42,218 nucleotides of DNA from a virus. The stretch lies in the IMG/VR virus record IMGVR_UViG_3300009034_000092, positions 1-42,218 of that record. The stretch is one strand, 5' to 3'. Shown here in pieces: positions 1 to 42,218 of this stretch. Under the pieces are notes generated by a model. That model was not told the origin of the DNA. It searched no databases and saw only the letters and a list, made by a program, of their open reading frames with translations. Every line of letters begins with the position of its first letter. Position 1 is the first letter of the stretch. The position numbers and the translations under genes are program-made.

Positions 1-119
1 ATCTATGATGACACGAAGTATCAAGTTGCGGCCTATGCTCATCTCTGTACTGCGGAATACTACCAGCCACCAGACAGAGTAGCGATTCTGCGCCTTGACA
101 AAGAGACGGGGGCCTTTGA
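1..119. repeat. Terminal overlap repeat, left copy
   Basis: Bases 1-119 are identical to 42100-42218. The repeat lies inside one open reading frame that reads correctly through the join. The simplest reading is an assembly overlap from a circular or circularly permuted genome, not a physical direct terminal repeat. Confidence 0.95.
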
Positions 120-204
120 GCACCACGATATGGGCGATCTCTCCAAGGAGTGGGAGATATTCAAAGCCTGTCGGGAAGTCTATCGGCTGATACGGGGCAA
201 ATGA
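1..204 (+). CDS. PD-(D/E)XK (RecB/Cas4-like) nuclease, C-terminal part
   Basis: This is the last 67 residues of the nuclease that begins at 41665; the genome is circular and the frame continues exactly from 42099 into base 1. The part seen here holds the conserved glutamine and tyrosine of the family (QVAAYA near its start), which follow the D-F-K catalytic strand. The whole protein would be 212 residues. Its stop overlaps the ATG of the HNH gene at 201 (ATGA), so the two are probably translationally coupled. A role in recombination or DNA end processing is inferred from the family. Confidence 0.85.
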   Translation: MYDDTKYQVAAYAHLCTAEYYQPPDRVAILRLDKETGAFEHHDMGDLSKEWEIFKACREVYRLIRGK

Positions 205-428
205 TGCTAGCCCCGGCCACCAGAAAGCGCATCTTGAAGCGTGACCGTTGCTGCCAAGATTGCGGACGGACGAACCCCGACTGGAGAGGATGGACTATCC
301 ATCACATCCACGGGAAGGGCATGGGAGGAAGGAAAGGCAAGACCAAGTTGGAGTACGACAGCGACGATAACCTTCTGAAGCTGTGCGCTCGGTGCCATGC
401 GGCAAGACATGGGATTAAGGAGGTCTAA
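201..428 (+). CDS. Small HNH endonuclease
   Basis: A 75-residue protein with the full HNH/zinc pattern: C18-x2-C21, H34-H35, N57 and C62-x2-C65 followed by H66 and H70. These give a zinc-stapled beta-beta-alpha metal nuclease. The ATG at 201 overlaps the stop of the preceding nuclease gene; a GTG at 150 would also be in frame but would bury 17 extra residues in the upstream gene. Stand-alone phage HNH proteins often act in packaging or as homing nucleases. This one sits far from the terminase on the linear map and beside a RecB-type nuclease, so a recombination or homing role is possible. Confidence 0.8.
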   Translation: MMLAPATRKRILKRDRCCQDCGRTNPDWRGWTIHHIHGKGMGGRKGKTKLEYDSDDNLLKLCARCHAARHGIKEV

Positions 429-689
429 ATGGAAGTCAGGATTGAAGACGCAGAATGGAATCCGTACAAATATGGTCGTGCACAATCTAAAAGCGTGGCC
501 TTCCTAAGAAGCCTTAAGCCAGGCGATGTCAAGCGCATCTACCATCCTGATCTGCAATGTAATAAGACGGATGGTACGTGTAGCTTGACTCAGGCTATCA
601 CGAGGTTGAGGAAGGAGGGCTGGAAAATAAAGGCATATCATGAGGCCCCCCACATACTCATCGTGGCTATAGAGGAGGAGGTGCTGTAA
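429..689 (+). CDS. Hypothetical protein, 86 aa
   Basis: Not recognised. Starts directly after the HNH stop (TAAATG) and its own stop overlaps the next ATG (TAATG), so it belongs to the same run of coupled genes. Residues 25-70 contain two cysteines (QCNKTDGTC) followed by a helical stretch (LTQAITRLRKEGW) that looks like a recognition helix and wing, so a small winged-helix DNA-binding fold is possible. The tail is acidic. No catalytic motif is visible. Confidence 0.65.
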   Translation: MEVRIEDAEWNPYKYGRAQSKSVAFLRSLKPGDVKRIYHPDLQCNKTDGTCSLTQAITRLRKEGWKIKAYHEAPHILIVAIEEEVL

Positions 690-1411
690 TGGCTGAAGAG
701 AGGATAGTTAGCATAACGGTCAGAGAGAAGGCCGAGCAGAAAGACGGCTGGAAAGTCACCGGCGACGTGGCCCAGTTCTCCACCAAGTTCCCCGTCGTGT
801 TCACGAGGGTTTCGGAGAGCGAGGCTGGGCTAGTGAAGCCTGGGGGAATCTACAACGTCAAGCTGGTCAGGGGACGGTCAAAGAAAGACGATCCCCGCTA
901 CGAGACGGACTACTGGTGGGAGTGGGGTGGCGTCACAAAAGAAGCGGCACCGGCTCCAGTAAATGGTGATGACAGGCAGCGGCGGATTCAAGTCCAGTGG
1001 GCTATCGGTAGGGCTACAGAACTCGTAGGAGCATCATTCGGTGCGGCTACTCAAGCATGGGCATCTAGGCAAAAGGATTTCATGGATGCCATCGAAGAGT
1101 TAGCACCCCAATTCCTGAGCATGGCTGACCGTCTACTGGCACAGAACAGCCGGCCAGAATCGACGGAGACGCCGCCCTCATCTCCGCCGAGTGGTATCCC
1201 TCAGAATGAGGACGAGAAGGCCCCCGCAGAGGAAGGGCCTAGCCTAAAGCGATTCGGCGACCTTTACAACGCCTGCCTAAAGGATTTCAAGGTAGGCAAG
1301 CCCAAGGTTCTGGAAATCCTGGGGGTCAAGAACGACGCCCTAATAGCGGACCTGGATGACGCTTATGCCAAGGTCAAAGCTTGGGCTCAGGAGCAGTCGG
1401 GAAGCGAATAG
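689..1411 (+). CDS. Putative OB-fold ssDNA-binding protein
   Basis: 240 residues. The first 85 alternate beta-rich stretches with an aromatic end (YWWEWGG), which resembles an OB-fold. A Pro/Ser/Glu-rich linker follows (about 150-180), then a charged helical C-terminal domain ending in an acidic tail. That architecture (OB-fold, disordered linker, acidic tip) fits phage single-stranded DNA-binding proteins. Its place beside a RecB-like nuclease and an HNH protein agrees with a recombination or replication role. The family is not securely identified; the assignment rests on layout and composition. Start ATG overlaps the previous stop. Confidence 0.55.
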   Translation: MAEERIVSITVREKAEQKDGWKVTGDVAQFSTKFPVVFTRVSESEAGLVKPGGIYNVKLVRGRSKKDDPRYETDYWWEWGGVTKEAAPAPVNGDDRQRRIQVQWAIGRATELVGASFGAATQAWASRQKDFMDAIEELAPQFLSMADRLLAQNSRPESTETPPSSPPSGIPQNEDEKAPAEEGPSLKRFGDLYNACLKDFKVGKPKVLEILGVKNDALIADLDDAYAKVKAWAQEQSGSE

Positions 1412-1427
1412 TCGAGAGGAAAGGACA
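1408..1427 (+). repeat. 20-nt intercistronic repeat, copy 1
   Basis: The sequence atagtcgagaggaaaggaca occurs here and again, identical, at 2092-2111. This copy straddles the end of the OB-fold-like gene and carries a GAGAGGAAAGGA purine tract just before the next ribosome binding site (GAAGGAGG) and the ATG at 1445. It may be a duplicated translation-initiation module. Confidence 0.8.
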
Positions 1428-1444
1428 ATAGAAGGAGGAAGGAT

Positions 1445-1882
1445 ATGAAACTCAAGGAACTGGAAGGCGCAATAAGGACTGCCGTGGAGACGGTGGTAAA
1501 GGAGGCACTTGGGGATGCTGCGACTGCCGTAAGCAAACTCAAGCAGATACACGACCTCCAGGAGGAAATCGAAGCCCTTAAGGTAGAGAAGGGTCGTCGG
1601 GAATGGGACTTCCAGAAGCGGGAGATGGAGGTTGACCACAAGGTAGGTCTGGAACGCAAGCGGCAGGAATTTGAGATAGAGCAGGCCAAGCGTGAGGCCA
1701 CCGTCTCGCTCCGAGAGGAGAACCTGCAAGCAGACCGAGACCGCTTTGAGGCTGAGATGAAGTTCATCCGAGAACGGTTCGAGCAAGAGGTTGGCTATCT
1801 CAAGGACATGATGTCGAAGGTGCTGGTCTGCCTAGAGGGTGTAGTCGGGGGGAGGAAGGATAGAGATGTCAGCGGCGATTGA
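1445..1882 (+). CDS. Coiled-coil protein, 145 aa
   Basis: Almost the whole chain is charged heptad-like helix rich in Glu, Lys and Arg (for example residues 35-125), which predicts a long coiled coil. A strong AAGGAGGAAGG ribosome site precedes the ATG. No enzymatic motif is visible. It lies between the possible ssDNA-binding protein and a small unknown gene, so a structural or bridging role in a nucleoprotein complex is possible, but function is unknown. Confidence 0.7.
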   Translation: MKLKELEGAIRTAVETVVKEALGDAATAVSKLKQIHDLQEEIEALKVEKGRREWDFQKREMEVDHKVGLERKRQEFEIEQAKREATVSLREENLQADRDRFEAEMKFIRERFEQEVGYLKDMMSKVLVCLEGVVGGRKDRDVSGD

Positions 1883-2051
1883 CCAGCCCTACACCTATGG
1901 CACAACAGATGGGACGACTTTATGGCCCAGGACTTCAAATGGCGCTAACACCTTCACTATAACGTTCGGTTCAGCGCCAAGAGAAACAAACATGGAATGG
2001 CTGAATCGACGCATCCGTGAGATACGGGACTGCTGGAAGGAGCCTGACTGA
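1866..2051 (+). CDS. Hypothetical protein, 61 aa
   Basis: Overlaps the end of the coiled-coil gene by 17 bases with a GGGGAGGAAGG ribosome site inside it. The first half is Thr/Gly/Asn-rich and the second half is a basic/acidic helix with a conserved-looking tryptophan pair. Not recognised. Its overlap and ribosome site support translation. Confidence 0.55.
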   Translation: MSAAIDQPYTYGTTDGTTLWPRTSNGANTFTITFGSAPRETNMEWLNRRIREIRDCWKEPD

Positions 2052-2091
2052 TGGCCCATGAAATGAAGCGGCCCACGCTGCTTGGATAAGG

Positions 2092-2111
2092 ATAGTCGAG
2101 AGGAAAGGACA
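2092..2111 (+). repeat. 20-nt intercistronic repeat, copy 2
   Basis: Identical to 1408-1427. It lies between a small unknown gene and the GTG-started HNH gene at 2155, about 45 bases upstream of that start. Confidence 0.8.
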
Positions 2112-2154
2112 TTAACATAGCCTTCCAGCTGGCCGAGGGCTGAAAGGAGTTAAT

Positions 2155-2529
2155 GTGCGACGCTGCAAAGACTGTGGGGAAACTAAAACCTTCTCCGAGT
2201 TCTCAGTGTGGGGCAATACTGGTAAACCACGCACCTATTGCAAGGCGTGTGGTGTTATTCGACAACGAGAATGGCGTCAGCGCAATCCGCTTTTTGCCCA
2301 TGCTAAAAGTTCTCGATGGTGGAACTTGGACCGTGAGCATCCCGAAAAGAATCGGGCGAGGAGTACCTTGAAGCGTGCTCTTAGAACAGGAAAGCTGGAG
2401 GTCATGGCTTGTGAAGTCTGTGGCGCTAAAGCAGATGCTCACCATGAGGACTATTCAAAGCCTTTGGAGGTGCGATGGTTATGTCGCAAACATCACATGG
2501 CGAGACATAGCGAACTCGCTGGTGTTTGA
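2155..2529 (+). CDS. HNH-type (endonuclease VII-like) zinc nuclease
   Basis: 124 residues with two metal sites: an N-terminal zinc ribbon (C4, C7, C29, C32) and a C-terminal nuclease-like site (C86-x2-C89, H96-H97, C110, H113-H114, H118). The CxxC...HHxDYxKPLxVxWLCxxHH arrangement is common in phage HNH/recombination endonuclease relatives. The GTG at 2155 is chosen because AAAGGAG lies six bases upstream; the ATG at 2153 opens another frame that lacks these motifs. It is followed by a 441-base stretch without a clear gene, so a homing-type nuclease is possible. Confidence 0.75.
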   Translation: MRRCKDCGETKTFSEFSVWGNTGKPRTYCKACGVIRQREWRQRNPLFAHAKSSRWWNLDREHPEKNRARSTLKRALRTGKLEVMACEVCGAKADAHHEDYSKPLEVRWLCRKHHMARHSELAGV

Positions 2530-2970
2530 AGGTGCCTGGGGCCTGGTGGGTTTCTCAGGGCAGATATGCTCCCGAGAGGAGTGTCCTGACCCACAGCACG
2601 GTGCCAGCGCCCCAGGCATCGAAGAGACGCTTGGGCCGAGGCGGGAGCCAGCAACCGAGAACATCCGAGAGATAACTTCAGGCAACGGCGGTTGAGAATC
2701 TTGGAGAGAGCAGGCTGGCTCGAATTGAGGGTGGAAGGCCCAAGCGTGAGGCTTCACCGGCCTTCGGGCCGTGAGGTAAGGGCTGCTGTTGGCGGAAGAG
2801 AGACGCTAACGAAGATAGGCAGGATAAGGCCAGAACGAAGCTCCAAAGTCGTACGCCTATACCCAAGGCAATCTGGCTCTGCACTTGGGTTTAGTGGTAA
2901 AGAGGACAAAAATGCCTGCCATCCTAGGGAGAATGGCCCTGGGCCAGCAAGCCCCGAAGAAAGGAGAGGG
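2530..2970. other. 441-base stretch without a confident gene
   Basis: Two forward frames are partly open here. One starts inside the HNH gene at 2375 and ends at 2695. The other is open from 2590 into the next gene but has only a TTG at 2692 as start. Neither has a ribosome binding site or a recognisable domain, and both read as low-complexity Arg/Gly/Pro protein. It could be degenerated coding sequence left by an HNH insertion, an unrecognised RNA, or a long leader. Confidence 0.4.
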
Positions 2971-3309
2971 ATGGACAAGCAGGAGTTCATTGAAAGGTAT
3001 CGGCTGCGACCTACCACAGACTCGCAGGATACCAGCAGGTATCTTCGACAAGAACGCTTCCGTGCAGGAGCCAATGCCCAACTCGAAGCCGTCTGGCCGC
3101 TGGTGGAGCAGCTACAGAGGCGCGTCGAAGAGGAAAATGAATGGTCATGTAATGTGCTGAAGGCAAACTTGAAGCTGCAGGCCCTTATCGACGTGCGGCG
3201 GGCCGTCATCGAGGAGGCTATATCGATACTTCAAGATACGAGCAAACGACCAGACGAATGCTGCTTGGAGGCCCTTGCTCTACTGGACAAGGCAAAGGAG
3301 GCGCTGTGA
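2971..3309 (+). CDS. Hypothetical helical protein, 112 aa
   Basis: The ATG at 2971 is chosen because GAAAGGAGAGGG stands just before it; the frame is open far upstream but only with weak starts. The protein is predicted helical and charged throughout, with a possible coiled coil around residues 35-70 and a pair of cysteines near residue 98. The stop overlaps the next GTG (GTGA). Not recognised. Confidence 0.6.
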   Translation: MDKQEFIERYRLRPTTDSQDTSRYLRQERFRAGANAQLEAVWPLVEQLQRRVEEENEWSCNVLKANLKLQALIDVRRAVIEEAISILQDTSKRPDECCLEALALLDKAKEAL

Positions 3310-3797
3310 ACACCGAGACAGCTAGTGCTCCCGAACTGCTGCTGTATCTGGCGGGGCTGAAGAAGGAGTGCCCTGACCATCCCAAAGATGTCCTTTCTGC
3401 CGATGCCCAAGATTGGGAATGTAGAACTTGCGAGAACACAGGCGAAGTCCCTAAGTACCCTGAGTTGCGGGAGGAGTGTCCCCGATGTGCTGGTAAGGGC
3501 CAATGGTACACGGGCTACAAGGATGTGTCATGTATCCAATGCGGCGGTGATGTCTTTTTCCATAGAGTGGGCCGTGGCTGGGTGCCCATCTCCAACCCGA
3601 TGGAGACGGTGCTGAGGCTAGCGAGGAAGACCCACTTTATACACTTGAAGTCAGGTATTGATTACGTAGTAGTGAACATGCGGCGCTATGGTAGGTCCAA
3701 CTCGGAAGCGAAACTCGGAGCAGACGAATCTCCTGAATTGGCCGTACTCCAGGCCTTTGCCAAGGCGCAGAAGGAGAGCGATGCCAACAGGGATTGA
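3306..3797 (+). CDS. DnaJ-type zinc-ribbon protein, 163 aa
   Basis: Starts at a GTG that overlaps the preceding stop. Residues 36-80 carry three CxxC pairs (C39/C42, C58/C61, C76/C79) with Gly spacing like the DnaJ zinc-finger repeats. The rest is a beta-rich domain and an acidic tail. A second protein with the same plan lies at 40072, suggesting paralogues. Function unknown; DnaJ J-domain sequence is absent, so it is not a co-chaperone. Its last 17 bases overlap the next gene. Confidence 0.65.
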   Translation: MNTETASAPELLLYLAGLKKECPDHPKDVLSADAQDWECRTCENTGEVPKYPELREECPRCAGKGQWYTGYKDVSCIQCGGDVFFHRVGRGWVPISNPMETVLRLARKTHFIHLKSGIDYVVVNMRRYGRSNSEAKLGADESPELAVLQAFAKAQKESDANRD

Positions 3798-4602
3798 ATG
3801 GACAGAAGAGACTCTAAACCCGTGGGTAGGCTGTACGCCTGTCAGTCCTGGGTGCGCTAACTGCTATGCCCGAAGACTGGTAGAAGGACGCCTGAAGCAC
3901 CGATACCCTGGCGGGTTCGGCAAGCTGCACTTCCACATGGAGCGGCTGGAGCAACTGAAGAAGTGGAACAGGCCCCGGATGGTGTTCATGTGGAGCATGA
4001 GCGACCCGTTCCATCCTGACGTGCCACGGGCCAGACTCAAGGATTCATTCACGGCCATGGGGCTAAACGAAGAGCACGTTTTCCAACTTCTCACAAAGCG
4101 ACCAGAACGCATGGTGGAATTCGCTAAAGAGCATGAGGCAGGATGGTGGCCACCCAACGTATGGGCTGGCGTGTCCGTCGAGAACCAGGAGTGGGCCGAC
4201 AAGAGGCTGCCCTTACTAGCCCAAGTGCCCGCGAAGGTACGGTTCGTGTCTCTGGAGCCGCTGCTGGGGCCTGTGGACTTGAGTTGGTGGTTAATGCCGC
4301 ACGATGAACATAAGCGACCTGGCTTGAAACCTGCTATAGAGACTGTGACTGGTGGTAGTTACAGGATGCTAGATTGGGTCATCTTCGGCTTCGAGAGTGG
4401 CCCTAACGCTAGGGCTGGTGATCTCCAATGGATACGGGACGGGCTTGCTCAATGTCGAGAGGCGGGTGTGCCAGCCTTTGTGAAGCAACTTGGTACAAGG
4501 TGGGCGAAAGAACAGGAAGAGGCCGACTACAAAGGTGCTGTGATGGACTACTGGCCCTATGAATTCTGGGTGAGAGAGTGGCCCTTGAGGAGGCCTGAAT
4601 GA
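3781..4602 (+). CDS. DUF5131 / phage Gp37-Gp68 family protein
   Basis: 273 residues, close to family size. The hallmark is the N-terminal three-cysteine motif C18-x6-C25-x2-C28 after NPWVGC, with the family strings LTKRPERM, WAGVSVEN and FVSLEPLLG. The three cysteines and TIM-barrel-like layout suggest a radical SAM-like iron-sulfur protein, but the substrate is not established. In bacteria this family is often paired with the TcmP partner protein; none is seen here. It lies in a coupled run with a GNAT, a DNA methyltransferase and a DUF4406 protein, which may hint at nucleotide or DNA modification. ATG at 3781 is used; an in-frame start at 3688 would overlap the zinc-ribbon gene. Confidence 0.85.
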   Translation: MPTGIEWTEETLNPWVGCTPVSPGCANCYARRLVEGRLKHRYPGGFGKLHFHMERLEQLKKWNRPRMVFMWSMSDPFHPDVPRARLKDSFTAMGLNEEHVFQLLTKRPERMVEFAKEHEAGWWPPNVWAGVSVENQEWADKRLPLLAQVPAKVRFVSLEPLLGPVDLSWWLMPHDEHKRPGLKPAIETVTGGSYRMLDWVIFGFESGPNARAGDLQWIRDGLAQCREAGVPAFVKQLGTRWAKEQEEADYKGAVMDYWPYEFWVREWPLRRPE

Positions 4603-5111
4603 TTAGCTTCGCCACATACGACGACCTTGCTGAGATGGATAGCCTTCGCCGTGCCAATCAAGAGGTTGTGGGCTTCGTGCCTATGTCCAAGTGGGAGTGG
4701 CATATCGGGAACCGTCCACGGACACTGCTTATCATGCGGGAGAACGACGATATGGTGGGCTATCTCTACTGGACCGCAGGGTTGCCTGTGGCGGCTATCC
4801 AACAACTTGTGGTAAGGGAGGATGCCCGACGCTTTGAGAGGGGAACGGCTCTAGTTGGTAGTGCGGTCATGGCTATGGAGCATCCTAACCGATATGGGGT
4901 TACGTGCCGATGTCGGTGTGATTTGGAGGCGGTTCTGTTCTGGGAAGCTCTAGGCTGGGAGAAGATAAGACTGGAAGAGTCGGGGCGTCGAGGTTCTCTT
5001 TGGAGGTTCTACAAGTCCCTGAAGCCTGCGCTGTTGGACTTGGGGTTGTATCTGCCGCAGAAGTTCACAGGCGGCGGTCAGCGTAAGGGATTTCGGTTGG
5101 TGCCCCGATGA
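4599..5111 (+). CDS. GNAT-family N-acetyltransferase
   Basis: 170 residues. The acetyl-CoA binding motif A is seen around residues 69-85 (LVVREDARRFERGTAL), and motif B around 103-120 (CRCDLEAVLFWEALGWEK). This form is typical of phage-encoded GNATs. The start overlaps the DUF5131 stop (ATGA) behind a GAGGAGG site, so the two are co-translated. GNAT enzymes in phages can act on modified bases (Mu Mom has a GNAT-like fold), on proteins or on small molecules; the substrate cannot be read from sequence. Confidence 0.8.
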   Translation: MISFATYDDLAEMDSLRRANQEVVGFVPMSKWEWHIGNRPRTLLIMRENDDMVGYLYWTAGLPVAAIQQLVVREDARRFERGTALVGSAVMAMEHPNRYGVTCRCRCDLEAVLFWEALGWEKIRLEESGRRGSLWRFYKSLKPALLDLGLYLPQKFTGGGQRKGFRLVPR

Positions 5112-5146
5112 ACAAGCTCACCCTGAGATGGGAGAGGCCTGAATGA
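5108..5146 (+). CDS. Twelve-residue mini-ORF before methyltransferase
   Basis: ATG at 5108 opens a 12-residue frame whose stop overlaps the methyltransferase start (ATGA at 5143). It contains the AGAGGCCTGAATGA junction that also occurs at the DUF5131/GNAT boundary. It may only serve to deliver ribosomes to the methyltransferase start. No support beyond position. Confidence 0.25.
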   Translation: MNKLTLRWERPE

Positions 5147-6570
5147 GGCTTGCCCCGGACAAGAGGCTCAGGGACAGGCTCTTTGTGCCCGAGTCGTATT
5201 CTCACCCAGCTAAGGGACACCTGGGGCTGTGGGAAGCCATCATCCAGAAGTACACGAAGCCTGGGGACTGGATTGTGGATCCGATGGCCGGCGTGGGAAG
5301 TACCCTCATAGCCGCATTGATGGGCCGCCACGTGATATGCGTGGAGCTGGAGCAGCACTTCATTGAGCCTATGAAGGCTAGTTGGGAGAAGATGAGGCAG
5401 ACGCCGATGCTGGGCCACGAGTTGGGGAAGGTGCTGATACTGAGGGGGGACGCTAGGTGCCTGCCCTTCGGCTCAGCTCAGGACAAGCCGCTGGGGAACG
5501 GGGCAGACTGCGTAGTGAGTTCGCCTCCGTACGCCAATCGTTTAAGAGATGAAGGAGACGACCAGCACCGTCATTGGCCCGTGAAAGATCCCTCAAAATA
5601 CATGACACGTTACACCCGCCCCCAGGGGAGCGCAGACGGGATTATCACCTCACCACCTTGGGAAGATAGCATCACGGCTGAACGGCTAGAGGTGCCCCCT
5701 AGTGCTGAGCAAAAGGACAGGCAAGCTAACTGGGTCAAGCAAGGCAAGGGGCCAGCGTATCAGGGCTACACCCGCCCTGCCAGCCCTGAGCGGCGTCCTG
5801 AGCCTGACGAAGGGCCTAGGGTGGACGCCGTGGTCAGTAGCCCACCTTACGCTGAGGGTTTGGGACACGACGTTGGTAGAGACAGGGAAATTGACCAGAG
5901 AAAGAAACTTTATAGTGCGAGAGGACAGGCTGCCTATGCTGGGCCCAGCACACAGAACATAGGAAATCTCCGAGGGGCGGCCTACTGGGACGCCATGAAG
6001 TTGGTGTACCAGGAGTGCCACCGAGTCCTTAAATCTGAGGGAATCATGGTGCTGGTGCTAAAGGGCTTCACGCGAGATGGTAAGTACGTTGACCTTCCTT
6101 CAGATACGAAAACTCTCGCGGAAAGTCTAGGCTTCAAGCTGTTCGACAGGTGGGCCAGGGAGTTGTGGTCTCTTTCTTTCTGGAGAATTTTGCAACGGCG
6201 CAGGGACCCAGAGGCTTTCGATGAGAGGCTGAGGTTTGAGGAAGTTTTGGCTTTCAGGAAGCTGGAGGGGGAAGGCTCGGTGGATGCAGTCGTTACCTCA
6301 CCGCCTTACGAAGCACTACGGCAGGATGGTGGGGTTAATGATCTCTCTCTGACTAAACGAGACTTTCATAGTTACACAGATGGCATTACTACAAAAGGGC
6401 ATGAATCTCGGCAAAGGCACACCCGTCCCCGTGGCTCTATCGACAGCATCGTTACGAGTCCACCTTACGAGGAAGGCTTGGGTCACGGGGCACCTATCGC
6501 TGACCCAGTGGACGTGAAGAAGAAGCTCTACAGCGGCATGGGACGATATGGCTACACCCGCCGAGGCTGA
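5143..6570 (+). CDS. Site-specific DNA methyltransferase with five SPP(Y/W) motifs
   Basis: 475 residues. Motif I is VDPMAGVGST (45-54) with the SAM-binding acidic strand CVELE (66-70). The catalytic motif IV SPPY is at 127-130, giving an amino-methyltransferase (N6-A or N4-C). Later core parts are CHRVLKSEGIMVLVLKG (292-308) and FEEVLAFRK (365-373). Unusually, SPP(Y/W) recurs at 170, 233, 386 and 439, the last two after the normal end of the catalytic core. Most copies follow a (Y/H)TRP string, and the gene stops just after another GYTR, as if cut at the start of a further repeat. Two short palindromic elements lie in frame at 5464 and 5797. Likely protects phage DNA; target site unknown. 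Confidence 0.85.
   Translation: MRLAPDKRLRDRLFVPESYSHPAKGHLGLWEAIIQKYTKPGDWIVDPMAGVGSTLIAALMGRHVICVELEQHFIEPMKASWEKMRQTPMLGHELGKVLILRGDARCLPFGSAQDKPLGNGADCVVSSPPYANRLRDEGDDQHRHWPVKDPSKYMTRYTRPQGSADGIITSPPWEDSITAERLEVPPSAEQKDRQANWVKQGKGPAYQGYTRPASPERRPEPDEGPRVDAVVSSPPYAEGLGHDVGRDREIDQRKKLYSARGQAAYAGPSTQNIGNLRGAAYWDAMKLVYQECHRVLKSEGIMVLVLKGFTRDGKYVDLPSDTKTLAESLGFKLFDRWARELWSLSFWRILQRRRDPEAFDERLRFEEVLAFRKLEGEGSVDAVVTSPPYEALRQDGGVNDLSLTKRDFHSYTDGITTKGHESRQRHTRPRGSIDSIVTSPPYEEGLGHGAPIADPVDVKKKLYSGMGRYGYTRRG
5464..5488 (+). repeat. Palindromic CCCTTCG..GCTCAGG element, in frame
   Basis: The stretch begins CCCTTCGGCTCAG and runs into CTCAGGACAAGC. It encodes the residues PFGSAQDKP inside the methyltransferase. 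This motif type is a dispersed mini-element in many environmental genomes, notably Chloroflexota, and reads as FGSAQDK-like peptides when it lands in genes. A reverse-orientation relative lies at 5797-5814. Confidence 0.55.
5797..5814 (-). repeat. Palindromic element, inverted copy
   Basis: CCTGAGCCTGACGAAGGG; its reverse complement CCCTTCGTCAGGCTCAGG shares both ends with the element at 5464-5488. The two form an imperfect inverted pair that frames about 310 bases of the methyltransferase gene, containing SPP motifs 1 and 2. Confidence 0.5.
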
Positions 6571-6587
6571 GCAAGGGAGAGCATGAT

Positions 6588-6893
6588 ATGAGAGTCTACA
6601 TAGCAGGTCCATACACCAAGGGCGATGTGGCAGTCAACGTCAAAAAGGCAATCTTGGCCGCTGCGGAAGTCGCCAACATGGGCCACACGCCGTATCTACC
6701 CCACCTGACTCATTTCTGGCATCTTGTTGCCCCCCAACCGTGGGAGTTCTGGATCAAACTCGATGCGGAATGGCTGAAGGTCTGTGATTGTGTCCTTCGG
6801 CTAGATGGGGAAAGCAAAGGGGCTGATATGGAGGTTGAGTTAGCAAAGAGTCTGGGTAAGCCAGTCTTTGGTTCGATGATGGAGCTAGCATGA
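6588..6893 (+). CDS. DUF4406 / nucleoside 2-deoxyribosyltransferase-like protein
   Basis: 101 residues, typical length. Begins MRVYIAGPYTKGD, the glycine-rich nucleotide-binding loop of this Rossmann-like family, and has the later CDCVLRLDGESKGADMEVELAKSLGKPV strand-helix-strand with the conserved SxGADxE signature. The family includes enzymes that cleave nucleoside glycosidic bonds, but the substrate of phage DUF4406 proteins is unknown. Follows the methyltransferase by 17 bases. A role in nucleotide pool change or base modification is plausible by context. Confidence 0.8.
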   Translation: MRVYIAGPYTKGDVAVNVKKAILAAAEVANMGHTPYLPHLTHFWHLVAPQPWEFWIKLDAEWLKVCDCVLRLDGESKGADMEVELAKSLGKPVFGSMMELA

Positions 6894-6963
6894 CGGTCAA
6901 GGGGCTGGACATCAAGGCGGGAGGGGAGTGATGTGGTGCCCATTTCTCAGGAAGGAATAATGG

Positions 6964-7767
6964 ATGCCAAGCGGACGACCTTGGTTCAGGCACTACACGA
7001 GAGCGCGGAGCGATCCGAGGCTCAGAGGATTGTCGGATAAGGCCCACCGAGTATTTTGGGGCTTGCTAGAGATGGCGGCGGAAAACGAAAGGCCGGGATA
7101 CGTTGAAATGGGGGAGAACAACCCTTATCCAAGCCGAGTCTTGGCTGATGCCCTAAACATTCGTCCGCAACACCTGCGGATGGTGCTGGAGGAGCTGTTG
7201 GCGGCGGCTCCTGGGGGGCTGCAAGTCGCATCCAACTCGCCTCCAACATCGGTTCAACTCGCCTCCAACTCGGCGTCAACTCCCGTTCTACTCTTCTCAA
7301 AGTTCGAGACGTTAAACCCACCTAGGGACATCTCCACAGATAGGACAAGACGCTTTAGGGAACGCCAGGGAACGGTTCCCGAAACCGTTTCGAACGCTCC
7401 TAGAGAAGAGAAGAGAATAGAGAAAGATACTTTAGTATCTAAAGATACTGGGGGCGAAACGGTTACTGGTCAGAATGTTAAGGCTGTTTTCGCAGGACTC
7501 AAAGAACGCCGGGGTTACGCCTCTCCTAAAGGCGCGGCGGAGGGCGCAGCGGTGCGCCAGATGCTGAAGTGGGGGTTATCGCCCGAAGAGATTTTGGAGT
7601 GTTGGGACCAGAAGAAAACCGAACCCTTCTGGCGCGACAAGGAACTCTGGATGATGACGATAAGTGGACAGATACAGGCGTGGAAGGCCAACAAGGGGAG
7701 GTCAGATGCACAGTCTATCGGAGACACTGAAAAATATAGGAAAGCACGGGCCAGAGAAGGCCGCTGA
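6964..7767 (+). CDS. Replication initiator / replisome organiser-like protein
   Basis: 267 residues. The N-terminal 85 residues form a winged-helix-like domain (LSDKAHRVFWGLL, ADALNIRPQHLRMVLEELL) typical of phage replication organisers. A Ser/Thr-rich linker with repeated ASNS strings follows (about 90-160), then a C-terminal helical domain (about 170-240) with WGLSPEEILECWDQ and LWMMTISGQIQAW. It is followed immediately by the DnaC-like helicase loader, the usual order of initiator then loader, so it probably binds the phage origin and recruits the loader. The origin itself is not recognised, though it may lie in the repetitive linker-coding DNA as in other phages. Confidence 0.7.
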   Translation: MPSGRPWFRHYTRARSDPRLRGLSDKAHRVFWGLLEMAAENERPGYVEMGENNPYPSRVLADALNIRPQHLRMVLEELLAAAPGGLQVASNSPPTSVQLASNSASTPVLLFSKFETLNPPRDISTDRTRRFRERQGTVPETVSNAPREEKRIEKDTLVSKDTGGETVTGQNVKAVFAGLKERRGYASPKGAAEGAAVRQMLKWGLSPEEILECWDQKKTEPFWRDKELWMMTISGQIQAWKANKGRSDAQSIGDTEKYRKARAREGR

Positions 7768-8491
7768 CGGCTGGGACCCGCTGCCGGACGATGCGGTGTG
7801 TCCTGACTGTGACGGACTCCGCATGGATCATCCCGCCGTGAAATTGGCCTTGGAAGCCCGGGGCAGGAAAGGGATGGTGGTTGGTTGTCGCTGCGGACAA
7901 GCGCCGAAGGCCAGTTGGGAAGAGCGGCGCGCGCGGTATGCCAATCTTCCTCATCAGGATTCGCCACGCACCTTTGAGACGTTCGTGAGGATTCGTGGGG
8001 CTGAGGAAGGCATGGACGCCGCCAAGGAGTTCGCTGAATCGGACGAACCCCCGCACCTCTTGGTCTTGGTGGGCCAGGTGGGTTGCGGGAAGAGCCATCT
8101 ACTGGAGGCCATAGGACGGAGGCAGTTGAAGAGGGGGAAGCCGGTCAAGTATGAATACATCCCCGAACTCATTGACCGGTTTCGCGCCACGCACGGGGAA
8201 GAGAGCGAGACAAGCGTGTGGGAGATGTTCCAGACCTACGAGTCGGCGGAGACTCTTATCCTGGACGATCTGACGGAGCAGGACGTGACCACTTGGGCTG
8301 CCCAGAAGATAACGGCCTTGGTGGACAACCGATACAGGAGCGGGCTTCGGCTAGCCGTGGGAACCAACCTGGACGTTGACGACGTAATCAAGGTTTACGG
8401 ACACCGGCTTGCGAGTCGCCTTTGGGATGAGACCGGGGACGTGGCGCTGGTCACGATGACTTGCGGAGACTACAGGAGAGGAAAGAGGTGA
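7706..8491 (+). CDS. DnaC-like replicative helicase loader (AAA+ ATPase)
   Basis: 261 residues. Walker A is GQVGCGKSH (123-131), Walker B TLILDDL (183-189), and an arginine-finger type SRLWDE lies near the C-terminus. An N-terminal zinc site (C32/C35, C61/C63) matches the helicase-binding region of DnaC proteins. ATG at 7706 is chosen for its GGGAGGT site. It overlaps the initiator-like gene by 62 bases. No phage helicase or polymerase is seen, so it probably loads the host DnaB helicase. Confidence 0.85.
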   Translation: MHSLSETLKNIGKHGPEKAADGWDPLPDDAVCPDCDGLRMDHPAVKLALEARGRKGMVVGCRCGQAPKASWEERRARYANLPHQDSPRTFETFVRIRGAEEGMDAAKEFAESDEPPHLLVLVGQVGCGKSHLLEAIGRRQLKRGKPVKYEYIPELIDRFRATHGEESETSVWEMFQTYESAETLILDDLTEQDVTTWAAQKITALVDNRYRSGLRLAVGTNLDVDDVIKVYGHRLASRLWDETGDVALVTMTCGDYRRGKR

Positions 8492-8494
8492 AGG

Positions 8495-8734
8495 ATGACT
8501 ACGGCTAAGGAACTTCGGGATGAACTTGAAAGGAAGCTGGAGGAACTTCGAAAGTTCTGCCCACACGACGAGGTTTCCGATTGGATGGACTATATGTGGG
8601 CACCCGGTCACTTTGCAGGCCAAGTGCGAATCTGCAAACGGTGTGAAAAGATATTGGAAGAGTCTCCACAACCTAGGTCGTCGGCAACAACAACCATCGA
8701 GTTCACCACAGAGGAGGTAAAGGATGGAGACTGA
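8495..8734 (+). CDS. Small zinc-binding protein, 79 aa
   Basis: Starts three bases after the loader. An N-terminal charged helix (5-20) is followed by CPHDE and, 24 residues on, CKRCEK, which gives a likely treble-clef or ribbon zinc site (Cys/His). The tail is Thr/Glu-rich. The CPH...W-x-C-x-x-C plan is common in small phage proteins of unknown function. The end overlaps the next gene. Confidence 0.65.
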   Translation: MTTAKELRDELERKLEELRKFCPHDEVSDWMDYMWAPGHFAGQVRICKRCEKILEESPQPRSSATTTIEFTTEEVKDGD

Positions 8735-8894
8735 GAACGCCAAGCTACGGAAGCTCTTAAAAGACGTGACGTGGTACATCGAGGACAGGCTTGACAGATT
8801 GCCAGCCGACGACTGCCCTAGTCCATGTCCGAGGGAACAGCGCAAGAGGGCAGAGGCCGACCTTGAAGCCATTAGAGAGGCATTGGGAGATTGA
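8724..8894 (+). CDS. Hypothetical protein, 56 aa
   Basis: ATG at 8724 behind GAGGAGGTAAAGG, overlapping the preceding gene by 11 bases. Charged and helical with a central CPSPCP that splits two helices. Not recognised; the strong ribosome site and overlap support it as a real gene. Confidence 0.6.
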   Translation: METENAKLRKLLKDVTWYIEDRLDRLPADDCPSPCPREQRKRAEADLEAIREALGD

Positions 8895-8916
8895 GAAGCC
8901 GAAAGGGGGTGAGAAC

Positions 8917-8982
8917 GTGAGAAAGTTATGTGGCTGTCCAACAGGCTGGACTTGTATACATGACAACAAACCTGGGCAATAG
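8917..8982 (+). CDS. Possible 21-aa cysteine-rich peptide
   Basis: GTG at 8917 follows GAAAGGGGGTGAGAAC, the same initiation pattern as the genes at 9249 and 9449. The peptide has three cysteines (CGCPTGWTC). Very short, so the call rests on the repeated start signal. Confidence 0.4.
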   Translation: MRKLCGCPTGWTCIHDNKPGQ

Positions 8983-9021
8983 CCCCTGAAGTAAGCAAAG
9001 AGCGAGAGGAGGCGATAGCTA

Positions 9022-9243
9022 GTGGCAAAAACTGCAAAGAGTAAAGAGGAATTCGCTAAAATCAAGCCATCGAAAATAATCACAAGAGTAACACACGTTT
9101 GCGATTGCGATGATAGCCGACCAAGTTTTGATGGGGATGTCGTTGGTGTCTCGATTGACTGGCCTGTTGCCTTCGGTAGGTTTCGGATGAACTACTGTCC
9201 TTGGTGCGGCTTACATTTGCCGATGCAGTTAGGAAGGAGGTGA
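9022..9243 (+). CDS. Small zinc-binding protein, 73 aa
   Basis: GTG start with GAGAGGAGG nine bases upstream. After a Lys-rich N-terminus, CDCDD (27-31) and CPWCG (58-62) form a likely zinc ribbon around a beta domain. The stop codon lies within the GAAGGAGGTGA ribosome site of the next gene, so the two are coupled. Function unknown. Confidence 0.65.
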   Translation: MAKTAKSKEEFAKIKPSKIITRVTHVCDCDDSRPSFDGDVVGVSIDWPVAFGRFRMNYCPWCGLHLPMQLGRR

Positions 9244-9248
9244 TAATC

Positions 9249-9443
9249 GTGGAGACGGAACTGGAGGGGAAGAAACTATACCGGTGCGAGAAGGGACACC
9301 AATTTAGAGCCACCGCTATGCTTACCTTCTCGGCCTGTGTTGACGGTGAGGTGGTTGGGGACACAGGGGAACTATGCCCACTCTGCTATGTGGAATGGAT
9401 AAAGGAGAACGTCCCTAGCGCAGTTGTGGTGGAAAGGGGGTGA
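9249..9443 (+). CDS. Zinc-ribbon protein, 64 aa
   Basis: GTG at 9249, five bases after an AAGGAGGTGA site that contains the upstream stop. CxxGH (CEKGH, 13-17) and CPLCYVEW (43-50) form a typical rubredoxin-like knuckle pair. Its own stop lies in the next gene's ribosome site (AAAGGGGGTGATAACCGTG). Function unknown. Confidence 0.65.
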   Translation: METELEGKKLYRCEKGHQFRATAMLTFSACVDGEVVGDTGELCPLCYVEWIKENVPSAVVVERG

Positions 9444-9448
9444 TAACC

Positions 9449-9679
9449 GTGAAAGGCGATGCTAGTGGAGGGCCAGTGAAGCCCGATATGCGAATCACCG
9501 CCCCTGACTTAGGGCGAGACCGGCGGCACCGGCCGGGGGAGAACGAGCAAATCGTAAGAGTAGTGGTACTACGTGGCAATCGGGTGACAGGGAGTTATCT
9601 GAGGAAGAAGTTTTTCCAGGCTCTCCAAAGCTGTAAATTGTATAGGCCCGCTGGTGCTCCGGGCCAGACTTCGTCGTGA
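9449..9679 (+). CDS. Hypothetical protein, 76 aa
   Basis: GTG start in the same stop/ribosome-site/GTG cassette as the previous gene. Basic, with a central strand (IVRVVVLRGNRVTG) and a helix; no cysteine knuckle. Not recognised. Confidence 0.5.
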   Translation: MKGDASGGPVKPDMRITAPDLGRDRRHRPGENEQIVRVVVLRGNRVTGSYLRKKFFQALQSCKLYRPAGAPGQTSS

Positions 9680-9696
9680 GCTCAGTCGAACGAAAG
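9677..9696 (-). repeat. Palindromic mini-element relative
   Basis: tgagctcagtcgaacgaaag, in the gap before the gene at 9706, resembles the reverse orientation of the CTTCG..CTGAGCTC class of dispersed elements also found in the methyltransferase gene. It supplies part of the GAAAGGAG ribosome site of the next gene. Confidence 0.4.
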
Positions 9697-9705
9697 GAGA
9701 GAGTG

Positions 9706-9852
9706 ATGAGATATGCCGAAGTAATGCCTGAAGGGGGATGGCTACCCAACCCTTTAGACTACAAGTATCTATGGTCTTTCACCGTTACGGCGGAAGGTAT
9801 CCAAGGTGAGGAGCCAGTAAGTGAAAACGGGAGCCCAGATAGCGGTCCCTGA
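9706..9852 (+). CDS. Hypothetical protein, 48 aa
   Basis: ATG at 9706 (also GTG at 9703) behind GAAAGGAGAG. Short aromatic beta stretch (YKYLWSFTVTAEG), acidic tail. Overlaps the VRR-NUC start by 32 bases. Not recognised. Confidence 0.5.
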   Translation: MRYAEVMPEGGWLPNPLDYKYLWSFTVTAEGIQGEEPVSENGSPDSGP

Positions 9853-10216
9853 AAAGGATCTCCAGGGCAGGATAATCGACTATGCCCACGTCTGCGGCTG
9901 GAAGGTGGCTCACTTCCGGCCGGCCAGGACAGAAAAGGGCTGGAGAACCGCTGTCAGTGCGGACGGGGCTGGATTCCCTGACCTGTTGATGACACGAAAG
10001 GGTAGGATGTTCGTTGCGGAACTCAAGTCACAGAAGGCCGAACTGACAGATAACCAGTTGATGTGGCAGTCCGAGATGCAAGAGGTTCAAGGATACGCAC
10101 GAAGGTTTCCCTTGGGTGGCCAGACGACAACCAGCGACATGGTTGAGCCAGTCCGCTATTTCGTCTGGCGGCCCAGCGACTGGGATTCGGGAATGATTGA
10201 GGAGGTACTAAGGTGA
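9821..10216 (+). CDS. VRR-NUC domain nuclease
   Basis: 131 residues, normal for stand-alone phage VRR-NUC proteins (PD-(D/E)XK superfamily, Holliday-junction resolvase-like). Seen are the N-terminal acidic residue near 11, GFPDLL (51-56) with D54, the ELK strand E67-x-K69, and the following Gln-containing helix (DNQLMWQSEM). GTG start, overlapping the small gene before it. Likely resolves branched phage DNA before packaging. Confidence 0.85.
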   Translation: MKTGAQIAVPEKDLQGRIIDYAHVCGWKVAHFRPARTEKGWRTAVSADGAGFPDLLMTRKGRMFVAELKSQKAELTDNQLMWQSEMQEVQGYARRFPLGGQTTTSDMVEPVRYFVWRPSDWDSGMIEEVLR

Positions 10217-10503
10217 TTGAGAGACTGAGACTGACGGATGAGGAGATGGTACGGGCTGAGGAGCAAGCCATAGCCTCTTTGCCTAAGCTAAAGGAGTCGC
10301 TTCGTCGGAGAGAGCCCTTTGTTATTGGCGCATCCCTTCGTTCTACTGCCGACGCCCAGCTACGCAAGGCGCTGTGGGGCATGGTGGATTGGTGCTGCTC
10401 GAATACGGGGCCATCCAAGGATGAATTCCTACTTGTGGGGGGTGCTCTTGCGAGTCAGGTACTCAGGGCTGGCATCGAGCGGCCAAAGGAGCTGGGATCA
10501 TGA
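10213..10503 (+). CDS. Hypothetical protein, 96 aa
   Basis: GTG start overlapping the VRR-NUC stop (GTGA) and a stop overlapping the next ATG (ATGA). Mostly helical with acidic N-terminus and a WCC motif near residue 60. Not recognised; tight coupling supports it. Confidence 0.65.
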   Translation: MIERLRLTDEEMVRAEEQAIASLPKLKESLRRREPFVIGASLRSTADAQLRKALWGMVDWCCSNTGPSKDEFLLVGGALASQVLRAGIERPKELGS

Positions 10504-10916
10504 AACCTGTATTCCAGACGCGATTTGGTGGTAGCGATAGCCTAGCTGAGGAACAGGGCAACTGTCTTGCCGCATGTTTGGCCAGCATCTTTGAACTTAC
10601 GCTAGACGAAGTGCCTGACCCCATCATGGATGAGGGTGCGGAGTGGTTCAGAGAAATTCAGGACTGGCTTAGAGAGCGGAACCTGTGGATCGTGGCCTTA
10701 GAGGGCGTTTTCGCATATGAGCACGCAGCCTACACCATTCTCAGTTGTAAGAGCACGGTGTTACCGGGAGAGAAGCATGTCGTCGTCGCTTACAACGGAG
10801 AGGTTGTCCACGATCCTAGCCCGAGGGCAAAGTCAGTGGGAGAGATAGAGCAGACTTGGGTGTTTGCCGTTCTCAATCCTGCTAGTGCAATCCTGCTGAC
10901 TAAGGAGCCAGGATGA
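10500..10916 (+). CDS. Peptidase C39-like / papain-fold protein
   Basis: 138 residues. GNCLAACLASI (20-30) has the Cys-containing active-site helix start of C39-like cysteine peptidases, and KHVVVAYNGEVVHDPSP (92-108) has the catalytic His strand and HDP turn. No signal peptide, so it would act in the cytoplasm. Many phages carry such single-domain C39-like proteins with unknown substrates. It sits in the early nuclease/replication unit, so a role in host takeover rather than lysis is inferred. Confidence 0.65.
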   Translation: MKPVFQTRFGGSDSLAEEQGNCLAACLASIFELTLDEVPDPIMDEGAEWFREIQDWLRERNLWIVALEGVFAYEHAAYTILSCKSTVLPGEKHVVVAYNGEVVHDPSPRAKSVGEIEQTWVFAVLNPASAILLTKEPG

Positions 10917-11149
10917 GGCTGGCCGTAACCCATGAGGGAGTGTACGTTGGCCGCTGTCCTCGGCCCTTTTGCGGAGGGACCATCCAGCGGTGCGATCCTC
11001 GGTTCGAGGGCGGGGTCATAGCCAAGTGTACGCTGTGCTGGCTGAGATATAGGCAGAAAGAAGAACTCCTCCCCTTGGTGGGTGCGGGGATTCGCACTCC
11101 AAAGAACAAGAGGCACAGCCCGGTTAAGGTGAACGTTTGGGGACGCTAG
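10913..11149 (+). CDS. Zinc-ribbon protein, 78 aa
   Basis: Coupled to the preceding gene (ATGA). CPRPFCGG (15-22) and CxxC at CTLCW (42-46) form a zinc ribbon, followed by a basic tail. Last gene of the rightward unit; its TAG is the overlapping palindrome CTAG with the stop of the opposing gene. Function unknown. Confidence 0.65.
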   Translation: MRLAVTHEGVYVGRCPRPFCGGTIQRCDPRFEGGVIAKCTLCWLRYRQKEELLPLVGAGIRTPKNKRHSPVKVNVWGR

Positions 11150-11253
11150 CCCTGGGGAGTCTTCCAGAGCCGCTTGCCGCATTGAGGGCAGGCCTTGGGA
11201 TTTTTAATGCGGGTTGTCCACTTGTACCCGCACCGTGGGCAGGTCTTTTCCAT
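11146..11253 (-). CDS. Zinc-ribbon mini-protein, 35 aa
   Basis: Reads leftward: an ATG at 11253, preceded by AGGAGGAC, opens a 35-residue basic protein with two perfect CPxCG knuckles (CPRCG and CPQCG) 16 residues apart. This is a complete small rubredoxin-type zinc ribbon. Its stop overlaps that of the convergent gene at 10913. Last gene of the leftward unit. Confidence 0.7.
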   Translation of the reverse strand: MEKTCPRCGYKWTTRIKNPKACPQCGKRLWKTPQG

Positions 11254-11254
11254 A

Positions 11255-11467
11255 TTAGTCCTCCTCTCTTATCCTCTGAACACTGCCGTTCGCATCCCAT
11301 AATTGTGGCCTTCCGTAGTGGGCCATAGCATCAAAGACCGTTACTGAGCCACAATCGCTGTGCAAACGCTGTGCATACCACGCAACGTCGAAAGCCCGCC
11401 GTTGGGTTGGTGTGCTTTGAAGAAAGCCGCAATAGCTACAACCGATGTGGTATCTATCTCTAACCAT
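11255..11467 (-). CDS. Hypothetical protein, 70 aa
   Basis: Leftward, with AGGAGGT eight bases before the ATG. N-terminal CSYCG gives half a zinc site and a further Cys lies at residue 39. The rest is a mixed fold (FDVAWYAQRLHS). One base separates its stop from the next start. Not recognised. Confidence 0.6.
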   Translation of the reverse strand: MVRDRYHIGCSYCGFLQSTPTQRRAFDVAWYAQRLHSDCGSVTVFDAMAHYGRPQLWDANGSVQRIREED

Positions 11468-11479
11468 CGTCCATACCTC

Positions 11480-11662
11480 CTATCTTAGCTTTCCACCTAC
11501 CGGGGATTGGCTAGGTTCCGACGTGACTATGGGTTCCTTCTCAGACCCTGCGCATATATAGTCCCAAGAGTATCCCGGTATACGGTGGAGAGCCATCAAA
11601 CCGTCTTTGCGCACCCACCACCAACGGAAACATTCAGGACATTTGCCTTTAGTGAGGGGCAT
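11480..11662 (-). CDS. Small Trp-rich zinc-site protein, 60 aa
   Basis: The ATG at 11662 has AGGAGGC five bases upstream; a longer in-frame version to 11749 lacks one and would overlap the membrane-protein gene upstream. Contains KGKCPECFRWWWV, a CxxC knuckle followed by three tryptophans, and another Cys in YICAGSE. Function unknown. Confidence 0.6.
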   Translation of the reverse strand: MPLTKGKCPECFRWWWVRKDGLMALHRIPGYSWDYICAGSEKEPIVTSEPSQSPVGGKLR

Positions 11663-11687
11663 TGGTTGCCTCCTATGTTTTATCCGC

Positions 11688-11804
11688 CTACCGATACGGA
11701 GCAATCCAGGTCCATGTACCATCCTCGTAGCGATGTATATGAGGAACAATGAGAAGGATAATGAAGACCAAGAATACTAGACCTGCGGCGACACAAGGTA
11801 GCAT
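11688..11804 (-). CDS. Small single-pass membrane protein, 38 aa
   Basis: Leftward, from an ATG at 11804. Residues 2-23 are a clear hydrophobic helix (VAAGLVFLVFIILLIV), followed by a short polar tail. A larger frame to 11918 exists but overlaps the upstream gene and lacks a good ribosome site. Possible superinfection-exclusion or regulatory membrane peptide; function unknown. Confidence 0.5.
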   Translation of the reverse strand: MLPCVAAGLVFLVFIILLIVPHIHRYEDGTWTWIAPYR

Positions 11805-11805
11805 A

Positions 11806-12024
11806 TCAATCGCTCCATAGCCATTCTTTGTCCTTTGGTTCGTGGCCTTCCCACAGTACGGCGTCAACGTAGTCTGTCGTCCTGGTGCCATTGATGCGAA
11901 GCCAAGGACGTAGAACATTTACGAGAAACCGGGATATATCCCTCTCTACGATGAGTGATCCCCGTTCTGCTATCCGTTGTTCAATTATTCGCAGGGATTC
12001 ACGTATGTCGCTTGGTTTACTCAT
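11806..12024 (-). CDS. Hypothetical helical protein, 72 aa
   Basis: Leftward ATG at 12024 with GGAAGCCC upstream. The first half is a charged helix (DIRESLRIIEQRIAERG) and the second holds strands and aromatic residues. Not recognised. Its start follows a repeat (GACGAGGCCTGA) also found after the gene at 12238. Confidence 0.55.
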   Translation of the reverse strand: MSKPSDIRESLRIIEQRIAERGSLIVERDISRFLVNVLRPWLRINGTRTTDYVDAVLWEGHEPKDKEWLWSD

Positions 12025-12046
12025 CTGGGCTTCCTTTCAGGCCTCG

Positions 12047-12226
12047 TCAGTCATCCTGCTTCGTCTCTTGCTCATCTCCGTCAACCTGCATCTCAAAGAG
12101 CATCGAATTGACGCAAGCCCCGTACCACTTATTCACAGCCTCATCACTTGGCTTCTGACTATAACAAGAAACCCAAATCGTATTGCAGTCAGGGCAGGAA
12201 ACTCTCACTACAACCCAAACTTTCAT
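12047..12226 (-). CDS. Small CxxC protein, 59 aa
   Basis: Leftward ATG at 12226 with GGAGAACG upstream. Beta-rich start with CPDC (11-14) and further Cys at 21 and 38, then an acidic tail. Possible zinc ribbon. Not recognised. Confidence 0.6.
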   Translation of the reverse strand: MKVWVVVRVSCPDCNTIWVSCYSQKPSDEAVNKWYGACVNSMLFEMQVDGDEQETKQDD

Positions 12227-12237
12227 CGTTCTCCTTC

Positions 12238-12447
12238 TCAGGCCTCGTCAGGGCGGCTATCTAATTCCGCTTGGAGCGCATCAAGGTAACCCTCCCGACG
12301 CTCATCGGCGGCGTAGCACATTCGGATATGGTTGTATAACGCCTCAATCAATGCATTTTGATCGGATACGGTGTAACCATTTGGTACATCCACACCACAA
12401 AATGGGCATCGACACTTTCCAAGTATGTGCTCTGACATATAAACCAT
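12238..12447 (-). CDS. Zinc-finger-like protein, 69 aa, first of leftward unit
   Basis: Leftward ATG at 12447 behind TAGGAGGT, about 22 bases downstream of the expected start of transcription. CRCPFCG (12-18) with H40 and C44 later makes a CCHC zinc-finger pattern; the following helix is charged. As the first product of the leftward promoter it is a candidate regulator, but no helix-turn-helix is evident. Confidence 0.65.
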   Translation of the reverse strand: MVYMSEHILGKCRCPFCGVDVPNGYTVSDQNALIEALYNHIRMCYAADERREGYLDALQAELDSRPDEA

Positions 12448-12475
12448 CTTTTACCTCCTACTGATACTCATGCTA

Positions 12476-12503
12476 ATGATAACACACATACACACAATGT
12501 CAA
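12476..12503 (-). promoter_or_regulatory. Leftward sigma70-like promoter
   Basis: Read leftward: -35 TTGACA (12498-12503), 16-base spacer, -10 TATCAT (12476-12481). It drives the seven-gene leftward unit. Confidence 0.75.
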
Positions 12504-12567
12504 GTCCTCACCATACCTGGCCGTTAACCCCTCACCAGCAGATAATTGCACCCTTCTAGATACAAAC

Positions 12568-12596
12568 TTGACACCGACTTTTGAAATCTCTAAAGT
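12568..12596 (+). promoter_or_regulatory. Rightward sigma70-like promoter
   Basis: -35 TTGACA (12568-12573), 17-base spacer, -10 TAAAGT (12591-12596), about 40 bases before the ATG at 12642. Back to back with the leftward promoter; the 64 bases between the two -35 boxes hold two CTCACCA strings and the 12-mer agcagataattg. Confidence 0.75.
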
Positions 12597-12641
12597 GATG
12601 AGGAATGCGTGTTCTACTTCTGTGATTGAGGGAGGAAACAC

Positions 12642-12869
12642 ATGGGCCGAGCATTTGTAGAGGATACTAGGATAAAGGGGTCTGCTCGGGTTCTAGTCGA
12701 GGGTGATGTGACACAGATTGAGCCTTGTGAGCCGCCGCAATACATCATGAGCTTTTATTGCCTGAAACTGAACACAGGCCATCACATACACCTTGACTGG
12801 GAAGTGATTGGAGAGATCGTTAAGCTGCACAAGGAGATAGAGGACGCATATAGTGAGGAGGAACACTGA
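12642..12869 (+). CDS. Hypothetical protein, 75 aa, first of late unit
   Basis: ATG at 12642 with GAGGGAGGAAA upstream. A beta-rich domain (ARVLVEGDVTQIEP, HHIHLDWEVIGEI) and an acidic helical tail. Not recognised. Its place directly behind the rightward promoter suggests a regulatory or early function. Confidence 0.6.
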   Translation: MGRAFVEDTRIKGSARVLVEGDVTQIEPCEPPQYIMSFYCLKLNTGHHIHLDWEVIGEIVKLHKEIEDAYSEEEH

Positions 12870-13042
12870 GGATTGAGTGTCCCAACGCAGCTTGTAGGAA
12901 GCTCCTGCTGGAGGACTTTCGAGGAGGAGCGGTTCAGGTGTCGTGTCCCCGGTGCAAATTGAAGATGCGGTTAACAGACGAGCGCAGCTACAACAGCCAC
13001 CGTCTGGCTGTGGCACTTGACAGGGGCGGACAGAAGTTCTAG
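12866..13042 (+). CDS. Com-like zinc-ribbon protein with probable CTG start
   Basis: The 58-residue frame has CPNAAC then CPRCKLKMRL, the double-knuckle plan and order seen in Mu Com, a zinc protein that binds mRNA and activates mom translation. There is no ATG, GTG or TTG at the right place. A CTG at 12866 overlaps the preceding stop (CTGA) and lies four bases after GAGGAGG, exactly where a coupled start is expected; an ATT at 12872 is the alternative. RNA binding is inferred from family likeness only. Confidence 0.55.
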   Translation: MRIECPNAACRKLLLEDFRGGAVQVSCPRCKLKMRLTDERSYNSHRLAVALDRGGQKF

Positions 13043-13051
13043 AATTTTCTT

Positions 13052-13213
13052 GTGCAACAACCTCTTGCGAATGATAGTAAGCGGTTCGAGGCGGAACTTG
13101 CCCAAGTGTGCCAGGACATAGCTGATGCAGCCGACGCTGCGGGCGTTGAACTACAGGCCGATCCTCTGTTCATGGGATTACTAATTCTCTTGAGGGACAA
13201 CGTAGAGCATTAA
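13052..13213 (+). CDS. Hypothetical acidic protein, 53 aa
   Basis: GTG at 13052, nine bases after the previous stop, without a strong ribosome site. An acidic helix with repeated Ala/Asp (IADAADAAG) and a hydrophobic C-terminal helix. Last gene before the terminator. Not recognised. Confidence 0.45.
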   Translation: MQQPLANDSKRFEAELAQVCQDIADAADAAGVELQADPLFMGLLILLRDNVEH

Positions 13214-13266
13214 CGACAACCGAATAATCTAGTGCCCTAAGTGGCCGTCTCTTTTGTGTGCGCTAA

Positions 13267-13292
13267 GTCGCCTCAAACGGGGCGGCTTTTTT
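13267..13292 (+). terminator. Intrinsic terminator before the packaging genes
   Basis: Stem GTCGCC / GGCGGC (one G-U pair), eight-base loop, then six T. It ends four bases before the ATG of the first packaging gene, so transcription from the 12568 promoter must read through it to reach the virion genes. Confidence 0.75.
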
Positions 13293-13295
13293 GTT

Positions 13296-13622
13296 ATGGG
13301 TGAAGCCACTAATAAATACAGGGATAAACGTGGACGGTTGTTACCGGGTCACCCTTATCGCTTCAAGACAGGTGAGGTCGCCAACCCTAAAGGCAGACCG
13401 CCAAAGGATTTCTCTTTGACATCGCTAGCCAAGGCTGCTCTAGAGGCAGACCCGACACTTGGAGAGAAGGCAGTCAAGAAGTGGCTTGATCAAGTAGTTG
13501 AAGGCAAGACGGAAGCGCGCCGGGACCTGCAGGACAGGTTGGAGGGCAAGGTGCCAGTACCCCCTGTGGAGCTTGGCGGAGAGGTCGTCATTAGGGTGAA
13601 GTATGACGAGGAGGCCCAGTGA
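13296..13622 (+). CDS. DUF5681-type protein, terminase-associated
   Basis: 108 residues. FKTGEVANPKGRPPK (about 22-36) is the DUF5681 signature, found in genes just before phage terminases; the rest is a helical domain and a beta C-terminus. ATG at 13296 follows the terminator T-run and has no ribosome site; an in-frame TTG at 13254 would make the hairpin coding. A small-terminase or DNA-binding role is inferred from position. Confidence 0.65.
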   Translation: MGEATNKYRDKRGRLLPGHPYRFKTGEVANPKGRPPKDFSLTSLAKAALEADPTLGEKAVKKWLDQVVEGKTEARRDLQDRLEGKVPVPPVELGGEVVIRVKYDEEAQ

Positions 13623-13909
13623 TGCCGTACCGTGACCCTGAGAAGCGGCGTGAGGCGGCCAGGGAGTCAATGAGGAAGAGGCGTCAGGGGTTAACAATGG
13701 AAGAGCCGTTAACCCCAGTCCCTGTTAACCCCCAAGACGCAGCGTGGCAGAAGGTCAGGGAGTTCATTCTGAAGCCTTCCAACAGCAGGATGTCGAACCT
13801 TGAGAAGCTCCAAGCCATTGCTGAGAGCCTTGGGAAGTACGCCGACGACGTGCTGTTTGGGGTTGGGGGCCTGACGATGGGAGACATCGGGAGGGTGCTC
13901 TGCTCGTGA
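13622..13909 (+). CDS. Possible small terminase subunit, 95 aa
   Basis: ATG overlaps the preceding stop (TGATG). A strongly basic N-terminal helix (RDPEKRREAARESMRKRRQG), a Pro-rich linker and a helical C-terminal half (LEKLQAIAESLGKYADDV). The basic helix could contact DNA. The stop overlaps the GTG of the large terminase. The position suggests a small terminase subunit; no clear helix-turn-helix is seen. Confidence 0.5.
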   Translation: MPYRDPEKRREAARESMRKRRQGLTMEEPLTPVPVNPQDAAWQKVREFILKPSNSRMSNLEKLQAIAESLGKYADDVLFGVGGLTMGDIGRVLCS

Positions 13910-15228
13910 CGACGGCAACTAGGGAATGCACAGTCACGCTCCGCAAGCCTCACGCTAGGCAAGCAGAGATCAAGGAGAGTCGGGCTAAGAGGAAGATTGT
14001 CCGGGCAGGTCGGCGTTCTGGCAAGACCGTCATAGCCGCGGAGATATGCGTGGACAAATTCTTGGAGGGGCTTCGGCCCCTTTATGGCACTCCTACGAGC
14101 GACCAGCTGGAAACTTGGTGGTTTGAGGTCAAGCGGGCGTTGGCCGAACCTATTGACGCCGGCGTGTTCAAGAAGAATGAGACCGAGCACACCATCGAGA
14201 GAGAGGGCACCAAGAACAGAATCAAGGGCAAGACGGCTTGGAACGCCGACACGTTGAGGGGCGACTACTCGGACTTCCTCGTATTAGACGAATGGCAGTT
14301 GATGAACGAGGACACGTGGGAGGTGGTGGGAGCGCCGATGCTCCTCGACAACAACGGTGACGCCATGTTCATTTACACGCCGCCGTCTCTTCGGTCTACA
14401 GGTGTTTCCAAGGCCCATGACCCCCGGCACGCGGCCAAGATGTTCAAGGCAGCACAGGAGGACACCACTGGTCGGTGGGCAGCCTTCCACTTTACGTCTC
14501 ACGACAACCCTTACATCTCCCGCGAGGCGCTGGGCGAACTGATACAGGATATGTCCCGCCAGTCCCACCGCCAAGAGATTCTGGCAGAGGACGACGAGCT
14601 ACAGCTTGCTCAGCTTGTGTACGGGAAGTTCAACGAGGCTGTTTGCAAAATCGACAGGTTCCCGATACCTGACGGGTGGCCTGTTTATTCAGGTCATGAC
14701 TTCGGAAGCGCCAATCCAGCGGCCCTGTTTTTGGCCCAGGTCAAACTGCCCCTTCCGCTGGGTGCTCCACCCTACATGAGATACAACGACCTTGTTGCTT
14801 TCCGCGAATATCTGCCGGGACCCGGGCGGTCTACGGCCCAGCATGTGGAGGCGTTCAAGGGCATCGTTGGCGATGCCAATGTGGTCAAGAGGATGGGGGG
14901 ATCGCACCAGGAGGACGAGGTAAGGCAGGGATATGGGGCACACGGCTGGTTTATACAGGAGCCCTCGGTACAGAGGGTGAACGCTCAGGTGGACAAGGTT
15001 ATCGGGCTGATGGAGCTGAACAAGCTGTTTGTCTTCAACGATCTGTACAGCTGGCTTGAGGAGCTTATGAACTGCCTCTGGAAGAGGGATAGGGAGGGGC
15101 GGATTACCAATGAGATAGACAACGAGCCTAGATACCACCTTTGCGCGGCGGCTAGGTATATCCTGAGCGACTTCACGCCGGAGACGGCGGTAATTGCCCG
15201 GAACGCGACGGTTCAACGGATTAACTGA
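13906..15228 (+). CDS. terL: Terminase large subunit
   Basis: 440 residues. Walker A is GRRSGKT (35-41), Walker B LVLDE (124-128), and the coupling motif is near YTPPS. The RNase H-like nuclease domain opens with SGHDFGSANPAA (D264) and has later acidic residues in the C-terminal half. This is a complete packaging motor and nuclease. GTG start overlaps the gene before it, and the portal start overlaps its stop (TGATG). Confidence 0.92.
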   Translation: MTTATRECTVTLRKPHARQAEIKESRAKRKIVRAGRRSGKTVIAAEICVDKFLEGLRPLYGTPTSDQLETWWFEVKRALAEPIDAGVFKKNETEHTIEREGTKNRIKGKTAWNADTLRGDYSDFLVLDEWQLMNEDTWEVVGAPMLLDNNGDAMFIYTPPSLRSTGVSKAHDPRHAAKMFKAAQEDTTGRWAAFHFTSHDNPYISREALGELIQDMSRQSHRQEILAEDDELQLAQLVYGKFNEAVCKIDRFPIPDGWPVYSGHDFGSANPAALFLAQVKLPLPLGAPPYMRYNDLVAFREYLPGPGRSTAQHVEAFKGIVGDANVVKRMGGSHQEDEVRQGYGAHGWFIQEPSVQRVNAQVDKVIGLMELNKLFVFNDLYSWLEELMNCLWKRDREGRITNEIDNEPRYHLCAAARYILSDFTPETAVIARNATVQRIN

Positions 15229-17114
15229 TGTTCGACACTATAGAAGAGATAAAGAAGCTCATCTCTGAGAAAGAAGCTACTCTCTCTGAACTTCGGGCTC
15301 AGATGGATGACGACTTCGACCTGTTCAGCCTGACCCCATACGAACCCAAAGACCGGGCGGGCAACGTCAGGAAAGGCTATCAGGCCTACACCTCGACTGC
15401 CCCACGCAACTTCTTTGACAAAGTGCTTGACGGGGTGAACAGGGCGGCGTTGACCATTGCGATCAAGCTCCCTGAGAAGGCTTCTAAGGAGAAGCAGAAG
15501 GCTGCGTCGGAGGGTGAACTGTACCTGTTCGGGGCGCTGCACGATGTTGACCAGCGCCAAGCCTTGCGTGGGGAACCTCCGTTGAGAGAGGCCCTGGGCT
15601 TTCTGATGTGTCTCAGGGGCCGGGTGGCGCTGAGGGCGCTGGTTTATATCCCCAAAGGAGAGGAAGACGTAGTGTTTGACGTGCAACCTTGGGACCCGAT
15701 GCATGTCACCTGGGAGCAGGGAAGCAAGGGGTTGGTGTGGACTGCGTACAAACGGAAGGCGACCAAGGCGCAGATACTCTCCGAGTACGGCATCACCATC
15801 GAGAAGAAGGAAGAGGACATAATCGACTTCTTTGACGAAGAGAACAACTCCGTGATAGTCGGGGGCGTATGGGCCAAGGAACCTACGCCCCACGGGATAG
15901 GGCGGGTGCCTGTGTTTGTTGGAGCCGTCGGTTCCATGCCGACCATTCAGACGAAGGACTTTGCCTCGACGCTTGAACATCAGGGTGACTCGGTTTGGGC
16001 GGTGTCTCGGGGCCTCTATGAGCCTTTCAACAAGCACATATCCGAACTCATGGACATACACGAGCGGGCCAAGCAAGCACCGCTGACGTATGAAAGCGAG
16101 GACGGGACGAAGGGCGTTGGGGGCGACCCGTACGAGAGCCGAGAGGTCATACGGATAAAGAAGGGTGAGGTGCTTGCACATCTGCCAATGCCAGAGGTTC
16201 CGGCCTCGACGGGGGCCATTCTGGGTGTCCTACAAGAAGATAAGCAGCAGAGTAGTCTGCCCTTCCCGATTGCCTACGGGGGGACACGGCAGGCGCAGTC
16301 TGGTATCTCTCTCAGCATTCAACTGGAGGCCACTAGGTCCGTTTACAACCCCAGGACGGCGCTTATGGTTCGCGCTCATACGTGGCTGTGCGAGGAGTTG
16401 CTGGCCCAGTTTCATGACAAAGGCACAAAAGCACGGGAACTGACGGGATACGATTACCGTAACGACACTGAAAATGGAGTCTTTTTCAGGACGACAAGTG
16501 AACCCGAAGCCATTGACCCTAGCTGGCACATAGAGGTCAAGTGTGAGCCTCGGATGCCGAGGGATGAACAGACAGAGATTGTGATGGCGAATATGGCACG
16601 GCAACCAGGTGGGGTAGGTGGCATGCCGCTAATGTCACTCGAAACAATCCTCGAAAGAATCCTGAAGGTGCGAGACCCCCATGCCGAGATTGACAAGATA
16701 AAGGTGGAGATGGGCGAAGCCTTGGCTCCAGTTCAGATAAGGCTGATAGCGGCTGCACTACGGGAAGCGGGCAGGGAAGACGCTGCGCGAGAGATAGAGG
16801 CGCTGCTGAGACGGCCTGGCGGCGATGGGGCTGCTCCGACAGGTCCAGGGGGGCCTCAAGGCGCACCGCCGATTCCACCTGAGCTGGTGCAGGCAATTCT
16901 TCAAGAGTTGAGGGTGGCTGACCAAGCGGACGTGGCTATAGCTTTCAAGGACGCCGTTGAGGGGAGGACACCGCTGACGCCCCAGTTGCTTGAGGAAGTA
17001 GTTCGGATACTGATGGAAAGTGGGCAGCGCCAACTGGCCCAGACTTTGTTGCAAGTGTTGGGCGTGGTGCCGCCTGGAGGAGCACCTACTGAGGCAGTAA
17101 CGAGAGGAGGATAA
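15228..17114 (+). CDS. Portal protein
   Basis: 628 residues, directly after the terminase. The N-terminal helices (FDTIEEIKKLISEKEATLSEL), a beta wing region (about 120-280), the long central helical stem (about 330-400) and a Pro/Gly-rich segment then helical C-terminus (about 500-628) fit a portal. The identification rests on position, size and the portal-like string SGISLSIQLEATR. The portal ring forms the DNA channel and the docking site for terminase and tail adaptor. Confidence 0.8.
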   Translation: MFDTIEEIKKLISEKEATLSELRAQMDDDFDLFSLTPYEPKDRAGNVRKGYQAYTSTAPRNFFDKVLDGVNRAALTIAIKLPEKASKEKQKAASEGELYLFGALHDVDQRQALRGEPPLREALGFLMCLRGRVALRALVYIPKGEEDVVFDVQPWDPMHVTWEQGSKGLVWTAYKRKATKAQILSEYGITIEKKEEDIIDFFDEENNSVIVGGVWAKEPTPHGIGRVPVFVGAVGSMPTIQTKDFASTLEHQGDSVWAVSRGLYEPFNKHISELMDIHERAKQAPLTYESEDGTKGVGGDPYESREVIRIKKGEVLAHLPMPEVPASTGAILGVLQEDKQQSSLPFPIAYGGTRQAQSGISLSIQLEATRSVYNPRTALMVRAHTWLCEELLAQFHDKGTKARELTGYDYRNDTENGVFFRTTSEPEAIDPSWHIEVKCEPRMPRDEQTEIVMANMARQPGGVGGMPLMSLETILERILKVRDPHAEIDKIKVEMGEALAPVQIRLIAAALREAGREDAAREIEALLRRPGGDGAAPTGPGGPQGAPPIPPELVQAILQELRVADQADVAIAFKDAVEGRTPLTPQLLEEVVRILMESGQRQLAQTLLQVLGVVPPGGAPTEAVTRGG

Positions 17115-17116
17115 GG

Positions 17117-17833
17117 ATGTCGCCAGTAAAGAAAGGGGCTGCTTTGTATTACGACCCTACTGAAGCCATGCCGGAAGGTTATGCGGCGGCGCTGGCTCAG
17201 TATATGGCCGGGAAAGGACAGACCTTCCCCAGCCCTACAGGAACAACAGGAGGTGAAACACCGATGGCAATGGGAGGAACGCCGAGAGCCGTAGGGGCGG
17301 AGTACGGACCGTACACGCAGTATTTGATGAGGCTCGGACTGGGCGGTGGGGGGTACATGACGCCAGCGCAACGGTATCAGGCGAGTTTGTATGACCCTCT
17401 TCAGGCTCTGTACGGCCTTGAGCAGAGATTTGTAGGGGCGCCGGGCATGGGTGCAGCGCCGGGCGAGTGGGGAGACTACATAGGACGAGGCTACGCATAT
17501 AACCCTGCTGAGATGTATGGCCGTGCAGGTGGAATGCTTGGGGGGCTCATGGGGATGTCGCCTGCTCAACGTGAGGAATACGGCATGACTTGGGGTGTTG
17601 GATACCCGGAGCTAGGGGCGGGAGAACCTGAGCGGCTGGGCCTTTCGATGGCAGAGCAACAGGCTCTTGTGGGGATGGCCTTGCGTCCGTCTTGGGGGCC
17701 TTACGGAGCCCAACGGATGGCCGGCCGTCTTCCGCAAGAAGAGCAGCTATGGATGCAGCAGCAAGCGCAGGGAGAGGTAATCTCCTTCCTCGACTATCTC
17801 CGGCGCAAGTATAACATGGGCCGCTACGTCTAG
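17117..17833 (+). CDS. Gly/Tyr/Met-rich virion-associated protein
   Basis: 238 residues of low complexity: rich in Gly, Tyr, Met, Pro and Gln with many aromatic strings (GYMTPAQRYQASLYDPLQALYG). It ends in a compact FLDYLRRKYNMGRYV tail. It lies between portal and a large internal protein, so it is probably a minor virion or ejected protein. The next gene shares FLDY and a final Arg-aromatic-Val tail. No database family recognised. Confidence 0.6.
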   Translation: MSPVKKGAALYYDPTEAMPEGYAAALAQYMAGKGQTFPSPTGTTGGETPMAMGGTPRAVGAEYGPYTQYLMRLGLGGGGYMTPAQRYQASLYDPLQALYGLEQRFVGAPGMGAAPGEWGDYIGRGYAYNPAEMYGRAGGMLGGLMGMSPAQREEYGMTWGVGYPELGAGEPERLGLSMAEQQALVGMALRPSWGPYGAQRMAGRLPQEEQLWMQQQAQGEVISFLDYLRRKYNMGRYV

Positions 17834-17845
17834 GGAGAGTAAGCC

Positions 17846-18148
17846 ATGATGAACAACAACATCTGGCAATGGTGGCTAGAAGAGACGCCTGAAGCCCTTT
17901 ACGGGGCCATGAGGCCTCGTCAGGGGGGGCGGTCGTTTCTGGACTACTGGCGTGGGCAGGAAGGAAGGGTTTGGGGCGATTACATGGCGCAGTTGGGACA
18001 GATGGCGATGGCGGGCCAGCCACCGAGCCTGCACTATCAGGAATTCTTGGGGGATTACCCTTGGACTCAATACTGGCAGGGGCTCTCTCCCGGCGAGAGG
18101 GGAGAGCGGAGGAGCACTTTTGCACCTAGTCTCAGGTGGTACGTGTAA
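17846..18148 (+). CDS. Trp-rich small virion-associated protein
   Basis: 100 residues with ten tryptophans, many in W/Y-G-rich strings (NIWQWWLEE, FLDYWRG). Ends SLRWYV, comparable to the GRYV end of its neighbour. GGGAGAGTAAGCC precedes the ATG. A virion role is inferred from location and composition. Confidence 0.55.
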   Translation: MMNNNIWQWWLEETPEALYGAMRPRQGGRSFLDYWRGQEGRVWGDYMAQLGQMAMAGQPPSLHYQEFLGDYPWTQYWQGLSPGERGERRSTFAPSLRWYV

Positions 18149-18324
18149 TGCCTGAGAGGATTACACACTGTCCGCATCAAGGGTGCCTGAAGCCTATCAG
18201 GGTAGTTGTCTATCAGGACGTGAAAGGGCAGACACAGGTGAGGGTGTACGGTATGGGCAACAACTCGGAAGCCTACGCTAAGTGGTTGGAGGACCATGAG
18301 AAGGAGCCGAAGCATGAAGGCTAG
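18148..18324 (+). CDS. Small CPH/CLK zinc-site protein, 58 aa
   Basis: ATG overlaps the previous TAA. CPHQGC (8-13) begins a small beta domain; only one cysteine pair is visible. The C-terminus is acidic-helical. Function unknown. Confidence 0.5.
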   Translation: MPERITHCPHQGCLKPIRVVVYQDVKGQTQVRVYGMGNNSEAYAKWLEDHEKEPKHEG

Positions 18325-18532
18325 GATTGTATTCGAGTGTACGCATTGTTCAGTGCCGCTAGACGGTTGCTCGGAGGACGAAGGTTCGGTGCCAGAGGAG
18401 AAAGTCGGCTCAGCCTTACATAAAGGAATGTCGGGTGAGAGTTGTTTCGGGATGGATTGCGTAGGATGCAGACATAGGTATTACCCAAAGATAATCAGGA
18501 TTACCTATCCACAAGATGGGCGGAATAGATGA
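18314..18532 (+). CDS. Cysteine-rich protein, 72 aa
   Basis: ATG at 18314 preceded by AAGGAGCCGAAGC inside the gene before. Two Cys clusters: CTHC (9-12), then CFGMDCVGC (50-58), suggesting one or two zinc sites. Its stop overlaps the start of the large protein. Function unknown. Confidence 0.55.
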   Translation: MKARIVFECTHCSVPLDGCSEDEGSVPEEKVGSALHKGMSGESCFGMDCVGCRHRYYPKIIRITYPQDGRNR

Positions 18533-21500
18533 CCACGGCTTATGATCGAATCGCCGAGTCGTACATAGCGGCTGACAAGGAACTGTGGCCCGAAAGGGTT
18601 CGGCAACCCCGCAGGCCTCAGAGGTTTCCGTTTACCGAGAGGTTTCGGGAGACGTTGCCGCCTAAGACAGAGCAACGTGGCTTTTTGCCAGTGTCAACGG
18701 GCTTGGGCGAACAGGCTTTCCTGAAAGACTGGCAGGAGAGGCAGGCACGCAAGGCTGGTGCTCAGCCGAAGCTCCCCGAGAACCCTATTGAGCTGGTGAT
18801 GGGCCTTTTCAGGACGGGCGCTATTCCTGCGGAAATCATGTCGTCTTTGGTCGGCGTTCAGATCGAGACCGACCCTCAGCGGAAAGCAATCTTTGAAGCT
18901 AGGCTAGACGAAGCAGCTCAGGCCTTCAAGAGAGGCGAGGGCCTTGGGCCGCTTGTAGAAGCTGCCAGGGATATAGAGGGGATGCGCGGCGCTGAGGCGA
19001 TGATTACGCAGGGCCTCGTGGACCCGATTATGTGGCCTCTGGCGGCAAGGGTGCCAAGTGGGATTATGAAGGCGGGTGGTTTGGCGGCACGAGGGGTTCC
19101 TGCGGCTGGTCGCCTCGGGCGTCGTGGCGTTGCGGAGGCGTTGATAAGAGCCCCAGGGCAGTTACCGAAGCGAGCAGCCCTGAAGGTTGCGGGAGTGCCA
19201 GAGGTGGCGGGAGGTGGCCCGTTTGTCTCAGAACTTCCGGCAATCAAGAAACGGATTAGCCAGATAGAAAAGCTGCTGACTGTAAAGGGTCGGTTGCCGA
19301 AGGGCCAGGGGACCAAGGTGAATCTTCGTCTCGAATTGGGCGACCTGAAGGCTCGAAGGTTTCAGGCGGACGCTATTCGAGAGGCAACGTCTACCGAAGA
19401 CGTGTTGGAGTTGGCGCAGAGGGAATTGAGCTATGCCCAGAACGAACTGAGTGCCAGAGTCACACCGTATCGAGGGGTTGCAAAGAAGTACCGTGCAACT
19501 GCGCCCAACCTGTTTCCCGACATGACAGGCCCAGAGCTTGATCGGTACGCCACGAAGCTTGAGGGGTTTGTCGGCGAGTTGGAAGAGGCGATGGCGACGA
19601 GGATGGCTCCCCGTACTGCTGTCCAGCCTGGTATGGGTATTGGTGAGAGGGTTCCACAGGCGGAAATGCTGGCCGAGTTCCGAGGTGAGGGTGCTGCTCC
19701 TGGGCTTATTGAGGGGGAACAGGTGGCCGCAAGACAGCAAGCGGCAGCGGCTCGACGTGCGGGCCAACAGGCGTTGCCAGAAGCTGCCCCCCCTGTCAGG
19801 CCAACGGTGCCAGAGGCGGTGAGGCCACCCACAGTTGCGGAGGCGTTTGAGGGACGCACACTGACTTGGGATACGGTGGCGAAATGGAAGTGGCAGATAA
19901 GAACATCTCGACTTAGTTGGACAAAAGCCGGCAGAACCCACGGCCGCTCGGATGCTCTTTATTTGAATCGAGCCTGGGCACAAAAACACCCAGAACTTGA
20001 CTATGACCCTTGGTTGAAATTCTCAGTTGGTCAGCGGCGTTACAGAGTTCCCCTTGGAATTGAAGGCGAAGTTCCTAGGCCCCCAACGGCTGCTGTCGAA
20101 CCCGCTCCAGGCCGCATAACCCAGATACAGCCTGGGGAGAGACCCGCTTGGCCTGGGGCTGCTGAGGAGGCTGCCAGAATCCGTGCAGAGGCTGGTAGAG
20201 TACCCCCACGTGGCCCTATTCCGCCCGTAGAGGGGCCTCCGCCTGGCGTTCCGCCTACTGGTGCTCCACTACCTGCGGGGGAAGACCCACTGGCGAAGCT
20301 CACACAGCTTGTCGAGTCCGCAAAACCCGTCAGGGCAGAAACCGAGTTGTTGAAGACCGAGGAGTTGGGTAAACGAGTGGCGGTAGCTACCAAGGCCGCA
20401 GACAAGGCGATCAAGGCGGGGAAGCCAGAAGAGGCCTACCGTGCCTTTGCTAGCAAGTTGGGCGGGGAGTTGCCTGTGGCACAGTTCGAGGCTCCCAGAG
20501 TGGGGCTGACGCCTGACGATGTGAACTCATTATTCAATCGTATCTGGACTGCCGATGTGGAGCCCTTCGTACATCTCAACACTGACAAGGCGTTGCAGAG
20601 AGTTCTTCTGGGTCAGATACCGACCCGTGGGGAGATAGGGCTTCTGGAGAAGATGTTTGGGCCTGAACTGGCAAGTGCGGTTCTATCCAAGCGACCCATG
20701 AGTGCCAAGGCGTGGGAACTTTTCTTGGATGTGTGGAACATACCCCGAACTCTTCTAGCGTCCTGGGACGTGTCCTTCCCATTGCGGCAAGGCGTGGTGT
20801 TGGCACCAGCCCATCCCAAGGAGTGGCTTGCGGCGTGGGGACCGATGCTGAAGGCTTTTGGAAAAGAGAAGTACGCTTGGGCTATTGATCAGGCAATCGA
20901 CGCTGGGAAATATGCTCCGAGACGACAGGCGGCGGGACTCTACAAGGCACCTCTCGGCGTGGCTGCTCCGCTTACAGCGCGGGAAGAGATGTTTACGGGC
21001 AAGCTGGCCAGCCGATACTTCCCAGGGGTGCGCCGGTCAGAGAGGGCTTTCGTTACCTTTGGCAATAAGTTCAGGGCGGACGTGTTCGATACTTTGGTCG
21101 AGTCATGGGAGCGTGGGGGTTACAAACTCAGCGTAATGGAAGACAAGGAGCTGGCGCTATTTCTAAACCGAGCTACCGGCAGAGGTAGTCTGGGTAAGCT
21201 GGAGGAAAGCGCCCCATTCTTGAGCGGCCTTTTCTTCTCACCGAGACTTCAGGCGTCCCGTATCACGTTGGTAAACAGTCTATTCACAGGGCAAATCCCG
21301 CTGGGATCGCCCGTTAGGAAAGAGGCCTTCCGAACGCTGGCTGCGTTTGTGGGTTCTGGGGTAACTGTTCTGTCACTGCTCAAACTTTCGGGAGTTGCGG
21401 ACGTGGGCGTGAACCCGAACTCCGCCGACTTCGGGAAGATACGGATAGGCAAAACTCGACTGGACATCTGGGGTGGCTTCCAGCAATACGCTCGGTTCAT

Positions 21501-22275
21501 AACGCAGGTTGTGAGCGGCATGAGAACGTCAACGATTACCGGCAAGACCAATCAGGTCAATCGGATGGAGGTTGTTCAGCGGTTCCTGCGCTCGAAACTG
21601 ATGCCATCCGTCAGCGTCCTCTATGACCTTCTCGAAGGGAGGACATACATCGGCGAAGAGATGAGGGCCGATGTGGAGGAACTATATGAGCGTCTGGCTC
21701 CGATGTTCGTTCAGGATATGTACGATGCCATTCGAGAAGAAGGCTTGGTCGGTGGCTTCAGGGCCGTGCCTGGAGTTGCGGGTGTTGGCGTAGTCACTTA
21801 CAAGCTACCCAACTGGCCCGAAGTGGCACCGTATTACGCCCTGAAAACAACGGCGCAGCGAAACAGTTACAGGCAGACTCATCCCGACCACGAGGCCAAG
21901 CTGTTCATTCTCGGCCAGTTCACAACTCTGAAAACCGGCAGAGCGAGGCAGATAGTCCAGCAGTTGATGAGAGAACACAATATCGACCCCAGAGACGTGA
22001 AAGGCTACGAGAAGGTGTTTGGGACTCTTGAACTACCACAAACGGCGGTGCCGAAAGATCGGTGGAGGACCGTGAGGGGTGAGCTGGATAGCTCGCTGCT
22101 CGGAGCCTTGAATAAAGTCTGGTTCCAGAACGGCAATCTGACGGACGAAGAAAAGCGAAGGCTACAGACGGTACACGGGCGCAATTCGTTTGGTCAGGAC
22201 AACTTTGACATCTGGCTGAAACAGATGTTGAGACAGGAGCAGGAGAAGGCTGCGCTTGTAGGGGCAAGAGTCTAA
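18529..22275 (+). CDS. Large internal/ejection-type virion protein, 1248 aa
   Basis: The largest gene, between portal and scaffold. The N-terminal 450 residues are helical and Ala/Arg/Glu-rich; residues 395-440 and 510-610 are Pro/Ala-rich linkers. A conserved-looking part around 735-850 (LFLDVWNIPRTLLASWDVSFPLRQG) and a hydrophobic segment near 940-960 precede DFGKIRIGKTRLDIWGG. This long, helical, multidomain layout fits polyvalent or DNA-ejection proteins packed in podovirus heads. No peptidoglycan hydrolase or polymerase motif is visible. Exact family not assigned. Confidence 0.6.
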   Translation: MTTAYDRIAESYIAADKELWPERVRQPRRPQRFPFTERFRETLPPKTEQRGFLPVSTGLGEQAFLKDWQERQARKAGAQPKLPENPIELVMGLFRTGAIPAEIMSSLVGVQIETDPQRKAIFEARLDEAAQAFKRGEGLGPLVEAARDIEGMRGAEAMITQGLVDPIMWPLAARVPSGIMKAGGLAARGVPAAGRLGRRGVAEALIRAPGQLPKRAALKVAGVPEVAGGGPFVSELPAIKKRISQIEKLLTVKGRLPKGQGTKVNLRLELGDLKARRFQADAIREATSTEDVLELAQRELSYAQNELSARVTPYRGVAKKYRATAPNLFPDMTGPELDRYATKLEGFVGELEEAMATRMAPRTAVQPGMGIGERVPQAEMLAEFRGEGAAPGLIEGEQVAARQQAAAARRAGQQALPEAAPPVRPTVPEAVRPPTVAEAFEGRTLTWDTVAKWKWQIRTSRLSWTKAGRTHGRSDALYLNRAWAQKHPELDYDPWLKFSVGQRRYRVPLGIEGEVPRPPTAAVEPAPGRITQIQPGERPAWPGAAEEAARIRAEAGRVPPRGPIPPVEGPPPGVPPTGAPLPAGEDPLAKLTQLVESAKPVRAETELLKTEELGKRVAVATKAADKAIKAGKPEEAYRAFASKLGGELPVAQFEAPRVGLTPDDVNSLFNRIWTADVEPFVHLNTDKALQRVLLGQIPTRGEIGLLEKMFGPELASAVLSKRPMSAKAWELFLDVWNIPRTLLASWDVSFPLRQGVVLAPAHPKEWLAAWGPMLKAFGKEKYAWAIDQAIDAGKYAPRRQAAGLYKAPLGVAAPLTAREEMFTGKLASRYFPGVRRSERAFVTFGNKFRADVFDTLVESWERGGYKLSVMEDKELALFLNRATGRGSLGKLEESAPFLSGLFFSPRLQASRITLVNSLFTGQIPLGSPVRKEAFRTLAAFVGSGVTVLSLLKLSGVADVGVNPNSADFGKIRIGKTRLDIWGGFQQYARFITQVVSGMRTSTITGKTNQVNRMEVVQRFLRSKLMPSVSVLYDLLEGRTYIGEEMRADVEELYERLAPMFVQDMYDAIREEGLVGGFRAVPGVAGVGVVTYKLPNWPEVAPYYALKTTAQRNSYRQTHPDHEAKLFILGQFTTLKTGRARQIVQQLMREHNIDPRDVKGYEKVFGTLELPQTAVPKDRWRTVRGELDSSLLGALNKVWFQNGNLTDEEKRRLQTVHGRNSFGQDNFDIWLKQMLRQEQEKAALVGARV

Positions 22276-22291
22276 CTAGCGAGGTAACAAA

Positions 22292-22414
22292 ATGTGGCAA
22301 GTCATTTGTGATGCGTTGTACGACCTAACGCGAATTGGGAAGCGGTATGGCCCCGTAAACATCCGTGATTGGTGGAGCAGCGTATGGCATGAACTAAAGC
22401 TAAGGCAGCAGTAG
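22292..22414 (+). CDS. Small protein, 40 aa
   Basis: ATG at 22292 with GAGGTAAC upstream. Aromatic-rich amphipathic sequence (DWWSSVWHEL). Sits between the large internal protein and the hairpin before the scaffold. Function unknown. Confidence 0.5.
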   Translation: MWQVICDALYDLTRIGKRYGPVNIRDWWSSVWHELKLRQQ

Positions 22415-22439
22415 CTTAAAGGGAATAACGGGACAAAGG

Positions 22440-22481
22440 GCACCCGTGGCGGCGGCTTGCAGGCACAGACGCCACGAGTGC
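22440..22481 (+). other. Long hairpin upstream of scaffold gene
   Basis: GCAC-C-CGTGGCG pairs with CGCCACG-A-GTGC (11 pairs, one mismatch) around an 18-base loop. No T-run follows, so it is more likely an mRNA processing or stability element than a terminator. Confidence 0.6.
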
Positions 22482-22506
22482 TACCCCCGATGAAGGAGGC
22501 AATTTC

Positions 22507-23256
22507 ATGGTAACAGAGGAACAGACTCAACCTCAAGTGGAGGAGACGCAGGTAGAGGACCAGGCTGGGACGGACACGCTCCCAGAGGACGTAGTTCCCT
22601 CTCAACCTGAAGCCGAAACACCTGCGGAGACTCAACCTGGGGCAGAGACGGAACCTCGCGCGTACACACAGGAAGAGGTCTCAAGGATGCAGGCCGCAAG
22701 CGACCAGGAGAACGCCCGGCTGAGGCGGACGCTGGCGGAACGAGACCTGCGGCGAGAAATGGAGGAAAGAGGGGCTGAGGAGGCTCGGCTTCGCGCTGAG
22801 GAAGCGAGGGCTGTTCAAGACGGCGACATGACCGAGGCTGAAGCGAGGCAGAACCAGCAGAGACGGCACGAAGACTTCGTGCGTGGACAGGAGCGTCGCC
22901 GACAAGTGGCCGCCGCAGACCAGATGATTACGCTGGCCGAGACGGAAATTGGCCCACTTGCGCAGGCCTATATCGAGGCGCTAGAGGTAGCCAAAGAAGA
23001 CGGCCTCAGCAGATTCGAGACGATGGAGCTGTTCAACGAAATCCTGAAAGACGAACGGTTCACCAAGCCAGAGCAGCTAACGAAGAAAATCCAGAACATT
23101 AGGCTGAAGAGACGTGATGCTGCTTTGAAGGCGGCGAAGCAAAAGCCTGAGACCTTCGATTCCGGCCAGATGGGAAGCACGGGTGCTTCGGTCGATAGCA
23201 TGAGCCCAACCGAGAAGATCGCATGGGCTCTTGAGCACCCACCAAGAAAAAAGTAA
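22507..23256 (+). CDS. Capsid scaffolding protein
   Basis: 249 residues. Acidic, Gln/Glu/Pro-rich disordered N-terminus (1-50), a long charged coiled coil (50-140), and a basic helical C-terminus (190-220) ending PPRKK. This plan and its place just before the capsid gene are typical of scaffold proteins. GAAGGAGG lies before the ATG. No protease motif is seen. Confidence 0.75.
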   Translation: MVTEEQTQPQVEETQVEDQAGTDTLPEDVVPSQPEAETPAETQPGAETEPRAYTQEEVSRMQAASDQENARLRRTLAERDLRREMEERGAEEARLRAEEARAVQDGDMTEAEARQNQQRRHEDFVRGQERRRQVAAADQMITLAETEIGPLAQAYIEALEVAKEDGLSRFETMELFNEILKDERFTKPEQLTKKIQNIRLKRRDAALKAAKQKPETFDSGQMGSTGASVDSMSPTEKIAWALEHPPRKK

Positions 23257-23268
23257 GGAGAAACGCAA

Positions 23269-24237
23269 ATGGCACTAACCCTAGTGGAGGCAGCGAAATA
23301 CTCCAACGATGTCCTCCAAAAGGGAGTTATCGAGCTACTTGCAAAGGACGACCCGATACTCGAAAAGCTCCAGTTCAAGGACATCAAAGGAAACGGACTG
23401 ACCTACGACGTGGAAACCACAATGTCCACCGCCCAGTTCTACAACGTGGGCGAGGCTTGGGTGGAATCAACGTCGGTGGTCACGCAGCACACGGCAACCA
23501 CTCATATTCTGGGTGGCGATGCCGATGTAGATAACTTTCTAAAGGCCACCCGTTCCAACGTGCAAGACCTGATGAGCGAGCAGATTCAGGCCAAGACCAA
23601 GGCGGTCCAGTGGGAGTTCGACGCAACCGCACTATACGGTTATGCGACCACTGAGACCAAGAAGTTCGATGGGCTGCACTACCTTCTCAGGAGCCTGACC
23701 TACAACACCGTCACCGTGGCCACCGACACTGGAACCCCGGTGGCATTGAGTCTGGCGAAGCTGGAGCAGGCCGTCGATATGATAAAGAACGGTAAGGCCC
23801 AGATGATCCTGATGACCAAGCAGTTGCGCCGCAACATCAACAAGTACCTGAACGCCGTGGGCGGGATTACCAAGACCGAGCACATGGGCAAGACGGTACA
23901 GAGCCTGTTGGACCTGCCCCTTGGCTTGTCCGACCACCTGAGCGACGACGAGAGCTGCAATCTGGACTACGGCACGAGCCAGTACGGGCACGACTACACC
24001 GACGGGACGGCGCTGGGGACTGACCAGAACAGCACTAGTATCTTCGTACTCCAGTTCGCGCCCCAAGCGTTCTGCGGGCTCCAGTCAGACGGACCGATAC
24101 AGGTCGTAAGGATTGGCCAACTGGAGGGATATAACGCCCAGAGGGTGAGGCTCGTATGGTATCCGAGCATCATGATGCAGAGCATCATATCTTGCTCGAA
24201 GGTGACGGGCGTGAAGAACGACACGGCTACGGTCTAG
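23269..24237 (+). CDS. Major capsid protein (HK97-fold)
   Basis: 322 residues. N-terminal helix, then the E-loop-like beta arm (TYDVETTMSTAQFYNVGEAW), the spine helix region (VQDLMSEQIQAKTKAVQWEFDATALYG), and the P/A-domain pattern ending in VRIGQLEGYNAQRVRLVWYPSIMM. Codon use is marked by C-ending codons, as expected for a highly expressed gene, and AAGGAGAAACG precedes the ATG. Position after scaffold supports the call. Confidence 0.85.
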   Translation: MALTLVEAAKYSNDVLQKGVIELLAKDDPILEKLQFKDIKGNGLTYDVETTMSTAQFYNVGEAWVESTSVVTQHTATTHILGGDADVDNFLKATRSNVQDLMSEQIQAKTKAVQWEFDATALYGYATTETKKFDGLHYLLRSLTYNTVTVATDTGTPVALSLAKLEQAVDMIKNGKAQMILMTKQLRRNINKYLNAVGGITKTEHMGKTVQSLLDLPLGLSDHLSDDESCNLDYGTSQYGHDYTDGTALGTDQNSTSIFVLQFAPQAFCGLQSDGPIQVVRIGQLEGYNAQRVRLVWYPSIMMQSIISCSKVTGVKNDTATV

Positions 24238-24248
24238 CCGAAAGGAGG

Positions 24249-24283
24249 CTTGACCCGTTGTGCCGACAAAAACAGCGGGCAAG
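24249..24283 (+). other. Intercistronic hairpin after capsid gene
   Basis: CTTG(a)CCCGTTG pairs with CAGCGGGCAAG, 11 pairs with one bulge, loop 12 bases. It begins 11 bases after the capsid stop and has no T-run. Confidence 0.55.
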
Positions 24284-24333
24284 AAGGCTTAGAAATTGAG
24301 CCGACAAAATCAAGATAAAAGGAGAGAAAGCAA

Positions 24334-25542
24334 ATGGCTTTCACATACACGGACAGGAACCTGAAAACGGTGCTCCATAGTTGGGGGAGATTCAGAGTAA
24401 CAATACTGGAGGCGGTACAGCCGGGTGACGCACTGAGTTGGTACGCCACCGATGCGACCTACACAGTGCAGCTTGCCAACGAGTCCGACTCTCAGCGTTG
24501 CGACTGTTTCGCCTGCCAAGCGGGTGACGCAGGAGACGAAATCTGGGCGGCCCTGGCGGTAGAACTCAAATCGGCCTCTACAATCAGCACGGGTGGGGTG
24601 GTGACACGGGTGTACTTCGCTGCGGCGGACGATACCCTCGGTTCGCCGGTGTACCTGAGTAGCACGGACGGCAAACCGTCGTCCAGCGCAGGGAGCACTT
24701 ACGCACAGATCATCGGCCAACTCTTGGCCCGTGACAGAATCATGCTGAACGTCACGGGGAGCGCAACGGGGCCGACATTCTCCACCACCATCACGCCCGA
24801 TACGGACGATGGTGCTGGCCTTGGAACGGCCTCTCTGTCGTGGTCTGACCTGTACTTGGCCTCTGGTGCCATTATCGACTGGAACAGCGATGTCGCCCTA
24901 ACCCACAGCACCAACCTCCTGACTCTGGCTGGCGGGAACCTCCGCATGGGCACTACCGACCAGATACAGTTTAGGGATGCTGATGTCTACATCCGTTCCC
25001 ATGTGGATGGTCGGCTACAAATACAGGTCGATAGCACTTCGACTGGGGCTATAGCTCTGAATGCTGGCTCAGGTGCTGGCAGTATTGCGCTGTGGGGTTA
25101 TCTACGGCTCCTTGTCACAGATACCGCTGGAACCACCTCTAATCAGATGTGGATTGATGACAGTGAGCAGGCACTTAAATACGTGGACGGCCTCACGGGA
25201 GTAGCAGTTACCGTAGCTCTTCTGGAGCGTGCCCAAACATTCTCGCAGACCCAAACCTTTGCCGATGACTGGAAACTCCAATTCCGAGATACTGGCGTAT
25301 ACATCCAGTCTCACGTAGATGGTCGGATAAGGATAAGTGCCGATGGAACCACGGGCAGCGATATTAACCTTAACTGTGCAGGCAGCATGGGAGGTATCTC
25401 GCTAGGGGGTTATCTGAAGCTCTTTCCTACTGATACAGATGGAGCCACTACCAATGAAGGCTGCGTGTGGTGGGACGCCAGCGAGAAGGTCATAAAGTAC
25501 CGGCAGGATAGCGGTACGGTAAAAACCGTCACTGCCTCATAG
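24334..25542 (+). CDS. Decoration/fibre-like protein with internal repeats
   Basis: 402 residues. The first 150 look like a small capsid-decoration domain (beta-rich, Gly/Ala/Thr). The second part holds two copies of a repeat about 100 residues long, each starting with a QFRD.(G/A)VYI.SHVDGR string (near residues 210 and 313) and ending with a W-D-x-S-E-(Q/K)-x-(L/I)-KY string. Such repeats are typical of beta-fibre proteins. A protein joining a decoration head and a fibre stalk directly after the capsid gene would be a head fibre. Confidence 0.6.
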   Translation: MAFTYTDRNLKTVLHSWGRFRVTILEAVQPGDALSWYATDATYTVQLANESDSQRCDCFACQAGDAGDEIWAALAVELKSASTISTGGVVTRVYFAAADDTLGSPVYLSSTDGKPSSSAGSTYAQIIGQLLARDRIMLNVTGSATGPTFSTTITPDTDDGAGLGTASLSWSDLYLASGAIIDWNSDVALTHSTNLLTLAGGNLRMGTTDQIQFRDADVYIRSHVDGRLQIQVDSTSTGAIALNAGSGAGSIALWGYLRLLVTDTAGTTSNQMWIDDSEQALKYVDGLTGVAVTVALLERAQTFSQTQTFADDWKLQFRDTGVYIQSHVDGRIRISADGTTGSDINLNCAGSMGGISLGGYLKLFPTDTDGATTNEGCVWWDASEKVIKYRQDSGTVKTVTAS

Positions 25543-25554
25543 ATCAAAGGCTTA

Positions 25555-25577
25555 GGGGGTGAGCCTTAATCACCCCC
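25555..25577 (+). other. Perfect 8-bp hairpin before DUF1617-like gene
   Basis: GGGGGTGA, seven-base loop, TCACCCCC. It ends just before the AAAAAGGAGG ribosome site, so it isolates that site from upstream structure or marks an mRNA 5' end. Confidence 0.6.
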
Positions 25578-25591
25578 ACTAAAAAGGAGGG

Positions 25592-25993
25592 ATGATGAAG
25601 CTAACCAACGGGGAAATCTTTGGGAGCAAGGAGGCGCTTAGCATACTGGCCCAGATGGAACTGCCAGTCAAAACGAGCTTTGGGATAGCCAAGCTCGCCG
25701 TCAAACTCAGTGGGTCTTATCAGGCCATTGACGATGTTAGGAACGGGCTAATCAAGACCTACGGCGAGGCGAAGGAAGATGGGCAAATGGAAATCATACC
25801 GCCCAACGACCCCGTGGGCAGGCCTAAATCGCCCAACTGGGAGAAGTTCGTCAGCGAGTACAACGAGTTGATGGCGCAGACGGTTGAGGTGGTGATTGAC
25901 AAAGTGAAACTGCCCGCCGAGGTTGACGGTCACGCCCTACAGATAGCGCCGAACATCCTGATGGCCCTGGAGAAGTTCGTGACTGTAGAGTAG
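25592..25993 (+). CDS. DUF1617-like phage protein
   Basis: 133 residues. The opening pattern MKLTNGEIFGSKEALSIL, then LPVKTSFGIAKLAVKL, and the C-terminal IAPNILMALEKFV match the layout of the DUF1617 family, small helical proteins of unknown function found in phage morphogenesis clusters. Strong AAGGAGG site; ATG at 25592 or 25595. Role unknown. Confidence 0.65.
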   Translation: MMKLTNGEIFGSKEALSILAQMELPVKTSFGIAKLAVKLSGSYQAIDDVRNGLIKTYGEAKEDGQMEIIPPNDPVGRPKSPNWEKFVSEYNELMAQTVEVVIDKVKLPAEVDGHALQIAPNILMALEKFVTVE

Positions 25994-26011
25994 CTTGCCC
26001 GACGGGGCAAG
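25994..26011 (+). other. Perfect 7-bp tetraloop hairpin
   Basis: CTTGCCC GACG GGGCAAG, starting with the first base after the DUF1617-like stop. No T-run. Confidence 0.6.
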
Positions 26012-26023
26012 CATCATCCCCCG

Positions 26024-26056
26024 GTGGAGGGGGGAGGAGTTTAAGCCCCCCTCCAC
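26024..26056 (+). other. Perfect 11-bp hairpin
   Basis: GTGGAGGGGGG pairs with CCCCCCTCCAC across an 11-base loop. It stands just before the GAAAGGAGAG site of the next gene. With the hairpin at 25994 it fills nearly the whole gap. Confidence 0.65.
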
Positions 26057-26073
26057 TAAAGAAAGGAGAGAGA

Positions 26074-26292
26074 ATGCCAGCAGGGTTTGGGGGGGACACC
26101 ACATGGCTCAAGGGCAAGCTGGACGGGTCTGATACCTACACCTACGTCAACCTATACACGTGTCAGAGCATAGCTAGAGAAGGTGACTCGAACACCTATG
26201 TCATCCAGACCGCCAGCGGACACCGCTTCAAGCTAACGGACTGCACCAATACTGACAACCTAACCGAGATTGAGCCGCCAGAAGCGGAGTAA
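26074..26292 (+). CDS. Hypothetical beta-rich protein, 72 aa
   Basis: ATG behind AAAGGAGAGAGA. Small beta-rich chain (YTYVNLYTCQSIA, TYVIQTASGHRFKL) with an acidic end. Stop overlaps the next ATG (TAATG). Could be a minor virion protein; not recognised. Confidence 0.6.
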   Translation: MPAGFGGDTTWLKGKLDGSDTYTYVNLYTCQSIAREGDSNTYVIQTASGHRFKLTDCTNTDNLTEIEPPEAE

Positions 26293-26531
26293 TGAGGGAC
26301 GAATACGGTGACATCCCCGGCCAGGGCGGTAATAGGTGGGCCACGATGGACACCGTGCTGCCCGACAAGGTAGTGCACGTTCAGGGCACGTCGCACGGCC
26401 CAGGCGGTAGCGTGACCTTCTGGATGTTCAACCCTCAGAGGAAGCGGTGCAGGATACGGTGTGGTATCTGCCGCAGAGGAATGGACGGGTATCGTCACTG
26501 CCCGTATTGCTACCCGAGGAGGAGTGTATGA
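26292..26531 (+). CDS. Zinc-ribbon protein, 79 aa
   Basis: Coupled start (TAATG). The C-terminal part holds CRIRCGICRRG and CPYCYPRR, a compact double-knuckle zinc ribbon with basic residues. The N-terminal part is Gly-rich. Function unknown. Confidence 0.6.
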   Translation: MRDEYGDIPGQGGNRWATMDTVLPDKVVHVQGTSHGPGGSVTFWMFNPQRKRCRIRCGICRRGMDGYRHCPYCYPRRSV

Positions 26532-26680
26532 ACAAGGAAGAGTTTGAGCGTGGCTATGCAGAACGAAGCGGCATAACCCTAGAGGAGTTTTATGCTCTCG
26601 GTCTTCATGGGGAGCCTTGCGATTGTGGGGAAGAGGGCTGCCTTGGTTGGCAGGTTGTATCTCAGGAAAAGGGGGAATGA
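26528..26680 (+). CDS. Small acidic CxC protein, 50 aa
   Basis: ATG at 26528 overlaps the preceding stop behind GAGGAGTGT; longer in-frame starts upstream lack this. Acidic helix followed by CDCGEEGCLGW, a three-cysteine cluster. Not recognised. Confidence 0.55.
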   Translation: MNKEEFERGYAERSGITLEEFYALGLHGEPCDCGEEGCLGWQVVSQEKGE

Positions 26681-26919
26681 TAAAGATGTCACCAGCACAT
26701 TGGCGGGCACCAGGGAGTCGCTGCTATGAACTGCTACAGCGAGGAAAGCGTCTTCGCTCGCTCATAAAGCTAGCGCGGGAACGGCGCAATCGGGATGATA
26801 CTCCACACAATGGGCGTCGCTATGGACAGTTGATGAGGATTGCTTTTGCCATAAGCGACGAGATAGCCCAGATAACCAGAAGGCATACCCGCCATCTGGT
26901 TGGAGAGGAGGCTTTGTGA
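26677..26919 (+). CDS. Hypothetical basic protein, 80 aa
   Basis: ATG at 26677 (or 26686) after AAAAGGGGG. Strongly basic helical protein (LLQRGKRLRSLIKLARERRNR), so nucleic-acid binding is possible. Stop overlaps the next GTG. Confidence 0.55.
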   Translation: MIKMSPAHWRAPGSRCYELLQRGKRLRSLIKLARERRNRDDTPHNGRRYGQLMRIAFAISDEIAQITRRHTRHLVGEEAL

Positions 26920-27095
26920 AAGAGATAAGCTGGACTGACCTGAAGCAGAAGACGCTCAGCGAGATCAAAGAGGGCGAGTGCCTGAGAGTCACGGGAGACG
27001 GTGAGATGGTTTTCTATGCAGTCGTCGGACCCCAACAGGTCATGAAGGATAGGGTCGAGGCAATCTGCCAGATGATTGACGTGGTCAAGGAATAG
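26916..27095 (+). CDS. Hypothetical protein, faintly Phd-like, 59 aa
   Basis: GTG overlaps the upstream stop. ISWTDLKQKTLSEIKEGECLRVTGDGEMVFYAVV resembles the N-terminal DNA-binding half of Phd/YefM antitoxins (a short helix, then a strand ending in Gly and a repeated strand). There is no toxin-like neighbour, so this is a likeness only; it may be a morphogenesis helper. Confidence 0.5.
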   Translation: MKEISWTDLKQKTLSEIKEGECLRVTGDGEMVFYAVVGPQQVMKDRVEAICQMIDVVKE

Positions 27096-27097
27096 CC

Positions 27098-27526
27098 ATG
27101 CCAGACAGAAGACTAACAGACTTAGTTGGCGACGACGGGCGATACATTCAGACTATGGTAGCCAATACGGAGAAGGACGGCTCTGGCACGCCTCTGGTGC
27201 CGGTTACCAATGAGGACGGCCAATTCGAGGTTGACTCTCAGCCGACGGTGCTGACGGCACTTACCCCAGACGGCGCAGACGTGGGAACCGAATCTACGAT
27301 AGTCATGGCCGCAAACGCCAATAGGAAGTATGCCAGCTTTGTGAACAATAGCGGTGCTACGATTTATCTAGGTAAGGGGACTGCCGCTGTAGTGGACAAG
27401 GGGCCTCCGCTTCAGGCATATGGCGGCGTTGAAACGATAACTAAGGAAAACCTGTTTCTCGGTGCCGTCTACGCTATTCACGCTGGCACGGGAACCAAGA
27501 GACTCTGCACCGAAGAGGGGGTCTAA
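27098..27526 (+). CDS. Probable minor virion protein, 142 aa
   Basis: Beta-rich, Thr/Val/Gly-rich chain with FVNNSGATIYLGKGTAAV and ending in a polar tail, typical of small head or tail decoration proteins. Stop overlaps the next start (TAATGG). Location in the virion cluster supports a structural role. Confidence 0.55.
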   Translation: MPDRRLTDLVGDDGRYIQTMVANTEKDGSGTPLVPVTNEDGQFEVDSQPTVLTALTPDGADVGTESTIVMAANANRKYASFVNNSGATIYLGKGTAAVVDKGPPLQAYGGVETITKENLFLGAVYAIHAGTGTKRLCTEEGV

Positions 27527-27837
27527 TGGCTACGGCAGAGGAAATCAAGACGTATCTAGCCAAACGGGGCTACGACGCCGAGGTGAGCGAGAAGGGCGAT
27601 TCGTACCTGATTGCCTTGCGTTCGAGATCAGTTGATCAAGTGGCCGATATTCTGGCCACCATCCACGAAGGCAAGCGTTTCATAGTCACCACGTACCATC
27701 CTGATATTGTGGAACTGATAGCAAGGGACGCGGGCTTCCTAGAGCAATTTCAGGCCCTTAGAGACAGGCTAGATGTCCTGGAAAAGAAGCCTTGGTGGAG
27801 GTTTAAGTGGCGATCCACAACCCAGGCACCCCGATAA
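27526..27837 (+). CDS. Hypothetical protein, 103 aa
   Basis: An N-terminal alpha/beta half (YLAKRGYDAEVSEKGDSYLIAL) and a C-terminal amphipathic helix (DAGFLEQFQALRDRLDVLEKK) ending KPWWRFKWR. The next gene starts inside its last 31 bases. Not recognised; probable morphogenesis protein. Confidence 0.55.
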   Translation: MATAEEIKTYLAKRGYDAEVSEKGDSYLIALRSRSVDQVADILATIHEGKRFIVTTYHPDIVELIARDAGFLEQFQALRDRLDVLEKKPWWRFKWRSTTQAPR

Positions 27838-28502
27838 TCCAAGAAGAAGGCGTTGAAGTTGCGTCTCGGCGGAAGGTCAACTTCGTCGGCTCTGGTATCA
27901 CCGCTGCGGACGATGCTGCGAACGGTAGGGTAAACGTCACTATTACGACTCCGCCGACCCACGCTACCAGTCATACGGACGGCACGGACGATATTCAGAA
28001 TGCAACCGCCGCCCAGAAGGGCTTGGCTACAGCCGCACAGATAACGAAACTAGACGCTATTGAGGCGGGGGCTACTGTCTACCCCGACACTGGAGAGCAA
28101 GCCTTTCTTGACGCTGACCACACCAAACTGGACGGCATATCTGCGGGGGCTGATGTAACCACGGTTATCAAGGCCATCACGGTTGAAGACCCCACCAGCT
28201 CCGAAGACATCACGATGTTCTTTACCCCAATAGCTATTACCATCACGGAGATGCGGGCCGTGGTAAGGGGTACTAGCCCCTCAGTAACGTGGACAATCAG
28301 ACATCATGCCACAGACAGGAGCAATGCAGGGAATGAGGTGGTGACTGGCGGGACTACTACAACGAGCGAGAGCACTGGCTCGGATGTGACTTCGTTCAAC
28401 GATGCCACCATTCCCGCTGATAGCTATGTCTGGCTTGAAACCACAGCGGAGAGCGGGACTACGGACGAACTTAGCGTAACTATAGTGGCGGCGCAAGACT
28501 GA
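27807..28502 (+). CDS. Tail-fibre-like protein, 231 aa
   Basis: GTG start inside the gene before. The central run ATAAQKGLATAAQITKLDAI and LDADHTKLDGISAGAD is typical of phage tail-fibre and appendage stalks, with a beta C-terminal domain (about 120-231). Stop overlaps the next ATG. Probably an adhesion-device component. Confidence 0.65.
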   Translation: MAIHNPGTPIIQEEGVEVASRRKVNFVGSGITAADDAANGRVNVTITTPPTHATSHTDGTDDIQNATAAQKGLATAAQITKLDAIEAGATVYPDTGEQAFLDADHTKLDGISAGADVTTVIKAITVEDPTSSEDITMFFTPIAITITEMRAVVRGTSPSVTWTIRHHATDRSNAGNEVVTGGTTTTSESTGSDVTSFNDATIPADSYVWLETTAESGTTDELSVTIVAAQD

Positions 28503-29713
28503 TGAAAGCACTACGAGATAGGTGGACGCCCACCAGCCGTCTGCACGACAGGAGCGACGAAGGCCATCCTGAGAAGCGGATACTGGACTGCTCCATTGGG
28601 TGGCAGAACTATCAGGACCAGTACGGCGACTTCTGGCCCGCCGAGCCTGGATATTCTGAGCCTGACGGAGACGGGTTTCAGGCTCGGTTCACCCGTATCC
28701 CTCGGTTGATACGACTGGGGGAGGACGGCAAGAAGAGAGCCTACCCCGTGCCTGGAAACGACCAAGTCTGGATACAGCTATCCAAGCCTGAAGAGCTGAC
28801 TTTAGGAACACCCACGAGCAAGCAGGGTGGTGTGTGGACGTGGGATAGGGATGCTTACACTTTCTACCTGATAGTGTCGGCTTCGGGAGTCAAGTTCAAG
28901 CTAGTGCTGAAGCGGCCCGTGGGCACCAACACGCTTCATATCCCTTTTGAGAGCCAGGGCTTGCAGAGACAAGGCAGGAATCTGTTGCATGACGGAGAGG
29001 TGGTGGCGCGGCTCAGAAGGCCCTCTGTGCGGCATCCTGGCATGTCTGAGCTTGACGAACCGATACCCGTTGATGTGCGGTTCGAGTCAGGCGTCATAGT
29101 CTTGGAGTTCGACCCCACAGGGATGCAATATCCAGTGGTGATAGACCCGCCGCTGGACTTGCAGGTGGGGGCATCGGAGAATGACGCTAGAGAGAAGGAG
29201 GATGATGGTGCGGTTTCAATTACTGCTACTAACTGTGACTGGTATGACCATGACTCCGACCCTTCTGATAGGTATTGGCCTGCTTGGCGGTGGGTTACGG
29301 CTGCGTTGTCACAGGGAGACACCATTGACGTAGCTTACCTAACACTCTACGTACCCTCGACGGACTACGACGACCCCTCGGGGTACATCCATTTTGAGGC
29401 TGCCGCAAGTCCTAGTGTTTTCACGACGACGGCAAGTGACATTACAAACCGTTCGCGCACTTCCACTAGTGCAGCGTGGTCAGCGGAAGGCATAGGTACA
29501 GGGTGGAAGCAGGGTCCTAGCGTTGTCTCTCCATTGCAGGAAGTAGTGACCGCCTACACTCCAACCGCTCTCGTGGCTATAGGGCGTCCAGCACAGGCCG
29601 CTGATAAGGCTTTTGTATCCAGGGCGTATGACTACGACGACGGCTCTTTGGCGGGGTATATCCACATCGAGTCCACGGCGGTATCAGCTCGGAGAATATT
29701 CATAGTAGCTTAG
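28502..29713 (+). CDS. Large beta-rich virion protein, 403 aa
   Basis: Aromatic beta-rich protein. Residues 1-220 form one domain rich in W and P (IGWQNYQDQYGDFWPAEP). The C-terminal half (WRWVTAALSQGDTIDVAYLTLYVPS, GYIHIESTA) resembles carbohydrate-binding beta sandwiches. Probably a receptor-binding or appendage protein. No enzyme motif recognised. Confidence 0.55.
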   Translation: MKALRDRWTPTSRLHDRSDEGHPEKRILDCSIGWQNYQDQYGDFWPAEPGYSEPDGDGFQARFTRIPRLIRLGEDGKKRAYPVPGNDQVWIQLSKPEELTLGTPTSKQGGVWTWDRDAYTFYLIVSASGVKFKLVLKRPVGTNTLHIPFESQGLQRQGRNLLHDGEVVARLRRPSVRHPGMSELDEPIPVDVRFESGVIVLEFDPTGMQYPVVIDPPLDLQVGASENDAREKEDDGAVSITATNCDWYDHDSDPSDRYWPAWRWVTAALSQGDTIDVAYLTLYVPSTDYDDPSGYIHFEAAASPSVFTTTASDITNRSRTSTSAAWSAEGIGTGWKQGPSVVSPLQEVVTAYTPTALVAIGRPAQAADKAFVSRAYDYDDGSLAGYIHIESTAVSARRIFIVA

Positions 29714-29719
29714 GAGGAC

Positions 29720-29896
29720 ATGATGCCAGTAACGGTTCGTAAAGGCAGCGGCTCAAGGCCTTGGAAGATTGTTGAAAAGGCCAGTGGCAAAGTTGTGGGC
29801 AGTTCCAAGAGCAAGGCGAACGCTCAGCGGAGTGCCAACGCACGCAACGCAGCTCGGCACGGGTGGGAGCCGACTGGTAAGAAGGCGAGGAAGTAA
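29720..29896 (+). CDS. Small basic protein, 58 aa
   Basis: ATG at 29720 (second at 29723) behind TAGGAGG. Lys/Arg/Ser/Ala-rich (SSKSKANAQRSANARNAARHG); similar short basic proteins with this KGSGSRPWKIVEK start occur in many phages. It may bind DNA or act in the head. The stop overlaps the adaptor start. Confidence 0.6.
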   Translation: MMPVTVRKGSGSRPWKIVEKASGKVVGSSKSKANAQRSANARNAARHGWEPTGKKARK

Positions 29897-30705
29897 TGGC
29901 GAAGTACCTCTACCAACTGCGTCAAGAAGTCGCCGACCTCATGGGCGAGATGGTAACTGGTACGCCAGATACCAACCTTGCCGCCAACACGTTCGGCTGT
30001 GCTGCGCTCGCCGGGTATGAGGATGATTATTTCAATGACTGGCACGGACGGTTCTACACTGGGACCCACAAAGATACCAGCTTCACCAAGGTGAGCGACT
30101 TTGTTCAAACTGCTGGCGTGACTACATTCACGCCTTCGTTGGCTGCGGCTGTCGAGGCAGGCGACTTGTTTGAGATGTACCCTGATTTCACTCCTGAAGA
30201 GATAAACCGAGCCATCAACCTGGCTATCTCAATGGTGGGGGAGGAAGCGTTGCAGGATAAGGTAGACGCTACCCTGGAAACGGCGGCTGATACCTACGAA
30301 TACACCATCCCTTCGGGGTTTGTCTATATTGACGAGATATTTCAAGAGAGCGGTACGGCAGATAGGTACAGCCCTTCAGCAAACCGAATTGACTTAAGGC
30401 ACTGGCGGATACTGCACGGCACGACGCCCAAGATATGGTTCGACAACAACTGGGTGAGCCTGACGGCGGGACGAAATCTGAGGCTTGTCGGTCAGCAATC
30501 GCCTTCGGAACTATCGCTGGATGCCGATGAGTGCGACGTTTCCGAGGCATATATCGTCTATCAGGCGAAGGCCAACCTGCATTTTAAGCGGTCAGACGAA
30601 ATGGATGACGCCCACTGGAAGAAGATGACTGGTGCTCAAACACTGGCGAATCTTGAGCGGGGACGGCTTAGGGTGGCTCCGCGGGGACGGAAGGTGAGCT
30701 ACTGA
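29896..30705 (+). CDS. Head-tail adaptor protein
   Basis: 269 residues. N-terminal helices (YLYQLRQEVADLMG), a beta region, FTPEEINRAINLAISMVGEEAL (about 93-115) and DTYEYTIPSGFVYIDEIF (about 131-148) match the layout of phage adaptor (gp4/tail tubular A-like) proteins that join portal to tail. Its position next to the nozzle-like gene supports this. Confidence 0.7.
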   Translation: MAKYLYQLRQEVADLMGEMVTGTPDTNLAANTFGCAALAGYEDDYFNDWHGRFYTGTHKDTSFTKVSDFVQTAGVTTFTPSLAAAVEAGDLFEMYPDFTPEEINRAINLAISMVGEEALQDKVDATLETAADTYEYTIPSGFVYIDEIFQESGTADRYSPSANRIDLRHWRILHGTTPKIWFDNNWVSLTAGRNLRLVGQQSPSELSLDADECDVSEAYIVYQAKANLHFKRSDEMDDAHWKKMTGAQTLANLERGRLRVAPRGRKVSY

Positions 30706-32555
30706 TGGCCAACGTATTCAGAAAGAAGGAAATATCCCTCTTTGACACCTTCTACCCCATCGTAGGTCCTGTGCAGCCAATGGTGGCGTCCCAGTTCGCC
30801 GAGAAGCAGGTTATCGGGGACTACACCAAGGACAGCGAGGTCATTGCGTCTTCTTGGATTATCTCAGACCAGCGGGGCGGTATCGGAATCAAGGACATGG
30901 ATGAAATTAAGGACGCTGCCCGCTGCTGGTGGTCAACGTGCCAAATAGCCACAAAAGGCCATATCGTTCTGCCCGTCTTGGTCACAGACGCCGACAATGA
31001 TACGACCTCAGATGCGGCTGCCATTACCGAGTATTCCAACGAACTGTATGTGGCCTTTGGCGCGAGTGTCCGAAAATGGGCTGAAAGCACTACCTCATGG
31101 GGTTCAGAGTTAAACGCCTTGGCCGCCGTGCCCACAGATGCCTTGGTTCACAAAGACAAACTCTACTATGCGGTGGCTACAGACTTCGAGCGGTTTGACG
31201 GAACAACTTGGACAGACGGTGCCACGTTGGTAGGCTCAGCCCAAGCTGCTCGGTATCTTGTCGAATGGGATAGCAAACTGTTCAAGATCGACAACACGGG
31301 CCAACTAGCGTACTCCATTGACGAAGGCGTGACCTGGACGAACAATGCTCTATCAACCCTGCCTTCAGGCTACTTCACCTCTCTCTTTCTGTATGACAAC
31401 GCAGCGGGAGAGGTTGTAATCCATCTTGGAACGAAGCAAGGTCTTTACGTGCTCGACTTCGATAACGCTGAGTGGATTGAAACCAGGCTGAGAATGCCCT
31501 TTCATGAATACGCCTGTCGGGGGGCGACTGCTTGGCGGGACGCTTGTTATCTTCCCGTTGGTATGTCGGTTTACCGTTACGATGCTGCGACGGTGATTCC
31601 AATGGGACCTGACCGAGACTACGGACTGCCGGGAACGTACAGGGGTAACATCGTCAAGCTCTTGCCAGGGCACAACGCTCTCTACGCCCTACTAGACGCC
31701 ACAACGACTGAGGAACAGGACTTGTATCCAGCGGGATACTACGGCGATGCACAGTTCTATGATCGTGTGGGCTTTTCCGCCGTGCTGCGGTGGGACACTT
31801 ACGGTTGGAGCGTGGTTTACATTTCAGGCTCAACTGCCACGGCACTCACCGCTGGAACGATTTGCACAGCCGACGACGTTTACCGCCTATGGTTCGGCGT
31901 GGATAAGTCGGTCTTTTATGTGCCTCTTGAGGTCACTATTCAAAACCCGTTGGAAGTAGCTGGCTTCGAGTTTGGTGCCAGCGGCGAGCACATCACGCCT
32001 TGGTTCGACGCCGATAACGCTGTCATTGACAAGCTCGCTGCTAGACTTAGGGCCTATGTGGACAGGACATCCTCAACCGAGTATGCCAAAGTCTACTACG
32101 GACTGGACTACGACGACGACGTATGGACTCTTCTCGATAGCACGACCTTTGCGGACGGTCAGATTGACAGCGACGGTGAGGCCGAGTTCACGTTCGCCTC
32201 TGACGCAGGTGTGAACTTCAAAGCCATTCGCTTCAAGGTGGAGCTTGTCAGGGGCAGCAATACACGTTTGTCTCCAGACGTACACTGGCTCAGGCTGACG
32301 TACATCAAGCTGTTGGACGTGAGATGGGGCTTCAACGTCACGGTAGACTGTTCGAGGAACTACAGGTTCAAGAGTGCTACCACTCTCTTGGCGGCGCTGA
32401 AAACAGCCTTGGAGACACGAACCTTGGGGCAGTTCACGTTTAAAGATGGGAACGGGAGTGAGACGCATCGAGTCAGAATCGCAGACATGCAGGGGGTTGA
32501 GGTAGGAGGGAAGAAATCAGAGGGAAGATACCAGTTGACCCTAATAGCTCCATAG
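30705..32555 (+). CDS. Beta-propeller tail nozzle-like protein
   Basis: 616 residues. Repeated propeller-type blades are visible (ITEYSNELYVAFGASVRKW, ALVHKDKLYYAVATDFERFDGTTW, LVEWDSKLFKIDNTGQLAYS, SLFLYDNAAGEVVIHLGTKQGLYVLD) over about residues 90-420, then a beta sandwich (about 440-616). Podovirus nozzle or tail tubular proteins have this plan. Starts at the adaptor stop (TGATGG overlap). Confidence 0.7.
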   Translation: MANVFRKKEISLFDTFYPIVGPVQPMVASQFAEKQVIGDYTKDSEVIASSWIISDQRGGIGIKDMDEIKDAARCWWSTCQIATKGHIVLPVLVTDADNDTTSDAAAITEYSNELYVAFGASVRKWAESTTSWGSELNALAAVPTDALVHKDKLYYAVATDFERFDGTTWTDGATLVGSAQAARYLVEWDSKLFKIDNTGQLAYSIDEGVTWTNNALSTLPSGYFTSLFLYDNAAGEVVIHLGTKQGLYVLDFDNAEWIETRLRMPFHEYACRGATAWRDACYLPVGMSVYRYDAATVIPMGPDRDYGLPGTYRGNIVKLLPGHNALYALLDATTTEEQDLYPAGYYGDAQFYDRVGFSAVLRWDTYGWSVVYISGSTATALTAGTICTADDVYRLWFGVDKSVFYVPLEVTIQNPLEVAGFEFGASGEHITPWFDADNAVIDKLAARLRAYVDRTSSTEYAKVYYGLDYDDDVWTLLDSTTFADGQIDSDGEAEFTFASDAGVNFKAIRFKVELVRGSNTRLSPDVHWLRLTYIKLLDVRWGFNVTVDCSRNYRFKSATTLLAALKTALETRTLGQFTFKDGNGSETHRVRIADMQGVEVGGKKSEGRYQLTLIAP

Positions 32556-32576
32556 AGAGAAGGAGGAGAGAAAGCC

Positions 32577-33218
32577 ATGATTGATGTTCTAATCCAAGGC
32601 GCAGCACGAGGGCTCAACAACGTTTTCAGGCAACTTACCCTGAGCGACACGGGGGCGGTTTACACCATCAAGGAACTGCCCGATATGGCGGAGTTGGTAA
32701 ATCAGGGAGTGGTCTGGACCGTGGGTGAGGCAACGGCTACGGCGAGCGTGATTGCGCCGCCTACTACTACCTCTGGTGTGCTGCTGTATAACGATAACCC
32801 CGAGGGGGGGAGGAGCCTTATTGTCTTGGCAGTATCGGCCCTGCAAGCTGCATCTGCTGCGGCGCTGGGCATGTATGGGCTATCGCAGGTAGTCATCGTA
32901 GACAAGCCCACCACGAAACCCACTGCTGATATTGCTATCGCCTCGTACAAAGGCCTCAAGTCTCGGCAGGGTTCATACGGTGGAAAGGCTATCTTTGACC
33001 TTGGGGCCACGGTAGTTGACGATCTGTGGAAGCCAGTTGGTAACACTGCACAGGTCACACTGGCCTCTGCGGTCGGTTCTCAGTTGTACGTTCCGTTAGC
33101 CATCCCTGTGGTTCTACCGCCTGGCGGCTCATATGGCTTGGAGTGTGTGTCTTCTAACGTTGGCATCACTACCCGTTTGGCAGTGGTGTTTGCTGAAGTC
33201 CAACTTAGAGAGATGTAG
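32577..33218 (+). CDS. Virion-associated protein, 213 aa
   Basis: Strong AAGGAGGAGAGAAA site before the ATG. Beta-rich, Ala/Val/Thr-rich with hydrophobic stretches (SLIVLAVSALQAASAAALGMYG) and a C-terminal jelly-roll-like part (VPLAIPVVLPPGGSYGLECVSS). Probably a tail accessory or decoration protein. Confidence 0.6.
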   Translation: MIDVLIQGAARGLNNVFRQLTLSDTGAVYTIKELPDMAELVNQGVVWTVGEATATASVIAPPTTTSGVLLYNDNPEGGRSLIVLAVSALQAASAAALGMYGLSQVVIVDKPTTKPTADIAIASYKGLKSRQGSYGGKAIFDLGATVVDDLWKPVGNTAQVTLASAVGSQLYVPLAIPVVLPPGGSYGLECVSSNVGITTRLAVVFAEVQLREM

Positions 33219-33220
33219 GT

Positions 33221-33373
33221 ATGACTTCAATTCAGTCTACTTCCAGCAACGCCAAGGTGTTGAGGGAGATAAAGAAACTGCTCAAACCTGGGGCTGACGC
33301 TTGGGAGCGACTTGTGCTTCTGCTGGAGAAGTATAGTAACGAGATTTCAGAGGCCCTTCCGCGGAGTGACTGA
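33221..33373 (+). CDS. Small helical protein, 50 aa
   Basis: ATG two bases after the previous stop, with its own stop overlapping the next ATG (TGATG). Two helices (NAKVLREIKKLL, AWERLVLLLEKYS). Function unknown; may be a chaperone for a tail part. Confidence 0.55.
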   Translation: MTSIQSTSSNAKVLREIKKLLKPGADAWERLVLLLEKYSNEISEALPRSD

Positions 33374-33636
33374 TGAAGTGGGATAGCGATACAGTCTCAA
33401 GTTCAGGGCAGATTAGCAGTTCTACGGAACGTGTTAGCTCTATTGAGTTTCACGCTCGGTCTGATAATGAGAAGTCGGTGATTGTGGGCACTAGCACTGT
33501 GTCGGCCACAAGGGGTAGGGAGATACCCCCAGGTGAGTCAGTGACCTTTAATTTTGGTGAGGGCAGTGTGCCTCTCAATACTTTTTATGCCGTTGTTGAG
33601 GCAGGCGACAAACTGGACTGGACACCCATCATATAG
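33373..33636 (+). CDS. Small beta-rich protein, 87 aa
   Basis: Coupled to the gene before. Ser/Thr-rich beta chain with a PPGESVTFNFGEGSVPL turn, typical of small virion beta sandwiches. Probably tail-associated. Confidence 0.55.
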   Translation: MKWDSDTVSSSGQISSSTERVSSIEFHARSDNEKSVIVGTSTVSATRGREIPPGESVTFNFGEGSVPLNTFYAVVEAGDKLDWTPII

Positions 33637-33645
33637 GAGGATGTT

Positions 33646-35034
33646 ATGCCAAGTGGAAGTGTGGACCTAGCAGGGAAAGTAGTTGACGGGGCAGGCGATC
33701 CTAAACCTAATCTGACTGTATCCTTGTACCAAGCTGCTACTTGGGAAGCCGCTGGCGCTGCTACGGCTACGGATACTACGGATTCAGACGGACTCTGGAA
33801 CTTCGACACACAGGACATTACGAAGACGTGGCTGGTCTGCGTTACCGACAGTGCCAAGAACTTCCTGATTGATGCCCGGAACAAGATTCAACTCACGAAC
33901 ATCGACATCATAGACGACATCAGTGTTGACACCATCTATGAGCATACGGCTGCGGGGGGGGTGACGATTGATGGAGTGGTTCTGAAGGATAGTGGGGCAA
34001 CTTTTGGTGGTGACGTAATCGTAGGTAATGGGTACGGTGTCCTAATCGGCCATACGGCGCAGGTAACTACGGGTTTGGGTGCAGTCGAGTTGCAGGTACT
34101 CGGAACTGTCGATCGGGACAGTGCATTCCTCGTGGGTAGGTGGTGTGCTGATGCCAACTCCCCCGCAATCTCGTTGGTGAAGTCACGGGGTGCTACTGTA
34201 GGCAGCAACACCATAGTTGCCAACAATGACACTGCTGGTAGCATCTACTTCTACGTGGACGACGGGACTGACTTCGTAAGCCAAGTGGCACGCATCTTCG
34301 CCTTGGTAGACGACGCTACGCCCGCCGCCAATGCGGTGGGGGGGGAACTTGTCTTGGCAGTTACTCGAACGGGGGCGCAGACTACAAATGAGCGCGTGAA
34401 CATACGTGGCGATAACGAGTCTAGCGGTGTGACTAGCTGCCTGATTACGCCACTTACTCCGACGCTACCCGATGCTGCAACTGCATGGCACAGGGCCGTG
34501 GCTCTGCCTGCGTACACAGCTACGCTGGCTGGCACGACTCGGGTAACGACTGCGATGGACGGCGTACAGCTTCATATCGGTGCGCCTACCATAGCTCAGT
34601 CTGGTGGGGCTGTAACGGTAGACGAAGCCAGCAGCGTCTTCATCAGCGCAATCGTGGCTGGAACCAATGTGACAATCACGACCGCCCACATGATTGATAC
34701 CAACGTGAGTGGATGCTTCCTCACCAACGCTGGTGTCTGGACGGACGCTTCAACAAGGGCAGGTAAGACAGACATATCTCCTGTGGTAATGCAGGAACTC
34801 ATGGATATTCTTGAGGCTGTGGAACCTGTGAGCTACCGATACAAGGACATCTCGGGCGATGGTGGTTACAGGCGTATAGGGTTTATTGCCGAGGATGTCC
34901 CAGAGGCGTTGGCAACACCGAGGCGGGACGGCATTGCAGCCAAGGACATAGCGAGCGTCGCACTTGCCGCTGCGAAGTGGCTCAAAGAGGAAAACGAAGC
35001 CCTGAAGTCACGAGTAGCCCAACTGGAGAACTAA
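33646..35034 (+). CDS. Tail fibre with S74 intramolecular chaperone domain
   Basis: 462 residues. N-terminal Ig-like domain (VDLAGKVVDGAGDPKPNLTVSLYQ), a long beta-fibre middle, and a C-terminal S74-type domain: STRAGKTDI (about 367-377), in the place of the usual SDRRLKxDI cleavage region, followed by YRRIGFIAEDVPEAL (near 405-419) and a terminal coiled coil (about 445-462). S74 domains trimerise the fibre and then cut themselves off. The cleavage serine here would be in STRAGK. Probably the receptor-binding fibre. Confidence 0.8.
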   Translation: MPSGSVDLAGKVVDGAGDPKPNLTVSLYQAATWEAAGAATATDTTDSDGLWNFDTQDITKTWLVCVTDSAKNFLIDARNKIQLTNIDIIDDISVDTIYEHTAAGGVTIDGVVLKDSGATFGGDVIVGNGYGVLIGHTAQVTTGLGAVELQVLGTVDRDSAFLVGRWCADANSPAISLVKSRGATVGSNTIVANNDTAGSIYFYVDDGTDFVSQVARIFALVDDATPAANAVGGELVLAVTRTGAQTTNERVNIRGDNESSGVTSCLITPLTPTLPDAATAWHRAVALPAYTATLAGTTRVTTAMDGVQLHIGAPTIAQSGGAVTVDEASSVFISAIVAGTNVTITTAHMIDTNVSGCFLTNAGVWTDASTRAGKTDISPVVMQELMDILEAVEPVSYRYKDISGDGGYRRIGFIAEDVPEALATPRRDGIAAKDIASVALAAAKWLKEENEALKSRVAQLEN

Positions 35035-35045
35035 GGAGGTATGGA

Positions 35046-35393
35046 GTGAAGACAATCAGCATCGGCCAAGTAAAATCTGTGGCTGGACCGCTGCTCCGAG
35101 TACCGGATACGGAGGATGGTGAGACCGCAACGCGTGAGGCCACAACGAAGGACGTGATTCAGATAACCGTCTTTAACCTCCCTAGAGACCAACTCACCAC
35201 TCAGGGGACAATCCATGTGGCACGACTGTTTAAGCAGATGGACGATTCGCCTGACGGTGTTCTGAAAATCGAGGAGGCAGAGTACGACTGGCTCAGGGCT
35301 ATGCTCGATAAAGACCAGGTAGGCCCTCGGATATGGGGCATCAATTTGCAGCCAGTGATTGACTCTCTCAAGCCTCAAGAAAGTGAGGATTGA
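35046..35393 (+). CDS. Hypothetical protein, 115 aa
   Basis: GTG at 35046, five bases after AAGGAGGT. Mixed alpha/beta; an N-terminal beta part (KTISIGQVKSVAGPLLRV) and an acidic helix (KIEEAEYDWLRAMLDKD). Lies between the fibre and the holin-like gene. Not recognised. Confidence 0.6.
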   Translation: MKTISIGQVKSVAGPLLRVPDTEDGETATREATTKDVIQITVFNLPRDQLTTQGTIHVARLFKQMDDSPDGVLKIEEAEYDWLRAMLDKDQVGPRIWGINLQPVIDSLKPQESED

Positions 35394-35435
35394 TGCCAAA
35401 CAGGAGTCGGTACAATCCAACCAACTGAGGCTACG

Positions 35436-35657
35436 ATGACTGCAACAGATTTGGCATCGGCAATAGGAGCCCCAGCAGCGGCAATTATCCTGACGCTGTG
35501 GGTTCTGGGGCAATGGGTTGGGAATAGAAAGGGCAAGAATCCCAATTCCAATCGCTCTGTAAATGGTGCGATTCTGCGAAGCCTGACCGACATACAACTC
35601 ACTCTGGCCAAGATTGAGCAGCGTTTGGAAGACCTCTGGGACAGACAGGCGAAATAG
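35436..35657 (+). CDS. Holin-like single-TM protein, 73 aa
   Basis: One transmembrane helix (about 13-30, PAAAIILTLWVLGQWVG), a basic loop (NRKGKN), and a C-terminal coiled coil (LTDIQLTLAKIEQRLEDLWDRQ). Small single-TM proteins with this plan at the end of virion operons are often holins or anti-holins. No endolysin is adjacent, so the call is by analogy. Confidence 0.5.
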   Translation: MTATDLASAIGAPAAAIILTLWVLGQWVGNRKGKNPNSNRSVNGAILRSLTDIQLTLAKIEQRLEDLWDRQAK

Positions 35658-36464
35658 TTGGAAACCCTAGAGTACCGCATCAAGTACCGCAGCCGCAGAG
35701 ACGAATTTCACCTGCACGGAATTGGTGATGCTCACGGTGGTCTCCTCCACTGTGCAGAGAAGCAGCTAAAGTCGCGAATTAAGCAAATCACCGAAGACCC
35801 GTTTGGCCTCGCTATCGGCATGGGCGACTTAGCCGACTGCATTACCCCATCTGACCCACGATGGGATGAGGGAGTGATAGCGCCTTGGGTAGACTACTAC
35901 AACATTGCGGAATGTCAGCGGGAGTGGGCGGTCAATCTCCTCTGGCCTATCAAAGACCAGTTGTTAGGCTTGTTGGATGGGAACCACGAAGACGCGCTGC
36001 GGCGGCGCAATCATGTGGACATCATGGCGAACATCTGCAAGGACTTGGGAGTGCGTCGGCTGAGGGCTTCGGCTCTTATCGCTTTCAAGTTTGACCGTGG
36101 CCGAAAGGTAACTCAGATTGACGGCAGCTTTGAACACGGTAGCGGTTGGGCTCAGACGGAGGGCGGCGTTATCAACCGGCTCAAGAAAGGCTTGCTGAGA
36201 ACTGGTGCCCGTTTTCACATGATGGGACACCTGCACTGGATTCTGATGACGAGATCATTCCCGCTCAACCTCGATGCCAACATTGACCTGACCGACCAGC
36301 AGAGGATTGCCGTTTGCACAGGGGGCTGGCTGCGCGGGTATATGCAGAACATACCGCCTAGTTACGTCGAGAAGATGGGCAAGGAGCCGCTTCCCATCGG
36401 CGCTCCGGTAATCAACCTTCGGCCTGGGGCAGCGGTGGCAGATCAGGTGACGGTGACACTCTAA
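35658..36464 (+). CDS. Calcineurin-type metallophosphoesterase
   Basis: 268 residues with all five motifs: GDAH (D24, H26), GMGDL (D57), GNHED (N109, H110), FEHGSG (H160) and GHLH (H191, H193), giving a two-metal phosphoesterase. TTG start directly after the holin-like stop. Phage members are thought to act on nucleic acid or nucleotides; substrate unknown. Confidence 0.85.
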   Translation: METLEYRIKYRSRRDEFHLHGIGDAHGGLLHCAEKQLKSRIKQITEDPFGLAIGMGDLADCITPSDPRWDEGVIAPWVDYYNIAECQREWAVNLLWPIKDQLLGLLDGNHEDALRRRNHVDIMANICKDLGVRRLRASALIAFKFDRGRKVTQIDGSFEHGSGWAQTEGGVINRLKKGLLRTGARFHMMGHLHWILMTRSFPLNLDANIDLTDQQRIAVCTGGWLRGYMQNIPPSYVEKMGKEPLPIGAPVINLRPGAAVADQVTVTL

Positions 36465-36646
36465 TGCTTGACAGCCAGAAGAGACGATTGGAGGAAGCCG
36501 TACAGTCTCAGGCCAACCGCTGCGAGATAGCCCTGCGGCTTCTCCTGCAAGGAGAGATTGACCTGACTTACACCGTTCTGGAAGATATTTTCTTCTACCA
36601 ACAGGAAATCGTGGACGAGTGGTGCGTTAAGCGTTCTAATCCGTAG
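36464..36646 (+). CDS. Small helical protein, 60 aa
   Basis: ATG overlaps the phosphoesterase stop (TAATG). Entirely helical and charged, with a hydrophobic middle (CEIALRLLLQGEIDL). Last gene before the integration module. Not recognised. Confidence 0.55.
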   Translation: MLDSQKRRLEEAVQSQANRCEIALRLLLQGEIDLTYTVLEDIFFYQQEIVDEWCVKRSNP

Positions 36647-36650
36647 ATTC

Positions 36651-36730
36651 TCACCAACCGTTACCGTTTCGTTACCTTTCCCTCACCCTTCCTTCGCCTT
36701 GCATCACCCAATTCTTACTCAATCCTCACC
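36651..36730 (+). repeat. Helically phased array of eight TYACC pentamers
   Basis: Pentamers start at 36651 (tcacc), 36661 (ttacc), 36672 (ttacc), 36683 (tcacc), 36694 (tcgcc), 36704 (tcacc), 36715 (ttact) and 36726 (tcacc): steps of 10, 11, 11, 11, 10, 11 and 11 bases. One copy per helical turn puts all on the same DNA face. It ends 23 bases before the integrase start, so it may be a site for cooperative protein binding or bending that controls int or assembles the recombination complex. Confidence 0.7.
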
Positions 36731-36752
36731 AATTATCTGCTAGCGTGAAGAT

Positions 36753-37991
36753 GTGCTCTCTACAATCGAACTTGTAGATGCTTTTCTGGCGGCCAAGCGG
36801 AGTGCGGGACGGGCGGTTAGTACATTAGAATCCTATGAATTGCATCTCAAGAAATTCACCGAAGAACATCCCTCTTTGCCATGTGAACCCGAACCTATTG
36901 AGGCGTTCCTGACCAAGATACCTGGCAGACGCTACCGTTGGAACCACTATGTAACTCTACGTACGTTCTACAACTGGGTTGAAAAACGCCAGTCTTTGCC
37001 CAATCCCATGCCACGGGTCGAGAGTCCAAAGAACCACCTTACAGCACCTTACTATCTCGAACCAGAAGACGTGGTGAAACTCCTGAATCACCCAGACCAC
37101 CCTGACCGTGACCGGGCGCTACTGTGGCTTCTGGCCGACACTGGCATGAGGATAGGGGAAGCCCACTCCATCTCAGCCTCAAGCCTCAAGGATGATATTG
37201 TCATAGTCGATGGCAAGACTGGGACTCGTTTTGTTCCAGTCAGCCCCATCGTTATCGGTATGCTCAAGGCGATTGCAGAAGAGGGCAAGAAGTATGTAGG
37301 TGGCACCATCTGGCTCGGGCCACAAGGCCCGTTGAGGCTGGATACTCTCGGGAAAGTAGTGCGTAAAGCATTCAAGCGAGCTGGCTTTCGGGGGGCGTTG
37401 ATGTCCGCTCACCGTCTACGCCATACCTTTGCGACCTTGTGGGAGGGGTCGGAAACAGAAGGCCGTGCCATCGGGGGCTGGAAGACGCCTCAGATGTGGC
37501 AAAGATACCATCATTTGCGTATAATCAGGATGATCACTGAGCATCAGCGTTACAGTCCGCTAAGTCTGCTACGGATTGCGGACCCAAAGGCCGCGAGTTC
37601 GAGTCTCGCCGAGCGCGCCAAGTTTGAAAGGATGGTGCGCTTGATGGTAAAATCAAGGGACCGAAGGTTCTGGTTCAGCCCCGAAGAACTGGCGTATATA
37701 CGTAGGCAACTCATGGAGAACGGCCACTCAGAAGAGGAGAGCAAACGGGTGGTGAATGCCATACAGCCGCCGCCGAAGCCTATCACCATCGAGGCTGCCG
37801 CAAAGAAGAAGCAGTGCAGTTGGGAGAGAATTCGCAAGTGGGTGCAACGTGGCCACTTAGACAAAATTGGTGTTCAAAGAAACGGTCAACCTGGCCGACG
37901 GAGAGTTCTGATTGACGAACACGAGCTTGACGCTCTTATTGCGAACCCCCCGAAGACAGGCAGACCTAAGAAGCGTCGCACTAAGCGTTGA
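36753..37991 (+). CDS. int: Tyrosine recombinase fused to excisionase-like HTH, attP inside
   Basis: 412 residues. N-terminal SAM-like DNA-binding domain (1-90), catalytic domain about 95-268 with R133 (TGMRIGE), K155, H220-x-x-R223, W243 (GGWK) and Tyr252 (QRYHH). Residues 275-289 are encoded by the tRNA-like attachment sequence. The C-terminal part (290-412) ends in a MerR/excisionase-like helix-turn-helix (about 333-388: ITIEAAAKKKQ, RIRKWVQRGHL, RRRVLIDEHELDALI) and a basic tail. In-frame ATGs at 37632 and 37644 lie just after the site, behind GAAAGGA. GTG start at 36753; the ATG two bases earlier is out of frame. It should catalyse integration into a tRNA-Arg gene and would be split by it. 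Confidence 0.85.
   Translation: MLSTIELVDAFLAAKRSAGRAVSTLESYELHLKKFTEEHPSLPCEPEPIEAFLTKIPGRRYRWNHYVTLRTFYNWVEKRQSLPNPMPRVESPKNHLTAPYYLEPEDVVKLLNHPDHPDRDRALLWLLADTGMRIGEAHSISASSLKDDIVIVDGKTGTRFVPVSPIVIGMLKAIAEEGKKYVGGTIWLGPQGPLRLDTLGKVVRKAFKRAGFRGALMSAHRLRHTFATLWEGSETEGRAIGGWKTPQMWQRYHHLRIIRMITEHQRYSPLSLLRIADPKAASSSLAERAKFERMVRLMVKSRDRRFWFSPEELAYIRRQLMENGHSEEESKRVVNAIQPPPKPITIEAAAKKKQCSWERIRKWVQRGHLDKIGVQRNGQPGRRRVLIDEHELDALIANPPKTGRPKKRRTKR
37576..37620 (+). other. attP: attP core: 3' half of a tRNA-Arg inside int
   Basis: The 45 bases read as anticodon loop TTGCGGA (U33, anticodon GCG), 3' anticodon strand CCCAA, variable loop AGGCC (C48), T stem GCGAG, T loop TTCGAGT, T stem CTCGC, acceptor strand CGAGCGC, discriminator G, CCA. 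The 5' half is absent (no TTGGG partner strand or D arm), as expected for an attachment core and not for a gene. GTCCGC (37555-37560) and GCGGAC (37578-37583) form an inverted pair around the likely crossover. Confidence 0.85.
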
Positions 37992-38009
37992 TAAAGAGTC
38001 CCAAACCTC

Positions 38010-38264
38010 CTAGGGTGCACCAGGCAACATCTCGCAGGCGATACCGTCTCGGTCAGGGTCTAGCCGATGCGGGTCATAATCAGGTCCACCTGCTGCTTCA
38101 AAGAAAGTTTGGGCTTGCCGCCAAGTTCCGAAGTCTCGGCAATTCGTCTCTGACATGAAACTGTCATAGCGGAATTTAATGGTGTCGCCGCAGCCGACAC
38201 TGAGAACCAGCGCTAGCAGACCGATACCGATGAGAACTGCCCAATGATTCTGCTGCTCTTTCAT
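38010..38264 (-). CDS. Excalibur-domain lipoprotein
   Basis: 84 residues, opposite strand to int. Hydrophobic signal (8-23) ends SVGC with a lipobox-like Cys25. The second half is an Excalibur domain: C42-RDF, AQTFFEAAG and the calcium-binding loop D69-x-D71-x-D73-G-I-A-C77-E78, with the usual disulfide pair. It would be a surface-anchored calcium-binding protein. Position beside the attachment site, own promoter and opposite strand mark it as a lysogenic-conversion gene, perhaps for superinfection exclusion. Confidence 0.8.
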   Translation of the reverse strand: MKEQQNHWAVLIGIGLLALVLSVGCGDTIKFRYDSFMSETNCRDFGTWRQAQTFFEAAGGPDYDPHRLDPDRDGIACEMLPGAP

Positions 38265-38279
38265 CCTTCTCTCAAAAAG

Positions 38280-38308
38280 AGAATAACGGTAAGTCCGAAA
38301 CTTTGCAA
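38280..38308 (-). promoter_or_regulatory. Leftward promoter of the lipoprotein gene
   Basis: Read leftward: -35 TTGCAA (38303-38308), 17-base spacer, -10 TATTCT (38280-38285). Start of transcription would lie within about ten bases of the gene's start codon. Confidence 0.55.
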
Positions 38309-38346
38309 GCTGGATAAACTCGTATAAAACTCACCCCTTTTCCCTA

Positions 38347-38375
38347 TTGACAAGTGTCCCACAGTATGATACCCT
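38347..38375 (+). promoter_or_regulatory. Rightward promoter of the early unit
   Basis: -35 TTGACA (38347-38352), 17-base spacer, weak -10 TACCCT (38370-38375); TATGAT lies too close. It points at the structured leader and the gene at 38558. Confidence 0.5.
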
Positions 38376-38402
38376 CCCCCTGTCATCACAAAGGGCAGGG
38401 GG
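38376..38402. promoter_or_regulatory. Inverted repeat at the early promoter
   Basis: CCCCCTG and CAGGGGG, perfect 7-bp arms 13 bases apart, directly downstream of the -10 box and spanning the expected +1. It fits an operator for a dimeric repressor; as RNA it could be a weak hairpin followed by TTT. Confidence 0.5.
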
Positions 38403-38430
38403 TTTCAAATGTACGGTTCACAATCCCCAC

Positions 38431-38550
38431 GGCACCCTGGCAGGGTTCCCCTAGTAGGCCTCTGCGTGGAGTTAGCCCCTCCGTGCCGCTCACGGCCTAA
38501 CCCTCTTCCCTATGATGACAGCCCCGCCAGGGTGTCTTCTATTTTGGGGC
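38431..38550 (+). ncRNA. Structured 5' leader, riboswitch- or attenuator-like
   Basis: Bases 38431-38447 pair with 38520-38536 (16 of 17 positions, two G-U, one mismatch). Inside, GTTAG (38471-38475) pairs with CTAAC (38497-38501) and CCGTG with CACGG (38481-38495). The closing strand is followed by TTCTATTTT. A competing pair GCCCC (38521-38525)/GGGGC (38546-38550) would break the long stem and lies eight bases from the next ATG. The arrangement looks like a two-state terminator or start-codon switch. No known riboswitch class was recognised. Confidence 0.55.
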
Positions 38551-38557
38551 AGTACCG

Positions 38558-38989
38558 ATGAAACTGGGCGTCATTCTTGCCTTCCTGTTCCCAGCGGTAA
38601 TCTCCGTAGGGTTGCCCTCACTGCCGACTGAACAGGTGACGTGGCAGGAAGTCCGCGAAATCGTGCCTGCGGGCGTTGAATGGTGGGTGCAGGACAGCAA
38701 CTATTGGGTCATCAACGCCGAAGACTTGGAGAAGTTGTTGCGCTGGGACTGGACGGACAGGATGCCGTTTGTCGCAGAAAGGCGGGACTGTGACGATCTG
38801 GCACGTTCTTTCGTGGTACACGTTAGCGAAGCCTTTGGCCTCAATAGCGTCGGCGTCGTGTATTACAGGGGCCATGCTGAGAACGCCATTGTGGTGCGGC
38901 ACGGAGAGAGCCTGAGGCTGTGGTTGGTACGGGCTCATAGCGATGTGTACGAGCGATGGTTTCCTCGAACCGCACGGTTAGTTCTGTGA
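38558..38989 (+). CDS. Secreted Cys/His (transglutaminase-like) protein
   Basis: 143 residues. Signal peptide MKLGVILAFLFPAVISVG (1-18). RDCDDLARSF (76-85, C78) and YRGHAENAIVV (103-113, H106) match the CDDxA...GHAxN pattern of transglutaminase-like cysteine peptidases, with D129 as a possible third residue. It would act outside the cytoplasm. It might cut a surface protein or take part in lysis or exclusion. It lies directly after the structured leader. Confidence 0.65.
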   Translation: MKLGVILAFLFPAVISVGLPSLPTEQVTWQEVREIVPAGVEWWVQDSNYWVINAEDLEKLLRWDWTDRMPFVAERRDCDDLARSFVVHVSEAFGLNSVGVVYYRGHAENAIVVRHGESLRLWLVRAHSDVYERWFPRTARLVL

Positions 38990-39006
38990 TTTCAAGGGGG
39001 TAAGCG

Positions 39007-39150
39007 ATGACCCGCACTGAAGCCCTAGAAGCAATCAAGGCGTGCCAGATGGTTGGAACCTACGACTTCGCCGACGATGAGGTGATGATCGTGGCCATCT
39101 TGCTGGCGCTGAGAGTCATGGGATTCCAGCTGGGAAAGAAGGCTAAATGA
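39007..39150 (+). CDS. Small protein, 47 aa
   Basis: ATG behind CAAGGGGGTAAG. An amphipathic helix with a hydrophobic run (VMIVAILLALRVMG) and basic end; may touch the membrane. Overlaps the next ATG (ATGA). Not recognised. Confidence 0.55.
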   Translation: MTRTEALEAIKACQMVGTYDFADDEVMIVAILLALRVMGFQLGKKAK

Positions 39151-39383
39151 GAGTCATCTTGAAGGCCGAAGTCGAAAACGACCACTACTACAGAAGTCTA
39201 CAGCATGGCAGGGTGCTCCTAGTTTTCAGCTACGGCGAAGGGTTCTTCGTCGAAAGCCCCGATGCAGTTGACAAATCGGAGCGCACGGCTGGCCGGGTCG
39301 AACTGGATGTTGTTCAGCGGATTGTTCCCGAAAACGACGGCGAGAGCCAAGAGGCAGCGGCAATCAACGACAGGTTGAGGTAG
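39147..39383 (+). CDS. Hypothetical protein, 78 aa
   Basis: Coupled ATGA start. Beta-rich first half (RVILKAEVENDHYYRSL, RVLLVFSYGEGFFV) and acidic tail. Not recognised. The 126 bases after it (39384-39509) hold no convincing gene, although a 30-residue Arg-rich frame opens at 39405. Confidence 0.55.
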   Translation: MRVILKAEVENDHYYRSLQHGRVLLVFSYGEGFFVESPDAVDKSERTAGRVELDVVQRIVPENDGESQEAAAINDRLR

Positions 39384-39509
39384 GCGAAACCGAGAATCAA
39401 GCTGATGTCACGCACACAGCGAAGAAGAAGGCCGAGCACGGCTCCAACCACTGGTCGGGCCTCCAGAACCGCTCTCCGTGGCAAACAGGGGCATTAAAGG
39501 AGGTAAGAG

Positions 39510-39860
39510 ATGGCAACCATAAGGACAAGGTGCGACAAGTGCGGTGGCTCAGGTTCCATATGCCAAGAGATACGCCTTGGAGACATAGTAATTCCTAGGG
39601 ACGGGAGTGCCATGCCTTGGCCATATCACAAAATACTAGCTATGTGGGAAAGGCCAGGTTGCCTTGGGGCTGTGACGGGATTCCATAGTGTTCGGATAAA
39701 GGCCATCGAGGGAAACTTGCTGGGCGTGGAACCCCTCAATTACCAAGGGGAAAAACACAGCGATGGTATCAGCAACTGCAAAGTGTCTTTCTGGGGAGAG
39801 GGTTGCGCCAACAAGTTGGGCGAAGGTTTCTGGATTCCAGTTAGCCACGTGAGGAGGTAA
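39510..39860 (+). CDS. Zinc-site protein, 116 aa
   Basis: ATG behind AAAGGAGGTAAGAG. Starts with CDKCGGSGSIC, a DnaJ-like knuckle, followed by a beta-barrel-like middle (RIKAIEGNLLGVEPLNYQ) and further Cys near 90 and 99. Function unknown. Confidence 0.6.
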   Translation: MATIRTRCDKCGGSGSICQEIRLGDIVIPRDGSAMPWPYHKILAMWERPGCLGAVTGFHSVRIKAIEGNLLGVEPLNYQGEKHSDGISNCKVSFWGEGCANKLGEGFWIPVSHVRR

Positions 39861-39865
39861 GAGCG

Positions 39866-40075
39866 ATGGGAGTGAGACTGGATAACTCAACCATTGATGG
39901 CTGGGTCAAGGCGTATCAGGGTATCGACTTTCGGCCAGCGAGAGAGGCAGCCGACGAGCAGCTACAGAAAGTCATTGATGACCTGAGAAGGCGGGCAAAG
40001 GCAGACCTGAACGGGGATGCCTGCATAACGCTGGCGAACGTGGCCCGAGAGTACGAAGCGGAGTTCCAGCGATGA
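39866..40075 (+). CDS. Hypothetical helical protein, 69 aa
   Basis: ATG behind GAGGAGGTAAG. Charged helices (REAADEQLQKVIDDLRRRAKAD). Stop overlaps the next ATG. Not recognised. Confidence 0.55.
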   Translation: MGVRLDNSTIDGWVKAYQGIDFRPAREAADEQLQKVIDDLRRRAKADLNGDACITLANVAREYEAEFQR

Positions 40076-40548
40076 GCGCAGTTGAACAGCTCCAGAGGTT
40101 GCCTTGCCACATGTGCAAAGGTACGTTGCATCTTCACGCTGATGCAGATTTGCCCGACCAAGAGACATACATGGTGTATGACTGCCCCTCCTGCCAAGAG
40201 AACAAGCTTCCCACGGGCCTGGAGTTCCCGGGGCTGACCCAATGCTGTCCCGTTAGAGTGCTCAGCAAAAGCCAAGGTCGCTGGACTCATGGCTTTGGCG
40301 ACCAGAATTGTCCGCATTGCAAGGGCACAGGCCGAGTGCCGAAGTCCGAGCCAGAGATGCTGTGGGCGCTAGTACACCAACCTGGATTCAGGATTCTTGA
40401 ACACTACGTACCAACAGGGATCGAGCCAGACCTCCCTATTAGCCAAGGCAAGGTGTATGGGGCTATGTGGGCGAACACTATCTGGGGATACGGCGATACC
40501 CCCCTTGAAGCCCTGGCCAGCGCGGTGCTGAAAGGAGAAGTGAAGTGA
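40072..40548 (+). CDS. DnaJ-type zinc-ribbon protein, 158 aa
   Basis: Has CHMCKGT (12-18), CPSC (38-41), and CPHCKGTGR (80-88), plus a Cys pair near 58, arranged like the protein at 3306. The C-terminal ends of the two also share an acidic helix ending (LEALASAVLKG here, LAVLQAFAKA there). Probably a paralogue. No J domain. Function unknown. Confidence 0.6.
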   Translation: MSAVEQLQRLPCHMCKGTLHLHADADLPDQETYMVYDCPSCQENKLPTGLEFPGLTQCCPVRVLSKSQGRWTHGFGDQNCPHCKGTGRVPKSEPEMLWALVHQPGFRILEHYVPTGIEPDLPISQGKVYGAMWANTIWGYGDTPLEALASAVLKGEVK

Positions 40549-40739
40549 TAACCTTCTCAATCCTTTGTCCCAGGTGCGGCCAGGAGATATGCAATACGGG
40601 GGATGATCCTGACATCTTACAACTCAAGTTCACCAACCATGTGGCTGAACATAGGCGGGACGATGTTAACGGCGGGTCTAGCTCTAGGCGAGGCCTAGGC
40701 CCGCCTGAAAGGGGGATACATGAGCAACACGTTCACTAG
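40545..40739 (+). CDS. Zinc-finger-like protein, 64 aa
   Basis: GTG overlaps the preceding stop. CPRCGQ (8-13) and, 20 residues later, H32-x3-H36 give a C2H2-type spacing, with a Cys at 16. Tail is basic, Gly/Ser-rich. Function unknown. Confidence 0.55.
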   Translation: MITFSILCPRCGQEICNTGDDPDILQLKFTNHVAEHRRDDVNGGSSSRRGLGPPERGIHEQHVH

Positions 40740-40938
40740 AGATATGGCAGCAGGTTGGGGTTATCCACCACCAAGGGCAAGGAAGAGCCACTACTTTCAA
40801 GTGGGCGACTCCGAGAGTTTGTGCGGGAAGCATGGGCTTTACTTCGGCCCTCGGGAGGATTACAACCACGACTCGCCAGACAACTGTGCTGAGTGCCAAC
40901 GGCGGCGGTTGAAGCTGACGGCTAAGGGGGATACATGA
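40720..40938 (+). CDS. Zinc-site protein, 72 aa
   Basis: ATG at 40720 behind GAAAGGGGG, overlapping the previous gene by 20 bases. SLCGKHG (33-39) and NCAEC (55-59) form one zinc site. Stop overlaps the next ATG. Function unknown. Confidence 0.6.
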   Translation: MSNTFTRDMAAGWGYPPPRARKSHYFQVGDSESLCGKHGLYFGPREDYNHDSPDNCAECQRRRLKLTAKGDT

Positions 40939-41132
40939 AGACCTGGTGGCAACGGCTGTTGCTCCGAATGCTGAAGGGAGCGGTTAAGGAAGCCCTCGAA
41001 GAGGTGTTCAATGAGGAGTCCCTGTCCCTGTGGTTCAAGGGAGCCTTCACGGTGATTCTAACGGTGGAACAGGCGGAGAAGAAGACCCGGGAACTGGTGG
41101 AGTATCTGCACAGGAGGATTGACCAGATATGA
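40935..41132 (+). CDS. Helical protein, 65 aa
   Basis: Coupled ATGA start. Amphipathic N-terminal helix (WWQRLLLRMLKGAVKEALEEV), a hydrophobic middle (WFKGAFTVILTV), then a coiled helix. May be peripheral to the membrane. Not recognised. Confidence 0.55.
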   Translation: MKTWWQRLLLRMLKGAVKEALEEVFNEESLSLWFKGAFTVILTVEQAEKKTRELVEYLHRRIDQI

Positions 41133-41257
41133 ATAACTGCACTGAACAGGTACTGCCGGACCTTTACTGGGAGGAGCTTTTGGAGGAGGCCATGCTGCGG
41201 GATTGGGAGGAGAAGTTCGTGGCGTTTCTGGCGGAGAAGGCCGCTAAGGAGGAATAG
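41129..41257 (+). CDS. Small acidic protein, 42 aa
   Basis: ATG overlaps the previous stop. Very acidic helix (WEELLEEAMLRDWEEKFVAFL) ending EKAAKEE. Its last bases carry the TAAGGAGG ribosome site of the next gene. May mimic nucleic acid; unknown. Confidence 0.5.
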   Translation: MNNCTEQVLPDLYWEELLEEAMLRDWEEKFVAFLAEKAAKEE

Positions 41258-41258
41258 G

Positions 41259-41477
41259 ATGCAAGGATTCAAGTGTGACATATGCGGAAAGTGGGTAGAA
41301 GGAAATCCGCCGAGTGAGTATGACCATCAGTGGCTTTTCGCCGACCACAAGCCTTTCTACTCCGTTTCGATTAGAGCGGACATCAGGATTGGAGAAGGCG
41401 TGAAGGCTGACCTTTGCTGTGTGTGTTATCTAACGGCTCTTAGGGCGTACATGGTGAAGGCCGCTAAGGAGGAGTGA
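41259..41477 (+). CDS. Zinc-ribbon protein, 72 aa
   Basis: CDICGKW (6-12) and CCVCY (53-57) form a zinc ribbon around a beta domain; ends VKAAKEE, encoded by the same gccgctaaggagga string that ends the gene before. Function unknown. Confidence 0.6.
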   Translation: MQGFKCDICGKWVEGNPPSEYDHQWLFADHKPFYSVSIRADIRIGEGVKADLCCVCYLTALRAYMVKAAKEE

Positions 41478-41662
41478 TGGGCAACTTACAGGAATTGAAA
41501 CGCCACAGACAGGAACTACAGGCTTTAGAGGCGAAATTTTTTGCCAGTTACCCATTGGACCCCAGTGATGCGGTGGCCGATGCACTGCGACAGGGCGAAG
41601 CCGAGCTTCGGCATGAGATTGACGAATTGGACGAGGCTATCCGTAAGTTGCAGGAGGAGTGA
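41477..41662 (+). CDS. Coiled-coil protein, 61 aa
   Basis: ATG overlaps the previous stop (TGATG; a GTG at 41474 is also in frame). Two charged helices that would form a hairpin (NLQELKRHRQELQALEAK and LRHEIDELDEAIRKLQ). Two bases separate it from the nuclease start, so it may be a nuclease partner. Confidence 0.6.
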   Translation: MGNLQELKRHRQELQALEAKFFASYPLDPSDAVADALRQGEAELRHEIDELDEAIRKLQEE

Positions 41663-41664
41663 AG

Positions 41665-42218
41665 ATGGTAGCGACAACGAAAATCCATACCGTGTATAAG
41701 CTCGCTGACGGCACCAAGGTTCCCTCTGTCACGACCATTCTGGGGATTCTCGCCAAGCCTGCGCTGATCCACTGGGCTTGGCAGTGCGGCGTGGACGGGC
41801 TGGACTACCGGAAGGTGCGGGACAAGGCGGCGGACATCGGAACCATAGCCCATTACCTCATCGAGTGCGAGATCAAGGGAGAGAAGCCCGACCTGACTCC
41901 CTTCCCGCCAGAGGACCTGGACAAGGCCGAGAACGCCTATCTTGCCTTCTTGGAGTGGAGGGACAGCCACAAGCTACAAACAGTTGCCTCAGAAGTCCAA
42001 CTCGTGTGTGAAGATATGGCCTTTGGTGGCACCCTTGACTGGATAGCACACGACGATGACCGAAACCTTTGGGTGATTGACTTCAAGACTGCCAAGGCTA
42101 TCTATGATGACACGAAGTATCAAGTTGCGGCCTATGCTCATCTCTGTACTGCGGAATACTACCAGCCACCAGACAGAGTAGCGATTCTGCGCCTTGACAA
42201 AGAGACGGGGGCCTTTGA
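41665..42218 (+). CDS. PD-(D/E)XK (RecB/Cas4-like) nuclease, N-terminal part
   Basis: First 184 residues; the rest is at 1-204. Motifs are H63 (IAHYL), E110, G-T-L-D125, V-I-D139-F-K141 and Q153-x3-Y157, the full active site of the RecB-type exonuclease branch. ATG at 41665 lies behind GGAGGAGTGAAG. No iron-sulfur cysteine cluster of true Cas4 is seen. Probably the exonuclease of a phage recombination pathway with the possible ssDNA-binding protein at 689. Confidence 0.88.
   Translation, partial: MVATTKIHTVYKLADGTKVPSVTTILGILAKPALIHWAWQCGVDGLDYRKVRDKAADIGTIAHYLIECEIKGEKPDLTPFPPEDLDKAENAYLAFLEWRDSHKLQTVASEVQLVCEDMAFGGTLDWIAHDDDRNLWVIDFKTAKAIYDDTKYQVAAYAHLCTAEYYQPPDRVAILRLDKETGAF
42100..42218. 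repeat. Terminal overlap repeat, right copy
   Basis: Identical to bases 1-119. Removing one copy gives a closed 42,099-bp circle with an unbroken nuclease gene across the join. Confidence 0.95.

Follow-up and report, generated by a model that had tools for sequence, protein, structure and literature searches.

Genome and organization of the integrase locus

The integrase gene (int) lies at 36753-37991 on the plus strand of the window, which is the whole 42,218-nt stretch of DNA analysed. Its reading frame passes through a candidate attP core and continues into a segment that encodes a putative DNA-binding domain. The first 119 bases of the window are the same as its last 119 bases, and the genome is complete. 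The features of the window are as follows.

1..119 (no strand): direct terminal repeat with its identical copy at 42100-42218; marks a free-phage genome as complete, either circular or terminally redundant
36753..37991 (+): int, tyrosine integrase ORF of 412 aa with a GTG start, running through the attP candidate; from the open frame and profile matches
37149..37508 (+): catalytic residues R133, K155, H220-x-x-R223, W243 and Y252, all upstream of attP; from alignment with three relatives
37576..37620 (+): attP core candidate within the int frame, a tRNA-Arg(GCG) 3' half that spans the anticodon loop through CCA; from sequence, scanner, shuffles and a hybrid tRNA
37621..37991 (+): part of int behind attP, residues 290-412, which would be detached by integration; absent from about 70 related integrases
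37632..37991 (+): possible ORF from which a prophage could make the detached domain separately; start codons in frame at 37632, 37644, 37713 (ATG) and 37749 (GTG)
37782..37952 (+): predicted excisionase/MerR-type winged helix-turn-helix (HTH), residues about 344-400; from profile, fold and pairwise signals

Profile searches identified genes for the terminase, portal, major head protein and SU10-type adaptor of a tailed phage, and many genes are preceded by strong Shine-Dalgarno sites. These two features together indicate that the host is most likely bacterial. Records related through the major capsid protein and the terminase were also inspected. A related integrase was found in only 4 of 50 records, and the three of these four that were read lacked a comparable C-terminal extension, so the locus was not viewable in close kin. 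No tRNA genes were found in seven related records.

Several other features of the genome were observed. Directly behind int, the gene at 38010-38264 (-) encodes a small predicted secreted or lipoprotein-like protein, which matched only PHROGs of unknown function. Its C-terminal D-x-D-x-DG-I-ACE motif resembles the Excalibur calcium-binding domain. A 158-aa protein at 40072-40548 (+) shows a weak likeness to the central zinc domain of DnaJ (6.3e-5, under the cut-off). A DUF5131 protein (PF07505, 8.6e-70) is encoded at 3688-4602 (+), near genes for a DNA methyltransferase (5143-6570) and a nucleoside 2-deoxyribosyltransferase-like protein (6588-6893); the three possibly form a DNA or nucleotide modification cluster. 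The early region carries a 23-nt direct repeat (ATAGTCGAGAGGAAAGGACAATA) at 1408-1430 and 2092-2114, 96% identical, possibly a shared operator or ribosome-binding leader.

int contains an in-frame tRNA-Arg 3' half

The 45 bases at 37576-37620 (+) are TTGCGGACCCAAAGGCCGCGAGTTCGAGTCTCGCCGAGCGCGCCA. The initial annotation had stated that they obey tRNA rules from the anticodon loop to CCA, and all of the features were indeed present. The 7-nt anticodon loop TTGCGGA (T33, anticodon GCG, G37, A38) is followed by the 39-43 strand CCCAA and a 5-nt variable region. The T-arm has 5/5 pairs around TTCGAGT, and the 3' end consists of the acceptor strand CGAGCGC, G73 and CCA. The core starts at base 2 of codon 275 and ends at base 1 of codon 290 of the ORF at 36753-37991, within which the tRNA half is in frame.

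The genome was scanned for CCA-ended tRNA 3' halves, and 37576-37620 was the sole find. The same scanner found zero halves in 200 dinucleotide shuffles of the genome (8.4 Mb), and as a positive control it recovered the half contained in the int gene of Myxococcus phage Mx8 (L133:6442-6486, minus strand). ARAGORN called a tRNA-Arg(gcg) with all 7 acceptor pairs intact when a Woykebacteria tRNA-Arg supplied the 5' half and the phage the 3' half. The Rfam tRNA model did not match the core, as may be expected because the core is half a gene. These data confirm that 37576-37620 is a genuine tRNA-Arg(GCG) 3' half. From the layout, we infer that it is the attP at which recombination occurs.

The catalytic integrase is complete before the core

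Residues 101-255 of the integrase match PF00589 (5.6e-15, above the cut-off), and residues 6-288 match the phrog_1 integrase (3.1e-33). By NCBIfam the protein is XerA/XerC/XerD-like, with scores below the curated cut-offs. The PF00589 match together with the R-K-HxxR-(H/W)-Y residues identifies it as a tyrosine recombinase. The initial annotation had placed the site C-terminal to the catalytic tyrosine with the catalytic half left whole; this holds, as Y252 and all other catalytic residues lie upstream of the core. A single-sequence structure model of the whole integrase was of too poor quality for use.

In the alignment, the related integrases terminate near '...YSPxxRL', which corresponds to about residue 273, where the core begins. 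Nearly all of about 70 further relatives end within 50 residues of this position, with one continuing for 97, and none of them contains a tRNA half within the reading frame. In two relatives, L176 and L180, int is followed on the same strand by a tRNA half some 125 bases farther downstream, past the stop codon and a hairpin. A tRNA half downstream of int, as at these two loci, is the usual layout. Because the relatives end at the start of the core and the halves of L176 and L180 lie downstream, the phage keeps the ordinary int-attP order, but the frame continues through attP for 120 more residues. No relative of int or of the extension with the same fusion was found among viral contigs, phages and plasmids, and the fusion is known from one genome alone.

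The extension encodes a putative excisionase/MerR-type domain

The codon-position GC of the extension (0.56/0.43/0.59) matches that of int (0.59/0.44/0.56), so the extension looks coding. Several independent signals, each weak but all concordant, suggest that residues about 344-400 form an excisionase/MerR-type winged HTH. At the profile level, residues 344-400 matched phrog_66 'excisionase and transcriptional regulator' (1.8e-5) and the MerR-like phrog_2474 (5.3e-5). The matches to HTH_17 (0.0022, 18.6 of 27 bits) and TIGR01764 (0.038, 14.4 of 28.8 bits) were below the Pfam and NCBIfam cut-offs, respectively. A single-sequence model of the domain folded as a helix-turn-helix, a beta hairpin and a helix (H-H-E-E-H) with a mean pLDDT of 65. 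The best PDB folds by Foldseek were BldC and the Xis of mycobacteriophage Pukovnik (4j2n), with prob 0.80-0.90 and E about 0.1, and several viral folds named 'Excise' were returned from BFVD. A pairwise comparison of the extension with the MerR-like Uoi of Mx8 gave 30% (E 2e-4 for a single comparison). No other excisionase-like protein was found among roughly 40 ORFs scanned. The relatives' ending where the core begins and the excisionase/MerR-type nature suggested for the detached part add to the earlier reading of this locus.

The GTG at 37749 has AGGAG at a spacing of 9, and its product would be 80 aa, a typical Xis size. Similar Shine-Dalgarno sites are carried by 9 of 343 internal ATG/GTG codons in the genes checked. 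A promoter-like site at 37624-37653 matches at 10/12 with a TG before the -10, where shuffles predict 1.0 per region. The promoter-like site and the in-frame starts, both close to background, could allow separate expression of the HTH part.

Search for the host tRNA and for integration

A host tRNA-Arg gene sharing the 45-mer had been expected from the initial annotation. An exact copy was absent from 84,980 genomes and from the viral contigs searched. With a loose pattern, eight tRNA genes were found in eight of the 84,980 genomes and none in viral contigs. The best of the eight is identical to the phage 3' half at 41/45 bases.

L106 262-338 (-): tRNA-Arg of Candidatus Woykebacteria, anticodon GCG; from the loose-pattern scan, 41/45

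In most bacteria, the tRNA-Arg anticodon is ACG rather than GCG. A host tRNA with ACG or CCG that shares the core only from C35 on was considered and rejected: the best match itself carries GCG, and GCG is thus plausible for the host. Hosts with a tRNA-Arg GCG, as in Woykebacteria, may be candidates for the phage. Patescibacteria were searched as the host clade. In 380 genomes of the phylum there was no match with 3 or fewer mismatches, and 280 genomes of the class returned only the Woykebacteria genome already found. No prophage, attL or attR was seen at the core in the genomes searched.

Comparison with known systems

The layout was compared with known integrases that extend across attP, for which Mx8 and SSV were named in the Islander study (PMC4383910). 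In Mx8, attP is inside int past the catalytic tyrosine. The integrated gene has a new 3' end and encodes a new C-terminus, and the enzyme stays active with altered specificity (PMC6070905). The present phage resembles Mx8 (and Mx9) in being a bacterial phage with a tRNA-half attP within the int ORF, past the catalytic tyrosine (core codons 275-290, Tyr 252). In our scan, the Mx8 half covers about codons 412-427 on the strand opposite to int, whereas here it is on the int strand. BLASTP gave no significant similarity to Mx8 Int; the layout is shared and the close family is not. The tail lost by Mx8 Int has no Pfam domain, while here the lost part is a putative HTH domain. Mx8 encodes its MerR-like Uoi separately, in a gene upstream of int; in the present phage a putative domain of this kind is fused behind attP.

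In SSV-type archaeal integrases, the attP tRNA half is within int, the gene is split, and it is the separated Int(C) half that contains the catalytic domain (PMC8371274). The initial annotation had likened the locus to this type. The attP-in-int layout is common to both and the gene would split in both, but the catalytic half stays whole here, whereas it is the catalytic Int(C) that is cut off in SSV. Mx8 is therefore the proper precedent, and the earlier interpretation is partly supported once it is redirected from SSV to Mx8. The SSV-type domain Phage_integr_3 (PF16795) is absent from int, where only PF00589 was matched at E <= 0.001. No archaeal features were seen except the GCG anticodon, which the tRNA of a CPR bacterium (Woykebacteria) also has. 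Self-disrupting recombinases have been reviewed as exclusively archaeal (PMC8371274); this is countered by phage Mx8 with its attP inside int.

Two further systems are related by principle. In the integration-dependent immunity of mycobacteriophages (BPs and relatives), attP at a tRNA is inside the repressor ORF, and integration shortens the C-terminus of the repressor and alters its behaviour (PMC4557955, PMC9262239). The C-terminal shortening is the same as here, but the repressor rather than the integrase is split. Engineered serine integrase-RDF fusions hold recombinase and directionality factor in one polypeptide (PMC5737554). Those fusions are artificial and of the serine family; here a natural tyrosine integrase carries a putative Xis-like domain, with attP at the joint.

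Interpretation

The best explanation, which we regard as probable, is that attP lies at a seam that joins a complete catalytic integrase (residues 1 to ~273) to an additional DNA-binding domain of the excisionase/MerR type at the C-terminus, and that integration splits the gene there. In the free phage, the 412-aa fusion would be made. Recombination with the host tRNA-Arg gene would rebuild the tRNA with the phage 3' half, and one end of the prophage would carry this tRNA with the HTH part immediately after it. The opposite end would hold int up to codon 290, its last codons being the displaced tRNA half, followed by host DNA. Since all catalytic residues precede the core, the prophage integrase would be catalytically whole and essentially full-length, minus the HTH domain. 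We infer with good confidence that the gene is split on integration, and the initial annotation had likewise foreseen separation of the C-terminus. The loss of the HTH domain may change the activity or the direction of Int, by which integration would reset its own enzyme. The detached domain may also be produced separately as a small directionality factor. An excisionase role for it, in which attL x attR excision would be raised and integration inhibited, is hypothetical. A stricter form of this model, a natural Int-Xis fusion jointed at the recombination site, would have integration separate the two and rewire the control of direction, with Xis possibly supplied by read-through from the rebuilt tRNA; we hold it as tentative and rather unlikely as stated. 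Points that count against the best explanation are the 45-mer found in no genome searched, the lack of any observed prophage, attL or attR, the single genome, the HTH scores below curated cut-offs and the medium-confidence model.

The fusion might instead be incidental: an ordinary int-attP-xis module would have lost the int stop, and the frame would enter a small HTH gene without any function of the fusion itself. The core comes directly after the usual end of integrases, the int frame stays open across the tRNA half, and possible internal starts lie behind the core, among them the GTG at 37749 with AGGAG, which would yield the protein of typical Xis size. An in-frame fusion could arise by chance: by our estimate, the odds that two adjacent genes share the frame and that the 25-codon seam is free of stops are roughly 1 in 10. 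However, the fusion is necessarily made whenever int is translated, as no stop intervenes, and the internal start signals are near background. We give incidental read-through a real but minority place among the explanations.

Alternatively, the 45-mer could be a relic or the attP of a former host, with the phage now integrating elsewhere or no longer and int staying intact. This would agree with the exact 45-mer being in none of the 84,980 genomes and with no prophage being found, but the host species may be missing from the genome collections. The half is also the sole one in the genome and, although it is coding as well, it has no flaw at any position, CCA and T-stem included. A relic would have drifted and is thus improbable. 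A suicidal integrase of the SSV type, in which integration destroys the enzyme and locks the element in place, would likewise have its attP within int, in the form of a 40-50 bp tRNA half (PMC8371274). Its catalytic domain would sit in the separated Int(C), however, while all catalytic residues here precede the core. The enzyme here is also a phage integrase of XerA/C/D-like type, and the phage that carries it is tailed and has strong Shine-Dalgarno sites. These features make the suicidal type very improbable.

The seam model with gene splitting is therefore preferred. The layout has one known bacterial precedent, Mx8, and what is new here, to our knowledge, is which domain is lost. The scanner for tRNA halves is usable for finding further attP-spanning integrases. 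Together with Mx8, the phage indicates that integrase genes crossing attP exist in bacterial phages too, and its own integrase is unrelated to that of Mx8. Should the detached domain be a directionality factor, hardly any simpler control of recombination direction could be conceived, as the enzyme encoded after the reaction would differ from the one encoded before it, and the gene would be a natural counterpart to the engineered integrase-RDF fusions.
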